A program made the position numbers and the translations under genes. A DNA stretch of 64,000 bases, taken from positions 62,001 through 126,000 of the forward strand of contig NZ_FOXI01000002.1 in assembly GCF_900115675.1 (NCBI RefSeq). The letters are read 5' to 3'. The notes below the pieces were generated by a model. It ran no database searches and was not told where the DNA came from. It worked only from the letters and a program-made list of their open reading frames with translations. The DNA is from Halolamina pelagica. Its GTDB lineage: Archaea > Halobacteriota > Halobacteria > Halobacteriales > Haloferacaceae. Position 1 is the stretch's first letter. Each line of letters begins with the position of its first letter. Below, piece after piece: positions 1-64,000 of this stretch.

Positions 1-571
1 GGGCGGCGGATTCGGCGTCCCCTACCGCGAGGACGCACCGCCGCTCGATCTCGACGCCGTCGCCGAGGCGACCCGAGAGGCCCTGGGCGAGGTCGACGCG
101 ACGCTCGCGATCGAACCTGGACGCTACGTCGTCGCCGACGCCGGCGTCCTGCTGACGCGGGTGAACACCGTGAAGGAGGCCCTCGGGACGGTCGTCGCCG
201 GCGTCGACGCCGGGATGACGACGCTGCTCCGGCCGGCGATGTACGACGCGTACCACGCGGTTCGGAACCTGGGGGGGGACACGAGCGGCCGCGAGCAGGT
301 CGGCGTCACCGTCGCCGGCCCGGTCTGTGAGACCGCGGACCTGCTCTGTGAGAACCGCCCCCTCCCCCGTCCGGAGCGCGGGGACCTGCTCACGGTGGGG
401 AACGCCGGCGCGTACGGCTACGAGATGGCGTCGACGTACAACTCCCGGCCCCGGCCCGCGGAAGTCACTGTCGACGGCGACCTCCTCCGCCGGCGCGAGA
501 CGCTCGCGGACGTGAGCCGGCTCGACGCGCCGGGGGAGTCAAGCCGCCGGAGCGACGAGAGGGAGCCATGA
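1..571 (+). CDS. lysA: Diaminopimelate decarboxylase, C-terminal part (5' end outside window)
   Basis: PLP-dependent decarboxylation of meso-diaminopimelate to lysine, the last step of the DAP pathway. The window opens in frame 2 inside the gene, at a glycine-rich GGGFG loop that binds the PLP phosphate in this family. An EPGRY motif, a VCET segment (family CES/CET, substrate contact) and the C-terminal NAGAYGYEMAS signature follow. The first bases of the gene are missing, so only about 189 residues are visible. Its stop overlaps the start of dapF by 4 nt (ATGA), indicating translational coupling. The start inside the window at 161 is not the true start. Confidence 0.93.
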   Translation, partial: GGGFGVPYREDAPPLDLDAVAEATREALGEVDATLAIEPGRYVVADAGVLLTRVNTVKEALGTVVAGVDAGMTTLLRPAMYDAYHAVRNLGGDTSGREQVGVTVAGPVCETADLLCENRPLPRPERGDLLTVGNAGAYGYEMASTYNSRPRPAEVTVDGDLLRRRETLADVSRLDAPGESSRRSDEREP

Positions 572-1452
572 GCGTCCCGTTCGAGAAGTACGACGGCGCG
601 GGCAACGACTTCGTGGTGGTGGACGCAGACGACGGCGCCGTCGAGGACCGCGCCGCGTTCGCCCGCGCTCACTGCGACCGGGAGACGGGCGTGGTCGACG
701 GGGCGGGGGGGCGCCGCGGCGCCGACGGCGTCCTCTTCCTCTCACTCGATGGCGACACCGACCCAGCAACGGTGACGATGACCCTGGTCCAGCCGGACGG
801 CTCCGTCGCCGAGATGTGCGGCAACGGCGCGCGCTGCGTGGCCGCGTGGGCGGCCGACCGATCGGGGGCGTCGACCGTCGCCATCGACACGCCAGCGGGC
901 CGCCGGCGCGCGGTCGTCGAGGAGGAGGTCGCCGTGGAGATGGGGACGCCGACGTTCGATCCCGGGGCGGTCCCGCTCGCGGGCGACGACCCCGCGATCG
1001 ACGCGACGCTCGACGAACTCGACGGAACGCCGGCGGCGGGGCTGTCGGTGACGGCGGTCAACACCGGCGTGCCCCACGCAGTCGTCTTCGTCGACGACGT
1101 GGAGGCGGTCGACATCGACGCCGTCGCGCCGCCGATCCGCCACGCCGACACGTTCCCCGAGGGCGCGAACGTCACGTTCGCGGCTCGGGAGGGGGACGGC
1201 TACCGCCAGCGCACCTTCGAGCGCGGCGTCGAGGGGGAGACCCGCGCCTGCGGCACCGGCGCCGTCGCCGTCGCCGCCGCCGCGGCGCGCCTCGGCCACC
1301 TGTCCGACGCCGGCGAGACGAACTGGGTCACCGTGACACCGCCGGGGGGCGAACTCGGTGTCGCGGTCCCCGACGACGGACCGGCGCGCCTGCGCGGCCC
1401 CGCCGAGAAGCGCTTCGAGGGGGAGCTTCCCGTTCCGGGGGGCGAACAGTGA
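568..1452 (+). CDS. dapF: Diaminopimelate epimerase DapF
   Basis: A 294-residue cofactor-independent racemase converting LL- to meso-diaminopimelate. Both catalytic thiols are present: Cys84 in the EMCGNGARC motif and Cys228 in ETRACGTG. The N-terminal GAGNDF substrate loop is also there. Length is typical (about 275-295). The ATG overlaps the lysA stop and the gene's own TGA overlaps the GTG of dapE, so lysA-dapF-dapE form one coupled operon. Haloarchaea lack peptidoglycan, so DAP here serves lysine synthesis. Confidence 0.95.
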   Translation: MSVPFEKYDGAGNDFVVVDADDGAVEDRAAFARAHCDRETGVVDGAGGRRGADGVLFLSLDGDTDPATVTMTLVQPDGSVAEMCGNGARCVAAWAADRSGASTVAIDTPAGRRRAVVEEEVAVEMGTPTFDPGAVPLAGDDPAIDATLDELDGTPAAGLSVTAVNTGVPHAVVFVDDVEAVDIDAVAPPIRHADTFPEGANVTFAAREGDGYRQRTFERGVEGETRACGTGAVAVAAAAARLGHLSDAGETNWVTVTPPGGELGVAVPDDGPARLRGPAEKRFEGELPVPGGEQ

Positions 1453-2627
1453 GCTTCGACCCGATCGACTTTCTCGCGGACGCGGTGCGGGCGGACTCGA
1501 CGACCGACGTGCGCGAGTCCCGCGATCTGTTGCTCGACGCGCTGCGGGACGACGAACACGACCCAGACGTCGACGCCGCCGGGAACGTCCGCGCGAGCCG
1601 CGGATCCGGGCGCCCGCACCTCGTCTTCAACACCCACCTCGACACCGTCTCGCCCCACGTTCCCTTCGAGCGCGACGGCGAGGTGATCCGCGGCCGGGGC
1701 GCCTGCGACGCGAAGGGCCCACTGGCCGCACTGCTCGCCGCGTTTCTCGAGGTAGAGATCGACGAGGGCACGCTTACGCTCGCGGTCACCCCGGACGAGG
1801 AGGCGCTCTCGACGGGCGCCCACGCGCTGATGACCGGCGAGGTGGCGCCCGGCGGTCCGGGCGAGGCGGGCGCGAGCGTCGATCCGCTCCCGGCAGTCCG
1901 CCCGGAGCCGGACGCGTTCGTCGTCGGCGAGCCGACCGGACTCGACGTCTGCACCGCCGCGCGCGGTCGGTTCGAGGGGACGATCGCGGTCGAGGGGACC
2001 GCCGCCCACGCCGCCAGCCCCGAGTCAGGCGTCAACGCCGTCTCGGCGGCGGGGCGACTGCTCGGCGCGCTGGCGGCGTTCGACGGCGTCGACGCTCACC
2101 CGCAGTTGGGCGAGGCGACGCTCGTCCCGACGGGGATCGACGGCGGGAAGTCGACGAACCAGGTACCCGCCGGCTGCGAGATCACCGTCGATCGTCGGAG
2201 CGTCCCGCCGGAGACCGCCGCGGGGTTCCGACGCGCGCTCGAAACCCACCTCGGGACGGCGGTCAGCGCCGACGCGTCGGTCTCGGTGTCGCTCACCGAG
2301 CGCGAGACGCCGTTCCTGGAGGCGTTCGCGACCGATCCCGAGGAGCCGGTCGTCGGCGAGCTCGCCGACGCCGCGGCGACCGCGAGCGAGGCGGCGGGAC
2401 TGGGCGAGTGCGGGGCGGTTCGCCCGTTCGGCGCGGCTACCGAGGCCTCGTACTTCGCGCCGGTACCGACGGTCGTGTTCGGTCCCGGCCACCTCGCCGA
2501 CGACGAAGGTGCGGTCGCCCACGCGGAACGGGAGTACGTCGAGATCCCGGCGGTGCGCGCGGCGGCGACCGCGGTTCGGACGGCGACCGAACGCCTGCTG
2601 GGTGTCGACGGGTCGTTGTCGGGCTGA
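1449..2627 (+). CDS. dapE: M20 metallopeptidase, probable succinyl-diaminopimelate desuccinylase
   Basis: A 392-residue M20/DapE-family hydrolase. Metal and catalytic residues are visible: His63 and Asp65 in NTHLDT, Asp87 in GACDAKG, and the general-base pair Glu117-Glu118 in TPDEEA. GTG at 1449 is chosen because it overlaps the dapF stop by 4 nt and no ATG lies nearby; the open frame continues upstream only as a shadow of dapF. Family and operon context (lysA, dapF) point to removal of the succinyl group from N-succinyl-LL-DAP. M20 members vary in substrate, so the exact acyl group is inferred. Confidence 0.85.
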   Translation: MSFDPIDFLADAVRADSTTDVRESRDLLLDALRDDEHDPDVDAAGNVRASRGSGRPHLVFNTHLDTVSPHVPFERDGEVIRGRGACDAKGPLAALLAAFLEVEIDEGTLTLAVTPDEEALSTGAHALMTGEVAPGGPGEAGASVDPLPAVRPEPDAFVVGEPTGLDVCTAARGRFEGTIAVEGTAAHAASPESGVNAVSAAGRLLGALAAFDGVDAHPQLGEATLVPTGIDGGKSTNQVPAGCEITVDRRSVPPETAAGFRRALETHLGTAVSADASVSVSLTERETPFLEAFATDPEEPVVGELADAAATASEAAGLGECGAVRPFGAATEASYFAPVPTVVFGPGHLADDEGAVAHAEREYVEIPAVRAAATAVRTATERLLGVDGSLSG

Positions 2628-2671
2628 GCGCCACACGCGGGTTTTTGGTCGCCGGCCGAGTTCGTCGCGAC

Positions 2672-3106
2672 ATGGCACCGTTCGTCGACGGCACGCGGCT
2701 GGGTCGCGTGCTCGCGCTGGTGGTCCTCTCGACGCTCGCGCTCACCGCGAGCTTCGTCGGGCTGGTCGGGCTGGCCGACGGCGCGGTCCGGCGGACGACC
2801 ACCCGCCTGCCGATCTACGTGACCGCGACGGCGGCCGTCTTCCTCGGTGCGGTCGTGGTGTTCGAGGAGTCCCGCGGCGGGGTGCGTGCGCTCGTCGCCG
2901 CATTCGCCGCCGGCGTCGGCACGCTGTTCGTCGTCGGGTTCGGCGGGGAGGGGATCGTCTATGCGCTCGCCGAGCCCGGCGAAGTGTTCGACCTCCAGTT
3001 GCTCGGCTACCTGCTCTCCGCGGCGCTGATGGGGACCGGCGTCGGCTACTGGGCGTGGCGCAACTGGGCGTCGCTCCGGATCGGCGGGCTCGGGGACGCG
3101 CTGTGA
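2672..3106 (+). CDS. Small multi-spanning membrane protein, unknown function
   Basis: A 144-residue protein with four probable transmembrane segments (about residues 10-35, 45-63, 70-92 and 103-125) and almost no soluble part. ATG at 2672 lies 44 nt after dapE on the same strand, with a run of five T at 2642-2646 between them. I do not recognise a named family. It resembles haloarchaeal membrane proteins with no assigned function. Confidence 0.7.
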   Translation: MAPFVDGTRLGRVLALVVLSTLALTASFVGLVGLADGAVRRTTTRLPIYVTATAAVFLGAVVVFEESRGGVRALVAAFAAGVGTLFVVGFGGEGIVYALAEPGEVFDLQLLGYLLSAALMGTGVGYWAWRNWASLRIGGLGDAL

Positions 3107-3212
3107 CGGATACCGGCTGAAACGCTCGAAATTGGCGGAATTTCTGGCCTATCTCCGGCGTGGAGGAATTACTGCGGGTCGCTTATGTGGATCCGGGATA
3201 GAGTGATGAGGT

Positions 3213-4013
3213 ATGGGAGAGGATGGGACGGCACTCCGGAACGGGCGACCAGTGCTGGGGACACTGCTCGATCCCACCGGGGACACACAGGCACGGGAAC
3301 TCTCCTTCGCACTGGCGCGGGAGGGGAACCGGCCCGTACGCCTCCTCTCGCCCGGGCGGACGCCCGACGCGCAGGGGTCGTCGACGGCGGCCCAAGCCGA
3401 CGGGCCGCCGGTCCAGTTCGCCTGTACCGAGAACGCCGTCCGGACGGGCCGTTCGCCCGCCGCCGTCGTCGCGGAGGAGGCTGCCGAGGCGAGTGCCGCC
3501 GTGGTGACCGTCGAGCGCCCGGCGTCGGAGTCGCCCGGCCCGGGCCTCCGGCGGGAGACGACCGACCGCATCGTCGCGAACAGCCCGACCGATACCGTCG
3601 TCGCCAACGGCTGCGGGGAGTTGGACGATCTGGCGTCGATCCTCGTTCCGGTCGCGGGCGGCCCCCACACCGAACTCACGGTCCGGGTGGCGCGTGCGCT
3701 GGCCGAGCGCGAGAACGCGTGGGTCGAACTGTTCACCGTCGTGCCCGCGGACGCCGACGCCGACCGGCGCTCGGCAGCAGCAGGCCACCTCGCGGAGGCG
3801 CGGCAGTACCTCGGCGAGTTCGAGGAGTTCGACACCTGGCTCTACGAGGCGGACGATCCGGCCTCGGCGATCGCCGAACAGTCGGCGTACTACGACGCGA
3901 TCGTGATGGGCGCGCCGACGAAGGGCCGCCTCAAGCGCGTGGTGTTCGGCTCGACGCCGGACAGCGTCGACGAGTGTGTCGACATCCCCGTGATCACGGC
4001 CACCTCGAAGTAG
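3213..4013 (+). CDS. Universal stress protein (UspA-like), divergent N-terminal half
   Basis: A 266-residue protein. The last 120 residues resemble a UspA domain, ending in YDAIVMGAP, then GRLKRVVFGSTPDSV (a weak form of the G-x2-G-x9-G-S/T nucleotide-binding loop) and a DIPVITATSK tail. The first half is a degenerate Usp-like fold. A TATA-like cgcttatgtg at about 3180-3189 sits 27 nt before the ATG, consistent with a leaderless transcript. The stop abuts the stop of the convergent zinc-ribbon gene with no gap. Confidence 0.8.
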   Translation: MGEDGTALRNGRPVLGTLLDPTGDTQARELSFALAREGNRPVRLLSPGRTPDAQGSSTAAQADGPPVQFACTENAVRTGRSPAAVVAEEAAEASAAVVTVERPASESPGPGLRRETTDRIVANSPTDTVVANGCGELDDLASILVPVAGGPHTELTVRVARALAERENAWVELFTVVPADADADRRSAAAGHLAEARQYLGEFEEFDTWLYEADDPASAIAEQSAYYDAIVMGAPTKGRLKRVVFGSTPDSVDECVDIPVITATSK

Positions 4014-4244
4014 CTACCCGAGGAACAGGTCGACCATGTTCCCCGAACTCTGCCCCCGGTAGAGCTCCGAGTAGCCGCAGTTGGCGCAGGAGACCACGTC
4101 GAACTGCCGGTTCTGTACGTCGAACATCTTCGAGAGCCCGGTGCCGCTGGTGGCGATCTCGTCGATCTCGGTCTCGGTGTGGCCGCATTTCGGGCAGCCG
4201 TCCTCGCGATCCTGTCGTCCCAGGTCGTCGGTCGGAGGGCACAT
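4014..4244 (-). CDS. Zinc-ribbon nucleic-acid-binding protein (DUF2082-like)
   Basis: A 76-residue protein with two zinc knuckles: Cys17/Cys20 in CPKCGH and Cys53/Cys56 in CANCGYSEL. Between them lies a GTGLSKMFDVQNRQF stretch typical, as I recall, of the DUF2082 family of small zinc-ribbon proteins. The role is unknown, probably nucleic-acid or protein binding. A perfect 18-nt palindrome covers its start codon (see 4242-4259). A T-rich ctttttg at about 4271-4277 on this strand would serve as a TATA box 27 nt upstream. Confidence 0.82.
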   Translation of the reverse strand: MCPPTDDLGRQDREDGCPKCGHTETEIDEIATSGTGLSKMFDVQNRQFDVVSCANCGYSELYRGQSSGNMVDLFLG

Positions 4245-4259
4245 ACGGCTGGCCGTATG
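4242..4259 (-). promoter_or_regulatory. 18-nt palindrome over the start codon of the zinc-ribbon gene
   Basis: On the minus strand it reads CATACGGCCAGCCGTATG, a perfect 8-bp inverted repeat with a 2-nt spacer. The final ATG of the palindrome is the start codon of the downstream gene. It occupies roughly -15 to +3, between the putative TATA box and the coding start. That is a classic place for a repressor operator, but the binding factor is unknown. Confidence 0.6.
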
Positions 4260-4321
4260 GCCGAAGCGAGCAAAAAGCTACCCCCGTAACCACTTTTGGC
4301 TTCCCGCACCGTCTCGCCGCC

Positions 4322-4561
4322 ATGCCCGCCGTTGGCGCGCTGTTCGCCCTCCTGGTCGTGCTCTCGATCGCGGGGACGATCGGCCTCTGGTACGCCATCG
4401 ACGGCGAGACCGACGACACACGGATCATGAGCCGCGGCGACGCCGAGCGGGCGGCGCGGAAGGACACCGACGAGAACGGAGCCGATACGGGGGCGAACCG
4501 TGATAGGGGAGCAGACACGGCGTGGAGCGTCGACGACCGCGAGGGCGACGACGCCCGCTAG
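4322..4561 (+). CDS. Small single-span membrane-anchored acidic protein
   Basis: A 79-residue protein with one N-terminal hydrophobic segment (residues 3-27) followed by a charged tail rich in Asp, Glu, Arg and Asn with low complexity. ATG at 4322 is the first start after a promoter-like region shared with the divergent zinc-ribbon gene. Its TAG stop and the CTA (stop) of convergent purB share the tetranucleotide CTAG at 4558-4561. Function is unknown. Confidence 0.65.
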   Translation: MPAVGALFALLVVLSIAGTIGLWYAIDGETDDTRIMSRGDAERAARKDTDENGADTGANRDRGADTAWSVDDREGDDAR

Positions 4562-5946
4562 TCGAGTTCGTCGACGAGGTCGTCGGCGACGCCGGTGTAG
4601 CCGGCGGGCGTGAGCGCCCGCAGTTCCGTGCGCACGTCCTCCTCCACGTCGAGCTCGTCGAACAGCTCGCGGAAGTCAGCGAGCGTCACGCGCTGCCCCC
4701 GGGTCAGCTCCTTCACGCGCTCGTAGGCCTCGGTGTCGCCCTCGCGGCGGAGGATCGTCTGCACCGCCTCGCCGATGATCTCGGGCGTGGCCTCCAGTTC
4801 CTCACGCATCACCTGCTCGTTGGGGACGACTTTCCCCAGCCCGGTCGCCGTCTTGCGGTAGCCGATGAGGCAGTGGGCGAAGGCGGCGCCGACGTTGCGC
4901 TTGACCGTCGAGTCCGAGAGGTCCCGCTGAAGCCGCGAGGAGGTGACGTAGTCCCGGAGGAAGGTCAGGTCCGAGTTGGCCTTCGAGAGGTTCCCCTCGC
5001 TGTTCTCGAAGTCGATGGGATTGACCTTGTGGGGCATCGTCGACGACCCGGTCTCGCTCGACTCGCTCTCCTGGCCGAGGTAGCGGTCCGAGACGTAGCG
5101 CCACACGTCCCGATCGAGGTCGAGGAGGACGTTGTTCACGCCGGCGAGCGCGTCGAACAGCGCCGCGAGGTCGTCACAGGGGTTGATCTGGGTCGCGAGC
5201 GGGGTGTGCTCGAGGCCGAGGTCGTCGACGAACGCGGCCGAGAACGCCCGCCAGTCCACATCGGGGTAGGCGGCGACGTGGGCGGCGTAGGTGCCCGAGG
5301 CACCGGCGAGTTTCCCGGAGAGGGCCTCCACGGCCGCCCGCACCCGCGCCTCAGCGCGGCCGAGGCGGGCGGCGACGACGGCCATCTCCTTGCCGAACGT
5401 CGTCGGCGTCGCCGGCTGGCCGTGGGTGCGCGCGAGCATCGGCACGTCCCGGTACTCCCGGGCCATCCTGGTCAGCGCGTCACGGATCGCCTCGATGGCG
5501 GGCAGGAGGACCTCCTCGACGGCGCCCTTGGCGTTCAGGCGGTGCGCGAGGTTGTTCACGTCCTCGCTGGTGAGCCCGAAGTGGATCCAGGGGTGGAGGC
5601 GCTCGGGCGTCTCGGTCCGGAGGAAGTACTCGACGGCCTTCACGTCGTGGCGGGTGGCCGCGAACTCCTCGGTCCCCTCGGTCTCGATTCGTTTGACCAG
5701 CGCGGCGTCGTCGGCGTCGAACCCGTCGACGACCTCGCGGAGGTGGGCGCGCTCCTCGGGGGTGACTTCGCAGTCGACGGCCTCGGCGTCGGCGAGCGCG
5801 AGCAGGTACTCGACCTCGACGCGCAGGCGTGCCTCGATCAGCGCGGCCTCGCTGGCGTACGGCACCAAATCCGCGGTCTTGCCGGCGTACCGGCCGTCGA
5901 GCGGCGAGACGGCCGCGAGCGGCGACTCGCGGGGGAGATCGTTCAT
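4558..5946 (-). CDS. purB: Adenylosuccinate lyase
   Basis: A 462-residue member of the fumarase/aspartase superfamily. It cleaves SAICAR to AICAR and adenylosuccinate to AMP, releasing fumarate. The family signature SSTMPHKVNP (flexible catalytic loop with the catalytic serine) is present, as are an N-terminal SPLDGRYAGK and a THGQPATPTTFGKE segment with the conserved histidine. It is divergent from the purNH fusion 177 bp away, so two purine genes share an intergenic control region. Confidence 0.96.
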   Translation of the reverse strand: MNDLPRESPLAAVSPLDGRYAGKTADLVPYASEAALIEARLRVEVEYLLALADAEAVDCEVTPEERAHLREVVDGFDADDAALVKRIETEGTEEFAATRHDVKAVEYFLRTETPERLHPWIHFGLTSEDVNNLAHRLNAKGAVEEVLLPAIEAIRDALTRMAREYRDVPMLARTHGQPATPTTFGKEMAVVAARLGRAEARVRAAVEALSGKLAGASGTYAAHVAAYPDVDWRAFSAAFVDDLGLEHTPLATQINPCDDLAALFDALAGVNNVLLDLDRDVWRYVSDRYLGQESESSETGSSTMPHKVNPIDFENSEGNLSKANSDLTFLRDYVTSSRLQRDLSDSTVKRNVGAAFAHCLIGYRKTATGLGKVVPNEQVMREELEATPEIIGEAVQTILRREGDTEAYERVKELTRGQRVTLADFRELFDELDVEEDVRTELRALTPAGYTGVADDLVDELD

Positions 5947-6123
5947 ACCCGAGGCTCACCCGGGCAGTCACAAAACCCTGCCGGAGCCGCGGCGCCCGTG
6001 AGGCATCCACGTGTATACGTTCGTCGAGATATGCCCCGTTCTCCCCTCGATCTATCCTCGAACGTGCCTATCGGCCGGGTCCCGACCGCAACGCTCTTTG
6101 TCCGTTCGCCCGGGAACTCGACC

Positions 6124-7740
6124 ATGAAGATCGCCGGTATCGCGGGCAACCGCGGCCGAAACCTTCTGCACATTGCGAACATTTCGCCCGGCGGCGCCGA
6201 GCTCTCGGTCGTCGTCGCGAACGGCGAGGACGCGCCGGTGCTCGACGACGCCGCGGAACGCGGGATCCCGAGCGTCGGTGTCGAGCGCGGGGACGACGAG
6301 TCACGCGAGTCCCACGAGGAACGGCTCCTCGACGCGCTCGGCGAGCACGAGTTCGACGTGGTCTGTCTGGACGGGTTCATGCGGGTCCTGAGTCCGGAAT
6401 TTCTGGACAGCGTGGACACTGTGCTCAACGTCCACCCGTCGATCCTACCGGCGTTCCCCGGCGCCGACGCCCACGCGCAGGTCCTCGACGCGAACGTCCG
6501 GACGACGGGAGCGACGGTCCACATCGCCACCGAGGCCGTCGACGACGGGCCGATCGTCACCCAGGAGACCGTCCCGGTGTTCGAGGACGACGACGAGGCC
6601 TCGCTGAAGGAGCGCGTGCTCCACGAGGCGGAGTTCGAGGCCTACCCACGCGCAGTCCGGTGGTTCGCCGAGGGCGCCGTCGAGGTCGAACGTGACGACC
6701 AGGGGCGCCCGGTCGGCGTCGACCTCGCGACCGACGTTCGCGGCGACCTGCCCGCGCGCCGGACCGTCTCGAACCGCCGCGAGGACGACCTGCGCTACGG
6801 GGAGAACCCCCACCAGGACGCCGCGGTCTACGCCAGCGACGCGAGCGAGGAGCCCAGTGTGGTCCACGCGCCCCAGTTGAACGAGGGCGCGAAGGCGCTG
6901 TCGTACAACAACTACAACGACGCCGACGGCGCGCTGAACCTGATCAAGGAGTTCGAGGCGCCGGCGGCGGCGGTCATCAAGCACACCAACCCGGCCGGCT
7001 GTGCGACCGCCGACACGCTGGCGGACGCCTACCGCGACGCGCTCGCGACCGACGCCAAGTCCGCCTTCGGCGGCATCGTCGCGCTCAACCGCGAGTGCGA
7101 CGCCGAGACCGCCGGGGAGATCGTCGACTCGTTCAAGGAGGTCGTCGTGGCGCCCGGCTACACCGACGACGCGCTGGACGTGCTCACCGGGAAGGACAAC
7201 CTCCGCGTGCTCGACGTGGGCGACCGAACCGAGGACAACACGCTCGGCCCCGCGGACCGCACGGAGCGCTTCACGGAGAAGGCGCTCGTGGGCGGCCGGC
7301 TCGTGCAGGAGCGCGACCGCTCCACGATCACCCGCGAGGATCTGGAGGTCGCCACCGAGCGCGAACCCACCGAGGAACAGCTCGAGACGATGCTGTTCGC
7401 CTGGAAGGTGCTCAAACACGTCAAGTCCAACGGTATCCTGATCGCCGACGGCACTGAAACCGTCGGTGTCGGGATGGGGCAGGTCTCCCGCGTCGACGCC
7501 GTCGAACTGGCGGCGATGAAGGCCGAGAAGGACGCCGACGGGAAGTCCGCCGAGGGCGCCGTCGTCGCCTCGGACGCGTTCTTCCCGTTCCCGGACGCCG
7601 TCGAGGCGGCCGCCGACGCCGGCGTCGAGGCGGTGATCCAGCCCGGCGGCTCCGTGAACGACGACGACGTGATCGAGGCCGCCGACGAGCTGGGGCTGGC
7701 GATGGTGCTGACCGGGCAGCGCGCGTTCCGTCACGACTGA
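6124..7740 (+). CDS. purH: PurN-PurH fusion: GAR/AICAR formyltransferase
   Basis: A 538-residue two-domain protein. Residues 1 to about 195 are PurN-like (GAR transformylase fold) with the catalytic triad positions Asn102, His104 (NVHPS) and Asp140 (AVDDGP). Residues about 215-538 form the AICAR transformylase domain of PurH, with LRYGENPHQ and the catalytic Lys286-His287 (KHTNPAG). The MGS-like IMP cyclohydrolase domain of bacterial PurH is absent; archaea use PurO instead, which is not in this window. ATG 6124 is the only start placing the PurN domain at the N terminus. The open frame extends far upstream only as antisense to purB. Confidence 0.92.
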   Translation: MKIAGIAGNRGRNLLHIANISPGGAELSVVVANGEDAPVLDDAAERGIPSVGVERGDDESRESHEERLLDALGEHEFDVVCLDGFMRVLSPEFLDSVDTVLNVHPSILPAFPGADAHAQVLDANVRTTGATVHIATEAVDDGPIVTQETVPVFEDDDEASLKERVLHEAEFEAYPRAVRWFAEGAVEVERDDQGRPVGVDLATDVRGDLPARRTVSNRREDDLRYGENPHQDAAVYASDASEEPSVVHAPQLNEGAKALSYNNYNDADGALNLIKEFEAPAAAVIKHTNPAGCATADTLADAYRDALATDAKSAFGGIVALNRECDAETAGEIVDSFKEVVVAPGYTDDALDVLTGKDNLRVLDVGDRTEDNTLGPADRTERFTEKALVGGRLVQERDRSTITREDLEVATEREPTEEQLETMLFAWKVLKHVKSNGILIADGTETVGVGMGQVSRVDAVELAAMKAEKDADGKSAEGAVVASDAFFPFPDAVEAAADAGVEAVIQPGGSVNDDDVIEAADELGLAMVLTGQRAFRHD

Positions 7741-7768
7741 GGGGCTGCGACACCGTTTTCGACTGGTT

Positions 7769-7782
7769 TCCACGTTCGTGGA
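7769..7782. promoter_or_regulatory. Perfect 14-nt palindrome upstream of the ECF transporter operon
   Basis: TCCACGTTCGTGGA is a 6-bp inverted repeat around TT. It lies about 60 nt before the S-component ATG and about 23 nt upstream of a TATA-like atttatgcc (7805-7813, 29 nt before the ATG). The position fits an activator or repressor site controlling the importer. It could instead be part of the purNH terminator, because it lies only about 28 nt after that stop. Confidence 0.4.
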
Positions 7783-7841
7783 TAGCTCTCGCCGGGTGAC
7801 GGAGGATTTATGCCCTTCTGTGCAAGCCTTCCACCCGTTCC

Positions 7842-8636
7842 ATGCGAGAACTACTCACGATGTGGCGCGACACGCGGATGGTAATGCTGGTGGCCGTCGT
7901 CGCGGCGGTGTACGCGGCGCTTCTGATACCGTTCAAGCTGTTCACCATCCTCCCGGGACTGACGAGCATTCGCCCGGCGAACGTCCTCCCCGTGTTCTTC
8001 GGGATCGCGTTCGGCCCGGCCGCCGCGTGGGGGTCGGCGATCGGGAACCTCATCGGCGACGTGTTCGGGGGGACGTTCGGTCCCGGCAGCGTCGGCGGGT
8101 TCGTCGGGAACTTCTTCTTCGGGCTGGTCGGCTACAAGCTCTGGGGGAACCTCGGCCCGCTCTCCAGCGGCGAGGAGCCGGACTTCCGCGACCAGCGGCT
8201 CCGACAGCTGATCGAGTACGTCGCCGTCGCCGTCGCCGCCGCCGCGGCGTGTGCGGCGATCATCGCCTGGGTCGTCGACGCGCTGGAGCTCGTCCCGTTC
8301 TCGGTGCTGGGGCCGATCATCCTCACGAACAACGCGGTGTCGGCCATCGTCCTCGGCCCGCCGCTGTTCTACCTCGCGTACCCGCGTGTCAAGGAGATGG
8401 GACTGCTCTACCCCGACGTGCTCCGGAACGAGGACCTCCCGGATAGAGCCAACTCGGCGGGCGCGTGGGCGATCCTCGTGGTCCCGCTCGTCTGGATCGG
8501 TATCGCGGTGTTCGTCCTCGGCGGCGCGCCCGGTTCCACCGCACAGATCGGGCTGGGTGCCGTCGGCTTCCTCGTCACCGCAGCCGCGGCGTACGTCGCG
8601 GGCGAGAACTTCTCGGCCGTCGTCCGGGACGCGTGA
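7842..8636 (+). CDS. ECF transporter S component (substrate-binding membrane protein), substrate unknown
   Basis: A 264-residue integral membrane protein with about six or seven spans. The segment RPANVLPVFFGIAFGP, followed by a small-residue helix (GSAIGNLIGD), is typical of vitamin-type ECF S components of the QueT/YkoE kind. Directly downstream are a fused double ABC ATPase and an EcfT, so this is a dedicated (group I-like) ECF importer. Substrate is not deducible from sequence. Candidates are a thiamine precursor, a queuosine precursor or another vitamin. Confidence 0.82.
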   Translation: MRELLTMWRDTRMVMLVAVVAAVYAALLIPFKLFTILPGLTSIRPANVLPVFFGIAFGPAAAWGSAIGNLIGDVFGGTFGPGSVGGFVGNFFFGLVGYKLWGNLGPLSSGEEPDFRDQRLRQLIEYVAVAVAAAAACAAIIAWVVDALELVPFSVLGPIILTNNAVSAIVLGPPLFYLAYPRVKEMGLLYPDVLRNEDLPDRANSAGAWAILVVPLVWIGIAVFVLGGAPGSTAQIGLGAVGFLVTAAAAYVAGENFSAVVRDA

Positions 8637-8678
8637 GAAGGGAAACGGCTTTCGGCGGCCGACACGCGTGTCCATCCG

Positions 8679-10550
8679 ATGAGTGACAGCGAGGACGTCG
8701 CCGTCCGCCTCCGGGACGTGGTGTTCTCCTACGTCCGCAACGCGACGCTTCCCGAGCCAGAGGAGTTGACCGGGGAGGCCGACCCGGACGAGCGGGAAGG
8801 GCCGGTCCTCCGGGGTGTCGACGTGTCGGTGCCGGCCGACTCCTTCACCGTCGTGATGGGGGCCTCGGGGGGCGGCAAGTCGACGTTACTTCGCACGTTC
8901 AACGCCATCATCCCGGACTTCATCGACGGCTCGTTCCGGGGCGAGGTTGACGTGCTCGGCGTCGACGCGACCGAGACGCGGGTCAGCGAGATGGCCCGCG
9001 ACGTGGGGATGGTGCTCCAGGACTACGAGTCACAGCTGTTCGGCACCAGCGTCGAGGCCGAGGTCGCCTTCGGCCCCGAGAACCTCGCGGTGCCAGCCGA
9101 GGAGATCGAGCCCCGCATCGAGCAGTCGCTCGACCTCGTGGGACTCGACGACCTCGAACCCCACCGGGAGCCGTCCGGCCTCTCGGGCGGCCAGAAACAG
9201 CGGTTGGTGTTCGCGGGCGTCGCGGCGACCCACCCGGAACTGCTCGTGCTCGACGAGCCGACGAGCGACCTCGACCCTAGGGGGACCCGCGACATCGTCG
9301 ACGTGGTGAACACGCTCTCGGCCGGCGACGCGGCCGGCGGCGACTGGTCGGGGCCGGACACGATCGCGATGGTGACCCACAAGATCGAGGAAGCGCTGCT
9401 CGCGGACCACGCAGTGCTGCTGAAGGACGGCCGCCCGTTCCGCTCGGGGACGGTTCGGGAGGTGTTCACCGACACCGACGCGCTCACGGCCGCCCGGGTC
9501 GCCGTCCCACCGCTCGTCGAGGCGTTCGACGAACTCGGCTGGCCCGAGGACGACCTCCCGCTCCTGCCCGAGGAAGCCCGCGACCGGGTCGCGGCAGCCG
9601 ACGCGGAGTACGAAGCGCCCGCCGAGCCGGGCGTCGCGCCGGGCGGCACCGGCGCGGAGCCGGGCGACCTGCTGTTCGAACTCTCCGACGTGACGTTCGC
9701 CTACGACACCGACCGCGGTCCGGTGACCGCCGTCGACGGCGTCGACCTGACGGTTCGCGAGGGCGAAGTGGTGGCGCTGGTCGGCCACAACGGCAGCGGC
9801 AAGACCACGCTGGCAAAACACTTCAACGGACTCCACGAGGCCGACGACGGGTCGGTCAGCTATCGGGGCCGACCCGTCCCCGAGTACGGGATGGGCGAGA
9901 TCGGCCGCGAGGTCGGCTTCGTCTTCCAGAACCCCGACCACCAGATCTTCGCAGAGACCGTCAGGGAGGAGGTGGCATTCGGCCCGAAGAACTTCGGGCT
10001 GACGGGCGAGGAACTGGAGCGGCGGGTCGATCGCGCGCTCGAGACCGTCGAGCTCGACGGGCTCGACGACGCGGACCCGTTCGCGTTCTCGAAGGGGCAG
10101 CGCCAGCGCGTCGCCCTCGCGGGGATCCTGGCGACCGACCCCGAGGTCATCGTCTTCGACGAGCCGACGACGGGGCTGGACGCGACCCAGCAGCGACAGT
10201 TCATGGACCTCGTCGCGGAACTCAACCGCGAGGAGGGGGTGACCGTGGTGATGGTGACCCACGACATGGGCACCGTCGCACGCTACGCCCCGCGGACCGT
10301 CGTGATGCGGGACGGCGCCGTCGCCGACGACCTCCCGACCCGGGAGCTGTTCGGCGACGAGGCGACGCTCGCCGAGTACGACCTCGTGCCGCCGCATCCG
10401 GCGGCGTGTGCGAACGCCGTCCGGGGCGACGAGCCGACGGCGCTGACCGCCGAGGAGCTCGCGACGGCACTCGGCGGGACCGACGCGCTGGCTGACGCTG
10501 AGCCGGTCGGTGACGGGGCGTCGACCGCGACGGAGGGTGCGGACCGATGA
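8679..10550 (+). CDS. ECF transporter ATPase, two fused ABC domains
   Basis: A 623-residue protein with two ABC domains in tandem, equivalent to EcfA1-EcfA2 fused. Domain 1 has Walker A GASGGGKS (61-68), signature LSGGQKQR and Walker B LLVLDEPTSD. Domain 2 has Walker A GHNGSGKT (369-376), a degenerate signature FSKGQRQR and Walker B VIVFDEPTTG. Residues about 280-330 form a linker rich in Pro, Ala and Glu. It powers uptake with the S component upstream and EcfT downstream, whose ATG overlaps this stop by 4 nt. The fused ATPase layout recalls YkoD-type systems. Confidence 0.93.
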   Translation: MSDSEDVAVRLRDVVFSYVRNATLPEPEELTGEADPDEREGPVLRGVDVSVPADSFTVVMGASGGGKSTLLRTFNAIIPDFIDGSFRGEVDVLGVDATETRVSEMARDVGMVLQDYESQLFGTSVEAEVAFGPENLAVPAEEIEPRIEQSLDLVGLDDLEPHREPSGLSGGQKQRLVFAGVAATHPELLVLDEPTSDLDPRGTRDIVDVVNTLSAGDAAGGDWSGPDTIAMVTHKIEEALLADHAVLLKDGRPFRSGTVREVFTDTDALTAARVAVPPLVEAFDELGWPEDDLPLLPEEARDRVAAADAEYEAPAEPGVAPGGTGAEPGDLLFELSDVTFAYDTDRGPVTAVDGVDLTVREGEVVALVGHNGSGKTTLAKHFNGLHEADDGSVSYRGRPVPEYGMGEIGREVGFVFQNPDHQIFAETVREEVAFGPKNFGLTGEELERRVDRALETVELDGLDDADPFAFSKGQRQRVALAGILATDPEVIVFDEPTTGLDATQQRQFMDLVAELNREEGVTVVMVTHDMGTVARYAPRTVVMRDGAVADDLPTRELFGDEATLAEYDLVPPHPAACANAVRGDEPTALTAEELATALGGTDALADAEPVGDGASTATEGADR

Positions 10551-11329
10551 GCAGTACCTCGCTCTACGTCGACGCCGACAGCTTCCTCCACCGGCTCGAC
10601 CCGCGGGCGAAGCTGGCGCTCCTGGTGGCGATGGCCGTCCCGGCGTACACGTTCGGCCGGCCGGCGTTCATCGCGATCCCCTTCGTCGCGGCGCTGGTCG
10701 GGCTCTGGATCGGCCAGGGGCTGCGGAACCTCCGCCGGGTCTGGTTCATCATCGTCGCGCTGTTCGTCGTCGGCCTCGTCGTCTGGCCGGGGTTCGTCGA
10801 GCGCGGCGGCCCGGTCGTCGTCGACGTGGGCCCGCTGTACCTGACCGAGCGCCAGACGCTGTTCGCGCTCGGGCGCTCGCTGCGGATCACGTCGTTCATC
10901 CTCGGCGGGCTGGTGTACGTCTCGACCACGTCGAACGAGGAGATCGTCAGGGGGATGCGCGGGCTGGGACTGCCCTACGCGTTCTGTTTCGCGGTCGGCA
11001 CCGCGCTCCGGCTGTTCCCGACGTTCCTCGACGCGGCGGGGACGGTCCGGCAGGCCCAGGAGGCCCGCGGGCTGGAGATCTCCTCGAGGAACCCGATCGA
11101 GCGGGCCCGCAGCTTCATCCCGCTGCTGATCCCGGTGTTCATGACCGCGTTCCGGAACATCGAGACGCAGTCGATGGCGCTCGAGGCCCGCGGGTTCGAC
11201 ACCCGGAGCGAACGAACGTTCTACCGCGACTCGGACTTCGCGTTCCGGGACTGGCTCGCGGTCGGGTTCACCGTCGCCGTCTCGGTCGCGTCGATCGCGC
11301 TGTCGACGATGGGTGTCGGGACGTTCTGA
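10547..11329 (+). CDS. ECF transporter transmembrane component EcfT
   Basis: A 260-residue membrane scaffold coupling the ATPase to the S component. Two Ala-Arg-Gly coupling motifs are present (EARGLEISS and EARGFDTRSE), each expected to contact one ATPase domain. N-terminal DPRAKL is also typical. The start overlaps the ATPase stop (ATGA), so the three-gene operon is S - AA - T. Confidence 0.9.
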   Translation: MSSTSLYVDADSFLHRLDPRAKLALLVAMAVPAYTFGRPAFIAIPFVAALVGLWIGQGLRNLRRVWFIIVALFVVGLVVWPGFVERGGPVVVDVGPLYLTERQTLFALGRSLRITSFILGGLVYVSTTSNEEIVRGMRGLGLPYAFCFAVGTALRLFPTFLDAAGTVRQAQEARGLEISSRNPIERARSFIPLLIPVFMTAFRNIETQSMALEARGFDTRSERTFYRDSDFAFRDWLAVGFTVAVSVASIALSTMGVGTF

Positions 11330-11359
11330 GAACGGCCCGAACAGGGCGCCCCCTCTCGC

Positions 11360-12601
11360 TCAGAACGCGCTGTCCTCGTGTCGCCAGTCCTCGGCGTACT
11401 GTTCCTGCGCCTCGGTGACGGCGTCGATGTCGATGTCGAGCGTGTCGAGCTTTCGCTCGGCAACGTCCCGGTCCAGTCGGTCCGGGATCGCGTACAGCCC
11501 CGGCCCGAGCCCGTGGTCGCGCGTCAGCAGGTCGTAGGCGGTCACGAACATCATCGCGTGGGTGGTGTCGATGATCTCCGCCGGGTGGCCCTCGCTGGCC
11601 GGCCCGGTGAGGTTCACGAGCCGCCCGTCGGCGAGCAGGTTGATGTGGCGACCGTCGGGGGTGGTGTACCGGGTGATCCCCTCCTTGGGTTCGGTGACCG
11701 ATTCAGCGTACCCCTCGAGCGCGTCGAGGTCGATCTCCACGTCGAAGTGGCCGGCGTTGGCGAGTTGGGCGCCGTCCCCCATCCTTTCGAAGTGCTCCCG
11801 TCGGATCACGTCCCGGGTGCCCGTGCTGGTGATGAAGACGTCGCCGATCTCGGCGGCCTCGTCCATCGACATGACGCGGTGGCCGTCCATGTGCGCCTCA
11901 AGCGCCTTCCGCGGTTCGACCTCGGTGACGACGGTCTGGGCGCCCATGCCGCGGGCCTTGCGGGCGATGCCGCGGCCACAGTAGCCGTAGCCGGCGACGA
12001 CGAGCCTCTGGCCCGTGATGACGGTGTTGGTCGTGATGGAGACGTTCACCAGCGCGGACTCGCCGGTGCCGTGGACGTTGTCGAAGTAGTGCTTCATCGG
12101 CGTGTCGTTGACGCCGTAGACGGGGAACTCGAGCACGCCCTCCTCGTCCATCGCCTCCGCGCGGGTGATCCCGGCGGTGGTCTGCTCGCCGCCGCCGAGG
12201 ACGTTCTCGGCGACCTCGGGGTGGTCGGCGTGGCACTTCGAGATGAGCTCGCAGCCGTCGTCGAGCAGGAAATCCGGCTCCCGTTCGAGGAGTTCGTGCT
12301 GGGCCTCGTCGAACTCCTCGTCGGTCATCCCCTCCCAGACGTAGGCGGTGATGCCGGGCTGGTCGTCGAGGTACTCGACCACGTCGCCGTGGGTCGACTG
12401 GGGCTCGGAGGCGGTGAACAGCACCTCGGCGCCGGCCCGGTTGAGCGCCTCGACCAGACAGCCCGAGACGGCCTCCATGTGGGTCGCGAGGCCGATGGTG
12501 TAGCCGGCGAGCGGTTCCTCGTCCTCGTGTTCGTCGCCGAGGGACTGGAGTACGGGGGTGTACTCCCGCGCCCAGGCGAGCGGGTCGTCGGTGGTTGACA
12601 C
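11360..12601 (-). CDS. ahcY: Adenosylhomocysteinase (SAH hydrolase)
   Basis: A 413-residue NAD-dependent enzyme splitting S-adenosylhomocysteine to adenosine and homocysteine, relieving product inhibition of methyltransferases. The Rossmann motif AGYGYCGRGIA is clear, with the family segments ATHMEAVSG near the N terminus and TNAD-site equivalents. GTG at 12601 is chosen because the protein then begins STTDDPLAW just before conserved sequence, and no ATG is available in frame nearby. The longer open frame (to 13462) is antisense to folCP. It is divergent from folCP across 105 bp. Confidence 0.92.
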   Translation of the reverse strand: MSTTDDPLAWAREYTPVLQSLGDEHEDEEPLAGYTIGLATHMEAVSGCLVEALNRAGAEVLFTASEPQSTHGDVVEYLDDQPGITAYVWEGMTDEEFDEAQHELLEREPDFLLDDGCELISKCHADHPEVAENVLGGGEQTTAGITRAEAMDEEGVLEFPVYGVNDTPMKHYFDNVHGTGESALVNVSITTNTVITGQRLVVAGYGYCGRGIARKARGMGAQTVVTEVEPRKALEAHMDGHRVMSMDEAAEIGDVFITSTGTRDVIRREHFERMGDGAQLANAGHFDVEIDLDALEGYAESVTEPKEGITRYTTPDGRHINLLADGRLVNLTGPASEGHPAEIIDTTHAMMFVTAYDLLTRDHGLGPGLYAIPDRLDRDVAERKLDTLDIDIDAVTEAQEQYAEDWRHEDSAF

Positions 12602-12706
12602 GGGTGGGTGATTCGGGCGCGGGGCGATAAAGCGACCGGAGGCGGTCAGCGTGGCTGGCGACCCGCGTCCGAAACGGCCAAACGCCCACCGGACACAACG
12701 TCGCCC

Positions 12707-15220
12707 ATGCACTACCACGAGGCCGCGAACTTCCTGTTCGACCTCCGGCGGTTCGGCGTGGACCCCGGCGTCGAGGCGGTACAGGACTTGCTCGCGGCGG
12801 TCGATGTCGATCCGGGTTCCGGCGACGGCCCGGCCTACGTCCAAGTCGCCGGCACCAACGGGAAGGGCAGCACCGCGCGGATGGTCGAGTCGGCGCTGCG
12901 GGAGGCCGGCCGCTCGGTCGGGCTCTACACCTCGCCCCACCTCGAACACCTGACCGAGCGCGTCCGCGTCGACGGCCGGGAGCTGCCCCGCTCGGCGGTC
13001 GCGGCGTTCGTCGAGGAGGCGAAACCGTGGCTGGTCGACCGCGCCGTCGACGGCGCGCCGCTGACCTTCTTCGAGGTCGTCACCGGGCTGGGGATCTGGT
13101 GGTTCGAGCGCGCCGGCGTCGACGTGGCCGTCCTCGAGGTCGGCCTCGGCGGCGAACTCGACGCCACCTCCGCGGTCGATCCGATCGCGAGCGCGGTCAC
13201 GAACGTCTCGCTGGAGCACACGAACGTCCTCGGCGACACGGTCGAGGAGATCGCGGAGACGAAGGCCCACGTCGCCCCCGAGGGCCGACCGCTCGTCACC
13301 GGGACCGAGGGCGCCGCGCTCTCGACGGTCCGGGAGGTTGCTGATCGCGTCGGCGCCAGCGGCGTGCTCACGGTCGGCGAGGACGACTGGCGCGGGGAGG
13401 GAGCCACGGCGGAGGACGAGCACCCGGACGTGACGGTGGCCTACGACGGCCGCGTCACCCACCAGCAGTCAGGGGTCAGCGTGGCCGGCGACGGCTGGGC
13501 GGTCGACGCGCGGCTCCCCCTGCTCGGCGAGCACCAGGCGATGAACGCCGGGATCGCCTGCATCCTCGCGCGGCAGGCCGGCGCGGAACTCGGCGTCGAC
13601 GTGGGCCGCGGCGCGCTTGAGCGCGGGCTCGCGAAGGCGGACTGGCCCGGCCGGTTCGAGGTGATGGCGCGATCGCCGTTGACGGTGCTCGACGGCGCAC
13701 ACAACCCCGAGGCCTGCGAGACCGTGACCGAGACGCTCTCGACGTTCGACTACGACGACTGCCACCTCGTCGTCGCCGCGATGCACGACAAGGACACCGC
13801 CGGGATGGCGGCGGCGTTGCCCGACGGCGCGACGGTGACGACCTGCGAACCCGTCACCGACCGCGCGGAGGACTCAGAAGTGCTGGCGCGGACGTTCGAG
13901 ACCGCCGGCTACGACGACGTGCGATCGACCGGCTCGGTCGCGAACGCGCTCTCGCTGGCCCGCGAGGACGCCGCCGACGGGGACGCGATCCTCGTGACCG
14001 GCTCGCTGTACGCCGTCGCCGAGGCGCGCGCGACGTGGACGCGACTCCAGGTTCCCAAGCAGGTGGACTCCATCGACGACGCCGAGACCGTGCTGCGGAA
14101 CGCGCAGGTCTCCGAGCCCGGCATCTGGCGGATGCGCGGGAAGGCCGACCACCGCGTGCTCCACACCCGGGTCCAGCAGCGCCAGGCCGAGTACCTCAAA
14201 CAGGAGATGCTCTCGCTGGACGGCGAGTGCTCGGCGTCGGCGCTGCGGTCCGGCGGCGAACTCCACGACGTGGTGCTCTCCGGGACGATGGCGCAGTTCA
14301 AGCGCCTCGCTGAGAAACTGCAGGGCCAGCCCTGGGGGCTCTCCGAACTGGGCGCGGAGATCCGCCGGCAGTTGGGGATCCAGCACAACGAGCCCCGGCG
14401 CGATCTACCGTGGCCCGAGGACGGGACGGCCGTCATGGGCGTGCTGAACGTCACGCCGGACTCGTTCCACGACGGCGGCGAGTACGAGCGGGTCGAGGAC
14501 GCCGTCGCGCGCGCCGAGGCGATGGTCGACGCCGGCGCCGACCTGATCGACGTGGGCGGCGAGAGCACGCGGCCGGGCGCCGACCCAGTCGAGATCCAGG
14601 AGGAACTCGATCGCGTCCTCCCCGTCGTCGAGCGCCTCGCGGACCTCGAAGTGCCGGTCTCGGTCGATACACGCCGGCCCGAGGTGGCTCGAGCGGTCGT
14701 CGACGCCGGCGCCGGCGTGCTCAACGACGTGGCGGGGCTGCAGGACCCGGAGATGCGCCGCGTGGCCGCCGAGACGGGCGTCCCGGTCGTGCTGATGCAC
14801 TCGATCGAGGCCCCCGTCGACCCCGAGACGGAGGTCCACTACGACGACGTGGTCGAGGAGACGATCCGGGAGCTCCGCGAGCGCCTGCTGGCCGCCGAGA
14901 AGGCCGGCGTCGACCGCGAGCAGGTGGTGATCGACCCCGGGATCGGCTTCGGGAAGACGGCGCGGGAGTCGTTCGAACTGCTCGACCGGCTGGGTGAGTT
15001 CGACGCGCTGGGCTGTCCGCTGCTGTTCGGGCACTCCCACAAGTCGATGTTCGAACTGACGGGCGAGGCGGCCGGCGACGCGCCGAACTCCACGGTCGCG
15101 GCCTCGGCGCTGGCAGCGGCGAACGGCGCCGACATCGTCCGCGTCCACGACGTGGCCGAGAACGTCGCCGCGGTGAACGTCGCCGACGCCGCCGACGATC
15201 CGGAGGGGTTCGAGCCGTGA
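12707..15220 (+). CDS. folP: FolC-FolP fusion: dihydrofolate/folylpolyglutamate synthase + dihydropteroate synthase
   Basis: An 837-residue fusion. Residues 1 to about 430 are FolC-like, with P-loop GTNGKGST (49-56) and LYTSPHL. Residues about 570-837 are dihydropteroate synthase with MGVLNVTPDSF (from 577), DVGGESTRPGA, SVDTRRPE and DPGIGFGKT. The stretch in between (about 445-570; LKQEMLSLDGE, then GTMAQFKRLAEKLQ) resembles, from memory, the N-terminal extension of long bacterial DHPS forms. The enzyme would make dihydropteroate and then add glutamate. The stop overlaps the GTG of rpp30. ATG 12707 starts the protein directly at the FolC fold. Confidence 0.92.
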   Translation: MHYHEAANFLFDLRRFGVDPGVEAVQDLLAAVDVDPGSGDGPAYVQVAGTNGKGSTARMVESALREAGRSVGLYTSPHLEHLTERVRVDGRELPRSAVAAFVEEAKPWLVDRAVDGAPLTFFEVVTGLGIWWFERAGVDVAVLEVGLGGELDATSAVDPIASAVTNVSLEHTNVLGDTVEEIAETKAHVAPEGRPLVTGTEGAALSTVREVADRVGASGVLTVGEDDWRGEGATAEDEHPDVTVAYDGRVTHQQSGVSVAGDGWAVDARLPLLGEHQAMNAGIACILARQAGAELGVDVGRGALERGLAKADWPGRFEVMARSPLTVLDGAHNPEACETVTETLSTFDYDDCHLVVAAMHDKDTAGMAAALPDGATVTTCEPVTDRAEDSEVLARTFETAGYDDVRSTGSVANALSLAREDAADGDAILVTGSLYAVAEARATWTRLQVPKQVDSIDDAETVLRNAQVSEPGIWRMRGKADHRVLHTRVQQRQAEYLKQEMLSLDGECSASALRSGGELHDVVLSGTMAQFKRLAEKLQGQPWGLSELGAEIRRQLGIQHNEPRRDLPWPEDGTAVMGVLNVTPDSFHDGGEYERVEDAVARAEAMVDAGADLIDVGGESTRPGADPVEIQEELDRVLPVVERLADLEVPVSVDTRRPEVARAVVDAGAGVLNDVAGLQDPEMRRVAAETGVPVVLMHSIEAPVDPETEVHYDDVVEETIRELRERLLAAEKAGVDREQVVIDPGIGFGKTARESFELLDRLGEFDALGCPLLFGHSHKSMFELTGEAAGDAPNSTVAASALAAANGADIVRVHDVAENVAAVNVADAADDPEGFEP

Positions 15221-15969
15221 GCGACGACGCGAGCGGCGACCGGGGTGCAGGGAGCGCGGGGAGTGACGCGGATTTCGGCCCGTACGAGGCGGTGTACGCC
15301 CATCCGGAGGGCGACGCCACGGTCGGCCGCCAGGTGAAGACCGCCGCGGAGTACGGCTTCGAGGGTGTGCTCGTCCGCACGGGCGGGGCGGAGTACGACC
15401 CCGGGACGCTGGCGGATCGCTACGGCGTCGACGTGGTCCGGGGCGTCGAGATCGACGCCGAGGACCCACAGGGCGCGAGCGGCGCCGTCGGGACCCACCG
15501 GAGCGAGTGCACGGTGGTGCTGGTCCGCGGCGGGACGGACGCGCTCAACCGCTTCGCGGTCGAGCAGGACCGCGTCGACGTGCTCGCACGTCCCTTCGAC
15601 GGCGAGGGCGACGTGAACCACGTGCTCGTGAAGGCGGCGGTCGACCACGACGTGCGCATCGAGTTCGACCTCGGCGCCGTGCTGCGCGACGACGGCGGCA
15701 CGCGGGTCCGCCGGCTCCGGAAGCTCCGGAAGCTCCGGGAACTGGTCGACTACTTCGACGCGCCGTACGTCGTGAGCGCGACGGCGGCGTCGCACCTCCG
15801 CCTGCGTGCGCCCCGCGACCTCGCGGCCGTGGGCGAACAGATCGGCTTCGGCGCCGACGCGGTCCGCGAGGGGCTTGCGGAGTGGGGTCGACTGGCCGCG
15901 CGCAACCGGGAGCGACTGTCCGAGTCGTTCATCTCCCCGGGGGTCCAACGTGGGAGGGACGACGAATGA
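15217..15969 (+). CDS. rnp3: RNase P protein subunit Rpp30 (RNP3)
   Basis: A 250-residue protein similar to the archaeal/eukaryotic Rpp30 PHP-like TIM-barrel subunit, which binds Pop5 in the RNase P holoenzyme for tRNA 5' maturation. Landmarks are YEAVYAHPEGD, a central DVLARPFDG segment and the IEFDLGAVLR strand. The basic run RRLRKLRKLRELVDY is unusual in this acidic proteome and probably contacts RNA. GTG start overlaps the folCP stop. The gene is followed with 4-nt overlap by a methyltransferase and then pop5. Confidence 0.88.
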   Translation: MSDDASGDRGAGSAGSDADFGPYEAVYAHPEGDATVGRQVKTAAEYGFEGVLVRTGGAEYDPGTLADRYGVDVVRGVEIDAEDPQGASGAVGTHRSECTVVLVRGGTDALNRFAVEQDRVDVLARPFDGEGDVNHVLVKAAVDHDVRIEFDLGAVLRDDGGTRVRRLRKLRKLRELVDYFDAPYVVSATAASHLRLRAPRDLAAVGEQIGFGADAVREGLAEWGRLAARNRERLSESFISPGVQRGRDDE

Positions 15970-16568
15970 AGCGATCCATCGACGAACACGCCGAGCGGTT
16001 CTCCGCGGTCGCCGCGGAGTACGACGAACAGCAGGACAGCGACGAGTACGCCGCCTGCGCGTCGATGGTGATCGACGCCGCCGACCCCGGCCCCGAGGAG
16101 ACGGTACTCGACCTCGGAACCGGCACGGGCGCGATCGCCCTCGCACTCGCGTCCGACGCGGGGAGGGTGATCGGCCGGGACATCAGCGAGGGGATGCTCG
16201 CCGAGGCGCGCCGGAAGGCCGATGCGGCCGGCCACGAGAACGTGGCGTTCGGGGAGGGCCGGTTCCGCGAGCCGAACGTCGACGCCGCGGTCGACGTGGT
16301 GGTCTCGAACTTCGCGATGCACCACCTCGCGGACGACGAGAAGCGCGAGGCGATCGAGGTCATCGCCGACCTCGACCCGCGGCGGTTCGTGCTCGGCGAC
16401 GTGATGCTCTCGGGCGAAATCCCCGAGGGCGAGGAGGCGTTCTCGCCCGAGGTCGACGACCCAGCGACGGTCGGCGTGCTGGTCGAGACGCTGACCGACG
16501 CGGGCTTCTCGGTGTCGTCGGCGACGCTCGTGAGCGACCAGTACGGGGTGCTCGTCGCCGACCGATGA
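15966..16568 (+). CDS. Class I SAM-dependent methyltransferase
   Basis: A 200-residue Rossmann-fold methyltransferase. Motif I is VLDLGTGTGAIALALA (about residues 42-57), an acidic loop follows at IGRDIS, and motif IV-like VVVSNFAMHHL is present. The NFAMHH motif resembles UbiE/generic small-molecule or tRNA methyltransferases. Substrate is unknown. Both ends overlap neighbours by 4 nt (rpp30 and pop5), so it is translated together with RNase P subunits, hinting at a link with RNA processing, though this is only context. Confidence 0.85.
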   Translation: MKRSIDEHAERFSAVAAEYDEQQDSDEYAACASMVIDAADPGPEETVLDLGTGTGAIALALASDAGRVIGRDISEGMLAEARRKADAAGHENVAFGEGRFREPNVDAAVDVVVSNFAMHHLADDEKREAIEVIADLDPRRFVLGDVMLSGEIPEGEEAFSPEVDDPATVGVLVETLTDAGFSVSSATLVSDQYGVLVADR

Positions 16569-17044
16569 AGCACCTCCCCAAACACCTCCAGCCGCGGTGG
16601 CGCTACCTCGCGGTGTCGATCGAGACGTGGCCCGACGCCGGGATCGGGCGCCGAGCGTTCCAGCGAGAGCTCTGGTACGCCGGCCAGAACCTGCTGGGCG
16701 ACCCGGGCAGTGCCGACGCCGACCTGCGACTGATGCGGTTCGAGGTCGCGGGCGGGAGCGGCGGCGCGATCGTGCGAGTTCGCCGGGGTGAGGTCGACGC
16801 CGCGCGCGCGGCGATCGCCTGCGTCGACGAGGTGAACGGCCACCCCGTGGGGCTGCGAACCGCCGGCGTCTCGGGCAGCGTCGACGCCTGTTCGGAAAGC
16901 TATTTAGGCGATCCAGCCCCCAGTTCGACACAGAGAGAGGTCGCGTTCGACGGCGCCGATCGGCCGGCTCGACGCCGGGACGGCGCCGTCGACGTCGACG
17001 CCCAGACGGGGTGGGTCGGCGCGACCGTCCACGACACCGAGTAA
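16565..17044 (+). CDS. rnp2: RNase P protein subunit Pop5 (RNP2)
   Basis: A 159-residue protein. It begins MKHLPKHLQPRWRYLAVSIE, the characteristic Pop5 N terminus, followed by an RRM-like alpha/beta fold. Pop5 pairs with Rpp30 to activate the RNase P RNA. The C-terminal 50 residues (after CSESYLGD) are acidic and less conserved. An AT-richer tatttagg at 16901-16908 inside this gene may be a promoter for psmA, which starts only 2 nt after this stop. Confidence 0.85.
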   Translation: MKHLPKHLQPRWRYLAVSIETWPDAGIGRRAFQRELWYAGQNLLGDPGSADADLRLMRFEVAGGSGGAIVRVRRGEVDAARAAIACVDEVNGHPVGLRTAGVSGSVDACSESYLGDPAPSSTQREVAFDGADRPARRRDGAVDVDAQTGWVGATVHDTE

Positions 17045-17046
17045 CC

Positions 17047-17802
17047 ATGCAAGGACAACAACAGCAGGCCTACGACCGCGGTATCACCATCTTCTCGCCC
17101 GACGGGCGCCTCTACCAGGTCGAGTACGCTCGCGAGGCGGTCAAACGCGGTACGCCCAGCGTCGGCGTGCGAACCCCGGAGGGCGTCGTGCTCGCGGCGG
17201 ACAAGCGCCGCCGTTCGAAGATGATCGAACCCGACTCGGTGGAGAAGCTCCACAAGGTCGACGACCACATCGGCATCGCCAGCGCCGGCCACGTCGCCGA
17301 CGCGCGCAAGCTGATCGACGTGGCGCGGCGGGAGGCACAGACCAACCACCTGCGCTACGGCGAACCGATCGCCGTCGAGACGCTCGCGAAGACGGTGACC
17401 GACTTCATCCAGCAGTACACGCAGTACGGCGGCGCCCGCCCGTTCGGCGTCTCGCTGATCGTCGGCGGCGTCACCGAGGGCCGCCCGCGCCTGTTCGAGT
17501 GCGACCCGAGCGGCACGCCCTACGAGTGGCGCGCGCTCTCCGTCGGCGCCAACCGGGCCGACATCCGCGACCACCTCGAGGCCGAGTACGAGGAGGGGAT
17601 GAACCTCGAGGACGGCGTCGACCTCGCGCTCTCGGCGCTCACGGTCCACGACGACGAGGAGATGGACCCCCACGGCGTCGACCTCGCGACGATCGACGTC
17701 GAGAGCGGGGAGTACGTCCACCTGCCGCCCGAGGAGGTCGAGACGCACCTGGCGAGACAGGACCTGCTCGCGACGGACGACGAGGAAGCCGACGGGGAGT
17801 AG
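17047..17802 (+). CDS. psmA: 20S proteasome alpha subunit
   Basis: A 251-residue alpha-type subunit forming the outer rings and gate of the proteasome. The N-terminal YDRGITIFSPDGRLYQVEYA signature is complete. The preceding MQGQQQQA is the haloarchaeal gate extension. The acidic C terminus (DDEEADGE) lies outside the fold. It follows rpp30-methyltransferase-pop5, a common archaeal linkage of RNase P, exosome and proteasome genes. Confidence 0.96.
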   Translation: MQGQQQQAYDRGITIFSPDGRLYQVEYAREAVKRGTPSVGVRTPEGVVLAADKRRRSKMIEPDSVEKLHKVDDHIGIASAGHVADARKLIDVARREAQTNHLRYGEPIAVETLAKTVTDFIQQYTQYGGARPFGVSLIVGGVTEGRPRLFECDPSGTPYEWRALSVGANRADIRDHLEAEYEEGMNLEDGVDLALSALTVHDDEEMDPHGVDLATIDVESGEYVHLPPEEVETHLARQDLLATDDEEADGE

Positions 17803-17818
17803 TCCGACTCGATTCTCG

Positions 17819-18226
17819 ATGCCGTACGAACTGCACGAGTCGCCGCCGACGGTCGACCGGTTTCTCGAACTCCGGGACGCCGCGGGGATGTCCGAGCGCT
17901 CCCGCGAGGCCGTCGAACGGGGGCTCCCGAACAGCGACTACGCCGTGACTGTCGTCGACGGCACGGGCGAGACGGTCGGAATGGCCCGGGTCGTGGGCGA
18001 CGGCGGGTCGGTGTTCCACGTCTGCGACATGGTCGTGCACCCCGATCACCAGGGACAGGGGCTGGGAAGCCGGATGATGGACGCGCTGATGGACTGGATC
18101 GACGGGACCGCGCCGCCGAAGGCGTACGTGAACCTGCTGGCGGACGTGGACGGCTTCTACGAGCAGTGGGGGTTCGAACGGACGGCACCCGCCTCGAGGG
18201 GGATGTACTACCGCGTCGAGGAGTGA
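17819..18226 (+). CDS. GNAT-family N-acetyltransferase
   Basis: A 135-residue GNAT protein. The acetyl-CoA pyrophosphate loop is HPDHQGQGLGSRMMDAL, preceded by the VCDMVV strand. The acceptor is unknown. It starts 16 nt after psmA and may be cotranscribed with it. Downstream lies a repeat-rich intergenic region (18227-18401) shared with the convergent winged-helix gene. Confidence 0.85.
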   Translation: MPYELHESPPTVDRFLELRDAAGMSERSREAVERGLPNSDYAVTVVDGTGETVGMARVVGDGGSVFHVCDMVVHPDHQGQGLGSRMMDALMDWIDGTAPPKAYVNLLADVDGFYEQWGFERTAPASRGMYYRVEE

Positions 18227-18247
18227 GTCGGTGCGGTCGTCGACGCC

Positions 18248-18398
18248 CCGTCGTGGGGCAGACACGATTACGGCGTTGGTTCCGTGGCCCCACGACGGAG
18301 CGTGCGGCAGGTTGCTCGCCGTGATTGGGTAGAACACGATCACGGCAACAAGCTCTCCGGCCGAGACGCGGGGGTCTCGGCTGGTCGCGAGCCGTGAT
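18248..18398. repeat. Inverted-repeat array between two convergent genes
   Basis: This intergenic stretch holds three nested symmetric structures. A perfect 12-bp inverted repeat (CCGTCGTGGGGC at 18248-18259 and its complement at 18287-18298) encloses a 27-nt loop. An 8-bp repeat pairs 18318-18325 with 18339-18346. A perfect 8-bp hairpin with a 6-nt loop lies at 18360-18381. The core GATYACGGC recurs four times (18263-18274, 18318-18325, 18335-18346, 18391-18398) in alternating orientation. It could act as a bidirectional terminator, a structured RNA or a protein-binding array. Confidence 0.55.
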
Positions 18399-18401
18399 CG
18401 G

Positions 18402-18749
18402 TCAGTACTCCTCGTAGGCGAGGTTCATCAACCACTGCGAGAAGGCGTCGGACTGGGCGTCGACCTCCTCCTCGCCGATGAAGGGAGTGAGCATGTCCCC
18501 GGCCATCAGCAGGGAGAAGTCGAGGTCGCGCGTCCGCGGTTTCAGCAGGTAGGTGTTGTGGCCGTTGTACACCGCTTCCTCGCGCTGGATCAGCTCCTGC
18601 TCGGCGAGTGACTCCGCGATCCGACTGCCCTTTCGCGAGGAGATGTCCAGCTCCTTCCAGAAGTCGCTCTGGTAGATGCCGCCGCTCTCGCGGATCAGCT
18701 CGAGGGCCTGCCGCTCGTCTTCGCTGAGGTCGTAGTCGGCCGCGCTCAT
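18402..18749 (-). CDS. Winged-helix (MarR-like) transcription regulator
   Basis: A 115-residue protein. Residues 8-70 form a winged helix: YQSDFWKELDISSRKGSRIAE looks like helix 2 and the recognition helix, then a wing ending NGHNTYLL. The C-terminal 40 residues are acidic and may dimerise. No ligand site is recognisable. Haloarchaea carry many such small regulators. It is divergent from the glutaredoxin gene 89 bp away, which is a possible target. Confidence 0.75.
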   Translation of the reverse strand: MSAADYDLSEDERQALELIRESGGIYQSDFWKELDISSRKGSRIAESLAEQELIQREEAVYNGHNTYLLKPRTRDLDFSLLMAGDMLTPFIGEEEVDAQSDAFSQWLMNLAYEEY

Positions 18750-18838
18750 GTTGTGCGACGGTTGACGGGCCGGAGGTTAAAGGCTACCGTCCCCGCGGCG
18801 CAACCGTTATCCGAACAAGCCACCTACCTCGTACCGAC

Positions 18839-19180
18839 ATGAGCTCCCAGAGCGAACTTACCGAGGAGGAAGTCCGCGAGCGGGTCGAGGAAGTTCTCGA
18901 AGAGAACGAAGTCGTCCTGTTCATGAAGGGCAACCGCCTGATGCCCCAGTGTGGCTACTCCCAGCGCGCGGTCCAGCTGATCTCGCAGTACCGCGCGGAG
19001 TTCGAGACCGTCGACGTGCTGCCGGCGCTCCCGCAGTACCGGTCCGTGCTCGAGGAGAAGTCCGACTGGGAGACGATCCCCCAGACGTACGTCGACGGCG
19101 AGTTCGTCGGCGGCAGCGACATCCTCGCGGAGCTCGACGAGCGCGACGAGCTCGCGGAGACGGTTCACGCCAGCGCCTGA
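18839..19180 (+). CDS. Monothiol glutaredoxin (Grx4-type)
   Basis: A 113-residue thioredoxin-fold protein. The active site is CGYS (38-41), equivalent to the CGFS of monothiol glutaredoxins. It is preceded by the VVLFMKGNRLMPQ strand-loop and followed by IPQTYVDGEFVGGSDIL (cis-Pro TIPQ and glutathione-binding GGSD). Such proteins carry or insert Fe-S clusters. An IscA-like gene lies 0.8 kb away, consistent with an Fe-S role. Confidence 0.9.
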   Translation: MSSQSELTEEEVRERVEEVLEENEVVLFMKGNRLMPQCGYSQRAVQLISQYRAEFETVDVLPALPQYRSVLEEKSDWETIPQTYVDGEFVGGSDILAELDERDELAETVHASA

Positions 19181-19293
19181 ACCACGGGCAACAACAGCTA
19201 AAAGGACAGACGGCCTAGAACCGGCGTACTCGTACGGTTATCGCCACTCGCCGCCCACCGAACTCCCACACCAATCCCATCCCACACCCACAA

Positions 19294-19860
19294 ATGACTG
19301 GTCGCGTATTCCGACTCCATTCGACCCTCGAACTGCCACTCGAAGACCTCGAAGAGTTTCTGGAGGATCCGGATCTCCCGCCCGAACTCGACGACGTCGA
19401 ACTCACCCGCCGGAACAACACCCTGATCCTGAAAGCCGTCGCGGAGGACGCCGACATCGGCAAGTACACCCCGACGGCTCAGCTCAAAGCGAGCGTCTCG
19501 GAGACCCGCGTCTACGAGGAGGAGCCGCCGAAGACCGCCCCGACCTGGGGCTCGGAGGAGGAAGAGGAGGAGATCCCCTCCGAACTCGTCGAGTTCGCCT
19601 GCTTCAAGGGCGACCGCGAGACGGTGCTCCAGAACAGCGCGCTGCGGTTCCCGATGTTCCTCGTGCTCCGCGAGCTGGCGCTGCTCTCAGAGAAGGGCAC
19701 GCTGACCGCCGTTCTGGAGAAAGACGACGACCTGCAGGCGGTCCGCATCGTCGAAGGCGAGGAACGTCCCGCGAGCGTCGAAGTCGTCGAGAACCCCCGA
19801 CAGGGCAACGGCGAGGACGGCGGCGTCAACTGGCGGGACAACGAGTTCATCTCGGAGTGA
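19294..19860 (+). CDS. Conserved haloarchaeal protein of unknown function
   Basis: A 188-residue, highly acidic soluble protein. The N-terminal half is rich in short strands (GRVFRLHSTLELPLEDL, then RRNNTLILKAVAED). The middle carries a run of six glutamates, and the C terminus is Gly/Asp/Asn-rich. I recall near-identical starts in other haloarchaeal genomes but no function. It lies between the glutaredoxin and the convergent iscA-like gene. Confidence 0.72.
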   Translation: MTGRVFRLHSTLELPLEDLEEFLEDPDLPPELDDVELTRRNNTLILKAVAEDADIGKYTPTAQLKASVSETRVYEEEPPKTAPTWGSEEEEEEIPSELVEFACFKGDRETVLQNSALRFPMFLVLRELALLSEKGTLTAVLEKDDDLQAVRIVEGEERPASVEVVENPRQGNGEDGGVNWRDNEFISE

Positions 19861-19966
19861 CGCTGTAGAAGAACTCGACGTTTCGCTGGGGGACTGAGTT
19901 CACTCGCAGAATCGTCTCGGAAACGGCTGTGCAGTGCTTCTCCAGACTCCGTAGACCCGTCTCCAC
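19847..19966 (-). CDS. Possible 39-residue ORF downstream of the iscA-like gene
   Basis: A GTG-initiated frame 9 nt after the iscA-like stop on the same strand, ending inside the 3' end of the convergent gene. The peptide runs LEKHCTAVSETIL, then VNSVPQRNVEFFYSVTPR. It is much less acidic than its neighbours and its DNA is lower in GC. It may be a real small protein, or the remnant of a coding or mobile sequence. Confidence 0.3.
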   Translation of the reverse strand: METGLRSLEKHCTAVSETILRVNSVPQRNVEFFYSVTPR

Positions 19967-19975
19967 GGGCCGTAA

Positions 19976-20326
19976 TCACCGAAACGAGAGCCCGCAACCA
20001 CACTGCTGGTTCGCGTTCGGGTTGTCGATCCGGAATCCCGTCCCGTGGACCGACCGCGTGTGGTCGATCTCGGCGCCCTCGACGTACTCGACCGCCGCCG
20101 GATCGACGAACACGTTCACGCCGTCACGATCGCGGACGAGATCGTCCGTCTCCGGCGATCCGACCAGGTCGAACCGGTAGGAGAGGCCCGCGCACCCGCC
20201 GCGTTCGACAGCGACGCGGAGGCCGGCGGCGGTCGGGTCGAGCCCCTGTGAGCCAAGCAGCGACGCCAGCCGTTCGTCGGCGTCGGCCGTGAGCGAGAGC
20301 AATCGGTCCGCGGACTTGCGACCCAT
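19976..20326 (-). CDS. HesB/IscA-family iron-sulfur cluster assembly protein
   Basis: A 116-residue A-type carrier. The three conserved cysteines are Cys45 (GGCAGLSY), Cys109 and Cys111 (the C-terminal CGCG signature). They bind an Fe-S cluster or iron for transfer to apoproteins. ATG 20326 is preceded by gtttatgc on this strand at about 27 nt, a TATA-like position for a leaderless message. The longer open frame upstream (to 21052) is antisense to the next gene. Confidence 0.9.
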   Translation of the reverse strand: MGRKSADRLLSLTADADERLASLLGSQGLDPTAAGLRVAVERGGCAGLSYRFDLVGSPETDDLVRDRDGVNVFVDPAAVEYVEGAEIDHTRSVHGTGFRIDNPNANQQCGCGLSFR

Positions 20327-20521
20327 CGTTACTCGTGTCCCGAGGTGGCCGGCATAAACCTCGCGACTCCCCACGCGGCGCGCGGAGGAGCCCCTATCGG
20401 CGCCGCAAGCGGGAACCGAACCTTTCTCCCCCCGAGGACCCGACCCGCTCCCCATGTGCATCGCCCGCGACCCGCCCGGAACCGAACACGCCGTCGACCG
20501 CGTTCGCCACGGTGGACGCCG

Positions 20522-20986
20522 ATGACCGACGAGGACAGTCCGGATGACCTCCCGGCGGGCGACGACCTCGACCACGCGCTGCCGGCAGCCGACCTGCAGT
20601 ACCCGACCCTCGAGTTCGACGAGGGGTGCATCGACGACGACGGCTCGTTCGACCTCTCGGCGGAGGCCGACCGGGAGGCGATGAGCGAGGCGGCCGAGGG
20701 CGTCGCCGGTGCGCTGTCGAGCCACGACCTCGCGGTCGAGACCGAGGCGGGGTACACCGCGTTCGGCGTGGGCCCGAAGTCGGTCGAGGCGTCGTTCGAC
20801 CCCGACGAGGGCGAACTGGCGGTGACGCTGCGCCTCTCGGCGAAGGCGATGGCCGTCGACGACGGCTCGGGGGAACGAGTCGGCTCCCGGGGCGACGCCG
20901 GATTCGTTCCGGAGTCGATGCTGACCGACGACGGCGACGACTACCGGTGCTACCGCTGGATCGACGATCCCGAGTCCCCCGAGTGA
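20522..20986 (+). CDS. Acidic haloarchaeal protein of unknown function
   Basis: A 154-residue acidic protein with no membrane segment. Residues about 25-120 alternate predicted strands and helices (LEFDEGCIDDDGSF, VEASFDPDEGELAVTLRLSAKAM). ATG at 20522 gives MTDEDSPDD, a plausible haloarchaeal N terminus. An upstream in-frame ATG at 20345 would add 59 residues of low-complexity, unlikely sequence. No family recognised. Confidence 0.6.
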   Translation: MTDEDSPDDLPAGDDLDHALPAADLQYPTLEFDEGCIDDDGSFDLSAEADREAMSEAAEGVAGALSSHDLAVETEAGYTAFGVGPKSVEASFDPDEGELAVTLRLSAKAMAVDDGSGERVGSRGDAGFVPESMLTDDGDDYRCYRWIDDPESPE

Positions 20987-21058
20987 TCGGCATCGGACCG
21001 GCGCGAGGCGGGTAACCGCCCGACTCGGTCGGTCGGCCCGCGAATCGAACACAAGACC

Positions 21059-21086
21059 TTTGATGATTCGTAATTACATCTAATTA
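21059..21086 (+). promoter_or_regulatory. Promoter with two TAATTA sites one helical turn apart
   Basis: An AT-rich island directly before the PAPS-reductase-like gene. A TATA-like tttgatgatt (about 21059-21068) lies 27 nt before the ATG, so the transcript is probably leaderless. The self-complementary hexamer TAATTA occurs at 21071-21076 and again at 21081-21086, exactly 10 bp apart and overlapping the expected start site. That layout suggests a dimeric repressor site. Confidence 0.5.
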
Positions 21087-21090
21087 GACG

Positions 21091-22059
21091 ATGACCGAGT
21101 TCCCCGATTACCTGAACGTCGACTACACGGACGGCGAGGGCGAGTCCCCGGAGGACTACCCGAGCCTACAGCACAAGATCGAGAAGGCCATCGAGGTCAC
21201 GCGGCAGGGACTCGAGGAGTACGAGAACCCCGCGATCATGTGGACCGGCGGGAAGGACTCCACCCTCACGCTCTACTTCGTGAAGGAGGTCGCCGAGAGG
21301 CACGACCTCGAGATGCCGCCGGCGGTGTTCCTGGATCACTACCAGCACTTCGACGAACTCATCGACTTCGTCGAGCGCTGGGCCGACGAGTGGGACCTCG
21401 ACGTGATCTTCGCGCGCAACGAAGACGTGGGCGCGTACGTCGAGGAACACGACCTCACGCCGGGCGACGACATCGAGATCTCGGCGCTCAACGAACAGAA
21501 CCGGCACCACATCCGGAACATCCTCGAGTACGAGGAGGACACGTTCCCGTTCCTGCTCGACACGTACGTCGGCAACCACCTGCTGAAGACGGTGCCGCTG
21601 AACAACGCCATCGAGGAGTACGACATCGACGGCATCGTCTCCGGCGTCCGCTGGGACGAGCAGGAGGCCCGCGCCGACGAGACGTTCTTCAGCCCGCGTC
21701 ACGACCCCGACATCTATCCGCCCCACGACCGCATCCAGCCGATCCTGCAGTTCGACGAGCGTGCGGTCTGGGACGCGTTCTGGCACTACGTCGTGCCCGA
21801 CACCGTCGAGGGGTTCCCGGAGGACGGCTACGTCCCCGACGACGCCGACGACCTGCCCAACGGCCTGACGCAGGACGACATCCCGGTCTCGCCGAAGTAC
21901 TTCGCGGGCTTCCGCTCGCTCGGCTCGGAGGTCTCCACCGAGAAGAGCGAGGAGGAACCCGCGTGGCACCAGGACCTCGAGAACACCACCGAACGCGCCG
22001 GCCGCGCCCAGGACAAGGAGGACCTCATGGAGCGCCTCCGCGACCTGGGCTACATGTAA
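21091..22059 (+). CDS. PAPS reductase / adenylyl-sulfate family protein (PP-loop)
   Basis: A 322-residue protein of the phosphoadenosine-phosphosulfate-reductase/CysD superfamily. The PP-loop is WTGGKDS (51-57), binding the phosphates of an adenylylated substrate. SGVRWDEQEARADE matches the second nucleotide-contact motif. No C-terminal CxxC or KRT.ECG motif of true PAPS reductase is seen, so an adenylyltransferase-like or sulfur-transfer role is as likely as reduction. It has its own promoter with a paired palindromic element. Confidence 0.8.
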   Translation: MTEFPDYLNVDYTDGEGESPEDYPSLQHKIEKAIEVTRQGLEEYENPAIMWTGGKDSTLTLYFVKEVAERHDLEMPPAVFLDHYQHFDELIDFVERWADEWDLDVIFARNEDVGAYVEEHDLTPGDDIEISALNEQNRHHIRNILEYEEDTFPFLLDTYVGNHLLKTVPLNNAIEEYDIDGIVSGVRWDEQEARADETFFSPRHDPDIYPPHDRIQPILQFDERAVWDAFWHYVVPDTVEGFPEDGYVPDDADDLPNGLTQDDIPVSPKYFAGFRSLGSEVSTEKSEEEPAWHQDLENTTERAGRAQDKEDLMERLRDLGYM

Positions 22060-22148
22060 CGCGCGGCGAACCGACCGCACGACCGCCGCGATCGCCGTCA
22101 TAGCTGTTCGCCGTTTTACACATCAGTTTCATATAGGAATTTTAACGG

Positions 22149-22158
22149 TATATTTTTT
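22149..22158 (+). promoter_or_regulatory. TATA box of the 46-aa peptide gene
   Basis: TATATTTTTT centred about 30 nt before the ATG at 22183, inside an AT-rich patch (22125-22160) that stands out in this GC-rich sequence. It is flanked by ggta and tacc, a short inverted repeat. The spacing implies a nearly leaderless transcript and a strong promoter. Confidence 0.6.
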
Positions 22159-22182
22159 ACCACCTCAATTCAGGAACGGAAC

Positions 22183-22323
22183 ATGGAATCCAACAGTTCC
22201 AGCATGGCGGCGTACCTCGCGGAACACCCGAAGATGGTCGGCGTCCTGTTCACGATGCTGGTGGTGCTCTCGCAGGCCAGCGGTATCGTCGCGGCCGGCC
22301 AGGGGACTACTGTCGGTCCCTGA
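22183..22323 (+). CDS. Small haloarchaeal membrane peptide (DUF7503-like)
   Basis: A 46-residue peptide. A short polar N terminus (MESNSSSMAAYLAEHPKM) is followed by one hydrophobic span VGVLFTMLVVLSQASGIVAA and a Gly-rich tail ending TTVGP. I recall many haloarchaeal genomes carrying peptides of the pattern YLAEHPR.IG.LFTM...LSQAG...AAG, which I believe Pfam calls DUF7503; this is from memory. Its last 17 nt overlap the 3' end of the convergent CHAT gene. A strong AT-rich promoter precedes it. Confidence 0.75.
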   Translation: MESNSSSMAAYLAEHPKMVGVLFTMLVVLSQASGIVAAGQGTTVGP

Positions 22324-24382
22324 GCGTCGACAGATCGACCGAGTTCGTCCACCAGAGTTCGCCGTCGACGACGATGGGGATGCGGTGATCGCTCAGTCGC
22401 TCCACCAGCCGCTCGTAGGTGACGGTGAACGTCGCCATCTCGCCCACCGCGAGGTACTGCGTGCCGTTCTCCTCGATGTACGGGCGAGTCATCGAGCCGA
22501 CGTTGTACGTCGCCGTCGGGTACTCGTGGTACGTGACGGTCACTCGCTCCGGCCCCCGCTCGTCGCAGGTGAGCAACAGCGGCGTCCCGGAGTCGGACTG
22601 TGAGATCGTGACGCGCCCGTCGCCGACGACCACGTAGTTCTGCCGCGAGATCCGGATACGGCGGATCACGTCCAGCGCCCCGTGGAAGTCGAAGCCGGCG
22701 TCGAGCAGGCGGGCCAGGTGCCGGCCGGTCGTGGTCGCTTTCGCGTTGCTCACGCTGGTGAGCGTCGCCACCCCGCCGAAGGCGCCGGCATCGACGAGCG
22801 CCTGGCCCTGCTCGTAGGAGCGACAGCCGTTGAGCAGGAACGCCTCCACGCCCGTCCCCGAGAGGGTCCCCAGGTCGAGGTAGCCGTCGGCGCACTGCAC
22901 CCCCTCGTCCTCCACGTGACCGACGTAGTGGAGGAAGCTGGTCTCCGTTCGCAGCACCGACCGAAGTTCCCGCTTGGTCAGGTCGTTGTGGCGCCGCACC
23001 TCGAAGGTGAGCATGTCGAAGAAGCCGTACAGCTCCTCGTCGATCTCCTCGAGCATCGCCTCGTCGTTACAGACCAGCGTCACCGTCGTCGTGCTGTCGT
23101 CGGTCGGCTGGCGGCCGAGCCGTCGCCGGTAGGCGTCGACGGTCGGCTTCGAGGCGCCCATCGGGAACTGCTCGCCCACCCAGACGTGGCCGTACGTGTC
23201 CGTTTCGACCGGGGATCGAACCGACTCGGCTGTCGCGTGGGCGTTCTGTGTGGTCCGGCTCCCGCGGGGCGCCCCCCGCGCGTCGTCGGCCCGGAAGAAC
23301 TCCTCGAGTTCGTCGGGTTCCGTCGTCGCCGTGGATCGCTCCGCGAGCGGCGTCGGCGACCGGACGATCGCGAGGTCGTCGGCGACGAACGGCAGGATCG
23401 CCGCGTTCCGGGCCGCCGGCTCCACGTCCGCGGTGAGGTGCCAGTCCAGCAGGTCCTCGGTGGCGTCCCGCGGCACCGACAGGTAGGCGGCGGTCCGGCG
23501 GTCGATCGGCATCTCGTACCACCGCTCGGGGTCGATCGCCGTTCTGTCGGCCAGCGCCGCCCGCTCCCGGAGCGACACCGGGTAGAGCCCTTCCGTCCGG
23601 GCGACACAGTCGAGGAGGAAGCAGTGTCTGAGCGTGTCGGCCGCTGCCTCACCCAACTCGCCACGCAGGGGGACCGTCTCGTCGCCGGCGACGAGTTCCG
23701 GCATCGCGGCGCCGGTCCGGACGGCGGCGCCGAGGTAGTACGACAGGGGTGCGACGCTGAACACGCTCGCGTAGTCGTCGGGGACCCGGATCTCGATGCC
23801 CGTGGCCGGCCGTTCGATGCCGTCGGCGTCGAACGCCTCGCCGAACTCGAGCATGGGCGGATGCCCGCGGAGCGTCGGGAACGAGCGCTCCGGCGACGTG
23901 GTCTTGAGCGCCGAGGCGAACAGCGAGACCCCGCGGGCCACGCCGGCGGGCGTCTTCGGCACCGTGACGGTGCCGGCGGGGCGTCGGTGGGGCGAGCGAG
24001 CGCCGACGAGGACCGTCGACGGGCCGTCGAAGCTGATCCGGGTGCCCGACCCGGCGGTGGCGACCGTCGCGAAGGGGTCGATCCGGAGGTAGAGCTTCAT
24101 CGGCGTGTTCGTCGCCTCCACGAACGTCGTCGCCGTCACGGACTGTTCCGCGCCGGCCACCGCCCGGCGTCCGCTGCCGGCGGCGTCCCGGAGGTGGTAG
24201 TCGACCACCGTCGGCAGTGAGAGGCGGTCGGTCCGGATGTGGACCGCGGCGTCGATCGGGGCGGGGAACTGGTCGGTGGTCGCCGGCGCCGGCGAAACGC
24301 CGTCGGCGTTGACGACGTACTCGACCTCCTCGACCGTGTCGACGACCCGCAGGCCGCGCTCGGCGGTTTCGAACTCGATCAC
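22307..24382 (-). CDS. CHAT-domain (caspase-like) protein
   Basis: A 691-residue protein. The C-terminal third is a CHAT peptidase domain: the catalytic His is His489 in LHYVGHV and the catalytic Cys is Cys520 in FLLNGCRSYEQG, matching the family GH and (L/N)xC patterns. Residues 1 to about 400 form a large beta-rich and mixed N-terminal region with no known domain, and about 590-691 is a beta-rich tail. No signal peptide or membrane segment. GTG start at 24382 overlaps the stop of the upstream gene by 4 nt, giving translational coupling. CHAT proteases elsewhere execute programmed cell death or defence after activation by a partner. Here the partner and substrate are unknown. Confidence 0.82.
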   Translation of the reverse strand: MIEFETAERGLRVVDTVEEVEYVVNADGVSPAPATTDQFPAPIDAAVHIRTDRLSLPTVVDYHLRDAAGSGRRAVAGAEQSVTATTFVEATNTPMKLYLRIDPFATVATAGSGTRISFDGPSTVLVGARSPHRRPAGTVTVPKTPAGVARGVSLFASALKTTSPERSFPTLRGHPPMLEFGEAFDADGIERPATGIEIRVPDDYASVFSVAPLSYYLGAAVRTGAAMPELVAGDETVPLRGELGEAAADTLRHCFLLDCVARTEGLYPVSLRERAALADRTAIDPERWYEMPIDRRTAAYLSVPRDATEDLLDWHLTADVEPAARNAAILPFVADDLAIVRSPTPLAERSTATTEPDELEEFFRADDARGAPRGSRTTQNAHATAESVRSPVETDTYGHVWVGEQFPMGASKPTVDAYRRRLGRQPTDDSTTTVTLVCNDEAMLEEIDEELYGFFDMLTFEVRRHNDLTKRELRSVLRTETSFLHYVGHVEDEGVQCADGYLDLGTLSGTGVEAFLLNGCRSYEQGQALVDAGAFGGVATLTSVSNAKATTTGRHLARLLDAGFDFHGALDVIRRIRISRQNYVVVGDGRVTISQSDSGTPLLLTCDERGPERVTVTYHEYPTATYNVGSMTRPYIEENGTQYLAVGEMATFTVTYERLVERLSDHRIPIVVDGELWWTNSVDLSTLRDRQ

Positions 24383-25041
24383 GGTTCACCGAGGGCGACC
24401 CAACTGGTGGTACCTCGCCCCGGGAGGTGCCAGCGTTGCTCGGGGTCCGTCGCGGCGGTCCGGAGCTCCAACCGGGCGTCGAACACGGAGTCGAGGTCGG
24501 CGACGGCGTCGGAGTCCGGCGCCCGCGGCAGGTGGTAGTGACCGACCCCGCGGACACGGCGGACCGCACCGGTCAGCCGAGCGGTGAGGGTCCGGACGGC
24601 TTCGACCCCGTGGGCCTCGAGCAGCGTCTCGAGCGAGTAGACGCCGGCCCGGAGCACGGCGGGCGACGGCGTCCCGTCGGGCTCCCACTCGCGGATCTGG
24701 GCGTCGATACGGCGGACGGTGTCGTCGGCGCGTCCCGGCTGGACGGGGCTATCGGCGACCGCGTCGCCGCGGAGATCTGGCTCGCCGATCAGCGCCACCT
24801 CGTCGTCCTCGGGCGCGTACTCGCCCGGGAGCCACGCGGCGTCGTCGACGCCGCTGTCGGTGAGTGCGAGCACTCGGTAGCGCTCCTCGTCGGGGTGGCC
24901 CAGCAGGCGACGCGTCGCTCGGCGGGAGACGGCTTCCGGCACGTCCCCGATGACGAGCACCTGCGCCCCGCGGCGCTTGAGCTCCTGGAGCGTCCTCCGG
25001 ACGCTCCCGCCTCCGCGGCACGTCGCGACGGGCCGGCTCAT
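24379..25041 (-). CDS. RecA/KaiC-like protein with degenerate P-loop (DUF7504-like), partner of the CHAT protein
   Basis: A 220-residue protein. QVLVIGDVPEAVSRRATRRLLG sits where a Walker A loop would be, but lacks GxxxxGK, so it is probably not an active ATPase. The C-terminal RWHLPGRGTTSWVAL resembles the end of haloarchaeal DUF7504/KaiC-like proteins, from memory. ATG 25041 is preferred; an in-frame ATG at 25065 would add eight residues. The stop overlaps the CHAT GTG start, so the two are made together, suggesting a sensor or scaffold for the protease. It is divergent from the diphthine-ammonia ligase gene. Confidence 0.65.
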   Translation of the reverse strand: MSRPVATCRGGGSVRRTLQELKRRGAQVLVIGDVPEAVSRRATRRLLGHPDEERYRVLALTDSGVDDAAWLPGEYAPEDDEVALIGEPDLRGDAVADSPVQPGRADDTVRRIDAQIREWEPDGTPSPAVLRAGVYSLETLLEAHGVEAVRTLTARLTGAVRRVRGVGHYHLPRAPDSDAVADLDSVFDARLELRTAATDPEQRWHLPGRGTTSWVALGEP

Positions 25042-25143
25042 GCTCGGAGGTGACTGCCCCCGCATGAAAAACGTCGTGATGGTCCGAGCTGGAACCGGTC
25101 CCGAACCGGAGACGGTATGGCCGCGGATCGACTGGTAACCGCC

Positions 25144-25854
25144 ATGACCTGGGTGAGCCTCTTCTCGGGCGGGAAGGACTCCGCGTGGGCGCTCCATCGC
25201 GCCCGGCAGGAGGGACTGGACGTCGGCCGGCTGTTGACCGTCCACCCGGCGGGGGACTCGTACATGTACCACACGCCAGCGACCCACCTCGCGGGCCTCG
25301 CCGCCGAGAGCATCGGCCTCCCGCTCGTCGAGGTCGAACCCGAGGCGTTCGGCGCCGACGACGTCGTCGACGCCGGCGCGCAGGGCGACGCCGAACTCGA
25401 ACCGCTGGAGGCTGCGCTCGAGCAGCTGGCCGACGAGCCGGGGTTCGATCTCACCGGCGTCACCGCCGGCGCCGTCGAGAGCGAGTTCCAGACCTCCCGG
25501 ATCGAGGGACTCTGTGATCGCCTCGGCATCGACCTGTTCGCGCCGCTGTGGCAGCGCGACCCGGTGACGCTCGCCGAGGAGATGCTCGAGGCCGGCTTCG
25601 AGATCAAGATCGTGCAGGTCGCCGCCGCGGGCCTCGACGAGTCGTGGCTGGGGCGCACGCTCGACGCGGAGGCGTTGTCGGAGCTGCGTGCGCTCAACGA
25701 GGAGTACGGCGTCCACGTGCTGGGCGAGGGCGGGGAGTTCGAGACGTTCGTCGTCGACGGGCCCCACATGGCCCGCCGGATCGCGATGGAGCTGGGCACC
25801 GAGTGGGAAGGCACCCGCGGCCACGTCGTCGTCGAAGACGCACGGCTCGAGTGA
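25144..25854 (+). CDS. dph6: Diphthine--ammonia ligase (Dph6-type)
   Basis: A 236-residue PP-loop ATP pyrophosphatase of the MJ0570/Dph6 family. It amidates diphthine on elongation factor 2, the last step of diphthamide synthesis. The N terminus carries the PP-loop FSGGKDSAWALH. The family segments AGAVESEFQTSRIE and LGEGGEFETFVVDGP are both present. ATG 25144 places the PP-loop at residues 8-13; an ATG at 25117 would add nine residues. Confidence 0.9.
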   Translation: MTWVSLFSGGKDSAWALHRARQEGLDVGRLLTVHPAGDSYMYHTPATHLAGLAAESIGLPLVEVEPEAFGADDVVDAGAQGDAELEPLEAALEQLADEPGFDLTGVTAGAVESEFQTSRIEGLCDRLGIDLFAPLWQRDPVTLAEEMLEAGFEIKIVQVAAAGLDESWLGRTLDAEALSELRALNEEYGVHVLGEGGEFETFVVDGPHMARRIAMELGTEWEGTRGHVVVEDARLE

Positions 25855-25931
25855 GCGGAACTGGGTTGGGCTGACGGGACGTCGGTACCTGACGGGGATT
25901 TCGTCCGACGCGATCTCTCGCCACCGGTGGG

Positions 25932-25939
25932 TTTATATA
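25932..25939 (+). promoter_or_regulatory. TATA box of the nhaC transcript
   Basis: TTTATATA in an otherwise GC-rich region, after the dph6-like stop. The expected transcription start is about 25-27 nt downstream (near 25962), leaving roughly 120 nt of leader before the nhaC ATG at 26083. The leader contains a 35-codon ORF (25983-26090). Confidence 0.6.
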
Positions 25940-25982
25940 CACTTGCCCGGGAGGGACAAGCTGTCACGGGTTGAGGTAACAC

Positions 25983-26090
25983 ATGTCACAGCTACGAACC
26001 GAACCCGAGTACGCGGCCGTCGGGTATCGTTCCGCACACTACGGGGACCGCTCCCCGGCGTACGGCTCCGGGGGTGATCACGATGGTTGA
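25983..26090 (+). CDS. Possible upstream ORF / leader peptide of nhaC
   Basis: ATG at 25983 opens a 35-codon frame (MSQLRTEPEYAAVGYRS onward) lying in the leader of the antiporter message, about 20 nt after the predicted transcription start. Its TGA (26088-26090) lies just past the nhaC ATG at 26083, in another frame, so translation of one could influence the other. No homology recognised; it may be non-coding. Confidence 0.3.
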   Translation: MSQLRTEPEYAAVGYRSAHYGDRSPAYGSGGDHDG

Positions 26091-27723
26091 TCCCGGCGGG
26101 TTGGTAGTACCCCTGCAGAGTTCCGAGTTCGGGGCGATCTCGCTGTTGCCGCCGCTGCTGGCCATCTTCCTGGCGATGATCACTCGCCGGGCGATCCTCT
26201 CGTTGTTCCTCGGCGTCTGGTCCGGTGCGGTGATCTACACCGGGGGGCACGGGGTCGTCACGACGCTGACGTGGACAGCCCAGTCGATCGGCGAGAGCCT
26301 GTTCAACGCCAAGATCCTGATGATCGTGATGTTCCTCGGCGCGGGGGTCGCGATGATCTGGCGGTTGGGCGGGGCACTCGCCATCGCCAACGCCGCCACC
26401 TCCCGGCTCGACTCCCAGCGCAAGGTGGGGGTGGCGACGTGGGTCTTCGGAATGCTGTGGTTCTTCGGGGACTACTCCAACACCGCGATCGTCGGCACGA
26501 CGATGCGGGACATGGCCGACGAGATGCGGATGTCCCGGGAGAAACTCTCCTACATCATCGACTCCACCGCCGCGCCGGTGGCGACGTTCGGCATCTCGAG
26601 TTGGGTGGTGTACCAGCTGAGTATGATCGACCAGGGGTACGAGTCCGCGGGGATCTCCGGGCAGGCGCCGGGCTCGTTCACGGTGTTCCTCCAGAGCATC
26701 CCGTTCAACATGTACTGCATCTTCGCGGTCGTGATGGTCGGGATCATCGTGCTGAGTCGGCGTGACTTCGGCGAGATGCTCGACGCCGAGCACCGCTCCT
26801 GGAAGGACGGGAAGGTGCTCCGCGACGATGCGACGCCGATGCAGAGCGCCGAGGAGAGCCTGGGCGACGTGGTGACCGACACGCCCAGCCTCCGGTTCTT
26901 CCTCATCCCGGTCGGCTCGCTGATCACGGTCGTCTTCGTCGGCGCCGCCTTCACCGGCGTCACCGGCGCGGGCGCAGGCGCTTCGTTCATCGAGATCGTC
27001 GACAACGCCGCGTTCGTCGACGCGCTGCTGTGGGGCTCGTTCACGATGGTCTCGATGGGGATCATCTCGGGCACCATCGCCGGCCTGATGGGTCTAGAGG
27101 AGGCGATGGAGACGGTGATCGACGGGTTCAGCATGATGCTGACGGCGGCGTCGATCCTGATCATGGCGTGGACCATCGGCGGCGTCACCACCACGCTCGA
27201 GACCGGGATCTACGTCACGAACGCCGCCCAGGCGTTCATCAGTCCCACGCTGCTGCCCGTGGTGATCCTGATCGCCTCCGCGATCATCGCGTTCTCCACC
27301 GGTACGTCGTGGGGGACGATGGCGATCGTGACGCCGATCGCGATCCCGCTGGCCTGGAACATCGGCGGCACGACGCCGGAGCTCCTGCCGGTCGCGGTCG
27401 GGACGGTGTTCAGCGGCGCCATCTTCGGCGACCACTGCTCGCCGATCTCGGACACGACGATCCTCTCGTCGACGTTCGCCGGCGCGGACCACATCGACCA
27501 CGTGCGGACCCAGATCTACTACGCGATGACGGTGATCACCGTCGCGATCCTGATGCTGCTGGTCTGGGGCGTGACCCGGATCACGCCGCTGATCCTGCTG
27601 CCGATCGGCGTCGGCGTGCTGTACGCCGTCGTCTACGGGCTCTCGGAGTGGGACGCCGGAAGGAAGGGGGTCGATCCGAAGGCTGCGTCGACGGATCAGC
27701 GATCGACGCCGTCGGACGACTGA
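26083..27723 (+). CDS. nhaC: NhaC-family Na+/H+ antiporter
   Basis: A 546-residue transporter with about 11-12 hydrophobic spans. NhaC landmarks are DYSNTAIVGTTMRD, TAAPVATFGISSWVVY and the highly conserved GDHCSPISDTTILSS near residue 450. It extrudes Na+ in exchange for protons at the plasma membrane, a core function for a halophile. ATG 26083 (MVDPGGL) is chosen; an in-frame GTG at 26074 is also possible. It has its own TATA box and a long leader. Confidence 0.92.
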   Translation: MVDPGGLVVPLQSSEFGAISLLPPLLAIFLAMITRRAILSLFLGVWSGAVIYTGGHGVVTTLTWTAQSIGESLFNAKILMIVMFLGAGVAMIWRLGGALAIANAATSRLDSQRKVGVATWVFGMLWFFGDYSNTAIVGTTMRDMADEMRMSREKLSYIIDSTAAPVATFGISSWVVYQLSMIDQGYESAGISGQAPGSFTVFLQSIPFNMYCIFAVVMVGIIVLSRRDFGEMLDAEHRSWKDGKVLRDDATPMQSAEESLGDVVTDTPSLRFFLIPVGSLITVVFVGAAFTGVTGAGAGASFIEIVDNAAFVDALLWGSFTMVSMGIISGTIAGLMGLEEAMETVIDGFSMMLTAASILIMAWTIGGVTTTLETGIYVTNAAQAFISPTLLPVVILIASAIIAFSTGTSWGTMAIVTPIAIPLAWNIGGTTPELLPVAVGTVFSGAIFGDHCSPISDTTILSSTFAGADHIDHVRTQIYYAMTVITVAILMLLVWGVTRITPLILLPIGVGVLYAVVYGLSEWDAGRKGVDPKAASTDQRSTPSDD

Positions 27724-27793
27724 CCCGCGGTGGCGGGCGGCCGCGGATCCGCGACGCCTCGATCGCGACGCCGTCGGCCCGACTTGGTTTTCG

Positions 27794-28030
27794 CTACTCC
27801 TCGCCCCGATACAGCGGCGAGTCCGTGTCGGTACAGCCGGGGCGCCCGCAGACGCCGGCCTCGTCGCCGGCGCGCTGGACGCCGGCGGCGAGTTCGGGGA
27901 GCTGCCACGTCGGCTCGTGGCCCGTCTCGGTGCGGTGGTCCTCGACGAACTCCCGAGCCGTCCCCAGCGAGTCGAACGTCTCGGACAGGTTACAGTCCGC
28001 GCAGGTGACCGTGACTCGTTTCTCGCTCAT
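27794..28030 (-). CDS. Small cysteine-rich (zinc-finger) haloarchaeal protein
   Basis: A 78-residue protein. CADC near the N terminus and CGRPGC near the C terminus form two Cys pairs, with a conserved H-x5-H (EDHRTETGH) between them, as in small zinc proteins. Function unknown. ATG 28030 gives MSEKRVTVTC; the upstream open frame is antisense to the cupin gene. It is convergent with nhaC. Confidence 0.65.
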   Translation of the reverse strand: MSEKRVTVTCADCNLSETFDSLGTAREFVEDHRTETGHEPTWQLPELAAGVQRAGDEAGVCGRPGCTDTDSPLYRGEE

Positions 28031-28157
28031 TACCGACCCTACCGGTGCCGGACACTTAGCCGTCGCGGACCCGGCTTCCCGCACCGACGGCGCAGGCGGC
28101 CGGCTGACGAACGTGTTCGACACAACGCGGAGGTCGACCGCGACGTGAGGGTCACGC

Positions 28158-28526
28158 ATGCCGGCAACCAGCGTCGACGCCGAGCGAACGTACGACGACG
28201 AACAGTTCTCCGCGCGTGGGTTTTTCCAGACCGAGCGCTCCAAGACCGTCTGTGGCTACTTCGAGCCCGGGCAGTTCATCCCGGTCCACGCGCCCGACAG
28301 CGACGTGACCGTCGTCGTCCACTCGGGCCACGGCGTCGTCCGCGACGGCGGGCGGACCCACGAGGTCGGCCCCGGCTCCGTCGTGACGGTGCCCGCCGGC
28401 GAGAAGCGCGGGGTGAAAGCCGGCGAGGAGCGACTGGAGGCCGTGCTCGTGACGGCGCCGCCGCCGACCGACGCCGAGCACGAGCCGGTCCGGAGGGGAC
28501 TCGAAAACGACGAGTTCGAGCCTTGA
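28158..28526 (+). CDS. Cupin-domain protein
   Basis: A 122-residue single-domain beta-barrel. Cupin motif 1 is approximated by GQFIPVHAPDSDVTVVVHSGHG and motif 2 by VGPGSVVTVPAGEKRGVKA. Both canonical metal-binding histidine sets are incomplete, so metal binding is uncertain. Role unknown. Its stop is one base away from the convergent membrane-protein gene. Confidence 0.8.
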   Translation: MPATSVDAERTYDDEQFSARGFFQTERSKTVCGYFEPGQFIPVHAPDSDVTVVVHSGHGVVRDGGRTHEVGPGSVVTVPAGEKRGVKAGEERLEAVLVTAPPPTDAEHEPVRRGLENDEFEP

Positions 28527-28527
28527 A

Positions 28528-29271
28528 CTACCCTTCGTCGACCATCGCGAGCCGGCGGGTGTACCGCCGGACCAACGCGCCGTCCTCGTCCTGGAGCACG
28601 ACGGTGAACCGCTTCTCCCCGGTGACGGTCTCCATCTCGCGCTCGTGGACGGTGAACTCGTAGGGCGGATCGTCGTCGACGAGCAGCCGGTCGTCGCCGC
28701 TCCGGACCTCGATGCTGTCGACACCGTCGGTCTCGCTCAGGTGGCAGTGGACCGCGGTCCCGTTCTCCGTCGTCGACTTCGTACAGAGCAGGTCCGGGCT
28801 CACGTCGGCGCCGCCGGACTCGAGCGCGCTCTGGAAGTCGACGACCATCGGTCCGGCCGGGAACGTCCCCAACACGACGACGGCGACCAGAAACAGGGCG
28901 AGCATGCCGTTGGGCAGTCGCTTCCCGAGGCGCTGACGGACGCCCGTCGCCCGCCGCCACCGGAACGCGAGCGGAAGCACCACGAGGTGGTGGATCGGCC
29001 CGTAGAGGATCAGCAGGAACCCGTACGCCATCGGGTACCGCAACAGCTCGAGCGAGGGGTTGTACGAGTACAGCAGGTTCGCGCCGGCCCAGAGGAAGAA
29101 GCCGAAGAACACCAGCCCGCCGGCTTTCAGTACCTGCCAGCTGGTCGAGTTGGCGTAGTAGACCGTCTTGAGCGAGCTCCAAGCGTTGCCGACGAGGTCG
29201 CGAACGCCGACCGACGGCTCCTGGGGGCTCGGCCCGTCCTCGCCGTCGACGGGAGCGTCACCCATCGTCAC
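28528..29271 (-). CDS. Membrane protein at the end of the NO reductase-like operon, unknown function
   Basis: A 247-residue protein with three transmembrane spans (about residues 48-68, 78-103 and 122-143) followed by an approximately 100-residue domain that begins around a cysteine (DLLCTKS) and contains CHLSETDGV. The C-terminal domain is predicted to be beta-rich and extracytoplasmic. The ATG overlaps the ctaB stop by 4 nt, so it is coexpressed with ctaB and the heme-copper subunits and may be an assembly or accessory protein. I do not recognise the family. Confidence 0.7.
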   Translation of the reverse strand: MTMGDAPVDGEDGPSPQEPSVGVRDLVGNAWSSLKTVYYANSTSWQVLKAGGLVFFGFFLWAGANLLYSYNPSLELLRYPMAYGFLLILYGPIHHLVVLPLAFRWRRATGVRQRLGKRLPNGMLALFLVAVVVLGTFPAGPMVVDFQSALESGGADVSPDLLCTKSTTENGTAVHCHLSETDGVDSIEVRSGDDRLLVDDDPPYEFTVHEREMETVTGEKRFTVVLQDEDGALVRRYTRRLAMVDEG

Positions 29272-30323
29272 TCACCCTTCCCGGGCCGTTCGTACTCCCG
29301 GGCCATCCGGAGTCGGAACGCCGCCATCCCGGCGCTCAGCCGGTCGGTCACGGGGCGCCACTCCCCGCCGACCGACGACGGCACGCCGCGAAGCGACGGT
29401 CGTGCAGTCCACATCCCGACGAACAGGGCCGGCACCGCCGCCAGCGACAGGAGCTGACTCCACGGCGACAGTCCGGGGGCGACGCCGCCGACGCCCCAGG
29501 CCGCGAACAGGACGGCGAGGAACAGGTTCGAGGTGAAGAACGCGCGAACCGCCGCGCGTTCGGTGCCGGCTTCGAGGAACGGCCGGAACCCGACCACGAA
29601 CAGCGCGCTCCCGAGGGCGGCGGTGACGGCGTACGGCGGGCCGGCGAACGGAACGACGGCGGCGACGGTCGCGACCGTCGACCAGACCGCGTAGCGGATC
29701 CCCCGCTGGACCCGGGCCGTCGAGACGACCACCGGGAGCGTCGGCACGTCGACCGACGCGAACTCGTCGCGGTACACGTACCCCAGCGCCCACGCGTGGG
29801 CGGGCGTCCACGCGAACACGACGAGGGCCATCAGGATCGGTTCGACCGTGAGCGGGCGGACGGCGGTCCAGCCCGCGAGCACGGGGAACGAGCCCGCGGA
29901 GCCCCCGAGGACGACCCCGAGCCAGTGGCGTCGCTTGAGCGCCACCGTGTAGAGACCGACGTAGGCGGCGAACCCGAGCAGCATGTACACGACCGCGCGC
30001 GCGGGCAGTAGGGCGAGGCCGACAGCGGTCCCGATCAGCAGTAGCGTCGCCGCGAACCCGGCGGCGACGCGGTGATCGAGCCGGCCGCTCGGGAGCGGCC
30101 TGTCGGCGGTTCGCTCCATGTGCCGGTCGAGGTGTCGGTCGTACCAGCAGTTCCACGCCGCCGCGCTGGCGGCGACGCAAGCGCCGGCGACGACGAACCC
30201 GGCCAGCGTCGCCACCGAGGCGCCGCCGGCTGCCAGCAGCGAGAACGCGCCGGTGACCGACAGCAGCGTCACGATGCGCGGTTTGACCAGCGACCAGAGG
30301 TGGGTAGGGAGTTCGGTATCCAT
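29268..30323 (-). CDS. ctaB: Protoheme IX farnesyltransferase (heme O synthase)
   Basis: A 351-residue UbiA-superfamily prenyltransferase with about eight to nine spans that adds farnesyl to heme B to make heme O. The prenyl-diphosphate site is visible as YDRHLDRHMERTADRPLP (D-x3-D plus RT..RPLP). The second Asp-rich loop is weak. It sits 3 nt after the catalytic heme-copper subunit, so it probably supplies the O- or A-type heme of this enzyme. Confidence 0.93.
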   Translation of the reverse strand: MDTELPTHLWSLVKPRIVTLLSVTGAFSLLAAGGASVATLAGFVVAGACVAASAAAWNCWYDRHLDRHMERTADRPLPSGRLDHRVAAGFAATLLLIGTAVGLALLPARAVVYMLLGFAAYVGLYTVALKRRHWLGVVLGGSAGSFPVLAGWTAVRPLTVEPILMALVVFAWTPAHAWALGYVYRDEFASVDVPTLPVVVSTARVQRGIRYAVWSTVATVAAVVPFAGPPYAVTAALGSALFVVGFRPFLEAGTERAAVRAFFTSNLFLAVLFAAWGVGGVAPGLSPWSQLLSLAAVPALFVGMWTARPSLRGVPSSVGGEWRPVTDRLSAGMAAFRLRMAREYERPGKGE

Positions 30324-30326
30324 GTG

Positions 30327-32039
30327 TCAGGGGCCGATCTGCCAGATCGTCGAGAGCAGGTACCAGTTCAGCGCCCAGAGCGTGACGAAGGCGCCGAGGA
30401 ACACGAGACAGAGCGTGAACGTCCCGCGCATGCTGTAGGCGTGGGCGGCTTTCCCCTCGCCACCGTCGGCGGCCGTGCGTCGAACGTCGCCCACCGGGCC
30501 GCCCTCGAACGGTTCCCCGAACAGCAGCGAGGCGAGGGCGACGACGACGAACAGCGCGCCGCCGAGGATGGACAGGATCGCGGCGACGCCGAACACCACG
30601 AAGAACGGTTTGGCCGGCGAGAAGCTGAACGCCGTCCCGGGGATGTCCATCACCGAGGGGTGACGCCGGGGCACGCCGAACAGGATGCCCGTGTACATCA
30701 TCATCAGGACGGTCAGCCCCATCGCGCCGCCGTAGAGGAACGGCTGGATCCTCGCGAGCGGGCCGAACGACCAGTCCCGGCCGAACACCAGCCTGAGGAC
30801 GTAGTAGCCCAGCCCCATGAACGCGAGTGTCGTCCCGGTGGCGACGGTCGCGTGGAAGTGCCCGACCGTCGCGAGCGTGTTGTGCCAGGTCATGTTGAGC
30901 TGCATCTGGCCCATCATGACGCCGGTGATCCCGCCGAGGAAGCCGAAGAGGATGATGCTCAGGATCGTCGCGGAGAAGCCCGGATCGTCCCAGGGGCTGC
31001 TCCAGAGCCAGCCGAACAGGCCGCCGGCTTTCCCCTTCGCACGGCGACCGACCTCGAGGCCGGCCGGGATCGCGAAGGCGTGGATCATGCTCGCCACCAC
31101 CGCCCCGTAGGCGGCGTAGGAGGTGTTCCACATCCGCCAGCCCGCGGAGACGACGGGGTCGGACATCAGGTGGTGGGCCGCCCCCATGTTGATGAAGAAC
31201 AGGTAGAGCACGAACGCCGCCCGGGAGACCTTCTGGCTCGCGACGACGGCGCCGCCGACGACGTGGGTCAGGAAGTACCAGACGGTGATCATCGCCAGCA
31301 GGTTGATCTGCTGGCTCCCGTGGCCGATGATCCAGTACATCTGTCGGTAGAACGCCGGGTCGAGGCTCTCGAAGTAGCCCACGCGCCACAGCAGCGTCGG
31401 CACGTAGGTGATCAGCCCGCCCAGCAGCGCTTCGAGCGCGACGACGCTCGTGATGAACGCGCCGAAGGTGACCAGCGGGAGCGTCTCGCTCGGGTGCTCC
31501 TGCTGGTGGTTCCAGAGCGTCGCGAGGAACGGCACCGCGGCGACGATGGCGCCGAGGACGAACACGGTCGCGCCCAGGTAGAACTGCCAACTCGACGGCA
31601 GCGGGACGTACGACGTGAGCAGCGGCGCCTGGTTTGGGTACTCGGTCAGCAGGATGGCGGCGTTCACCAGCACCGCGCCCGCCGCCATGATCACCCACCC
31701 GACCTTCGCCACGCTGGGCAGCGAGAGTCGGCGGCCGAGCACGAACGGGCCGCCCACGTAGAGGATGGCGATCTCCATGAACACCATCCAGAAGATGAGC
31801 AGGTTCCAGGCGTGGACGCTCAGGTACGTGTAGAAGTCGCCCGCCGAGAGCAGGCCGACCAGCTCCCAGCGGGTCATCGCGACCGCCAGCGCGAAGACGC
31901 CCCCGATCGCGAGCGCGAGGATCGCGGTCAACCCGTACAGCTTCACCATGTCCTCGGCGGACTTGTGGATGGTGAGGCCGGTGACGTTACACTCGCGGAA
32001 CCCGTCGTCGTCGTACTCGTAGGTGCTGAAGCCGAACAT
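30327..32039 (-). CDS. Heme-copper oxidoreductase subunit I lacking the catalytic tyrosine (probable NO reductase, eNOR-like)
   Basis: A 570-residue, roughly 14-span protein. All metal ligands are present: low-spin heme His76 and His396, CuB His240 and His289-His290, high-spin heme His394 (GHFHAT). The covalent His-Tyr cofactor of A- and B-type oxygen reductases needs Tyr four residues after His240, but residue 244 is Gln (GHGSQQ). The alternative C-type tyrosine position six residues before His289 is Ile283. Glu89 and Glu203 lie in membrane helices near the site. This pattern fits the B-family-derived NO reductases proposed from sequence (eNOR group) better than an oxidase. Annotation pipelines would call it cytochrome c oxidase subunit I. 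Confidence 0.85.
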   Translation of the reverse strand: MFGFSTYEYDDDGFRECNVTGLTIHKSAEDMVKLYGLTAILALAIGGVFALAVAMTRWELVGLLSAGDFYTYLSVHAWNLLIFWMVFMEIAILYVGGPFVLGRRLSLPSVAKVGWVIMAAGAVLVNAAILLTEYPNQAPLLTSYVPLPSSWQFYLGATVFVLGAIVAAVPFLATLWNHQQEHPSETLPLVTFGAFITSVVALEALLGGLITYVPTLLWRVGYFESLDPAFYRQMYWIIGHGSQQINLLAMITVWYFLTHVVGGAVVASQKVSRAAFVLYLFFINMGAAHHLMSDPVVSAGWRMWNTSYAAYGAVVASMIHAFAIPAGLEVGRRAKGKAGGLFGWLWSSPWDDPGFSATILSIILFGFLGGITGVMMGQMQLNMTWHNTLATVGHFHATVATGTTLAFMGLGYYVLRLVFGRDWSFGPLARIQPFLYGGAMGLTVLMMMYTGILFGVPRRHPSVMDIPGTAFSFSPAKPFFVVFGVAAILSILGGALFVVVALASLLFGEPFEGGPVGDVRRTAADGGEGKAAHAYSMRGTFTLCLVFLGAFVTLWALNWYLLSTIWQIGP

Positions 32040-33029
32040 CTAGACCACCTCCACGACGCCCTTCATCCCCATGCCGAGATGGGGCTCGCAGTAGTACTTG
32101 TACACGCCGCCCGTCTCGAACGTGTGTTCGAAGCTGAACCCCTCGTTCTCGATCGACTCGTGGCCCGCCCAGTCGGCGCCGTCTGGCTGGGAGTCGACCA
32201 GCACGTTGTGGGTGTTCGACGCCCACTCGAACGTGACCGTCGTCCCCTGTGACACCGAGACGGCCGGCGGGTCGAAGGCGTACGGGCCGCCGTTGCCCTC
32301 GGCGCCGACGGTGACGGTGACCTGGTCGGAGCCGGTCTCGTCGACGGTCGTCCCGTCGTAGTTCCCGGTTGCGCCGCCGCTGGCGTCGCCGGTGAACCAG
32401 CCGCCGTAGTCGGCGTTCCCGCCGTCGCCACTTGATCCGTCGCCGCCCTCCGCCGGCGGCGAGACGGCGGACTCGTCGTAGTCCCGCACGAGGAACTTCC
32501 CGTGCATCGAGCGGTGGCCCTCGCCACAGAACTCGTTGCAGACCACGTGGTAGGTGCCCGGGTCGTCGAAGGACATCTCCAGCACCCACTCGTAGCCCGG
32601 CAGGATCTGCAGCGAGATCTGCTGGCTCAGGTTGTCCGCGTTGCGCACGGAGAACCCGTGTTGCACGTCGTAGGAGCCGAGGTGGAACCGGTAGGTCTCC
32701 CCCGGCTTGAGCACGGCCGGGAGTCCGTCCCAGCCCCACTGGAGCGCCCCGACGTACACGTCGTTCCCGGCGGGGACGAGCAGCTCCTCGCCGTCGACGG
32801 TCAGGGTGCCCGCCGACCGTTTGTACCCCTGGACCTTCTCCCGGAGGCGCTCGGTGGAGACCTGGTAGGTCTGGCCGGTCTGGTTCTGCTCGCCGAACTC
32901 GGTCCAGCCGAGCATCCAGCCGAACAGCGTCAGCGCCCACACGCCGCTGATGCCCAGCCAGATGGACTCACGGCGATTGATCTTCTCGCTCCACCAGTCG
33001 CCGTCGGGGGAGGTGAGTGGTGAGTCCAT
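32040..33029 (-). CDS. Heme-copper oxidoreductase subunit II: CuA domain fused to a halocyanin
   Basis: A 329-residue protein. One N-terminal membrane anchor (about 24-42) is followed by a CuA cupredoxin domain with His124, Cys164, Cys168, His172 and Met175 (VVCNEFCGEGHRSM). A Gly/Asp/Ser-rich linker (about 190-232) leads to a second cupredoxin, halocyanin-like, with His274, Cys314, His317 and Met320 or Met322 (YYCEPHLGMGM). Electrons would pass from the tethered blue-copper domain to CuA and on to subunit I. The subunit I gene follows directly after this stop. Confidence 0.88.
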   Translation of the reverse strand: MDSPLTSPDGDWWSEKINRRESIWLGISGVWALTLFGWMLGWTEFGEQNQTGQTYQVSTERLREKVQGYKRSAGTLTVDGEELLVPAGNDVYVGALQWGWDGLPAVLKPGETYRFHLGSYDVQHGFSVRNADNLSQQISLQILPGYEWVLEMSFDDPGTYHVVCNEFCGEGHRSMHGKFLVRDYDESAVSPPAEGGDGSSGDGGNADYGGWFTGDASGGATGNYDGTTVDETGSDQVTVTVGAEGNGGPYAFDPPAVSVSQGTTVTFEWASNTHNVLVDSQPDGADWAGHESIENEGFSFEHTFETGGVYKYYCEPHLGMGMKGVVEVV

Positions 33030-33035
33030 CGTGGA

Positions 33036-33179
33036 TCACCCCAGCGGGACCGTCAGCACGTCAACGATTCCCCAGACGACGTACGCCAGCATCCAGAAGA
33101 TGATGGCGGCGAGCGCGAGGAGCCAGACGCTGTCCAGCAACTGCTGTTGCCACGGTGGCGTCTCTCTGTCCGTCGACAT
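33036..33179 (-). CDS. Small single-span subunit of the heme-copper complex
   Basis: A 47-residue protein. A polar N terminus (MSTDRETPPWQQQ) is followed by one transmembrane helix from DSVWLLALAAIIFWML to about residue 40. It lies 6 nt upstream of subunit II on the same strand and is first in the operon. Small one-helix subunits are common in B-type heme-copper enzymes, so it is probably a structural subunit. Too short for standard gene callers to rate well. Confidence 0.65.
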   Translation of the reverse strand: MSTDRETPPWQQQLLDSVWLLALAAIIFWMLAYVVWGIVDVLTVPLG

Positions 33180-33217
33180 ACTCGATACAGGAAGGAACAG
33201 TACCCTGAACGTACTCC

Positions 33218-33229
33218 CGAACGTATTCG
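33218..33229 (-). promoter_or_regulatory. CGAA-N4-TTCG inverted repeat (NarO-box-like) upstream of the NO reductase-like operon
   Basis: CGAACGTATTCG lies 39-50 nt before the first start codon of the operon (33179). It matches the CGAA-N4-TTCG motif I recall being reported for the haloarchaeal denitrification regulator NarO. A related half-matching copy (GAACGTACTC, 33207-33216) lies 12 bp away. No clear TATA box is visible. The 8 defined bases could occur by chance. Confidence 0.4.
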
Positions 33230-33306
33230 CCAGCGGCGTCGAGACTGCAGGGAGACTCGACTCGCGACTCGGACGGTCGTGGAGGAAAAGCGGTCGAAAC
33301 GGCGTC

Positions 33307-34275
33307 CTACTCCTCCCGATCGGCGACCCGGGAGTGGGCGCCGACGAGCGCCCCCGAGAGGTCCAGCCCCTCGACGTGGCTCGACGTGTCGACGATCGAC
33401 TCCCGGAGCGTGGAGTCGACCACCGTGGCGTCCTCGAAGACGATGCTCCGGTCGAGTTCGCTGTCCTCGACGGTCGCGCCGGACATCACGTGGACGTTCT
33501 CCCCCAGTTCGGCGTCGACGGTCGCGTCGTCGGCGATCAGGTTCTCGCCGTCGAGCTTCCACGCCACGGCTTCGAGGTAGCTCTCGGGCGTCCCGATGTC
33601 GAACCACGCGCCGTCGAAGGTGAAGGCGTGGACGGCTTCCCGGGACTGGAGCCACTGGATGAACCATCCGGGCTCGTCGGGGTTGTTCTCGCCGTCGAGG
33701 TAGGTGTCGAACTCCGGCAGCGTCTCCTGGGGGAACGCGTAGCAGGCGATCGAGACCAGCGTGCTCTTGGGCTCGTCGGGCTTCTCCTGGAAGTCGACGA
33801 TGCGGTCGCCCTCCAGATCGACCAGCCCGTACGAGGAAGCGCGCTCCTTCGAGCCGACGTCGTAGGCCGCGATACAGGGCGTGCCTTTCCCCCGGAAGAA
33901 GTCGCCGAACTCCGCGAGGTCGAAGGAGATGAGGTTGTCGCCGGCGACGACGAGCAGGTCGTCGTCGATGCCCTCGCGGTCGATCAGCTGGGCCAGCGCG
34001 CCCACGACGCCGAACTTCTCGTCCTCGTCGACGGTCTCCTCGACGGAGACGACGGGTTTCTCGAACCCGCTGTCGTCGATGTACTCGTGGAAGTCGTCGG
34101 CGAAGCGCTCGTTGGTGGAGACGTACACCTCCTCGACCCGGTCGTCGGCCTCCAGATCCGCGAACACGTCGTCGATGACGGTCCCCTCGCCGACGGGGAG
34201 GAACATCTTCGGTCGATTGCGGGTGATCGGCCAGAGCCGCGTGGCGTACCCGCCCGCGAGGACGATTGCCTTCAT
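33307..34275 (-). CDS. Sugar-1-phosphate nucleotidyltransferase
   Basis: A 322-residue enzyme activating a sugar phosphate to an NDP-sugar. The nucleotide-binding N-terminal motif AGGYATRLWPITRNRPKMFLP is complete, with VVAGDNL (metal Asp) and the FQEKPDEP loop. The C-terminal 70 residues show hexapeptide-like periodicity (left-handed beta-helix), as in GlmU/RfbA-like enzymes. It probably serves cell-surface glycan or S-layer N-glycan synthesis; the exact sugar is unknown. A TATA-like ggtttacc about 27 nt before ATG 34275 suggests leaderless expression. Confidence 0.88.
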   Translation of the reverse strand: MKAIVLAGGYATRLWPITRNRPKMFLPVGEGTVIDDVFADLEADDRVEEVYVSTNERFADDFHEYIDDSGFEKPVVSVEETVDEDEKFGVVGALAQLIDREGIDDDLLVVAGDNLISFDLAEFGDFFRGKGTPCIAAYDVGSKERASSYGLVDLEGDRIVDFQEKPDEPKSTLVSIACYAFPQETLPEFDTYLDGENNPDEPGWFIQWLQSREAVHAFTFDGAWFDIGTPESYLEAVAWKLDGENLIADDATVDAELGENVHVMSGATVEDSELDRSIVFEDATVVDSTLRESIVDTSSHVEGLDLSGALVGAHSRVADREE

Positions 34276-34370
34276 GGCCCCTGGGTTAGCCGGGACCCGG
34301 TAAACCCTTTTTCCATCGACGTCGCACAACGGCGGGAAAGTGGTTTGTTCGAGCCGTTCGAACTGCCCGC

Positions 34371-34661
34371 ATGGACGAGGCGACAACCCGCCAGCGAATC
34401 GTCGACGCCCTCCGGGAGGGGCCGGCGACGCCCCGCGATCTCTCGAAACGCCTCGGCGTGCCCACGAGCGTCGTCTACGATCACGCCCGCCACGTCGCGA
34501 AGTCGCTCGAGAACGACGACGAGCAACTGCTGGTCGCACCGCCGACGTGTACGGACTGTGGCTTCTCGCGGTTCGACGACCCGCTCGCGGCGCCGAGCCG
34601 GTGTCCGGAGTGCAAGTGCGAGCGGCTCACCGAACCGGAGTTGGTGGTCGAGTCGGCGTGA
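34371..34661 (+). CDS. Winged-helix regulator with C-terminal zinc ribbon
   Basis: A 96-residue protein. Residues 5-50 form an ArsR-like helix-turn-helix (GPATPRDLSKRLGVPTSVVYDHARHV). It is followed by a zinc ribbon with Cys60, Cys63, Cys78 and Cys81 (CTDCGFSRF, CPECKCERL). This HTH plus ribbon architecture is a known archaeal single-domain-pair regulator of unknown target. It is divergent from the nucleotidyltransferase gene. Confidence 0.85.
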   Translation: MDEATTRQRIVDALREGPATPRDLSKRLGVPTSVVYDHARHVAKSLENDDEQLLVAPPTCTDCGFSRFDDPLAAPSRCPECKCERLTEPELVVESA

Positions 34662-34731
34662 GCAGCCGTCGGCCGCCCCGCTTGCACCGGTCGACGGTAA
34701 GGCTTTCCCGCACTCACCCACAGCGGACGGT

Positions 34732-36324
34732 ATGGTCACCCGGCTGGTGCTGGGCTGTGGCGCGGTCGGCTTCGACCTGCTCCAGCAGTTGCCCGACAGG
34801 GAGACGACGGTCGTCACCGACGACGAACCCCGCGCCGAGAGCCTCCGCGAGGCCAGCATCGCCGCCGTCGAGGGCGACCCGACCGACCCGCGGGCTCACG
34901 CGCCCGATGCCGACATCGTCCTCGTCGCCAGCGACGACCCCGAGCGAAACCTGACCGTCGCCGAGGCCGCCCGGGAGACGTTCCCCGACGCGATGCTGAT
35001 CGCCTACGCCGGCGAGGGCGCACTCCCGGCGACCGTCGACGCCATCCGGGCGGTCGCCGACCGCGTCGTCGACCCCACGACGGAGCTCGCCGACCGCGTG
35101 CTCGACCGCACGGTCGGTTTCGAGAGCGACCGTGCGCGTGGCCTGCGTCGTGCGCTGCTCGACGCCGCGGAGCCGATCGCGGTCGTCACACACGACAACC
35201 CCGACCCCGACGCCATCGCGAGCGCCGTGGCACTCTGTCGGCTCGCCGACCGGATCGGCGTCGAGGCCGAGGCCTGCTACCACGGCGAGATCAGTCACCA
35301 GGAGAACCGCGCGCTCGTGAACCTGCTCGATCTGCCGCTGGTTCGGCTCGACCCCGGCGACATCGGGGAGTACGGCGGAATCGCGCTTGTCGACCACTCC
35401 CGCCCGGGCGTCAACGACAGCCTGCCCGAGGACACCGAGGTCGACATCGTCGTCGACCACCACCCGCCGCGAGGCCCCGTCGACGGTGCGTTCGTCGACC
35501 TGCGCAGCGGCGTCGGCGCCACGAGCACGCTGCTGACGGAGTACCTCGACCGGTTCGACGTGTCACTGGACACGGAGACCGCGACGGCGCTTCTGTACGG
35601 GATCCGGATCGACACCAAGGAGTTCACCCGCGAGGCGTCGAAGGCCGACTTCGCGGCCGCGGCGTCGCTGATCCCGGACGTGGACGCCGAGACGCTCTCG
35701 CGGATCGAATCGCCCAGCATCTCCCTCGAGACGGTGTCGGTGCTGGCGTCGGCCATCGAGAACCGGACCGTCCGGGACCACGCGCTGTCGACGTGTGTCG
35801 GGGAGATCCGGGACCGCGACGCGCTGGCACAGGCCGCCGAGCGCCTGCTGGACATGGAGGGCGTCCGGATCACGCTCGTCTACGGGTTCAAGGACGAGAC
35901 GATCTACGTCTCCGGCCGTTCCCGCGGCTCCGACCTGGACCTGGGGGAGACGCTGCGGGACGCCTTCGGCGCCATCGGCGACGCCGGGGGGCACGCCGAC
36001 ATGGCCGGCGCGCAGATCCCGCTGGGGATCCTCGGCGCGGCCGGACCGGAGCGAACCGGTTCGCTGGCGGAGATCGTCCGGGAGGTCGTCGGCGAGCGCT
36101 TCTTCGACGCGCTCTCGGACGCCCCCGACGCCCCGGTGGCCGACGAGACGCTGGAGTACGACTACGCCCCCGAGGGCGCGGCGTCGATCGCGGTTCCCTC
36201 CGGGAACCACGACGCCGAAGCCGACGACGGTGCGAACGACGCAGGTACTGACGCGAACGGCAGCACGGAGGCCGACGCCGACACGGACGACCCGGTAGGT
36301 GGCGACGACACGGACGACGCCTGA
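34732..36324 (+). CDS. TrkA-N / DHH-DHHA1 phosphoesterase (RecJ/NrnA-like)
   Basis: A 530-residue protein. Residues 1 to about 125 resemble a TrkA-N (RCK) nucleotide-binding fold (LVLGCGAVGFDLLQQL). From about 145 comes the DHH phosphoesterase core, with THDNPDPDAIASA and the signature Asp242-His243-His244 (VVDHHPP). DHHA1 follows at about 380-480, with SGRSRGSDLDLGETLRDAFG, then GGHADMAGAQ. An acidic, low-complexity tail occupies the last 40 residues. Such enzymes degrade short oligonucleotides or cyclic dinucleotides. The RCK-like domain suggests control by a nucleotide ligand. The CBS/ParB-like gene follows 39 nt later. Confidence 0.87.
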   Translation: MVTRLVLGCGAVGFDLLQQLPDRETTVVTDDEPRAESLREASIAAVEGDPTDPRAHAPDADIVLVASDDPERNLTVAEAARETFPDAMLIAYAGEGALPATVDAIRAVADRVVDPTTELADRVLDRTVGFESDRARGLRRALLDAAEPIAVVTHDNPDPDAIASAVALCRLADRIGVEAEACYHGEISHQENRALVNLLDLPLVRLDPGDIGEYGGIALVDHSRPGVNDSLPEDTEVDIVVDHHPPRGPVDGAFVDLRSGVGATSTLLTEYLDRFDVSLDTETATALLYGIRIDTKEFTREASKADFAAAASLIPDVDAETLSRIESPSISLETVSVLASAIENRTVRDHALSTCVGEIRDRDALAQAAERLLDMEGVRITLVYGFKDETIYVSGRSRGSDLDLGETLRDAFGAIGDAGGHADMAGAQIPLGILGAAGPERTGSLAEIVREVVGERFFDALSDAPDAPVADETLEYDYAPEGAASIAVPSGNHDAEADDGANDAGTDANGSTEADADTDDPVGGDDTDDA

Positions 36325-36363
36325 GCCTGTCCCTTTTTCGTCGGGCGGCCCCAACCGGGGGTG

Positions 36364-37161
36364 ATGAGTGCCAAAGCGCGGGTCAAGGAGTACATGACCC
36401 GGGACGTAGCGACGGTCGACGCCGACGACACGGTCGACGACGTGGCCCGACGGATCGCCGAGAGCGACCACAACGGGTTTCCGGTGACCGACGGCCGCGA
36501 GGTCGAGGGGTTCGTCTCCGCCCGGGACCTGCTGTTGGCCGACGAGGACGCGCCGATCTTCACCGTGATGGTCGAGGACATCGTGGTCGCCCACCCCGAG
36601 ATGGACGTGATCGACGCCGCGCGGGTCATCCTCCGGTCGGGGATCCAGAAGCTCCCGGTCGTCGACGACGCGGGCAACCTCACGGGGATCATCTCCAACA
36701 CCGACGTGGTTCGCAGCCAGATCGAGCGGGCCACCCCCGAGAAGGTGGGCGAACTGATGGAGACGCTCCAGCACATCCACGACGTCGACGTCCACGAGGA
36801 GCGCCGCCGGGTCCGCCTCGACGACCTCGTTCCCACGCAGGACCGGGTGTACGCCGACGAGCTCGAGGGCCGACGCTACGAGCTCGAACACGGGCTCGCC
36901 GAACCGCTGGTGATCATCGCCAACGCGACCGGCGAGAAGGAACTGCTCCTGCTGACCGACGGCCACCACCGCGCGCTCGCGGCGGACCGACTGGGGATCG
37001 AGGAGATGGACGCCTACGTCATCGTCGTCGCGGCCGAGGACCCCGTGACCCTGGGGATGGAGAACACCGCCCGGAACGAGGGGCTCTCCTCCATCGACGA
37101 CGTGGCGGTCGTCGACTACGCGCGCCACCCGCTGATCGAGACCACCAAGCGCCTACAGTAA
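36364..37161 (+). CDS. CBS-pair protein with ParB/sulfiredoxin-like C-terminal domain
   Basis: A 265-residue protein. Two CBS motifs occupy about 8-57 (YMTRDVATVDADDTVDDVARRI) and 68-122 (EDIVVAHPEMDVIDAARVI, then GIISNTDVV). They usually bind adenine nucleotides. The rest resembles a ParB-type nuclease/ATPase fold: LDDLVPTQDRVYADEL, then LLLTDGHHRALAADRLG. GTG 36361 immediately before the ATG is an alternative start. Function unknown; probably a nucleotide-sensing enzyme, possibly linked to the DHH protein upstream. Confidence 0.85.
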   Translation: MSAKARVKEYMTRDVATVDADDTVDDVARRIAESDHNGFPVTDGREVEGFVSARDLLLADEDAPIFTVMVEDIVVAHPEMDVIDAARVILRSGIQKLPVVDDAGNLTGIISNTDVVRSQIERATPEKVGELMETLQHIHDVDVHEERRRVRLDDLVPTQDRVYADELEGRRYELEHGLAEPLVIIANATGEKELLLLTDGHHRALAADRLGIEEMDAYVIVVAAEDPVTLGMENTARNEGLSSIDDVAVVDYARHPLIETTKRLQ

Positions 37162-37213
37162 GTTCGTTCCACCGCCGCCAGCCTTATCTTCCCCGGCTAT
37201 CTGCTGAGAACGA

Positions 37214-37999
37214 ATGTCCACTCTCGGCCGCGACGTCGTCGAGCGAGTCAGCCAACCTGAGTACACGGGGTCGAACCGGTGTCTCCCCTGTACCGTAGTC
37301 AACGTCGCCGTCGCGCTGGCGCTCTCGGCCGTCGTCACCGTCCTCACGAGCCCGCTCGCGGGTACGGCCGCACTGGCGCTCGCGCTGGCGGCGATCTACC
37401 TGCGTGGCTACCTCGTCCCCGGAACGCCCGAACTCACGAAGCGGTACCTCCCGGACCGCGTGCGCCGCTGGTTCGGGAAGGCGCCCGACCTCCCGGAACC
37501 GGGGGAGACCGTCGACGTGGAGGCGTACCTGCTCGACGCCGGCGTGCTGGCGGACCCGCCGGAGGGGGACGACCTCGAACTCGTCGACTCGGTCGCCACC
37601 GAGTGGCACGAGCTGATCGAGTCGGTCCGCGGGGAGCCGGCGGCGGCCGCGGGCGACGTGCTCGACCTCGCCGACCCCGGCGTCGAGGTCCGCGACGGCG
37701 CGACGGTCGTGACCGACGGCGGGCTCGCGGTCGCCGACTGGCCCTCGCGGGCGGCGTTGCTCGCGGATCTCGCCGCGGTCGGGGTGCTGGCCGACCGCGA
37801 CCCCGAGTGGGGAACCCGCGACCGCGAGGAGCAGGGCCGGATCCTCGCCGGCCTGCGCCTGTTCGTCGAACGCTGTCCGGACTGCGGCGCGACCCCGGAA
37901 CTCGGCGAGGGGACCGTCGAGTCCTGCTGCCGCCGCGCGCAGGTGTACACCTACGCGTGTCCGGACTGTGACGCGCGCCTGATGGAGATCGAGCAGTAG
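37214..37999 (+). CDS. Haloarchaeal membrane-anchored zinc-ribbon protein
   Basis: A 261-residue protein. The N terminus carries an NRCLPC Cys pair, then two hydrophobic spans (about residues 28-46 and 49-66). The soluble part ends in a cysteine-rich module: CPDCGATPELG, SCCRRAQVY and CPDCDARLM, consistent with a zinc ribbon. Function unknown; I recall similar conserved haloarchaeal proteins. Confidence 0.7.
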   Translation: MSTLGRDVVERVSQPEYTGSNRCLPCTVVNVAVALALSAVVTVLTSPLAGTAALALALAAIYLRGYLVPGTPELTKRYLPDRVRRWFGKAPDLPEPGETVDVEAYLLDAGVLADPPEGDDLELVDSVATEWHELIESVRGEPAAAAGDVLDLADPGVEVRDGATVVTDGGLAVADWPSRAALLADLAAVGVLADRDPEWGTRDREEQGRILAGLRLFVERCPDCGATPELGEGTVESCCRRAQVYTYACPDCDARLMEIEQ

Positions 38000-38046
38000 T
38001 CGCCGGGAGCCGGCAGCTATTCCTCCCCGCCGCCGTACTCCCACGC

Positions 38047-39162
38047 ATGACCGACTCCGAGACGTTCCGGCGTCGAGTCCGCGAGGCGAAACGGCGACTC
38101 CGCGAGCGCGGCGACGACGCGCTCGTGCTGTTCCCCAGTCGGAACCTCCAGTATCTCGCCGACTTCGCCGAGGAGCCGGGGGAACGCCACCTGCTGTTGT
38201 TCGTGCCCGCCGAGGGCGAGCCCGTCTTCTTCGCCCCGGAGCTGTACGGCGATCAGCTCCGGGAGGCGTCGTGGGTCGCCGACGTGCGCACGTGGGGCGA
38301 CACCGAGGATCCAGTCCCGCGGATCGCCGACATCGCCGCCGAACTCGACCTCGGGACGGGGCGGGTGCTCGTCGACGACACGATGTGGGCGCTGTTCACG
38401 CAGGACCTCCGGACGGCGCTTCCCGAGGCGACGTTCGGACTCGCGAGGGAGGTGCTGAGCGACCTCCGGGTCCGGAAGGACGCGGCGGAACTCGACGCGA
38501 TGGAGCGCGCGGCGGCCGTCGCTGACGAGACGGTTCGGGACCTGCGCGAACTGGGCGAGGACGCGATCGGCCTGACCGAGGCCGAACTCGCCGCCGAGAT
38601 CGAGGACTCACTCGAACGGAACGGCGGCACGGGCGTCTCCTTCGACACGATCGTCGGCTCGGGCCCCGACGGCGCCAAACCGCACCACCACCACGGCGAG
38701 CGGGAGATCCGGCCGGGCGACCCGGTCGTGCTCGACTTCGGGACCCGCGTCGACGGCTACCCCTCCGACCAGACTCGGACGCTCGTCTTCGGTGGCGAGG
38801 CGAGCGAGCAGGTCCGCGAGGTCCACGACCTGGTTCGCGAGGCCCAACAGGCCGGCGTCGATGCGGTCGAACCCGGCGTCACCGCCGAATCCGTCGACGC
38901 CGCCGCCCGCGAGGTGATCGAGGCGGCTGGCTACGGCGAGCAGTTCATCCACCGGACGGGCCACGGTGTCGGCCTCGACGTGCACGAGGAGCCCTACATC
39001 GTCGGCGGGAACGAGCGGGAGCTCGAACCCGGGATGGTGTTCAGCGTCGAACCCGGGATCTACCACCCGGGGGAGTTCGGCGTCAGGATCGAGGATCTGG
39101 TGGTCGTCACCGAGGACGGCTGTGAGCGACTGAACGACACTGACCGCGGCTGGCGCTGCTGA
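38047..39162 (+). CDS. M24 metallopeptidase (Xaa-Pro aminopeptidase-like)
   Basis: A 371-residue aminopeptidase P-family protein with a creatinase-type N-terminal domain (1-130) and a pita-bread catalytic domain. Metal ligands are the Asp of VVLDFGTRV, the Asp of YPSDQTRT, the His of TGHGVGLDVHE, the Glu of SVEPGIY and the Glu of VRIEDLVVV. It removes N-terminal residues before proline. It precedes a convergent small gene by 6 nt. Confidence 0.92.
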   Translation: MTDSETFRRRVREAKRRLRERGDDALVLFPSRNLQYLADFAEEPGERHLLLFVPAEGEPVFFAPELYGDQLREASWVADVRTWGDTEDPVPRIADIAAELDLGTGRVLVDDTMWALFTQDLRTALPEATFGLAREVLSDLRVRKDAAELDAMERAAAVADETVRDLRELGEDAIGLTEAELAAEIEDSLERNGGTGVSFDTIVGSGPDGAKPHHHHGEREIRPGDPVVLDFGTRVDGYPSDQTRTLVFGGEASEQVREVHDLVREAQQAGVDAVEPGVTAESVDAAAREVIEAAGYGEQFIHRTGHGVGLDVHEEPYIVGGNERELEPGMVFSVEPGIYHPGEFGVRIEDLVVVTEDGCERLNDTDRGWRC

Positions 39163-39168
39163 GGCCGG

Positions 39169-39447
39169 TCAGATCAGGTCGTCCGGGTCGTGTTTGGCGG
39201 CCATGCGCTTCGCTTCGGCGGCGTACTGCTCGCGCTTTTCGTCGGTCTCGCCGAGGTTCCGCGGGTCGGCGTCGATGCCGGCGGTGGTGTCGCGGTGGTC
39301 GCCGAAGGAGGTGAGCGCCCGCTCCTTCCGGAGGTAGCGCTCGCCGTCGGGCGTCGCGTAGACGAGGATGACGATGTTCTGCTCGTCGTCGGAGTAGGTG
39401 CGTTCGACGAGCCAGACGCGGACGGTATCGTCGGTGGAGTCGGCCAT
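39169..39447 (-). CDS. Small conserved haloarchaeal protein
   Basis: A 92-residue acidic protein. The first half is strand-rich (VRVWLVERTYSDDEQNIVILVYATPDGERYL). The second half is helical and charged, ending in KRMAAKHDPDDLI. No domain recognised. It may be the last gene of the minus-strand ABC transporter cluster, 70 nt after its ATPase gene. Confidence 0.65.
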   Translation of the reverse strand: MADSTDDTVRVWLVERTYSDDEQNIVILVYATPDGERYLRKERALTSFGDHRDTTAGIDADPRNLGETDEKREQYAAEAKRMAAKHDPDDLI

Positions 39448-39517
39448 GGTCGAAGGGAGGGCGTGCGCGGGGAAAACTGTGCAGGGCGGTCTCGGCGTGT
39501 GGGAACGCGAGCGACGG

Positions 39518-40399
39518 TCAGTCGTCGTCGATCGCCCGTCGCGGCACGATGGTCGGGCCCTCGGACCCGAAGCCCACCTCGGCCTCGACGCCGAACACCT
39601 CCGCGAGCAGGTCCGGCGTGATCACCTCGTCGGGCGGGCCCCACTCGTAGGGAGTCCCGTCCTCGAGCGCGATGAGGTTGTCCGCGAACCGGGCCGCCTG
39701 CCCGATGTCGTGGAGGACGACACAGACCGTGACGCCCCGCTCCCGGTTGAGCTCCCGGGCCGCGTCGAGCACCCGGAGCTGGTGGTGGAGGTCGAGATAC
39801 GTCGTCGGCTCGTCGAGGAGGAGCGCGTCGGTCTCCTGGGCGAACACCATCGCGAGCCAGGCCAACTGCCGCTGGCCGCCCGAGAGGTCGCCGACGTTTC
39901 GGTCGGCGAGGTGGCCGATCCCGACGCGCCCGATCGCCCGGTCGATCGCCGCCTCGTCAGTCTCGCTCAGCCCCTCGAAGAAGCCGCGGTGTGGGTAGCG
40001 GCCGTAGGTGACCAGCTCCCGGACGGTCGTCGAGTCCGGGGCGGTGTTCTCCTGGGAGAGCAAGCCGAGCCGCGTGGCGAGCTCGCTCGTGCCGTACTCG
40101 TCGACGCGCCGGCCGTCGAACCGGACCGCCCCGCGGTCGGGGTTTAGTTCGGCGTCCATCGCCTTCAGCAGCGTCGACTTCCCGCTCCCGTTGGGGCCGA
40201 CCAGCGCCGTCACCTCGCCCGCGGGGACGACCAGCTTGTCCGTCTCGACGACCGGATCGTCGTCGCCGTAGGACAGCGCCACGTCCTCGACGGTGAGGTC
40301 GGGCGGCTCGTCGCCGCCGTCGCTGGCCGTCGACGCCGCGGCGTTCGTCTCGTGATCCGATCCCGTGGCGCCGACGGCACCGATGCCGAACAGGCTCAT
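39518..40399 (-). CDS. ABC transporter ATP-binding protein (iron-chelate/B12 type)
   Basis: A 293-residue ATPase of the FecE/FhuC/BtuD type. Walker A is GPNGSGKST, the signature LSGGQRQLAWLA and Walker B ALLLDEPTTYLD, followed by LHDIGQAARFAD with the switch histidine. An N-terminal extension of about 35 residues (Gly/Ala/Asp-rich) precedes the fold. It works with the FecCD-like permease upstream, whose stop overlaps this ATG. Confidence 0.93.
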   Translation of the reverse strand: MSLFGIGAVGATGSDHETNAAASTASDGGDEPPDLTVEDVALSYGDDDPVVETDKLVVPAGEVTALVGPNGSGKSTLLKAMDAELNPDRGAVRFDGRRVDEYGTSELATRLGLLSQENTAPDSTTVRELVTYGRYPHRGFFEGLSETDEAAIDRAIGRVGIGHLADRNVGDLSGGQRQLAWLAMVFAQETDALLLDEPTTYLDLHHQLRVLDAARELNRERGVTVCVVLHDIGQAARFADNLIALEDGTPYEWGPPDEVITPDLLAEVFGVEAEVGFGSEGPTIVPRRAIDDD

Positions 40400-41544
40400 A
40401 GTTCACCCAGCGCGCCCTGGCGGCGCATCAGGTAGAGGAAGTACGGCCCGCCGATGAGCCCGGTGAGGATCCCGACGGGAAGCTGTGCGGGCGAGAGCGC
40501 CAGCCGCGCGCCCACGTCGGCGAGCGCGACGAGCGCGGGCCCGGCGAAGGCGGAGCCGACGACCAGGCGCTTGTAGTCCGAGCCGACGAGCTGGCGGACC
40601 ATGTGCGGGACGATGAGCCCGACGAAGCCGACGATGCCGGCGACGGCGATGGCGGTGCCCGCCGCCAGCACGGCGACGCCGGAGAGCGCGAAGCGGACGC
40701 GTTCGACGCTCATCCCCAGCGACCGCGCGGTGCGCTCGCCGAGCAGCAGCACGTTGAGTTGGCGCGCGCCGACCAGGGTCACCGGCACGGTCACCAGCGT
40801 CCACGGCAGGGCCATCCGGACCTGTTCCCAGTCGACGCCCGTGAGCGAGCCGGTCGTCCACGCGATGGCCGTCTGGACGACGCCGAGGTCGTCGGCGAAG
40901 AAGAACAGCGCCGTCTGGAGCGAGCCGAACACCGTGGAGACGATGACGCCCGCGAGGACCAGCCGAACCGGGGTGGTGCCGCCCTTCCAGGCGATGGCGT
41001 ACACCAGCGCGAACGCGACCGCCCCGCCGCCGGCGGCGATCAACGGCAGCATGAACGCGAGTTCGGCGAAGACGATCAGCGTGAGCAGGATCGCCAGCCC
41101 GGCGCCTGAGGAGACGCCCAGGATGTACGGCGAGGCGAGCTCGTTCCGGGTCACCGCCTGGAAGACGGCGCCCGAGACCGCGAGGTTGGCGCCGACGAGG
41201 ACGGCGACGACGACTCGCGGCATCCGGATCTGCCAGACGATCAGCGTCTCCTTCGGCAGATCGACCGGGGCTGTCGACAGCCCGAGCAGTCCTGCGGCTT
41301 CCGTGCCGAGCCCCTCGCCGAGGAACAGCCGCAGTAGCACCTGCGGGTTCGTCCACACGATCGGGTCGAAGACGGCCCCCCAGACCGCCGAGAGCGGCAT
41401 CGTGAACGTGCCGAAGCTCACCTGGACGAGCCCCGCCGCGAGGACGACCGCCAGGCTCCCGACACAGACGGTCACCAGCGGCGTGTCGACCCACGACAGG
41501 GCGTCACGGAGTCCGAGCGACGCCTCCCCGGTCTCACTGGCCAT
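40396..41544 (-). CDS. FecCD-family ABC transporter permease
   Basis: A 382-residue membrane protein with about ten spans. FecCD motifs include RMPRVVVAVLVGANLAVSGAVFQA, then NELASPYILGVSSGA near the N terminus and GIVGFVGLIVPHMVRQLVGSDYKRL with the coupling helix near the end. A pair of these forms the channel for siderophore, heme or cobalamin import. It is the second gene of the binding protein - permease - ATPase operon. Confidence 0.93.
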   Translation of the reverse strand: MASETGEASLGLRDALSWVDTPLVTVCVGSLAVVLAAGLVQVSFGTFTMPLSAVWGAVFDPIVWTNPQVLLRLFLGEGLGTEAAGLLGLSTAPVDLPKETLIVWQIRMPRVVVAVLVGANLAVSGAVFQAVTRNELASPYILGVSSGAGLAILLTLIVFAELAFMLPLIAAGGGAVAFALVYAIAWKGGTTPVRLVLAGVIVSTVFGSLQTALFFFADDLGVVQTAIAWTTGSLTGVDWEQVRMALPWTLVTVPVTLVGARQLNVLLLGERTARSLGMSVERVRFALSGVAVLAAGTAIAVAGIVGFVGLIVPHMVRQLVGSDYKRLVVGSAFAGPALVALADVGARLALSPAQLPVGILTGLIGGPYFLYLMRRQGALGEL

Positions 41545-41550
41545 CAGCGA

Positions 41551-42675
41551 TCATTCGGTGATGATCGACGCCAGTTCGTCGCGGTCGAACAGTTCGCCGG
41601 CGAAGGTGTCCGGGAAGTAGCCGGTCGCGTACCGCTCGAGGAGGAACAGGTGGTGCAGCGGGCCGGGGTAGATCGGGCCGCCGCGGAACACCATGTCGTT
41701 CTGGACGGCGGTGAGCTCGCCCGCCACGTCGTCGTCCTTCATGAACGCCAGGACGGTGTCCTCGAACTCCTCGCGGCTCTTGTCCTCGTGGCCGCGCAGG
41801 AGGATCGAGTCCGGGTCGACCTCCATGATCGTCTCGTAGTCGATGGTGCCGCGGTCGGACTCCGAGAGCCCCTCGATACCCGTGCCGGAGAGGGCGTCGC
41901 CGATTCCGAGGTCACGGAACGCCTTCTTGTTGCTCCCCTTGTCGGTGAGCCGGTAGGGGTAGAACGATTCCGGCTCGTCGCCGCCCGCGAAGCAGAGGAG
42001 CGCGTTGGGGCGGTCGTCCGCCGCGGGGAGGTCGGTCTGGATCTCGGTGACGTACTCGTCGTGGAACGACCGCAGCGCCTCGAAGCGGTCGACCTCCCCG
42101 TGGACTTCGGCGACCTTCCGGAACGCGTCGTAGAGCGTGTAGTACCGGTAGTCGTGCCAGCCGTCCGTCCGCCGGAAGATCGCGTTCCCGAGGAAGGGCG
42201 CGACCTCCTCCTCGACCTCGGCGACGTCCTCCTCGCTCAGCTTGAACGCGCCGTTGTTGATCAGCCACTGGGGGTCGATCATGTGGAGGTCGCTGTCCAG
42301 TTCGTAGAACACCTCCCTGCTGATCCCGGCGTCGCCGACGAGGGGGGTCATCGACTCCTCGTCGACGCTCACGCCCTCGAGTTCGTCGTAGTGGTCGGTG
42401 TGGAACCGGGAGGGGAGCCCCATGCTGACGATGCTGTCGCCGTGACCGAGCGCGACCGCCATGTCGCCGTAGTCGGGGAAGTAGTGGGCGACCGTCTCCG
42501 GCGGCGAGTCGAGCGTCACCTCGCCGGTCGGCGCCATCGAGACCGTGTAGCTCGCGTCGCCGTCGGTGTCCGTCGCGTTCCCCGTCGGCGTCCCGTCGCC
42601 GCCGGTACAGCCCGCTAATCCGCCCGCCAGCGCCCCAGCAGTCAGTCCCAGGAATCGTCGTCGGTTTTGCGTCAC
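41551..42675 (-). CDS. ABC transporter substrate-binding lipoprotein (iron-chelate type)
   Basis: A 374-residue protein with a Tat signal (RRRFLGLTAGALAG) and lipobox cysteine at Cys23 (LAGC), so it is exported folded and lipid-anchored outside the membrane. The mature part is a periplasmic-binding-protein-like fold of the FepB/BtuF kind. The negatively charged Thr/Gly/Asp linker after the cysteine is usual. It leads the importer operon, whose promoter carries a DtxR-like inverted repeat, so iron or heme is the likely cargo. Confidence 0.9.
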   Translation of the reverse strand: MTQNRRRFLGLTAGALAGGLAGCTGGDGTPTGNATDTDGDASYTVSMAPTGEVTLDSPPETVAHYFPDYGDMAVALGHGDSIVSMGLPSRFHTDHYDELEGVSVDEESMTPLVGDAGISREVFYELDSDLHMIDPQWLINNGAFKLSEEDVAEVEEEVAPFLGNAIFRRTDGWHDYRYYTLYDAFRKVAEVHGEVDRFEALRSFHDEYVTEIQTDLPAADDRPNALLCFAGGDEPESFYPYRLTDKGSNKKAFRDLGIGDALSGTGIEGLSESDRGTIDYETIMEVDPDSILLRGHEDKSREEFEDTVLAFMKDDDVAGELTAVQNDMVFRGGPIYPGPLHHLFLLERYATGYFPDTFAGELFDRDELASIITE

Positions 42676-42687
42676 ATGTTTTGGGCA

Positions 42688-42726
42688 GCCTAAACAGACA
42701 TAAGCGCTTCGAAATTTAGGTTAGCC
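42688..42726 (-). promoter_or_regulatory. DtxR/IdeR-like iron box in the importer promoter
   Basis: On the minus strand the region contains GGCTAACCTAA (42716-42726) and TTTAGGC (42688-42694). The inverted hexamers CCTAAA and TTTAGG flank about 20 nt that include the TATA-like cgcttatg. GGCTAACCTAA equals half of the DtxR-family consensus (TTAGGTTAGSCTAACCTAA). Haloarchaea use DtxR-type regulators for iron, so iron-dependent repression is likely. Confidence 0.5.
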
Positions 42727-42759
42727 GAAAACGTTGGCACCTGGGACCGTTCAACACGC

Positions 42760-43239
42760 TCACTCAGTCACGTCGACGACTTCGGCGTCGGCCACTTCAC
42801 GGAGGCGCTCGGGCTCGATTTCCCACAGCGACGTGGGCGTCCCCGCGGCGGCGAAGACCGTCTCGTAGGTTAGCAGCGCGGGATCGAACAGCGTCCCCAG
42901 GTCGGTCTCGTGGCAGATCGGCGGGACGCCGCCGATGGCCCACCCCGTCGCCTCCCGAACCAGTTCGGGCGAGGCCATCGACACGTCGGCCTCGTCGATC
43001 CCCGCCCACGCAGCGAGCGCGGCCTCGCTCACGCGGTTCCCACCCGAAGTGAGACAGAGCACGGGATCGCCGCCCACGTCGAAGACGAGGCTGTTCACGA
43101 TCTGGCCGATCTCGCAGCCGACCGCCTCGGCGGCGTCGGCGGCCGTCGGGGTTCCCTCCTCGGGGAACTCCACCGGGTCGATCGACAGTCCGTGACGCTC
43201 GGCCGCGAGGTCGGCGAACTCGGTAACGCGTGCGTGCAT
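42760..43239 (-). CDS. YbaK/ProX-type aminoacyl-tRNA deacylase
   Basis: A 159-residue single-domain protein of the YbaK/EbsC family, which clears mischarged aminoacyl-tRNA. Landmarks are VGCEIGQIVNSLVF (with the conserved stretch before a Lys or equivalent), LTSGGNRVSEAAL and WAIGGVPPICH. In some members a Lys takes part in catalysis; here Asn occupies that segment, as in some archaeal versions. ATG 43239. Confidence 0.87.
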   Translation of the reverse strand: MHARVTEFADLAAERHGLSIDPVEFPEEGTPTAADAAEAVGCEIGQIVNSLVFDVGGDPVLCLTSGGNRVSEAALAAWAGIDEADVSMASPELVREATGWAIGGVPPICHETDLGTLFDPALLTYETVFAAAGTPTSLWEIEPERLREVADAEVVDVTE

Positions 43240-43323
43240 ACCCGTGGCTGGATCCCGGGCGGTTTGGCTCTAACGGGGAGCGCGCCGACAGATTCATTAC
43301 CGTGTGTATTGTTAACTCCTACC

Positions 43324-43689
43324 ATGCCCCGATCGGCGGACAACACGACCGACCAGCGGCTGACCGCCCTCGAACACGCCTGTCGGGGCGTCGTCGGCGA
43401 CCGACTGCGGAGCGTCAGCGTCGACGGCCCCGACCACAGCACTACGCTCTATCGCCGCAGCGACCTCTCGCCCGGCGCCGACGCGCCCGTCCACGAGGCC
43501 ATGGCCGAGGGGGCGTCCTGCCAGTCGCCCGTGTTCGCGGACGGGGGACGGACCGTCTGCTCGTTCGAGAACGGCTACGTCACCCGGATCCGGGTCGGCG
43601 AGACCAGCGTCGTCGCCACCTCGGACGGGATCAAGATGGATCGCGATACGGAGCTCTCGGCGGCGGTTCGGGGTATCCTGCACGAGTAA
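43324..43689 (+). CDS. Small haloarchaeal protein of unknown function
   Basis: A 121-residue protein. The N-terminal third is helical (DQRLTALEHACRGVVGDRLRSV), followed by strands (HSTTLYRRSDLSP, ENGYVTRIRVGETSVVAT) and an acidic C-terminal helix. A lower-GC cattaccgtgtgtattgttaac precedes the ATG. Family not identified. It is convergent with nuoN, with a 16-nt gap. Confidence 0.65.
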   Translation: MPRSADNTTDQRLTALEHACRGVVGDRLRSVSVDGPDHSTTLYRRSDLSPGADAPVHEAMAEGASCQSPVFADGGRTVCSFENGYVTRIRVGETSVVATSDGIKMDRDTELSAAVRGILHE

Positions 43690-43705
43690 AAGGAACGGTC
43701 GCCGG

Positions 43706-45190
43706 TCAGGCGAACAGCGCCGTCGCGGCCTGCTGTGCCGTCTCGATCACCGGCCCGAAGCCGGGAAGCAGCACGACCGTCCCGATCAGCGCGACCGCCA
43801 GCGCGGCGTACAGCGCCGTCGGCGCGCCGCTCAGGTCGTGGTCGCCCTCCTCGAACCACAGCGCCCGCACGACGCGGGAGTAGTAGAACAGGGAGAGCGA
43901 GCTGTTGATCACCGCGATCACGACCAGCCACCAGAGGCCGGCCTCGACGGCGCCCGCGAACAGGAACAGCTTCGAGAAGAAGCCGCCCAGCGGCGGGACG
44001 CCCGCCAGCGAGAACAGGAACGCCGTCATCGCCACCGCGGCGAAGGGCTTCTCGGCGCCCAGCCCGTTGTAGTCCTCGAACCGGCGGCCGACGCCCCAGT
44101 TCTCCGCCAGCGCCACGAACAGGAACGCGCCCGTGTTCATGAAGCCGTAGACGAACAGGTGGGCCATCGCGGCGCCCATCACGTCGCCGTTGGTGCTGGC
44201 CTCCGCGGAGAGCGCGGCGAGGCCGATCAGCACGTAGCCGGCGTGCCCGATCGAGGAGTACGCCAGCATGCGCTTGACCTCGTCCTGGGTGGCCGCGGCG
44301 AAGTTCCCCAGCACCATCGTCGCCACCGCGAGCACCTGGAACAGCAGCGCCCAGTCGATCCCGGCGCTCGCCGCGGGCCCGAGCGGGAAGCCGACCACGA
44401 ACACGCGGAACGCGAGCGCGAAGCCGGCGGCCTTCGAGGCCGAGGAGAGGAACGCCGAGACGGGCGCGGGCGCGCCCTCGTACGCCTCGGGCGCCCAGAA
44501 GTGGAACGGCACCGCGGCGGCCTTGAACGCGACCCCGCCGGCGACCATCAGCACGCCGACGCCGGCGATGCCGACGCGGTCACCGAGCCCGGACTCGAAC
44601 GCCGCCGCCACGTCGGGCAGCAGCAGCGAGCCCGTGGCGCCGTAGATCAGCGAGACGCCGAAGACGAAGATCGCCGAGGAGAGCGCGCCGATCAGGAAGT
44701 ACTTCAGGCCGGCCTCGCTGCTCCCGCGATCGTTCTTCAGGAACGCGACCAGCGCGTAGGACGGCAGGCTGACCAGCTCCAGCGCGACGAAGGCGGTCGC
44801 CAGCGAGTTCGCACTCGCCATCAGCGACATCCCCGTCGCCGCCAGCAGCATCAGGCCGAACAGCTCGCCCTGGTTCTCCTTGCCCGCGAAGTAGTCGAAC
44901 GACGCCAGCGACACAAGGATCGTCACCGCGGCGAACAGCGCGGTGAAGAACAGCGACATGCCGTCGACGACGACCGCGTCCGCGTACAGCGAGACGCCGT
45001 CGGTCGCCAGCCCGGTGCCGGCGGTGAGGAACCAGCCCGCGGCGGCCAGCGAGGCCAGCGAGCCGACGACGGAGATGCCCGTGAGGACGCTCCCGTCGGT
45101 CGAGTCGGGCCAGACGCTGTCGTAGGTCAACACCGCGAGCGCCGTGAGCCCCAGCAGGAAGGTCGGGGTGAGCGGCGGTGCCGTCACCAT
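43706..45190 (-). CDS. nuoN: Complex I subunit NuoN
   Basis: A 494-residue antiporter-like membrane subunit with about 13-14 spans. The conserved proton-channel segments FKAAAVPFHFWAPEAYEGAP and KRMLAYSSIGHAGYV are present, with a transmembrane Lys and a Glu. It is the last gene of the nuo operon. Its ATG overlaps the nuoM stop by 1 nt. Confidence 0.95.
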   Translation of the reverse strand: MVTAPPLTPTFLLGLTALAVLTYDSVWPDSTDGSVLTGISVVGSLASLAAAGWFLTAGTGLATDGVSLYADAVVVDGMSLFFTALFAAVTILVSLASFDYFAGKENQGELFGLMLLAATGMSLMASANSLATAFVALELVSLPSYALVAFLKNDRGSSEAGLKYFLIGALSSAIFVFGVSLIYGATGSLLLPDVAAAFESGLGDRVGIAGVGVLMVAGGVAFKAAAVPFHFWAPEAYEGAPAPVSAFLSSASKAAGFALAFRVFVVGFPLGPAASAGIDWALLFQVLAVATMVLGNFAAATQDEVKRMLAYSSIGHAGYVLIGLAALSAEASTNGDVMGAAMAHLFVYGFMNTGAFLFVALAENWGVGRRFEDYNGLGAEKPFAAVAMTAFLFSLAGVPPLGGFFSKLFLFAGAVEAGLWWLVVIAVINSSLSLFYYSRVVRALWFEEGDHDLSGAPTALYAALAVALIGTVVLLPGFGPVIETAQQAATALFA

Positions 45191-46719
45191 CAGGCACCAC
45201 CTCCGACCAGCGGGGCGATCGCGTTCAGGATCATGTCGAGGAACAGGTCAGGGGCGACGCCGAGCGCGATGACTGCCAGCAGCAGCACCGCGAGCGGCGC
45301 CACGTCGTGGAACGGGGCGGGACCGACCTCGTAGTCGGCGTCGAGGTCGAACGGCCCGAACAGGGTCCGCTGCATCGCGAGCAGCAGGTAGCCCGCCACG
45401 ATGACGATGCCGAACATCGCCGCCGCGGTGAACAGCGGCGCGCTCGGGATCACCGTCGAGTGGAACGAGCCGACGAAGATGAAGTACTCCCCGGCGAAGC
45501 CGGCCATCAGGGGCAGCCCCATGTAGCCGAACGCGCCGGCGACGAAGATGCCCACCGTGACGGGCATCCGGTCGGCCAGCCCGGACATGTCGCCCACCAT
45601 CCGCGTGTGGGTCGTGTTGTAGATGACGCCGACGGCCATGAACATCAGCCCGGAGATCAGGCCGTGGGCGATCATCTGGAACGTCGCGCCCGCGACGCCG
45701 AACTCGGTGAAGGCGATCAGGCCCAGCAGCACGTAGCCCATCGACGACACCGACGAGTAGGCCACGATGCGCTTGAGGTCCTCCTGTGCCAGCGCGAGGA
45801 TCGCGCCGTAGATCACCGAGAACGCGCCGAGTGCGGCGATCAGGATCGCGAGATCCGACGCGATATCGGGCAGCATCGTGAAGTTGAACCGCAGCATCGC
45901 GTACGTCCCCATCTTCAGCAGCACCCCCGCCAGCATCACCGACGCCGGCGTGGGCGCCTCGACGTGGGCGTCCGGCAGCCACGTGTGCAGCGGCGCGACG
46001 GGCACCTTCACCGCGAACCCGACGAACATCGCGAGGAACGCGACCAGTTTCAGCGTCCCGGGGGCGAGCCCCATGAACGAGCTCACGTTGCCGCCGGCGT
46101 CGAGCGCCATCGCGACCTCCGGCAGCGACAGCGTGTCGATGCTGTCACCGAGGCCGCCGAAGGTGAGCGCGACGAAGCCGACGAACATCAGCAGGCTCGC
46201 GACGTTCGTGTAGACGAAGAACTTGATCGCGGCGTACTTCCGGCGCGGGCCGCCCCACACGCCGATCAGGAAGTACATCGGCACCAGCGTCGCCTCCCAG
46301 AAGACGAACCAGACGAAGAAGTCCAGCGCGGTGAACATCCCCAGCAGGTTCGCCTCCATGAACAGCATCAGGCCGTAGAACTGCGACTGTCGGTCGTCGA
46401 TCGGCGTCCACGCGCTCACGATCGCGAGCGTGGTGAGGAACGCCGTCAGCACCACCAGCGGCAGGCTGATGCCGTCGACGCCGGTGAACCACTGCACCTG
46501 ATACCCCGACAGCGTCAGCAGGTCGAACTTCGTCTCGAAGGATAGCGTCCCGCCCGCGAGGGCGTTGCCGCTCCCGTCGAACTGTGCCCACATCCAGAGC
46601 GTCCCCACGAGGGGGACGAGGCTCAGCGCCGCGCCGACGCGGTTCGCGACCTCGTCCGGGACGAGGAGCGTGAGCAGCGCGGCGACGAACGTGAAGCCGA
46701 TGAGCGTCTCGATGATCAT
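45190..46719 (-). CDS. nuoM: Complex I subunit NuoM
   Basis: A 509-residue antiporter-like subunit. Characteristic motifs are KVPVAPLHTWLPDAHVEAPT and RIVAYSSVSSMGYV. ATG 46719 (MIIETLIGF) is preferred, because it begins 1 nt after the nuoL stop; an ATG at 46746 would overlap nuoL and add nine residues (MRSTEGGSE). It is involved in proton translocation. Confidence 0.95.
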   Translation of the reverse strand: MIIETLIGFTFVAALLTLLVPDEVANRVGAALSLVPLVGTLWMWAQFDGSGNALAGGTLSFETKFDLLTLSGYQVQWFTGVDGISLPLVVLTAFLTTLAIVSAWTPIDDRQSQFYGLMLFMEANLLGMFTALDFFVWFVFWEATLVPMYFLIGVWGGPRRKYAAIKFFVYTNVASLLMFVGFVALTFGGLGDSIDTLSLPEVAMALDAGGNVSSFMGLAPGTLKLVAFLAMFVGFAVKVPVAPLHTWLPDAHVEAPTPASVMLAGVLLKMGTYAMLRFNFTMLPDIASDLAILIAALGAFSVIYGAILALAQEDLKRIVAYSSVSSMGYVLLGLIAFTEFGVAGATFQMIAHGLISGLMFMAVGVIYNTTHTRMVGDMSGLADRMPVTVGIFVAGAFGYMGLPLMAGFAGEYFIFVGSFHSTVIPSAPLFTAAAMFGIVIVAGYLLLAMQRTLFGPFDLDADYEVGPAPFHDVAPLAVLLLAVIALGVAPDLFLDMILNAIAPLVGGGA

Positions 46720-46720
46720 C

Positions 46721-48805
46721 TCAGAACCACCCTCCGTAGATCGCAAAGCCGACGAGTAACACGGTCAGCCCGAGGGTGAGCATCGCGGCGTAGTGGGTCA
46801 CGAGCCCGTCCTGGATCCGCTTGATCCGGGAACCGCCGAACAGGCTCACGCTGGAGACGCCGTTGACCACGCCGTCGACGACCGCCTGATCGAACACGTC
46901 GGCGGCCTTCGACAGCGGGAGCACGACGCCCTCGGCGAGCCAGACCTGGTACTCGTCCTGGTAGTAGTTGTTGTACAGCACGTCCTTGAGGACCCCCAGC
47001 TTGTCGGTGTAGGGGTCGGGGTCGGTACCGCCGTAGAGGACGTACGCCGCGCCGGCGCCGAAGAGTGCGAGCGCCAGCGAGAGCAGTCCCACGAGGTACG
47101 ACGGCAGGGCCGCCGCCGTCATGCCGGCGCCGTAGTCGGCCACCAGCAGGTGGTGGTAGTTGTACCCGCTGGTGCCGAGCGCTTCGGCCCAGCCGGCACC
47201 CTCGGTCCCGTAGAGCCACTTGTGCAGGAAGTCGATCTCCGCGCCGGTCAGGTCCTTGACCGGGACCATGTTGACGAACCCGACGGTCGTCGCCAGGATC
47301 CCCAGGACCACGAGCGGGAGTTTGACGTTCCAACCCGGCTCGGTCGCCTCGCGAGCCGTCTCGGTGCGGGGCTCGCCGTGGAAGGTGAGCATCACCATCC
47401 GGAACGTGTAGAAGCCGGTGAACAGCACCGCGATCAGGCCCATGCCGTAGGCGACCAGCAGCGCGGTGCCGAGGCCGCTCGTCGTGCCGAGCCCGTGGAC
47501 GAGCGCCTCGTAGAGCACCTCGTCCTTGGACCAGAAGCCGGCGAAGGGCACGATGCCCGCGAGCGCGAGCGAGCCCGCGAGGAACGTGTAGTAGGTCACG
47601 GGCATCCGGTCCTTCAGGCCGCCCATGTCCCACATGTCCTCGTTGTGGTGCATCGCGATGATGACCGAACCGGCGCCGAGGAACAGCAGCGCCTTGAAGA
47701 ACGCGTGGGTGAGCAGGTGGAACGTGCCGGCGACGTAGCCGCCGGCGCCCAGCCCCAGCATGATGTAGCCGTACTGGGAGATGGTGGAGTACGCGAGCAC
47801 CTGCTTGATCTCCCTCTTGACCAGCCCCATCGACGCCGCGAACAGGGCGGTGAACGCGCCGACGAGGGCGATGACCGCCATCGCGGTCGGCGAGAGCGCG
47901 TAGAACCCGTACATCCGGGCGACGAGGTAGACGCCGGCCGCCACCATCGTCGCCGCGTGGATCAGCGCCGAGACGGGGGTCGGACCCTCCATCGCGTCGG
48001 GCAGCCACGTGTGCAGCGGGAACTGGGCGGACTTGCCGATCACGCCGCCCAGCACCAGCAGGCCGACGACGGTGAACCACGCCGTCGGCTCGAGGCCGAG
48101 GAACGTGTTCACCGTCGCCTCGCCCTGGATCGCCTGTTCGGCCAGGTGCGGGAACGATTCCTCGCCCGCGAACGCCGCCGTCCCGAACGTCGCGAAGACG
48201 GCGACGACGCCGATCAGGAAGAAGTAGTCACCGAAGCGGGTGACCAGGAACGCCTTCTTCGCCGCGCTGGGCGGGCCGGACTGGCGGAACCAGAAGCCGA
48301 TCAGCAGGTACGAGCAGAGCCCGACCAGCTCGAAGAACATGAACGCCATCAGGAGGTTGTCGGCGACGACGAACCCCAGCATCGAGGCGGTGAACAGGCC
48401 CAGCCCGGCGTAGTACCGGGGGAGGCCCGTCTCGCCCTCGTCGTTCATGTAGCCGAGCGAGAACACGTGGACCAGCAGCGCGACCAGCGAGACGATGAGC
48501 AGCATCATCGCCGACAGCGGGTCGAGCAGGAGCCCGAACGTGAGTTCGAGCGGCTGGCTCAGGCTGCCGGTGGCTTCCGCCCCCGCAGCCCACGTGTAGA
48601 TCGTCTCGTTGTACGTCTCGCCGCCGCTGACGGTGAGGAACACCCATGCGGAGAGCAGCAGGGAGCCGGCGGTGGCCGCGATCCCCGGGAGGGCGCCGCC
48701 CTTGGGCAGCAGGTCCCGCCCGGAGAGGGCGACCCCGACCGCGAGACAGAACGAGAGGAACGGTAGCAGTACGATCGCCGGTGCGTAGTCGAATGCTCCT
48801 ACCAT
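46721..48805 (-). CDS. nuoL: Complex I subunit NuoL
   Basis: A 694-residue antiporter-like subunit, the largest membrane subunit. GKSAQFPLHTWLPDAMEGPTPVSALIHAATMV is the family signature. The long C-terminal part (after about residue 530) should form the lateral helix that couples the antiporter modules. It starts 1 nt after the nuoK stop. Confidence 0.95.
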   Translation of the reverse strand: MVGAFDYAPAIVLLPFLSFCLAVGVALSGRDLLPKGGALPGIAATAGSLLLSAWVFLTVSGGETYNETIYTWAAGAEATGSLSQPLELTFGLLLDPLSAMMLLIVSLVALLVHVFSLGYMNDEGETGLPRYYAGLGLFTASMLGFVVADNLLMAFMFFELVGLCSYLLIGFWFRQSGPPSAAKKAFLVTRFGDYFFLIGVVAVFATFGTAAFAGEESFPHLAEQAIQGEATVNTFLGLEPTAWFTVVGLLVLGGVIGKSAQFPLHTWLPDAMEGPTPVSALIHAATMVAAGVYLVARMYGFYALSPTAMAVIALVGAFTALFAASMGLVKREIKQVLAYSTISQYGYIMLGLGAGGYVAGTFHLLTHAFFKALLFLGAGSVIIAMHHNEDMWDMGGLKDRMPVTYYTFLAGSLALAGIVPFAGFWSKDEVLYEALVHGLGTTSGLGTALLVAYGMGLIAVLFTGFYTFRMVMLTFHGEPRTETAREATEPGWNVKLPLVVLGILATTVGFVNMVPVKDLTGAEIDFLHKWLYGTEGAGWAEALGTSGYNYHHLLVADYGAGMTAAALPSYLVGLLSLALALFGAGAAYVLYGGTDPDPYTDKLGVLKDVLYNNYYQDEYQVWLAEGVVLPLSKAADVFDQAVVDGVVNGVSSVSLFGGSRIKRIQDGLVTHYAAMLTLGLTVLLVGFAIYGGWF

Positions 48806-48806
48806 C

Positions 48807-49109
48807 TTACCACCTCATCGACTGCGGGACAGTCACGTCGACGTCCTTGAAGTTGCGGTACAGTACGAGGATGATGCCGATGCCGACAGCGACTTCGGCG
48901 GCTGCCAGCCCCATCACGAACAGGCTCATCACCTGCCCGGTGAGGTTGCCCCACTGGAGGCTGAACGCGATGAAGTTGATGTTCGCCGCGTTGAGCATCA
49001 GCTCCACCGACATCAGGAACAGCAGCGCGTTCTCGCGGGTCAACAGCCCGAAGAGGCCGATGGAGAACACGGCCGCCGAGAGCACGAGGTAGTACTCGAC
49101 GGGGACCAT
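48807..49109 (-). CDS. nuoK: Complex I subunit NuoK
   Basis: A 100-residue subunit with three spans. The second helix carries the conserved membrane glutamate in MSVELMLNAANINF. Its ATG overlaps the nuoJ2 stop (TGATG). It pairs with NuoJ next to NuoN in the proton channel chain. Confidence 0.95.
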   Translation of the reverse strand: MVPVEYYLVLSAAVFSIGLFGLLTRENALLFLMSVELMLNAANINFIAFSLQWGNLTGQVMSLFVMGLAAAEVAVGIGIILVLYRNFKDVDVTVPQSMRW

Positions 49110-49483
49110 CAGTTCTCCACCTCCGTGTCGTCGGTCGTCGAGGAGCGTGGCTCCTCGCGCCCGCCGTCGGTGAGCGCCGTCGACAGCCCCGCGCTGTCAC
49201 CCTGTCGGCGCGCCAGCGTCACGGCGGCGACGGTCGCGACCACCAGCACGAGGCCGATGATCTCGAACGACGCGAGGAACCCCTCGACGGAGACGGCCGC
49301 CGACGCCTGCAGGTCGATCAGCGCGTAGCCGATCCCCGCGACGAGCGAGGCGTCCTCGGGGAAGCCCGCCGACTCGCCGAAGTTCGCGGTCAGGAACACC
49401 GCTGCGAGGACGACGAACAGGACCGACGCCGCCAGTCCGTTGACGTAGTTCGTGTCCGTCTTGAGCTCTGGTCGACTGACCAT
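49109..49483 (-). CDS. nuoJ2: Complex I subunit NuoJ, second half (NuoJ2)
   Basis: A 124-residue protein equivalent to the C-terminal half of bacterial NuoJ. It has hydrophobic spans at about 13-33, 43-60 and 72-92, ending in a polar acidic tail. The conserved segment ASFEIIGLVLVVATVAAVTLARR matches the last helix of NuoJ. The gene abuts nuoJ1 with no gap, so the subunit is split into two polypeptides. Confidence 0.88.
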   Translation of the reverse strand: MVSRPELKTDTNYVNGLAASVLFVVLAAVFLTANFGESAGFPEDASLVAGIGYALIDLQASAAVSVEGFLASFEIIGLVLVVATVAAVTLARRQGDSAGLSTALTDGGREEPRSSTTDDTEVEN

Positions 49484-49750
49484 CTAGCTGTACACCTCCG
49501 CTTTCTGCTTCTCGGTTCGCGTGAGCATGACGGCGAACGTGATGAGCACGAGCACGCCCCCGATGTAGACGAGGATCTGCATCGTCGCCGGGAACGTGGC
49601 CTGCAGCATCACGTAGTGCACCGCCAGGCTCGTCAGCGCGCCGCCGAGCAGGAGTGCGCTGTGCCAGGGGTCCTTCACGAGGACGACCCCGAGGGCACAG
49701 CCCACCGTCACGGCGGCGAACAGCGCGAACGTGATTGTCTCTGTGACCAT
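49484..49750 (-). CDS. nuoJ1: Complex I subunit NuoJ, first half (NuoJ1)
   Basis: An 88-residue protein equivalent to the N-terminal half of NuoJ. It contains the conserved KDPWHSALLLGG and IQILVYIGGVLVLITFAVML helices. The split is in the loop after the third helix, so both halves keep whole membrane segments. It is the usual state in haloarchaea as I recall, not a frameshift artefact. Confidence 0.9.
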   Translation of the reverse strand: MVTETITFALFAAVTVGCALGVVLVKDPWHSALLLGGALTSLAVHYVMLQATFPATMQILVYIGGVLVLITFAVMLTRTEKQKAEVYS

Positions 49751-49754
49751 TGTG

Positions 49755-50216
49755 TTACTGGTAGTCGACCTCGCCCGCGCCCTCGCCGACCCACGCGGAT
49801 CGGTCGGGGTTCCGGGCTTCGAGGGGGTCGCTCCCCTTGTACCACGGGACGTTCTTCAGCTGTTCCTTGTTGTAGGCGAACTCGTCTTTCGTGTCCGCCG
49901 TGAACTCGAAGTTCTGGGTCAGGATGATGGCGTCGACGGGGCAGACCTCCTCACACAGTCGGCAGTAGATGCACTGCCCGACGTGGAGGTTGTACTCCTC
50001 CCCGTTGCGCTGCTCGTCCATCACGATCTGGATCGTGTCGTTCGGACAGACGTCCTCGCACTGTCGACACCAGATGCAGCGCTCCTGGCTGAACTTGTGG
50101 ACCCCGCGGAACCGCGGGCTCACTTCGGGCGCGACCTCCGGGTACTTCACCGTGAAGGTGTTGCCGTCCAGTGCGTGCTTCATCGTCGTCGCCATTCCTT
50201 TCAGGATTCCGATCAT
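49755..50216 (-). CDS. nuoI: Complex I subunit NuoI (two 4Fe-4S clusters)
   Basis: A 153-residue ferredoxin-like subunit. Two 4Fe-4S motifs occur: Cys47/50/53/57 (CIWCRQCEDVCP) and Cys82/85/88/92 (CIYCRLCEEVCP). It passes electrons to NuoB. ATG 50216 overlaps the nuoH stop (ATGA); the longer upstream frame is antisense or out of frame. Confidence 0.95.
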   Translation of the reverse strand: MIGILKGMATTMKHALDGNTFTVKYPEVAPEVSPRFRGVHKFSQERCIWCRQCEDVCPNDTIQIVMDEQRNGEEYNLHVGQCIYCRLCEEVCPVDAIILTQNFEFTADTKDEFAYNKEQLKNVPWYKGSDPLEARNPDRSAWVGEGAGEVDYQ

Positions 50217-51280
50217 GCTACCATCCCCACGATTACGGCCGTGAGCACCAGATTGAGGAAGGAGAGTTCGAGCATCCCCTTCCAGCCGATCTCGATCAGC
50301 TGGTCGATACGCAGCCGCGGTGCCGCCGAGCGCAGCCACTGCGTAAGCAGGAAGAACGCCCAGATCTTCACCACGAACCAGAGGAAGCCGATGCTCTCCG
50401 GGCCGGGGCCGGCCGCGCCGCCGAGGAACAGCACCGCGGTGATGGCGCCGCCGAGGAAGATGTGGAGGAACTCACCCAGGTACAGCAGCACGAAGTAGAC
50501 CGAGGAGTACTCGGTCTGGAACCCGGCGACGATCTCCGTCGGCGCCTCCGGGATGTCGAAGGGGTTGCGCCCCACTTCGGCGACGTTCGCCGCCAGGAAG
50601 AGCACGAACGCGAACGGGTTGACGATCGCGAACCACGAGGGGATCGCGAGCCCGCCGACGCTGATCAGCGTCTCCTGCTGGGCGGCGACGATCTCGCTCA
50701 TCCGGAGCGAGCCGGTGAAGAGCACCACCGAGACCCCAGTGACCACGAGCGGGATCTCGTAGGCGAGGTTCTGGGCGACCGCACGCAGCGCACCGAGCAT
50801 CGAGTACTTGTTGTTCGACGCGTAGCCAGCCATCACCATGCCGAGGCTGGCGATGGAGGCGACTGCGAACACGTAGGCCAACCCTACTTCGGGGTCGGCC
50901 AGCTGGATGCCGCTCCCCATCGGGATGACCGCGAAGCCGAGCATCGCCGAGCCGGCAACGATCAGCGGCGCGATGTCCCACGCCGGGCGATCGGCGCCTT
51001 CGGGGACGATCAGTTCCTTCGAGAGCAATCGCAGCGCGTCGGCCGGGATCGTCCCGATACCGGCGGGGCCGATGCGGTCGGCCGCGATGCGGTCGGTGAA
51101 CTTCGCGGTGATCTTCCGCTTGGCCCACGGGCCGGCGACGCCGGTCATCGCGAGCATCACGTTGCCGACGATGAAGGCCGCGAGCAGCGCGGCGACGAAC
51201 TCGCCGGCGACACCGGATCCACTCAGTCCGAGCAGGTCCGCCAGCAGGTCGGGCAGCGGGCTCTCCGTTTGGAGGATCAC
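50213..51280 (-). CDS. nuoH: Complex I subunit NuoH
   Basis: A 355-residue subunit with about eight spans that forms part of the quinone chamber and the interface with NuoBD. Signatures are GPWAKRKITAKFTDRIAADRIGPAGIG at the N terminus and EVGRNPFDIPEAPTEIVAGFQTEYS in the middle. Coupled by overlap to nuoCD and nuoI. Confidence 0.95.
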   Translation of the reverse strand: MILQTESPLPDLLADLLGLSGSGVAGEFVAALLAAFIVGNVMLAMTGVAGPWAKRKITAKFTDRIAADRIGPAGIGTIPADALRLLSKELIVPEGADRPAWDIAPLIVAGSAMLGFAVIPMGSGIQLADPEVGLAYVFAVASIASLGMVMAGYASNNKYSMLGALRAVAQNLAYEIPLVVTGVSVVLFTGSLRMSEIVAAQQETLISVGGLAIPSWFAIVNPFAFVLFLAANVAEVGRNPFDIPEAPTEIVAGFQTEYSSVYFVLLYLGEFLHIFLGGAITAVLFLGGAAGPGPESIGFLWFVVKIWAFFLLTQWLRSAAPRLRIDQLIEIGWKGMLELSFLNLVLTAVIVGMVA

Positions 51281-52938
51281 CGGTCCACCTCCCCGAGCAC
51301 GATGTCCAGGCTACCCAGCGCGGCGATCATGTCGGGGATGTACTCCCCGTTGCTCATCTCCGGCAGGGTCTGGAGGTTCGAGAAGCACGGGCTCCGGATC
51401 TTGAACCGGCCGGGCTTCTCGGTGCCGTCGGATCGGATGTAGACGCCGAGTTCGCCCTTCGCGCCCTCGACGGTGCGGTAGATCTCCTTGTCGTCCTCCG
51501 GGCGCAGCGTCCGCGGGACGTTGGCCTGGATGTTGCGCTCGTCCTCGGGCCAGTCCTCGAGCAGGTCGACACACTGCTCGATGATCTTCGCGGACTCCTC
51601 GACCTCTCGCAGGCGGACGAGCAGGCGGCTGAAGTTGTCACAGCCGTCCTCGACGGGGACCTCCCAGTCGAGCTCGTCGTAGTAGCCGTAGGGGTCGTCC
51701 CGGCGGATGTCGTAGTCGATGCCGGAGCCACGGGCGACCGGGCCGGTGGCGCCGTAGTTCTTGGCGACTTCCTCGGGCAGGATCCCCGTGCCGACCGTCC
51801 GCATCTGGAGGATCTCGTTGCCCGTGATGAGGTCGTGGTACTCCTCCAGCCGGTCGGGGAGCCCGTCGACGAACTCGCGGATGGACTCGAAGAACTCCTC
51901 GCGGGGCTCGGGCAGGTCCCAGACGACCCCGCCGAGTCGGAAGTAGTTGAACATCAGCCGCTGGCCGGTGAGGTCCTCGAGGATGTTCTGCACCTCCTCG
52001 CGGTCCCGGATGGCGTACATGAAGATCGCGGTGAAGTCGCCGTAGATGTCGAGCGCGAACGTCCCGACGGCGAGCATGTGGGCCGCGATCCGGCAGAGTT
52101 CCGCGCCCATGGTGCGGATGATCTGGGCGTACTCGGGCACCTCGATGTCCGCGAGGTCCTCCGCCGCGCGGGCGTAGGCCCACTCGTTGAGCAGCCCGGC
52201 CGAGATGTAGTCCCACCGGTCGGGGTAGGGCATGATCTGGTGGCGGTAGGTACCGTTCTGGGCCATCTGCTCCTCGTTGCGGTGGAGGTAGCCGATGTCC
52301 GGCTCCACGTCGACGACCTGCTCGCCGTCGAGCGTCGTCTCGAGGTGGAGCACGCCGTGAGTCGCCGGGTGGTGGGGACCGATGTTGACGAACATCGTGT
52401 CCGAGTCGGACTCGGCGCGCTGGTCCTCCTGCAGCGGGTTGGCGTTCTCACGCAGCGGCACCATCTGGGGCCGGTCCTGGTCGTAGTCCAGCCCCATCGG
52501 GTGGCCCTGCCACGTCTCGGGCAGGAGGATCCGGCGCAGGTCCGGGTGGTCGTCGTACTCGATGCCGACGAGGTCGTACGCCTCCCGTTCGTGCCAGTCG
52601 GCGGTCCGGAAGACCGGCTCCGCGGACTCGCTGACCGGGTTCTCCGAGTCGGTCGGGACGACGATGCTGACCTCGTCGGTCGGGTCGTCGAACTTCTTCA
52701 GGTGGTAGATCGACTCGAAGCGGTCCGGGTACTCCTCGGCAGTGACCAGCGAGAGGTGGTCGTAGCCGGCCTCCTCCTTGAGTCGGCCGAGGGTCTCCTG
52801 GACCGTGTCGGGCCGGATCACGAACGCCGGCGCGTTCATGTGGTCGTCGCGGTCGACGATCAGGTCGTCGAGCAGCGCCTCGAGTTCGGTCTCGCCGGAC
52901 TCGATCTCCGGCGTCTCCGATTCTTCCTGCAGGCTCAT
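51277..52938 (-). CDS. nuoCD: Complex I fused subunits NuoC-NuoD
   Basis: A 553-residue fusion. Residues about 20-170 match NuoC (VVPTDSENPVSESAEPVF, DWHEREAYDLVGIEYDDHPDLRRIL). Residues about 175-553 match NuoD (NIGPHHPATHGVLHL, then GYLHRNEEQMA and the C-terminal FKIRSPCFSNLQTL). NuoD's conserved His of the PATHG loop and the tyrosine of the quinone site are expected here. The stop overlaps nuoH. Confidence 0.95.
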   Translation of the reverse strand: MSLQEESETPEIESGETELEALLDDLIVDRDDHMNAPAFVIRPDTVQETLGRLKEEAGYDHLSLVTAEEYPDRFESIYHLKKFDDPTDEVSIVVPTDSENPVSESAEPVFRTADWHEREAYDLVGIEYDDHPDLRRILLPETWQGHPMGLDYDQDRPQMVPLRENANPLQEDQRAESDSDTMFVNIGPHHPATHGVLHLETTLDGEQVVDVEPDIGYLHRNEEQMAQNGTYRHQIMPYPDRWDYISAGLLNEWAYARAAEDLADIEVPEYAQIIRTMGAELCRIAAHMLAVGTFALDIYGDFTAIFMYAIRDREEVQNILEDLTGQRLMFNYFRLGGVVWDLPEPREEFFESIREFVDGLPDRLEEYHDLITGNEILQMRTVGTGILPEEVAKNYGATGPVARGSGIDYDIRRDDPYGYYDELDWEVPVEDGCDNFSRLLVRLREVEESAKIIEQCVDLLEDWPEDERNIQANVPRTLRPEDDKEIYRTVEGAKGELGVYIRSDGTEKPGRFKIRSPCFSNLQTLPEMSNGEYIPDMIAALGSLDIVLGEVDR

Positions 52939-53636
52939 GGCGAATCAGCCCAGTTGTAGCGCATCACGAGGTCCTCCTCGTCGATCTCGGACGCGAGTTC
53001 GTCGACGATCTCGTCGCGTTCGAGGTCGCCGAACTGTTCCAGCTCGTAGGGCTTGACCGTCACCGGCGACGACTCGCCGTTGGCGATCCGCTCCTGGAGC
53101 TTCGCGACGCCGTAGACCAGCGCCTCGGGGCGGGGCGGGCAGCCCGGGACGTGGATGTCGACCGGGATGACCTCCTCGGCGCCCTTGACCACGTTGTACC
53201 CCTCCTGGAACGGGCCGCCGGAGATGGTACAGGAGCCCATGCCGACGACGAACTTCGGCTCGGGCATCTGGTCGTAGACGCGCTTCATCCGCGGGGCGAA
53301 CTTCGAGACGATCGTCCCCGGGACGATCATCACGTCGGCCTGCCGGGGCGAGGCCCGCGGGACGCCGGCGTGGAAGCGGTCGAGGTCGTGCTTGACCGCG
53401 TAGGTGTGCATCATCTCGATGCTGCAGCAGGCGATCCCGAACTGCAGCATGAACATCGACGAGCCCCGGACCCAGTTCATGAACTTGTCGAACTTCGTGA
53501 GGATGAACGGCGAGGAGCCGAACGCCTCGCGAAGTTTGGAGTTGAACCGGTCGCCCTGTCCGGTCATCCGCGCGTCGCGGGTCTCCGTCTGTACTAGTGA
53601 GTCGTCGGTTCGGAAGAGTTCTCGTTCGCTACTCAT
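52935..53636 (-). CDS. nuoB: Complex I subunit NuoB (N2 cluster)
   Basis: A 233-residue subunit. The N2 4Fe-4S ligands are Cys70-Cys71 (GIACCSIEM), Cys136 (GSCTISGG) and Cys166 (GCPPRPEAL). It hands electrons to quinone. ATG 53636 gives MSSERELFRT and overlaps the nuoA stop (ATGA); the longer frame (to 54038) is antisense to nuoA. Confidence 0.95.
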   Translation of the reverse strand: MSSERELFRTDDSLVQTETRDARMTGQGDRFNSKLREAFGSSPFILTKFDKFMNWVRGSSMFMLQFGIACCSIEMMHTYAVKHDLDRFHAGVPRASPRQADVMIVPGTIVSKFAPRMKRVYDQMPEPKFVVGMGSCTISGGPFQEGYNVVKGAEEVIPVDIHVPGCPPRPEALVYGVAKLQERIANGESSPVTVKPYELEQFGDLERDEIVDELASEIDEEDLVMRYNWADSP

Positions 53637-54046
53637 TGGTTTGCCTCCGTCTTCTCTTCGAGCGCACGCGGACTGGACACCCACTGCACGGCGCCCTGCC
53701 GCCACGCCCAGACGAGCCCGACGACCAGCACGCCGATGAACACGAGCATCGGCGCGAGCACCTCCGTCATGGAGGCGCCCCCTTCGAGGGCCGGTCGGTA
53801 GATGACCGTCCACGGAAAGATCAGGACGGTCTCGATGTCGAAGACGACGAACAGCAGCGCAACCATGTAGTACTGGATGTTGAACCGGATGCGCGTCGTC
53901 CCCGTCGGGATCTCGCCGCTCTCGTAGACGGCGCTTTTCCCCTGTTCGGGCACACTGGGACGCAGCAGCGACGACACCGCCATCATTGCGACGGGGATGC
54001 CGACGCTGACCACCGCCAGCGCGCCGATAGCTATCCATGGATTCAT
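53633..54046 (-). CDS. nuoA: Complex I subunit NuoA
   Basis: A 137-residue three-span subunit, first gene of the eleven-gene nuo operon. It contains the family segment NIQYYMVALLFVVFDIETVLIFPWTVIY with the conserved acidic pair. No NuoE, F or G genes accompany the operon, so NADH is probably not the direct electron donor. A candidate TATA box (cttaagag on this strand) lies about 45 nt upstream, giving a short leader. Confidence 0.95.
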   Translation of the reverse strand: MNPWIAIGALAVVSVGIPVAMMAVSSLLRPSVPEQGKSAVYESGEIPTGTTRIRFNIQYYMVALLFVVFDIETVLIFPWTVIYRPALEGGASMTEVLAPMLVFIGVLVVGLVWAWRQGAVQWVSSPRALEEKTEANQ

Positions 54047-54148
54047 ATCGGGTTCTCCGTAACGTTTCCGGGGTTCGACCCCACGGCTCTTAAGCGTTCA
54101 TTTCCCCGCGCGGGCGAGCGTGCGGACCAGTACCGTGGAGCTCGGGGA

Positions 54149-54763
54149 TCACTCCTCGCGTTCACGGAATCCACGGACCCCGAGATCGTGCAGGGAAGCC
54201 GACACGTCGCCGACGCCCTCGCGGCGCTCGTCGTGGAGGGCTTCGAGCCGATCGCGGACTTCGGGGTACTCTCGCGCCAGGATCTGGGCCGCAGAGAGCG
54301 CGGCGTTGTAGGACTTGCCGGCGTCGACGGCCGTGATCGGCGCGCCCGTGGGCATCCCGATGACGGAGTCGACGGACTTCTCCTGGACGGGGACGCCGAT
54401 GACCGGCACCGGGAACGCGATGGAGGCAGTCATGTTCGGCAGGTCCGCCGACTTCCCGCCGGCGCCGGCGACGATCACGTCGAGGCCGCGCTCCGCGGCC
54501 GTCTCGGCGTAGGCGTACATGAGGTCCGGCGTCCGGTGGGCCGAGACGACGTAGGACTCGTAGCTGAACCGCCCCGCCGGCGGGTCGGCGTGGTCGGTCT
54601 GTTCGGCGAACCCCAGCGCGTCGAGCGCGTCGAACGCGCCCTGCATCGTGTCGAGGTCGGAGTCAGACCCCATGATGATCCCCACGTCGGGGGTTGCTTC
54701 GGCCGCCCGGTCGGCGGCGGCGTCCGATTCGAGTCGGTCGATCAGGTCGGTGACTGCGGGCAT
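54149..54763 (-). CDS. purE: N5-CAIR mutase
   Basis: A 204-residue class I PurE converting N5-carboxyaminoimidazole ribonucleotide to CAIR. Landmarks are GIIMGSDSDLDTM, VSAHRTPDLM and AGAGGKSADLPNMTASI. ATG 54763 places an approximately 25-residue N-terminal extension before the fold. It lies 14 nt after purK on the same strand. Confidence 0.94.
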   Translation of the reverse strand: MPAVTDLIDRLESDAAADRAAEATPDVGIIMGSDSDLDTMQGAFDALDALGFAEQTDHADPPAGRFSYESYVVSAHRTPDLMYAYAETAAERGLDVIVAGAGGKSADLPNMTASIAFPVPVIGVPVQEKSVDSVIGMPTGAPITAVDAGKSYNAALSAAQILAREYPEVRDRLEALHDERREGVGDVSASLHDLGVRGFREREE

Positions 54764-54777
54764 GATGTCGGTGGGAG

Positions 54778-55929
54778 TTACTCGGTGAAGGTCAGCGAGC
54801 CGCGGAGCGATTCGGCGGTTTCGAGCGCCGATCTGGCGTCGGCGGCGCCGGGGTCGGTGACGGTCAGGTGGCCCATCTTTCGGAGCGATCGGGCCTCCCG
54901 CTTCCCGTACCAGTGGAGGCTGGCGTCCGGCTCGGCCAGTACGGCGTCGACGCCCGAGAGCGTCGCCGGCTCCGGGGCGTCCACGTCGCCGAGGACGTTC
55001 GCCGAGGCCGTGGGCGCGACGCGCTCGACGGGGCCGAGCGGCCACCCCAGTACGGCCCGGACGTGCTGCTCGAACTGTGAGGTGGCGGCACCCTCGATCG
55101 TCCAGTGCCCGGAGTTGTGGGGTCGGGGCGCGATCTCGTTGACGAGGATCTCCCCGTCAACGTCGAACAGTTCGACGCCGAAGACGCCGCGGCCGTCGAG
55201 TTCGGCGAGTACCTGCTCCACAACGTCGCGGCCGCGCTCTCGCGTCTCGTCGTCGACGCGGGGCGGCGAGACCGTCCCGCGCAGGATCTCCTCGCGGTGG
55301 ATGGTCTCGGTCACCGGGAACACGCGCGTCTCGTCGTCAGCCCCGCGGACGCCGATGGCGGCGAGTTCGCGGTCGAAGTCGAGCAGTTCCTCCGCGACCG
55401 CATCGCCGCCGACGGTTTCCAGCGTCCCCGCGGCGGCGTCGGCGTCGGTAACGGGCTCGTTCCCCCGGCCGTCGTAGCCGCCCTCGCGGGCTTTCAGCAT
55501 CGTGCTGCCGAAGCGGTCGACCGCGGTCTCGGCCGCCGCGGGGGTGTCCGCGGGGGCGAACTCCGGAACCGGAATCCCCGCATCTGCGAGCATCTCCTTC
55601 TCCCGGAGCTTGTCGCCCGTGACCCCCAGCGTCTCCGGGTCGGGGTGGACGGGCGTCCCTGTCTCGGCCCGGACCTCAGCGAGCAGCTCCGGGTCGGCGG
55701 TCTCGATCTCGAACGTGAGCACGTCGGCGCGCTCGGCGAGTTCCCTGACCGCTTCGGGGTCGTCGAGGTCGCCCTCGATCTGGTCGGCGACCCGCGCGGC
55801 CGGGCAGTCGGGAGTCGCGTCCAGCACGACCACGTCGACGCCCAGCGGCGACGCGGCCTCCCCGAGCATCCGCCCGAGTTGGCCGCCGCCGACGACGCCG
55901 AGCGTGGGTCCGGGTAGCGTGACGCTCAT
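54778..55929 (-). CDS. purK: N5-CAIR synthetase
   Basis: A 383-residue ATP-grasp enzyme carboxylating AIR with bicarbonate. The nucleotide motif is GVVGGGQLGRML at the N terminus and the ATP-grasp metal site VNEIAPRPHNSGHWTIEGA lies near residue 270. It precedes purE in a two-gene operon. The ATG is in a 70-nt gap after the Agl23-like gene's stop. Confidence 0.95.
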   Translation of the reverse strand: MSVTLPGPTLGVVGGGQLGRMLGEAASPLGVDVVVLDATPDCPAARVADQIEGDLDDPEAVRELAERADVLTFEIETADPELLAEVRAETGTPVHPDPETLGVTGDKLREKEMLADAGIPVPEFAPADTPAAAETAVDRFGSTMLKAREGGYDGRGNEPVTDADAAAGTLETVGGDAVAEELLDFDRELAAIGVRGADDETRVFPVTETIHREEILRGTVSPPRVDDETRERGRDVVEQVLAELDGRGVFGVELFDVDGEILVNEIAPRPHNSGHWTIEGAATSQFEQHVRAVLGWPLGPVERVAPTASANVLGDVDAPEPATLSGVDAVLAEPDASLHWYGKREARSLRKMGHLTVTDPGAADARSALETAESLRGSLTFTE

Positions 55930-55999
55930 GCGCGACGCTTCCGGACGAGCGTGGATAAGTATTGCTGGATCGAGTGCGAGATAGGCACGTTCGTGCTGG

Positions 56000-57814
56000 T
56001 CACGGCTCCGTCGAGCGGGCCAGCGCGTCCCGGTCGAGGAACACGACGACCTCCTCGCTCCAGAGTTTGAAGCGGTGTTCCCGGACGGCGTAGCCGTCGA
56101 GTTCGCCCTCGATCTCGTCCCGTGCGTCGTCGTGGGCGATCACGACCGGCGGCGGGTCGGCGAGCACCTCCTCGGGCGCCGACCCCGGGGCGCTGGAGGT
56201 CACGGTCGCGTCGGCGCGTTCGAGGTACCACGGGAGCGGGAGGCGTGAGTGCCACGAGGGGCCGCCCGGCGGCGGCTGATCGAGGCTGGACTCGTTCGCG
56301 ACGTAGAACTGCGTCCCGCCGCCGGCGTCGGTGCCGTAGAACAGCACGTCGGTCCCCTCGTTCGCGTCGGCGACGGCCGCCACGTCGATCATCGTGTCCT
56401 GCAGGTCGTTCCCGGGCTGGGCCCACTGGAGCACCTGCCGGTCCTCCCGGTCCGCGCTGTTCCAGTAGTCGGCGTTCAAGCCGACGACGCCCACGGCGCC
56501 GGCGGTGAGCAGCAGCGCGGCGATCAGGACCGGGGCCGCGAAATCGAGCCCCAGTCGGGCGTTCTCGACCGTTCGCCGGAGCGCATCCGGGATCGACTCG
56601 TCCCCATTTGTCAGTTCCCGGTCGACGACGCCGACCAGCGCGGCGACGCCGACCGCGGCCGGCACGGTCAGCGGGAGGACGACGTGGGTCGCGGCCCACG
56701 GCGCCTGGATGTCGGTCGCGATCGGGTAGCCGACCACGCTTGCGGCGGCCCAGTAGAGCGTGAACGCGACGAGCGGCCGCCGGCCCGCGTCGCCGCCGAC
56801 GCCGTAGCCGTCCGCGAGGGCGCCGATGGCCGCGAACCCGACGACGACCGGCGCGCCGAACGCCAGCGTCTCCAGCGTGTCGTGGAGGAAGGCGAGGTAG
56901 GAGCGCCCGCCGCCGCCGTCGCGGTCGAGCCAGGTGTCCACCAGCTCGGTCGCCGTGTCGACCAACGCGGCGTCGAGTACGGAAAGCAGGTTCCCGACCG
57001 AGGAGAGTGCGCCCCAGATCTCGGGTCGGGGGGCGTACATGAGCACGGTCACGGTGAGGAACGCCCCGAGTAGCGCCGCGAGTGCCCCGGCAGCCCGGAC
57101 CGCGGCCGGGAGTCGCCCCGACCGCCGATCGAGCCAGCCCCTGAGTCCGGCGACGTCGCGTCGAACTCGCTGGCTGGCGCCGTCGCCGCCGGTCGCCGCG
57201 CGGACGAGTCGATGGTCGTAACAGACCGCCGCGGCGCCGCCGAAACAGGCGACGTAGAGGATCGCGTTCTCCTTGCTCGCGAAGGCCAACCCCAGGGCGG
57301 CGCTGCCGGCGATCGCGAAGCGGAGCCGACGGGTGTCGTACGCACGCACGAGCAGCGCGAACGCGACGAACGCGAACGCGCCCACGAGCATGTCCGAGCG
57401 CATGAACCGCGAGTAGTAGAGCAGCAGCGGCTGACCCGTCAGCAGCAGCCCGAGCGCGACGGTCTCGCGCTCGTCGAGGTGACGGCGGAACAGCCACGCG
57501 GCGAGGGGGAGCGTCGCGGTGACGACCGCGACGGGGGCCCGCGCCCAGAAGTCGGTTGCGGGGACGACGTGGAACAGCAGCGCGTCGACGTGCTGGATGA
57601 AGGGCCCGTGGATGATGGGTCGGTAGTGGAACTGCCCCGTCTCGTGGTAGCGCAGGATCCAGTAGCCGACCCGCCCCTCGTCCCAGTGGAAGACCCGGCC
57701 CCCGAGGGCGAACAAGCGGAGCAGCAGCGAGAGCATCGAGAGGCCGGCCAGCACACGGAGCGCCCGCGGGCCCGCCCGATCGGGCCGGTCCGCCCCCTGA
57801 GCCGCCGGTGACAT
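56000..57814 (-). CDS. Agl23-type flippase-associated membrane protein (TIGR03663-like)
   Basis: A 604-residue integral membrane protein with about 12 spans. Conserved N-terminal RVFHWDEGRVGYWILRY and a HGPFIQH motif are typical, as I recall, of the TIGR03663 family related to GT39/STT3-like glycosyltransferases (called Agl23 because of its link to lipid-linked glycan flippase genes). ATG 57814 is preferred to the one at 57880, which is only 5 nt past the upstream Usp stop and adds 22 residues of polar sequence. Probably used in S-layer or archaellin N-glycosylation. The DxD/WDE acidic pair near residue 44 would be the catalytic base. Confidence 0.78.
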   Translation of the reverse strand: MSPAAQGADRPDRAGPRALRVLAGLSMLSLLLRLFALGGRVFHWDEGRVGYWILRYHETGQFHYRPIIHGPFIQHVDALLFHVVPATDFWARAPVAVVTATLPLAAWLFRRHLDERETVALGLLLTGQPLLLYYSRFMRSDMLVGAFAFVAFALLVRAYDTRRLRFAIAGSAALGLAFASKENAILYVACFGGAAAVCYDHRLVRAATGGDGASQRVRRDVAGLRGWLDRRSGRLPAAVRAAGALAALLGAFLTVTVLMYAPRPEIWGALSSVGNLLSVLDAALVDTATELVDTWLDRDGGGGRSYLAFLHDTLETLAFGAPVVVGFAAIGALADGYGVGGDAGRRPLVAFTLYWAAASVVGYPIATDIQAPWAATHVVLPLTVPAAVGVAALVGVVDRELTNGDESIPDALRRTVENARLGLDFAAPVLIAALLLTAGAVGVVGLNADYWNSADREDRQVLQWAQPGNDLQDTMIDVAAVADANEGTDVLFYGTDAGGGTQFYVANESSLDQPPPGGPSWHSRLPLPWYLERADATVTSSAPGSAPEEVLADPPPVVIAHDDARDEIEGELDGYAVREHRFKLWSEEVVVFLDRDALARSTEP

Positions 57815-57872
57815 GCGGGGGCGTTCCGAGTGGAGGTTTGAAGCTCTGTGGGTTTCAGTTCCGGCAGGCGGT

Positions 57873-58724
57873 TCAGTCACCGCCGACAGTGATCACGGGC
57901 ACGTCCGCCGAGCGAACGACCTTCTCGGCGACGCTACCGAGCAGCACGCGATCGAGGCCGCTTCGCCCGGTCGCGCCCATGACGATCGCGTCCAGCCCCT
58001 CCTGCTCCACGCAGGCGAGAACCTCCTCGTCCGTGTCGCCGGTCTCGGTATGGGTCGTCACGTCGACGCCGCGGCGCTCGGCCGCCTCCGCGATCTCGTC
58101 GATGGCCGCCTGTGACGCGCTCTCGCCCTCGCCGACGGCGTCGCCGGCGCTCGCGAGCATCGAGTCCTCGGTGACCGTGATCACGTGGACGTCGGCGTCG
58201 AGTTCGGCCGCGAAGTCGAGCCCGTGTCTGGCGGCTCGGAGCGCGGTGTCGCTGCCGTCGGTGGGGAGCAGCATGCCGCCGTAGGGGAACTCGAACCCCT
58301 CCTCGTCGATCGGCGCGGTCAGGACCGGCATCGGTGCCAGCCTGACCACCTTTCCGGTGACGCTGCCGAGCAGGTATCGGGAGAGCCCCTCGCGACCGTG
58401 GGTCGGAATCGCGATCAGGTCGTGATCCTGTTTCTCGGCGTAGTCGACGATCGTCTCCGCGGGCGTCCCCTGTTCGACGCTTGTCGTGTACTCGACACCC
58501 AGCGAATCGAGCAGGCGGCTCGCTTCGTCGACCACCTTCTCCCCCTCGTCGACGAGGACGTCGATCACGTTGCCCTCGGAGACGGTGACGCTGTCGCGGT
58601 TCGTGTCGGCGACGAACAGGAGTTCGACGCGCGCGTCGTCCCAGTTGGCCAGTTCGGCGGCGTGATAGAGCAGGCTGCTCTCGGCTGCCGCCTCGTCGAC
58701 CGGGAGAAGGATACTGTCGTACAT
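57873..58724 (-). CDS. Tandem universal stress protein
   Basis: A 283-residue protein with two complete Usp domains. Each carries a G-x2-G-x9-G-S loop: GREGLSRYLLGS (about residue 115) and GRSGLDRVLLGS (about residue 256), so both probably bind ATP. It starts MYDSILLPVDEA. Usual stress or osmotic role; exact partner unknown. It lies upstream of the Agl23-like gene with a 58-nt gap. Confidence 0.93.
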   Translation of the reverse strand: MYDSILLPVDEAAAESSLLYHAAELANWDDARVELLFVADTNRDSVTVSEGNVIDVLVDEGEKVVDEASRLLDSLGVEYTTSVEQGTPAETIVDYAEKQDHDLIAIPTHGREGLSRYLLGSVTGKVVRLAPMPVLTAPIDEEGFEFPYGGMLLPTDGSDTALRAARHGLDFAAELDADVHVITVTEDSMLASAGDAVGEGESASQAAIDEIAEAAERRGVDVTTHTETGDTDEEVLACVEQEGLDAIVMGATGRSGLDRVLLGSVAEKVVRSADVPVITVGGD

Positions 58725-58769
58725 GCCCCACTGTTGGGGCCGGGGGTAGGTAAGCGCTGTTGCGGTCGG

Positions 58770-59618
58770 TCAGCCGTGGCTCACGCCGTCACGGTCGTCG
58801 GCCTTCTTCCGTCGGATCGCCGCCTGGGCGTTGCTGGCGTCGTAGCCGAAGAAGACCTCGTCGGCGTAGCTCTCGGCGACTTCGGTCGCGTGGACGAGGT
58901 TGTCCACGTCAACGTCGACGGCGTAGAGTTCGATGGAGAACGGCGTGCCGGCCTCGGGGGTCTCGGGCGACCAGCCTAGCAGATCCTGGAAGCCCGAGGC
59001 GATGCTCTCCAGCCAGTACGTCGTGCTGTAGTGGGTGTCGTACAGCGGTACGACGAACTCGTCGACGTACGCCGAGAGCACCGAGAGGTCGAGGCCGGCG
59101 CGCTCGAACAGGTGCCCCGGGTACGGATCGGGGTAGAGAGTGAGGTACGTTTTCCCCGGGATGCGCTCGCTGGCCTCCGCGACGAACTCGGTGATCACGC
59201 TAGCGCGCCAGTCGAACCGATCGTCGTACTCGCTCTCGGCGAACAGTCGCTCACACCGGTCGCACCGGCAGTACTCGGCGCGTGGGAACCCCACGTCGTC
59301 GAGGCGCACGTCCTCGTTTGCGGCCGCGCAGTCGGAGATCGTCTCCAGCAACCCCTCGCGGTACCCCTCGTGGGTCGGGCACACGTACGCCCAGTCGAAG
59401 TAGGGCTGGTCGCGTGTCGCCCGGTTCCCCTCGTCGTCGACGGGCACCAGCTCCGGGCTGGACTCGCCGGCGGCGTTGTCGCCGAAGCAGGAGACCATGT
59501 TCACCGCGTTCGGCAGCGGCTCGGCGGCCCGGCCGGTCACGTCTTTCACCTCGTAGAACCCGCGGTCGAACGCCGGCCACTCGACCTCCTCCTCGTTGCG
59601 CGTGACGACCCCGTACAT
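58770..59618 (-). CDS. Haloarchaeal protein with possible TIM-barrel glycosidase-like fold
   Basis: A 282-residue soluble protein. CPTHEGYREGLLETISDC and RCDRCERLFAESEYDDRFDWR suggest a TIM barrel in which a C-x-C-x2-C motif (YCRCDRC) follows the DVGFPRAEY strand, as in some glycoside-hydrolase-like barrels. LDLSVLSAYVDEFVVPLYD would be a later barrel strand with acidic residues. Start ATG 59618 (MYGVVTRNEEEVEW) is preferred. Family not securely identified; substrate unknown. Confidence 0.6.
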   Translation of the reverse strand: MYGVVTRNEEEVEWPAFDRGFYEVKDVTGRAAEPLPNAVNMVSCFGDNAAGESSPELVPVDDEGNRATRDQPYFDWAYVCPTHEGYREGLLETISDCAAANEDVRLDDVGFPRAEYCRCDRCERLFAESEYDDRFDWRASVITEFVAEASERIPGKTYLTLYPDPYPGHLFERAGLDLSVLSAYVDEFVVPLYDTHYSTTYWLESIASGFQDLLGWSPETPEAGTPFSIELYAVDVDVDNLVHATEVAESYADEVFFGYDASNAQAAIRRKKADDRDGVSHG

Positions 59619-59705
59619 GGCCGGACGGAGTACGCCCCGGCGGGTAAGTTGTTCGCTCCCGACGGCGCTGCGGCTCGGGACCCTGTGAAGAAAGAACCGC
59701 GTTGG

Positions 59706-59842
59706 GTGGTTGCACACCTACGGCGTCGTCGCCGTTACCGCGCGACAGAGGCGCGATAGGGCGTGAGCCGCGAGTGGTTACACATCCACGGCGTCGTCAC
59801 CGTTACCGCGCGACGGAGCGCGCGGTAGGGCGTGGGCCGTGA
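59706..59842. repeat. Two tandem 68-69 bp repeats with a hairpin
   Basis: Unit 1 (59706-59773) and unit 2 (59774-59842) share roughly 85 percent identity by eye, starting gtggtt(a/g)cac and ending gccg(c/t)ga. Unit 2 contains a perfect 9-bp stem (59804-59812 with 59819-59827) around a 6-nt loop; unit 1 has a mismatched version. The region lies between two minus-strand genes and also reads as an open frame on that strand, but that peptide is Arg-rich and unlike a haloarchaeal protein. Confidence 0.6.
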
Positions 59843-59847
59843 ATGGG

Positions 59848-59958
59848 TTAGCTCTCCGATTCGACTTCCACTTCCACAGGCTCGGCCTCGCCGCCGACGA
59901 GGAAGTAGACGAGCGTGACGAACGCCAGCACCAGCAGCAGTTTTGCTTTCGTGGACAT
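59848..59958 (-). CDS. 36-residue single-span membrane peptide
   Basis: Peptide with a short N terminus MSTKAKL, one hydrophobic span LLVLAFVTLVYFLVGG and an acidic tail alternating Val and Glu (EPVEVEVESES). Start ATG 59958 lies 25-31 nt after a TATA-like ctttatgag on this strand, repeated in a 25-bp tandem duplication. This supports a real leaderless transcript. Function unknown. I recall similar tiny peptides in haloarchaea. Confidence 0.55.
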   Translation of the reverse strand: MSTKAKLLLVLAFVTLVYFLVGGEAEPVEVEVESES

Positions 59959-59971
59959 ACGCGGTCGTTGG

Positions 59972-60021
59972 ACCGACTGGCTCATAAAGCCGCCGAACCG
60001 ACTGGCTCATAAAGCCGCCGA
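59972..60021. repeat. Perfect 25-bp tandem duplication carrying a promoter element
   Basis: The 25-bp unit accgactggctcataaagcc... occurs at 59972-59996 and again, identically, at 59997-60021. On the minus strand each copy contains CTTTATGAG, a TATA-like element. The nearer copy is 25-31 nt before the start of the 36-aa peptide gene, the expected spacing for a leaderless haloarchaeal promoter. The outer copy is 25 bp further upstream and only a few bases from the stop of the DICT gene. Confidence 0.6.
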
Positions 60022-60028
60022 CCCCGAC

Positions 60029-60805
60029 TCAGAGCTTCCGCCGGACGTAGTCGTCGACGGGCAGCGCCTCGTCGGGATCGGTGGTGAAGAAGCCGTCCCA
60101 GACGCCGGTCTCGTCTTGGACCGCGAGCAGCGCGTAGGGGTCGGGCGCAGCCGGACCCGCAGCCTCGGGCGGGCGGTGGATCACGAACCACGAGTCGCGG
60201 TAGTCCGCCGAGTCGCCGGCGTGGACGCTGACGCCGAGTTCGGTCGCCCAGTCGGTGCCGCCGTCGTCGACGCCGTAGACGTGCGTTTCGACGTCGCTCG
60301 CACCCAGTTTTTCGTAGACGCGATGGGTCCCCTGCTCGTCGACGATCCGCGAGAGCCGCTGGAAGGAGGCGCGGTGCGTGCCGGCGTCCTGCTGCCACGC
60401 GGCGCGCTCGATGTGCCGGGAGACGGCGATCAGGAGGAGCTTCTCCTTGTGGGACTGGGGGTACCCACGGATCCGGAAGTTCACCCCCTCGAGTCCCTCG
60501 ACGACGGCCGGGATGCTCGTCTCCTCGAGGGTGGTCGAACCCGTGACGAACGCGTCGGAGTTGGTGAACAGCAGCGACGACGACACCGCGTCGAGCGGCG
60601 ACTCCGCGAGCACCTCGCCGGACTCGTCCAGCAGCAACACGGTGTCCTCGGTGACCCCTTCGACGTCGGCCTCGTCGACGGTCACCGGCTGCTCGGTGAA
60701 CACCCCTGCGAGCATCGACCGGAGCTGTTCGGGTTGGCTTCGGTTCGCGAGCACCAGTCCCCGCTGGACCCCCTCGTGGTCCTCGACGAACCGTCTGAGC
60801 GACAT
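60029..60805 (-). CDS. DICT-domain sensory protein
   Basis: A 258-residue protein. The N terminus (MSLRRFVEDHEGVQRGLVLANRSQPEQLRSM) and the following alpha/beta core match, as I recall, the DICT domain found with diguanylate cyclases and two-component systems. No output domain is attached, so it may be a stand-alone sensor. ATG 60805 is chosen; an alternative at 60832 adds nine residues. It is divergent from the 105-aa membrane protein. Confidence 0.72.
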   Translation of the reverse strand: MSLRRFVEDHEGVQRGLVLANRSQPEQLRSMLAGVFTEQPVTVDEADVEGVTEDTVLLLDESGEVLAESPLDAVSSSLLFTNSDAFVTGSTTLEETSIPAVVEGLEGVNFRIRGYPQSHKEKLLLIAVSRHIERAAWQQDAGTHRASFQRLSRIVDEQGTHRVYEKLGASDVETHVYGVDDGGTDWATELGVSVHAGDSADYRDSWFVIHRPPEAAGPAAPDPYALLAVQDETGVWDGFFTTDPDEALPVDDYVRRKL

Positions 60806-60903
60806 TTCGTGGGGCGTTCTGCAGTCGACCACATATTCCCTTCGGCCTCGCAGTCACGACACCGGAACAACACCTTTGTCGGCGGTAGCCGAACCGCCCG
60901 GAC

Positions 60904-61221
60904 ATGGCCCTCCGGACGGACGAACTCGGTTCGGTGCTGTTCGGTCGCATCACGCTCGGCGTCTTCGTCGCCGCCGGCACACTGATCGCGCTTGCGGAGT
61001 GGAACGTGCTCCCCCGGGAAGCCCTCCTCGTCGGCGCGCCGGCGATCGCCGCCGCGCTCCTGCTCGACACGTTCCTGTACAACGAGTTCCTCGTCGCTGG
61101 CGGTCCCCCGTGGCTCTGGGTGGAGATCTACGCGTTCCTCTACGTCCAAGCCGTCGTCGTCGGCGCCGCGGCGTACACGCTCCGGCGCTACTGGGCCGAG
61201 GACGTAGTCGTCAAGGACTGA
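60904..61221 (+). CDS. Small three-span membrane protein, unknown function
   Basis: A 105-residue protein with three hydrophobic stretches (about 15-31, 40-58 and 72-92) and a conserved-looking charged N terminus RTDELGSVLFGR. No signature recognised. It lies 59 nt before the M20 dipeptidase gene and may share its transcript. Confidence 0.62.
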   Translation: MALRTDELGSVLFGRITLGVFVAAGTLIALAEWNVLPREALLVGAPAIAAALLLDTFLYNEFLVAGGPPWLWVEIYAFLYVQAVVVGAAAYTLRRYWAEDVVVKD

Positions 61222-61280
61222 GTCTCGGCAAGATCCGGATCCTTGCGACCCTTTACCTCACTCCGGTCCTCCCGGGGCGT

Positions 61281-62660
61281 ATGGACCAGACAACCGACGA
61301 GACCATCGAGGACCGGTTCGACGCGTATCTGGCGGACCTGACCGAACTGGTCGCGCAGCCGTCGATCAGCGCCACGGGGGAGGGGATCCGCGAGTGCGCG
61401 CGCCACGAGCGCGACCTCTGCTTGGAGTACGGCTTCGACGAGGCCGAGATCGTCGAGACCTCGGGCCACCCGTCCGTACTGGCCCGGGCCTACGTGGGCA
61501 ACGACCCCGACAACGACGCCCCGACGGCACTGGTGTACGGGCACTACGACGTACAGCCCGTCGACCCCGAGCAGTGGACCAGCCCACCGTTCGAGCCGGA
61601 GATCCGCGTCGAGGACGGCGAGGAACTGCTGTACGGCCGCGGCACCGTCGACAACAAGGGCCAGCACTTCACCTACCCCTGCGCGGTCCGGACGCTCCGG
61701 GACACCACGGGCCTCCCCTGTAACGTCACCCTGATACTCGACGGCGAAGAGGAGAGCGGCAGTCCCAACCTCTTCGACGCCGTGGAAGCCCGTGAGGCCG
61801 ACCTCGCGGCCGACGTGTCGATCAACTCCGACGGGCCCGTCGACGGCTCCGGGCGCCCGAGCGTGAGTTTCGGCAACCGGGGAATTCTCGTCGTCGGCCT
61901 CGACGTGAGCGGGCCCGAAAGTGACCTCCACTCCGGCCACTACGGCGGCGCGGTCCCAAGCCCAGCGTGGGAGCTGATCCGTCTCCTCGGCACGATGCGG
62001 GACGAACACGGCCGCATCGCCGTCGACGGGTTCTACGACGAGGTGGCGGGCGTTCCCGAACCGGACCGCGACCTGCTCGACGAGTTCGAGCCCGATCCCG
62101 ACCAGCTCCAGGCTGACCTGGAGATCGGCGGCTTCCAGAACGGCCCCGGCGAGACCTTCCTCGAGAAGACGCTCTACTACCCGTCGCTCAACGTCAACGG
62201 GCTCGCCAGCGGCCACGGCGAGGCGGGGTTCAAAACCATCGTCCCGAGCGACGCCTCGGCGACGATCGACGTGCGCCTCGTGGTGGACCAGGATCCAGAC
62301 CGCATCTTCGAGTTGTTCGAACAGCACGTCGAGGACCACGCCGACGACCGGTTGGGGACGACCGTCACCTACCACGCCAGCATGGACCCGATGCGGACGC
62401 CGATCGACACGCCGTACTTCGACCCCATCGTCGACGCGGTCACCGACGGCTGGGGCGAGGAACCGGTCGTGAAGCCGTCGACGGGCGGTTCGGCGCCGTA
62501 CGCGCTGTTCACCGACTACCTCGGCCTCCCGCACGCGAGCATCCCGTACGGACAGAACGACAACAACCAGCACTCGCCCGACGAGCGGTTCGCCGTCGAG
62601 CACTTCCGGAAGGGGATCCGGACCAGCGCGCGCCTGCTGGACGCCGTCTCGACGGTCTGA
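61281..62660 (+). CDS. M20 family dipeptidase/carboxypeptidase
   Basis: A 459-residue dimetallic peptidase. Metal-site motifs are GHYDVQPVD (His, Asp), GRGTVDNKG (Asp bridging) and DGEEESGSPN (catalytic Glu pair), then HSGHYGG and the C-terminal NDNNQHSPDERF (His). The dimerisation domain lies in residues about 190-310. Likely a cytosolic di/tripeptidase of the CPG2/PepV-related group; the substrate is not certain. Confidence 0.92.
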   Translation: MDQTTDETIEDRFDAYLADLTELVAQPSISATGEGIRECARHERDLCLEYGFDEAEIVETSGHPSVLARAYVGNDPDNDAPTALVYGHYDVQPVDPEQWTSPPFEPEIRVEDGEELLYGRGTVDNKGQHFTYPCAVRTLRDTTGLPCNVTLILDGEEESGSPNLFDAVEAREADLAADVSINSDGPVDGSGRPSVSFGNRGILVVGLDVSGPESDLHSGHYGGAVPSPAWELIRLLGTMRDEHGRIAVDGFYDEVAGVPEPDRDLLDEFEPDPDQLQADLEIGGFQNGPGETFLEKTLYYPSLNVNGLASGHGEAGFKTIVPSDASATIDVRLVVDQDPDRIFELFEQHVEDHADDRLGTTVTYHASMDPMRTPIDTPYFDPIVDAVTDGWGEEPVVKPSTGGSAPYALFTDYLGLPHASIPYGQNDNNQHSPDERFAVEHFRKGIRTSARLLDAVSTV

Positions 62661-62672
62661 TCGGTCGCGCGA

Positions 62673-64000
62673 TCAGTCTTCCCGCTCCAGCGCCGCCAGA
62701 ATCGGTTCGAACTTCAACCCGACCTCCTCCCACTCGTCCGCCGGATCGCTGTCGGCGACGATGCCGTTGCCCGCGAACAGCGTCGCGCGGCGCCCGCCAG
62801 CGACGGCCGAGCGGATCCCGACCGCGAACTCGCCGTCGCCGTGGGCGTCGAACCAGCCGACGGGGGCGGCGTACCAGCCGCGCTCGAACGTCTCCGTCTC
62901 GCGGATGACGCGCTCGGCGGTCTCGGGCGGGAGGCCACCGACTGCGGGCGTCGGGTGGAGTGCGTCGACGAGGTCGAGCACGTGGGGATCGCCGTCGAGG
63001 TCGGCCTCGATGGGCGTGTGGAGGTGCTGGACCGTCGCGAGTTTCCGGACGCCCTGCTCGGCGACGGTCACCTCGCCCATCGGCGCGAGCCGCTCCTCGA
63101 TCGCCTCGGCGACCAGCGCCTGCTCGTGCTGGAGCTTCTCGCTCTCGAGCAGCGAATCGGCCAGCGCGGCGTCCTCCTCGGGCGTGTCGCCGCGGGCGAC
63201 CGTGCCGGCGAGCGCGTCCGTCCGCGCGTGATCGCCGTCGAGGTTGACCAGCCGTTCGGGCGGGACGCCGAAGAAGCCGGCCTCGTCTGTCGGCTGGATC
63301 AGGAAGCGGAAGCAGTCGGGGTAGGAGCGCCGCAGGCGTTCGAGCGCGTCAGAGATCGCGACCTCCGCCTCCAGCGTGACCGCGAGCGCGACCGCGAGCA
63401 CGACCTTCCGGAGGTCGCCGGACTCGATTCGCTCGACCGCGGACTCGATCCCCGCGGCCCACGCCGCTTCGGTCGTGGTGCGACGGCTCGCGACGACGCC
63501 CGGTTGGTCGCCCACGGGGCGCATCGCCGGGAGCCGGGCGATCTCGTCGGCGACGGCCGCCAACTCGGCTTCGAGCGCGTCCGTGTCGCCGTCGACGCGG
63601 GTGACCGTGAGGCGGGTAGCGTCGTCGGTGCGGACCAACTGGATCCGCGGGAGCACGAACGTGGCCGGGGGGAACCCCTCCCACGGCGGCGCCGGCTCGT
63701 GGTCGTCGTGGAACGCCGCGCCGCCGAAGAACCGGGGTCTGGCTGGTCCGTCGGGCGTCGTCGCGCCCGCGAACGCCGTTTCGGCGGCGTCCCTGACCGT
63801 TTCGAACCGCTCGGCGCCGTCGCTCGTGAGTCGGACTGCCTCGCCGGCGCCGACCACTTCCAGCCCGTCCGGGGCGGCCCAGTGGACGCGTGGCGCGCCT
63901 CGCCCGGCGAGAAAGGCACGGAACGAGACGTCCGGCACCTCCCGGCTCCGGGAAACGAGCGTCGTCTCTGCCGGATCGACACCGGCCTGCCGCGATGACT
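62673..64000 (-). CDS. menF: Isochorismate synthase (5' end beyond the window)
   Basis: Chorismate-utilising enzyme converting chorismate to isochorismate for menaquinone synthesis. Conserved segments are SGDLRKVVLA, a Mg site around HLHTPIEADL, LVDALHPTPAVGG and the C-terminal FAGNGIVADSDPADEWEEV. The open frame continues to the end of the window with TTLVSRSREVPDVSFRAFL, a conserved N-terminal stretch of this family. The true start is therefore probably outside, although a GTG at 63938 is possible. The stop is 12 nt from the convergent peptidase stop. Confidence 0.9.
   Translation of the reverse strand, partial: SSRQAGVDPAETTLVSRSREVPDVSFRAFLAGRGAPRVHWAAPDGLEVVGAGEAVRLTSDGAERFETVRDAAETAFAGATTPDGPARPRFFGGAAFHDDHEPAPPWEGFPPATFVLPRIQLVRTDDATRLTVTRVDGDTDALEAELAAVADEIARLPAMRPVGDQPGVVASRRTTTEAAWAAGIESAVERIESGDLRKVVLAVALAVTLEAEVAISDALERLRRSYPDCFRFLIQPTDEAGFFGVPPERLVNLDGDHARTDALAGTVARGDTPEEDAALADSLLESEKLQHEQALVAEAIEERLAPMGEVTVAEQGVRKLATVQHLHTPIEADLDGDPHVLDLVDALHPTPAVGGLPPETAERVIRETETFERGWYAAPVGWFDAHGDGEFAVGIRSAVAGGRRATLFAGNGIVADSDPADEWEEVGLKFEPILAALERED

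Follow-up and report, generated by a model that had tools for sequence, protein, structure and literature searches.

The window, a stretch of 64,000 nucleotides of the Halolamina pelagica genome (contig NZ_FOXI01000002.1) in which all positions below are counted, contains three adjoining ORFs that are real and correctly placed. On the forward strand, a small precursor gene (22183..22323) encodes a 46-amino-acid peptide of the DUF7503 family (Pfam PF24335). Its 3' end overlaps by 17 nt (22307–22323) that of a CHAT gene on the reverse strand (22307..24382), which starts with GTG and encodes a predicted clan CD, caspase-like cysteine protease of 691 amino acids. The original prediction had described this convergence, and it proved to be almost general across loci. 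On the reverse strand as well, a gene for a KaiC-like protein of 220 amino acids (24379..25041; DUF7504, Pfam PF24336) abuts the CHAT gene, its TGA stop codon (24381–24379) and the GTG start of CHAT (24382–24380) having the sequence GTGA in common. This overlap was found as previously claimed, and the DUF7504 gene is translationally coupled to CHAT at this locus. The genes flanking CHAT in the window encode a PAPS-reductase-like protein, a diphthamide synthase and a Na+/H+ antiporter; no Cas7-11 or CRISPR genes were present among the neighbours examined.

The CHAT protein of the window had no match in Pfam, NCBIfam or PADLOC, and a search of its genome with the Pfam CHAT model (PF12770) gave zero matches; the Pfam CHAT family matches 11 of 40 relatives of the protein, with a best E value of 2e-5. 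A sequence search of the PDB found no relatives. The AlphaFold model (pLDDT 80) has a predicted caspase-haemoglobinase fold, for which Foldseek retrieved from the PDB gingipain RgpB, separase, SAVED-CHAT (8tl0) and Csx29 (8eey), with E values of 1e-5 to 1e-3, as well as procaspase-3. In this model, His489 (codon 22916..22918, reverse strand) follows the third strand of the caspase-like domain (E481–487) and Cys520 (codon 22823..22825, reverse strand) follows the fourth (E512–518), which places the putative catalytic dyad after successive core strands, as expected of clan CD. CHATs with a DUF7503 peptide were designated type A (n=128), and those without it types B (n=7) and C (n=44). The dyad, already named in the original prediction, is invariant in the close relatives of type A (128/128) and in type B (7/7) and is kept in 42 of 44 type C proteins, and thus in 49 of the 51 CHATs that lack the DUF7503 peptide. 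From its fold and dyad, the 691-aa protein is predicted to be a clan CD (CHAT/caspase-like) protease, presumably cytosolic. Its large, conserved and beta-rich N-terminal region was not assigned to any fold family, TPR repeats were not seen in the protein and a SAVED domain was not recognized by sequence or fold.

The window peptide is a member of DUF7503 by score (Pfam E value 5e-19, 68.1 bits, cut-off 27), a family built of a hydrophobic helix followed by a short variable tail with a Gly-Pro end. Codon differences are synonymous in 7 of 7 cases with respect to Halolamina rubra and in 10 of 13 with respect to H. pelagica, and the substitution pattern indicates that the peptide gene is under purifying selection and conserved at the protein level. 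A Gly-Pro C-terminus is found in 130 of 138 DUF7503 peptides, with all four codons of each of the two residues in use, and the variable tail that precedes the end measures about nine residues (AGQGTTVGP in the window, codons 22294..22320, forward strand). Among 126 distinct GP-ended members, entropy amounts to 2.3–3.3 bits at positions −9 to −3 and 0.9 at −10, the family-wide pattern being Ala at −10, variable residues from −9 to −3 and a nearly invariant Gly-Pro end. An origin of Gly-Pro at the DNA level, as a side effect of the overlapping CHAT gene, was rejected, since all codons occur and the motif persists without overlap. The gene is preceded, approximately 35 nt 5' of the ATG, by an AT-rich element resembling TATA/BRE (22143..22157, forward strand); the strong promoter proposed earlier is borne out by 128 loci, in which AT content reaches 85% at −40 to −30, against a bulk AT of 36%. 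The residues that precede the helix carry positive charges, which points to an N-in/C-out orientation of the peptide; its tail would then lie on the outer side and be separated from a cytosolic protease.

Of the 292 haloarchaeal genomes that make up the class sample, 271 (93%) carry a CHAT gene. DUF7503 was present in 250 genomes, every one of which carries a CHAT gene, and the 21 genomes without CHAT all lack DUF7503, an absence that was rechecked by profile search. Sixteen of 16 loci chosen by DUF7503 rank contain CHAT, and the peptide gene runs towards the 3' end of CHAT in 29 of 30 loci in one sample and 71 of 79 in another, with most pairs overlapping or lying a few nucleotides apart. This arrangement is far beyond chance, and the module is nearly universal in haloarchaea. 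Convergence as an essential feature was rejected, given that the peptide gene is divergent and 251 nt upstream of CHAT in genome L123 and lies about 1 kb away in L004; the orientation in L123 shows that the overlap of converging genes is not what matters. For about 38 of 207 distinct CHATs, no GP-ended neighbour was recognized, so the partner may be dispensable, encoded elsewhere or missed.

The KaiC-like protein is assigned to DUF7504 with a Pfam E value of 3.7e-39 (135.5 bits, cut-off 27), and its structural model (pLDDT 86) matches FlaH/KaiC/RecA folds with E values of about 1e-7. The Walker A motif GxxxxGK[ST], with the P-loop Gly-Lys-Ser/Thr, is absent from this protein and 33 relatives (34 aligned), and DUF7504 is thus predicted to be a KaiC/RecA fold without a P-loop, in agreement with the degenerate Walker A noted beforehand. 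DUF7504 occurs within approximately 1.3 kb of CHAT in 62 of 128 peptide-bearing loci, and each of the 292 genomes has at least one DUF7504 gene, usually several. As it adjoins CHAT in only about half of the loci, the KaiC-like protein was rejected as an obligate partner; it is an optional neighbour of CHAT and not its defining sensor, the role that had been proposed for it, and the DUF7503 peptide, not DUF7504, is the constant partner. The protease module of the original prediction, therefore, stands as a CHAT protease with a dedicated small peptide, but not as an obligate triplet. The complete triplet is present in Haloferax species.

At loci without DUF7503, the small gene convergent to CHAT is often dissimilar to DUF7503 yet GP-ended, and in some cases it lacks a membrane segment. 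Convergent ORFs ending exactly in GP accompany 18 of 44 type C and 5 of 7 type B CHATs, compared with 53 of 2295 control gene ends, and the excess persists after clustering at 50% identity (9/28 clusters, p ~2e-7). These partners, soluble or membrane, are missed by the DUF7503 model. In six of seven Haloplanus genomes and one MAG, the helix is replaced by 2–13 copies of a 13-residue unit with the end ISGP or VSGP. The repeat genes keep the promoter and N-terminus of the helix version and show synonymous variation between copies, and the promoter is near-identical in eight Haloplanus loci, with and without repeats in the coding region. Soluble GP-ending partners were also found in Halococcus and two other groups. 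The transmembrane helix was, therefore, rejected as the conserved functional part, since Haloplanus, Halococcus and others lack it but retain Gly-Pro. Because the helix is lost but the Gly-Pro tail is kept or repeated, the tail is probably the working part of the peptide. The idea that the peptide is a membrane effector is weakened for the same reason, since relatives at the same position without a helix keep only the Gly-Pro tail. Asp at −10 is confined to the Haloplanus repeats and to L065/L066, with Ala in most others; as a general mark of caspase-like cleavage, Asp is thus kept as a lead only.

These data are best accommodated, with moderate confidence, by a two-gene module of protease and peptide, sometimes with the KaiC-like protein as a third gene, in which the protease reads the Gly-Pro tail as a substrate or switch. 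CHAT would act as a cytosolic cysteine protease, with the small convergent gene supplying its dedicated partner, and would read the short, variable, Gly-Pro-ended C-terminal tail, the remainder of the partner serving as a carrier. In most species this carrier would be a signal-peptide-like membrane helix, and in Haloplanus a soluble precursor in which the tail occurs many times. Docking of the tail in CHAT, as a substrate or an allosteric ligand, would set protease activity, to which DUF7504, where present, may contribute regulatory input. The model builds on the protease fold with its intact dyad, the gene pairing, the conservation of the tail and its tandem copies; from these we infer direct binding, cleavage or switching, as well as the peptide topology and downstream targets. 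The topology suggested by the positive charges, and the CHATs for which no GP-ended neighbour was recognized, count against this model. The literature searched did not mention DUF7503, DUF7504 or a CHAT domain in connection with haloarchaea or Haloferax, and CHAT and its peptide seem to form a protease-and-peptide switch that has not been described before, perhaps a peptide signal.

A tentative alternative is that the small gene encodes a pheromone precursor, from which signal peptidase, cutting after A-x-A, would free a nonapeptide with a Gly-Pro end, CHAT with or without DUF7504 being the maturing protease or the receptor. The precursor shows the classical n, h and c regions of a signal peptide, position −10 conforms to the −3,−1 rule in 112 of 126 peptides, more often than any neighbouring position does, and the tail is variable in sequence, constant in length and fixed at its end. 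By this reading, the nonapeptide would be GNTGVIYGP in Haloferax and GNGGGISGP in Haloplanus. The tandem-copy precursors of Haloplanus recall the duplication of Phr pheromones (PMC11343458), RRNPP systems have the propeptide gene next to that of the receptor (PMC10075063), and H. volcanii secretes a density signal that one study describes only as a small molecule (PMC13286277). On the other hand, the soluble partners lack an export signal, the helix is conserved in sequence beyond the needs of a mere signal peptide and no linked importer or response regulator was seen. The fuller form of this proposal is more speculative: as a peptide-signalling system of archaea, haloarchaea would secrete nonapeptides that vary in sequence but always close with Gly-Pro, a caspase-like protease would mature or sense them, every locus would have its own peptide-protease pair, and the multi-copy precursor of Haloplanus would be comparable to yeast alpha-factor.

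It seems rather unlikely that the small protein keeps CHAT inactive at the membrane through a pseudosubstrate tail, as securin does for separase, until stress releases the protease. The CHAT model does resemble separase, the peptide gene has its own strong and conserved promoter and tandem tails could provide avidity; however, CHAT genes persist without any recognized partner, the variability of the tail would be unusual for an inhibitor and soluble partners could not tether the protease to the membrane.

CHAT proteases act in defence and cell death in the Craspase and gasdermin systems. By analogy with Csx29 (PMC10028731), and considering the hydrophobic peptide that most species have, DUF7504 might sense infection and activate CHAT, and the protease would then release a peptide that acts on the membrane with lethal effect. 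This defence framing, on which the original prediction had drawn, is improbable: the class-wide distribution of CHAT argues against classical phage defence, none of the three proteins matches PADLOC, the neighbours are ordinary metabolic genes, half of the loci lack DUF7504 and some partners are soluble and without a helix. A search of IMG/VR viral contigs found no relative, a result that counts against this framing too and led to the rejection of a viral origin.

Pro before a stop codon slows termination, and known arrest peptides have Gly-Pro ends. A ribosome stalled at Gly-Pro-stop could sense membrane insertion and control the neighbouring gene, and in most members the stop codon directly follows GP; this is very improbable, considering the many internal GP units of the Haloplanus repeats, the variable residues before GP and the location of the neighbouring gene on the opposite strand. 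That the overlap reflects mere transcriptional interference between functionally unrelated genes is scarcely credible, even with most pairs overlapping or nearly so, because peptide presence is nested in CHAT presence without exception, in some cases the two genes are divergent or separated by about 1 kb, and conservation acts at the protein level.

Where their partners are known, caspase-like proteases have altered how signalling and cell death in prokaryotes are seen, and here such a protease occurs in nearly a whole archaeal class, with a partner marked simply by a C-terminal Gly-Pro. If the tail is exported, it would be a candidate for archaeal peptide signalling in a group whose cell-cell signalling, though established, is for the most part without explanation (PMC13286277, PMC10223598). 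The Pfam families of the window peptide and the KaiC-like protein are both filed as of unknown function. One close parallel to the pair is the Csx29/Csx30 Craspase of type III-E CRISPR (PMC10028731), also a CHAT-fold protease with a dedicated neighbouring partner, the fold match being predicted. In contrast to Csx29 (TPR-CHAT), the haloarchaeal CHAT showed no TPR repeats and had no CRISPR genes among the neighbours examined, and whereas Csx30 is a sigma-factor inhibitor, the haloarchaeal partner is a small GP-tailed protein and the pair is near-universal in the class. SAVED-CHAT (PDB 8tl0) has the same predicted protease fold, but the haloarchaeal protein has no recognized SAVED domain and linkage to type III CRISPR was not seen. 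Separase and securin likewise combine a clan CD protease with a dedicated partner, and separase is among the best structural matches, although no sequence similarity was found in the PDB. With RRNPP/Rap-Phr systems (PMC10075063, PMC11343458), the pair shares a propeptide gene beside the partner gene, a signal-peptide-like precursor, a short variable C-terminal peptide and tandem copies; unlike them, it is archaeal and convergent, its protein has a caspase fold and is no TPR receptor, and the likeness to a signal peptide is one of layout only. Finally, a caspase-like activity that acts on Asp substrates has been described in Haloferax volcanii, for which no caspase homologue was reported (PMC3615174). 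Haloferax species carry the CHAT triplet, and the CHAT gene is a candidate for this unexplained haloarchaeal activity.

The three open reading frames proposed in the original prediction were borne out in the window, with start codons inferred: a 46-aa peptide of the DUF7503 family (22183-22323, forward strand), a 691-aa CHAT protein with a GTG start (22307-24382, reverse strand) and a 220-aa KaiC-like DUF7504 protein (24379-25041, reverse strand). The stop of the 220-aa gene and the start of the 691-aa gene share GTGA, and the peptide gene converges on the 691-aa gene with a 17-nt overlap. The flanking genes, encoding a PAPS-reductase-like protein, a diphthamide synthase and a Na+/H+ antiporter, are ordinary.

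The 691-aa protein is 88% identical to the CHATs of H. rubra and H. pelagica and gave no significant match in Pfam, NCBIfam or PADLOC; Pfam CHAT was matched by 11 of 40 relatives (best E 2e-5). A structural model built from 40 sequences (pLDDT 80) retrieved clan CD peptidases in a fold search, including gingipain RgpB, separase, the SAVED-CHAT filament and Csx29 of Craspase, with procaspase-3 as a weaker match. In this model, a core strand precedes both His489 and Cys520, as the clan CD fold expects. Conservation of this pair, on which the original prediction depended, was found in 128/128 peptide-bearing CHATs and, among CHATs without DUF7503, in all seven with a convergent hydrophobic ORF carrying Gly-Pro at or near its end (type B) and in 42 of the 44 remaining (type C). 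The modelled fold and the dyad together show the protein to be a predicted clan CD (CHAT/caspase-like) peptidase. Its N-terminal ~400 residues are also conserved, including Arg166, Arg172, Arg262 and Trp314, and yielded no nameable fold family.

CHAT genes were detected in 271 of 292 Halobacteria genomes, their absence from the other 21 being confirmed by profile search, and DUF7503 in 250. Genome-by-genome comparison of the two lists placed a CHAT gene in all 250 DUF7503 genomes, while the 21 CHAT-less genomes all lacked DUF7503. The peptide gene converges on the CHAT 3' end in 29/30 best loci and 71/79 named loci, most commonly with a 4-nt overlap, and a CHAT gene was present at 16/16 loci picked by DUF7503 rank. 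The peptide gene has its own AT-rich promoter, as predicted, conserved at -40 to -30, and its substitutions between Halolamina species are mostly synonymous. In one genome (L029:1221-1480), a single CHAT 3' end is met by a tandem pair of DUF7503 genes.

The 220-aa protein matched DUF7504 (E 3.7e-39), and its model (pLDDT 86) resembles FlaH, KaiC and RecA, while none of 34 aligned members has a P-loop, in agreement with the predicted P-loop-less KaiC-like protein. Its proposed partnership with CHAT holds as translational coupling in the window but not generally: DUF7504 occurs in 292/292 genomes, mostly in multiple copies, yet of the 128 peptide-bearing loci only 62 have it next to CHAT, which makes it an optional neighbour. 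Judged by gene content, the peptide, not DUF7504, is the constant partner of the CHAT gene. Two CHAT paralogues of the window's genome are altered: one retains DUF7503 with DUF7504 split between frames (L116, contig C36), and in the other CHAT is apparently broken (L119, contig C22).

DUF7503 reads like a precursor, with a short N-terminus, (H/N)PRM, a hydrophobic stretch, S-Q-A-G-x-V-A-A and about nine residues leading to a Gly-Pro end (AGQGTTVGP in the window). This end is present in 130 of 138 members, which between them use every one of the four Gly codons and the four Pro codons. Among 126 distinct peptides with this end, entropy is high (2.3-3.3 bits) across positions -9 to -3, and Ala occupies -10 in 108.

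Two CHAT lineages were distinguished, one DUF7503-linked and a second frequently syntenic with glyA, tbsP and a SagD-family YcaO gene. At L118 (G000:C19:30117-40126, in the window's genome), L126, L127, L232 and L237, the second-lineage CHAT lies between divergent glyA (serine hydroxymethyltransferase) and tbsP, with the YcaO gene following tbsP in some genomes. CHATs without DUF7503 were scanned for any convergent ORF with an exact Gly-Pro end from -40 to +100 nt. Such ends were found in 18/44 type C and 5/7 type B loci versus 53/2295 control gene ends, type C being the fair test because Gly-Pro partly defines type B. The excess persisted when all CHATs lacking DUF7503 were grouped into 50%-identity clusters (9/28 clusters versus a 2.3% rate, p ~2e-7), a grouping that lessens the non-independence of related loci but leaves some kinship effect. 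These partners include helix-containing ones, for example HPRLVAALLAALVLLAL at L118, in which Gly-Pro lies close to the end, and soluble ones (Halococcus ...ASACTYSGP, the ...AKRVSTYGGP group and ...LDGSSSPYTGP). At L123, a helix peptide ending in AVAGGGAGYYGP is divergent and upstream of CHAT. No Gly-Pro-ended partner was recognised for 38 of 207 CHATs. A tandem array of three CHAT genes (L223:3263-10254) has no recognised Gly-Pro peptide, and a convergent TRAM-domain gene overlaps the stop of its last CHAT. Outside Halobacteria, relatives occurred in a single family of the phylum sample (L219-L222, E ~1e-65 to 1e-87), with no recognised peptide nearby, including none with a Gly-Pro end and membrane helix; none were found in viral contigs.

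One Haloplanus genome carries an ordinary DUF7503. In six others and one MAG (L097, L098, L099, L178, L239, L240 and L241; the genus label rests on L178, a Haloplanus MAG clustering with these genomes), the site holds a helix-less gene with 2 to 13 copies of a unit such as YNADGNGGGISGP, its promoter near-identical and its N-terminus (MSE-DSGTV-like) closely similar to those of DUF7503 genes. The copies are near-identical in protein and differ in synonymous codons. In the 13-residue repeats, YNAD, YTAD or MTAD precedes GNxxxISGP, a caspase-like P1-Asp, P1'-Gly context. Loss of the helix with multiplication of the tail gives the clearest indication that recognition is of the Gly-Pro tail, which is probably the working part of the peptide.

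Beyond the observed fold, dyad, gene pairing, tail conservation and tandem copies, we propose that the Gly-Pro tail would be recognised by CHAT, either as a substrate or as an allosteric ligand, and that the carrier part may position the tail at the membrane or export it. The main alternative is that the peptide acts as a securin-like inhibitor. The signal-peptidase-like motif at -10 in 112/126 peptides is compatible with export of the tail as a nonapeptide signal, whereas the soluble partners and the conserved helix sequence argue against simple export. A classical defence role is unlikely, given the nearly class-wide presence of CHAT, its ordinary neighbours and the lack of a PADLOC match.

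Among the papers searched, none mentioned DUF7503, DUF7504 or the CHAT domain with haloarchaea or Haloferax. The full triplet occurs in Haloferax species, and a search of H. volcanii, used as a control genome, detected both DUF families. Strong caspase-like activity is on record for this species, for which no caspase homologue had been reported (PMC3615174). A paper on its density signal (PMC13286277) goes no further than calling it a small secreted molecule. The Gly-Pro-tailed peptide and the multi-copy Haloplanus genes resemble RRNPP propeptides, including their tandem versions (PMC10075063, PMC11343458), a likeness that also favours an exported nonapeptide.

Follow-up and report, generated by a model that had tools for sequence, protein, structure and literature searches.

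The stretch of DNA analyzed here, a 64,000-nucleotide window of the Halolamina pelagica genome, harbors a four-gene operon whose heme-copper subunit I very probably works as an NO reductase of the eNOR class, as judged from its sequence features, its phylogeny and its linkage in genomes. The sequence-only reading had proposed a probable NO reductase of this class, and that proposal is strongly supported by a diagnostic glutamine, by the tree, by linkage to nirK set against a B-type control, and by genomes that have nirK and no qNOR. The eNORs are an already described family; the finding is correct, and the family to which it points is known. No description of either the fused halocyanin donor or the gene for a 247-residue membrane protein in the operon was found in the literature covered.

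The eNORs are defined by this glutamine and are found in Natronomonas and other Halobacteria, where they are commonly annotated as oxidases (PMC8756737). Citing papers attribute the family to Hemp and Gennis 2008 and Murali et al. 2024, and PMC11388526 places it among the biochemically characterised NORs and relates it to the B family. Genome surveys include eNOR (PMC12569097), and a survey of haloarchaeal denitrification has qNor as the only NO reductase class there (PMC8400030). The search for literature on haloarchaeal eNORs returned nothing beyond these four papers and PMC8305020, and no measurement of activity for a haloarchaeal member of the family.

Organization of the operon

The four genes follow one another in the same direction on the minus strand, in the order subunit II, subunit I, ctaB and the gene for the 247-residue protein (Table 1). 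The coding region of subunit II abuts that of subunit I, the start of ctaB is 3 nt downstream of subunit I, and ctaB is in turn overlapped by the fourth gene. A cupin gene at 28158-28526 on the plus strand was considered as a fifth member and rejected, as it is on the opposite strand and was found only in locus L007.

Table 1. Features of the eNOR operon, with positions in the window.
Feature	Position	Strand	Basis
247-residue membrane protein; three hydrophobic segments and a weakly Ig-like C-terminal part; candidate third eNOR component	28528..29271	-	4-nt overlap with ctaB; linkage to eNOR
Heme O synthase (CtaB), second copy in the genome	29268..30323	-	TIGR01473, 207.5 bits, just below the cut-off of 210.3
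eNOR subunit I, 570 residues; heme-copper catalytic subunit	30327..32039	-	PF00115; eNOR clade; diagnostic residues
Gln243-Gln244 codons; Gln244 at the catalytic tyrosine position	31308..31313	-	Alignment; translation
Glu89 codon, invariant in eNOR	31773..31775	-	Alignment; translation
eNOR subunit II, 329 residues; single membrane helix at the N terminus, then a CuA cupredoxin domain with a halocyanin domain fused at the C terminus	32040..33029	-	CoxB and halocyanin NCBIfam matches; one hydrophobic segment; CuA motif
Halocyanin domain; His-Cys-His-Met blue-copper ligand pattern	32046..32369	-	TIGR03102, 113 bits, cut-off 93.8
CuA ligand motif CNEFCGEGHRSM in subunit II	32505..32540	-	Sequence

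Subunit I, whose reading frame the sequence-only reading had delimited exactly, belongs to the heme-copper superfamily by its Pfam match (PF00115, 173.6 bits). It is claimed by no NCBIfam model (its CtaD score is 64.6 bits, where the cut-off is 670.75). Its near relatives carry "cbb3-type" or "b(o/a)3-type" oxidase annotations, so that the earlier wording, mislabelled as an oxidase, is fair. The coordinates of the key codons were confirmed through translation. The counterpart in Halolamina salifodinae is 90% identical to the protein of the window, and that in a genome of the same genus 94-95%. Across many genera the gene is 60-93% identical and its neighbourhood is fixed, which argues that the observation does not reflect chance.

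The CuA ligands are present in subunit II, which lies directly upstream of subunit I. Fusion of the CuA and halocyanin domains was seen in nine loci including that of the window (among them L007-L010, L012, L014, L015 and L055) and was not found in the other loci examined; the fusion is therefore specific to one lineage, the subclade of haloarchaea to which the window belongs. In Defluviimonas and Thermomicrobium, too, a heme O synthase gene comes after eNOR. A stronger ctaB homologue is located elsewhere in the Halolamina genome, at C17:273399; this other ctaB (G000:C17:273399-274622, minus strand) stands beside a ctaA-like match, apparently within one 550-residue frame.

Residues of the active site

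Residues were compared in an alignment of 84 heme-copper proteins, made up of 54 eNORs, 13 B-type and 12 A-type oxidases, three cNORs, one qNOR and one FixN, the last being the C-type row, picked by eye from an unannotated stretch of pSymA. His76, His240, His289, His290, His394 and His396 match the positions of the ligands to heme and CuB in the A- and B-type oxidases and the NORs, in agreement with the earlier statement that all of these histidines are in place. The position four residues after His240, that of the cross-linked tyrosine in oxygen reductases and of the glutamate metal ligand in cNOR and qNOR, is glutamine (Gln244) in the window protein and in all 54 eNOR rows, versus tyrosine in every B-type (13/13) and A-type (12/12) row and glutamate in all four c/qNOR rows; glutamine is not found at this position in any A-type, B-type or c/qNOR row. 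Gln243 is also invariant among the eNOR rows, and the Gln-Gln pair is kept in three further eNORs at 41-43% identity. The C-type tyrosine position, six residues before the CuB histidine pair, is occupied by Ile283, with isoleucine in 53 of the eNOR rows and leucine in one. Both replacements of the tyrosine had been pointed out from the sequence alone, and both hold.

The suggestion that glutamates at positions 89 and 203 are as expected for an NO reductase site is at best half borne out. Glu89 is found in 54 of 54 eNOR rows, including those that are only ~40% identical, as well as in three more proteins at 41-43% identity, and oxidase rows never have glutamate here. Position 203 varies (glutamate in 44 eNOR rows, glutamine in seven, and threonine, phenylalanine or tryptophan in the three deepest) and is thus not a defining residue. 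The active-site glutamate of cNOR and qNOR sits at the Gln244 position itself, so that the pair does not fit what is expected of an NO reductase site. One proton channel is predicted for the eNORs; of the K-channel positions, Tyr255 and Ser317 are kept and His320 replaces a threonine.

Individual proteins depart from the common pattern at other sites. In the eNOR-like protein L097, encoded within 4983-6668 of the Thermus thermophilus plasmid pTthSNM6-6b, a lysine replaces the low-spin-heme histidine at the His396 position (GHFK). In an eNOR subgroup composed of Halorutilus and metagenome Euryarchaeota (L030, L031, L037 and L051), Val-Arg replaces the near-constant His386-Asn387 that precedes the heme ligands, and L036 has Gln-Asn at these positions.

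Phylogenetic position

A tree of 64 proteins was built under LG+C20 with a quick search, in which support is given by SH-aLRT only. The eNORs form a single group (SH-aLRT 100) and the B-type oxidases another (99). These are sister groups (98), with the A-type oxidases outside both. The eNORs are hence a fully supported group of their own beside, and not within, the B-type oxidases, and a placement of the window protein within a clade of proven O2 reduction was looked for in this tree and not found. The protein is nested among haloarchaeal eNORs, which group with sequences from Rhodothermus, Salinivenus and Bacteroidota, and a single clade holds it together with the Rhodothermus and haloarchaeal eNORs (SH-aLRT 100). 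Thermus, Thermomicrobium and Defluviimonas plasmid sequences form deeper eNOR branches. Branches are long for the C-type and qNOR rows, and very long for FixN, so the relations among A-type, C-type and NorB proteins are left out of the argument and the placement of FixN carries no weight as evidence.

Haloarchaeal ba3 enzymes, such as that encoded at C17:28263 in the genome of the window, fall in the B group. The purified ba3 oxidase of N. pharaonis is the Cba enzyme, NP_2966A (Table 1, PMC8305020). The coxA3 protein of the same organism (NP_4296A), which that table gives as a terminal oxidase 28% identical to the ba3 of Thermus, is a possible eNOR.

Association with nirK and NO metabolism

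Co-occurrence was scored in 145 haloarchaeal genomes, with eNOR called over 700 bits and NirK over its curated cut-off. NirK is present in all 27 eNOR carriers versus 47 of the 118 non-carriers (Fisher 9e-10). The sample is phylogenetically clustered, with eNOR in 11 genera, and since relatedness inflates the Fisher value, carriers were also counted by hand within genera. Over the seven genera that have both carriers and non-carriers, the exact P that all eNOR carriers have NirK is ~1.8e-5, with the fragmented genome G091 scored against the hypothesis. The genes are also close to one another: 11 of the 27 carriers have nirK no more than 10 kb from eNOR. The 113 B-type genes with the tyrosine, 64 of which are in nirK genomes, include not one with nirK at such a distance. 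In Bacteroidota (L017-L019), nirK is ~1 kb from eNOR subunit I and ~0.4-0.5 kb from subunit II. One contig from this phylum, JAJCYR010000091.1, carries two near-identical eNOR/nirK loci ~100 kb apart (L018 and L019), which represent a duplication or an assembly artefact.

Twenty-one of the 145 genomes have nirK and no qNOR, and eight of these carry eNOR, which is the only NOR found there. This is opposite to the statement that haloarchaea have qNor only (PMC8400030), and gene-based predictions of NO and N2O release from salt ecosystems would miss part of the NO-reducing capacity. The genome of the window itself encodes NirK, NosZ, a qNOR (783-residue frame) and tyrosine-bearing oxidases of the aa3 and ba3 types. 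By this gene content Halolamina pelagica is a predicted denitrifier, in which oxygen respiration would be supplied by other genes. Its nirK is on another contig than the eNOR operon, and the presence of qNOR means that NO removal in this organism need not rest on the eNOR gene.

The plasmids of Thermus thermophilus provide a separate observation. The eNOR-like gene L097 adjoins genes for an Rrf2 regulator and for DUF542 and AraC-type proteins, and the latter two share their accessions (WP_014511216 and WP_014511217) with the neighbours of norCB in strain AK1 (L105). The identical flanking accessions indicate that one slot holds eNOR in some Thermus plasmids and norCB in those of another strain, so that one NO reductase has naturally been exchanged for the other.

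Alternative functions

One refinement of the NO reductase reading, which is not exclusive of it, is that NO reduction would be the main job of the enzyme, with O2 also being reduced to some extent and the enzyme working at low oxygen. Many eNOR carriers are oxygen-respiring haloarchaea, and eNOR is reported to reduce NO under microoxic conditions (PMC11388526); no turnover data were found for any haloarchaeal member, and we consider this refinement rather unlikely. It is highly improbable that the protein is a B-type-like oxygen reductase that lacks the canonical tyrosine, perhaps with Tyr308 or Tyr311 as a substitute radical donor, for although the Thermus ba3 oxidases are the closest solved structures, CuA in subunit II and CtaB in the operon are as in oxidases, and both tyrosines are conserved in eNOR (54/54 and 53/54 rows) and absent in B-type rows, the eNOR group falls outside the B-type oxidases, its exclusive linkage to NirK is absent from the tyrosine-bearing B-type genes, the genome already has two ordinary oxidases, and eNOR appears as a characterised NO reductase in PMC11388526.

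The 247-residue membrane protein

The product of the fourth gene has no match of its own in Pfam or NCBIfam at 0.001, and a profile of its family returned nothing above noise among PDB sequences. The Ig-like signal is weak (Pfam Big_7, best 1e-4, in 10 of 29 family members), and the family has one YwiC match in Pfam, at 0.008. Its invariant residues are Trp31, Tyr38, Lys49, His95, Cys163 and Cys176.

The protein is found in 26 of the 27 haloarchaeal eNOR carriers among the 145 genomes; in the remaining carrier, G034, the contig breaks off within the eNOR gene. The sole non-carrier with a match, G036, has a relic in the form of a 120-residue piece with a stop. In a sample of 148 genomes from the Rhodothermus phylum, each of the five same-clade carriers has the gene adjoining eNOR; three carriers from a deeper clade (42-45% identity) lack it, and one non-carrier gives a partial match. 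A search next to L053 and L097-L099 did not reveal the protein. Its occurrence thus tracks a single clade of eNOR in two domains of life, and on account of this strict linkage it is probably a subunit or an assembly factor of eNOR. It offers a concrete candidate for an eNOR part that has been missing, and a clean genomic marker of its clade.

It is possible, if a little short of probable, that the eNOR of haloarchaea and of the Rhodothermus group is a three-subunit enzyme. The 247-residue protein, with its Ig-like part and two invariant cysteines, would then be an obligate subunit so far undescribed, or else a factor dedicated to inserting copper or heme. In the subclade of the window, the halocyanin fusion would make the enzyme a self-contained electron wire to NO.

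Proposed mechanism

Taken as an NO reductase, the enzyme encoded by the four-gene operon would be a membrane-bound member of the eNOR family. Subunit I would convert two molecules of NO to N2O at the heme/CuB centre, with Gln244 in place of the cross-linked tyrosine of the oxidases. Electrons would enter via the CuA of subunit II, with the halocyanin domain as the presumed donor; because this domain is fused to subunit II, the route would run from halocyanin to CuA, to the low-spin heme and on to the heme/CuB centre. The adjacent ctaB gene suggests that the active-site heme may be o- or a-type, unlike that of cNOR and qNOR. The K-channel-like row of Tyr255, Ser317 and His320, together with Glu89, points to proton uptake through the protein and possibly to energy conservation. 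In physiological terms, NO made by NirK would be removed or respired.

Comparison with known systems

The operon shares with the eNOR family a glutamine in place of tyrosine at His+4, a CuA-type subunit II directly upstream, and a subunit I like that of the B family. The family occurs in both Halobacteria and Rhodothermus, and the Rhodothermus loci L025 and L028 are 63-64% identical to the window protein in subunit I. The characterised eNOR enzyme is reportedly that of Rhodothermus marinus. The subclade of the window differs in the halocyanin domain fused to its subunit II, and the operon has its own ctaB and the 247-residue membrane protein.

With the B-type oxidases, represented by Thermus ba3 and the haloarchaeal CbaA, the window protein has in common the fold family, the heme/CuB histidines, a CuA subunit II, and Tyr255 and Ser317. 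However, identity is ~28-33%, the window protein has glutamine for tyrosine and the invariant Glu89 and His320, and it is a sister and not a member of the group. The cNOR and qNOR enzymes (NorB, NorZ) share the proposed reduction of two NO to N2O and the co-occurrence with NirK, whereas they have glutamate at His+4, no CuA subunit and a distant position in the tree. Finally, sNOR, gNOR and bNOR (CuANOR) are likewise B-family-derived NORs with a cupredoxin subunit II, and are set apart by asparagine or aspartate at the tyrosine position (Table A4, PMC8756737), where the eNOR of the window has glutamine.
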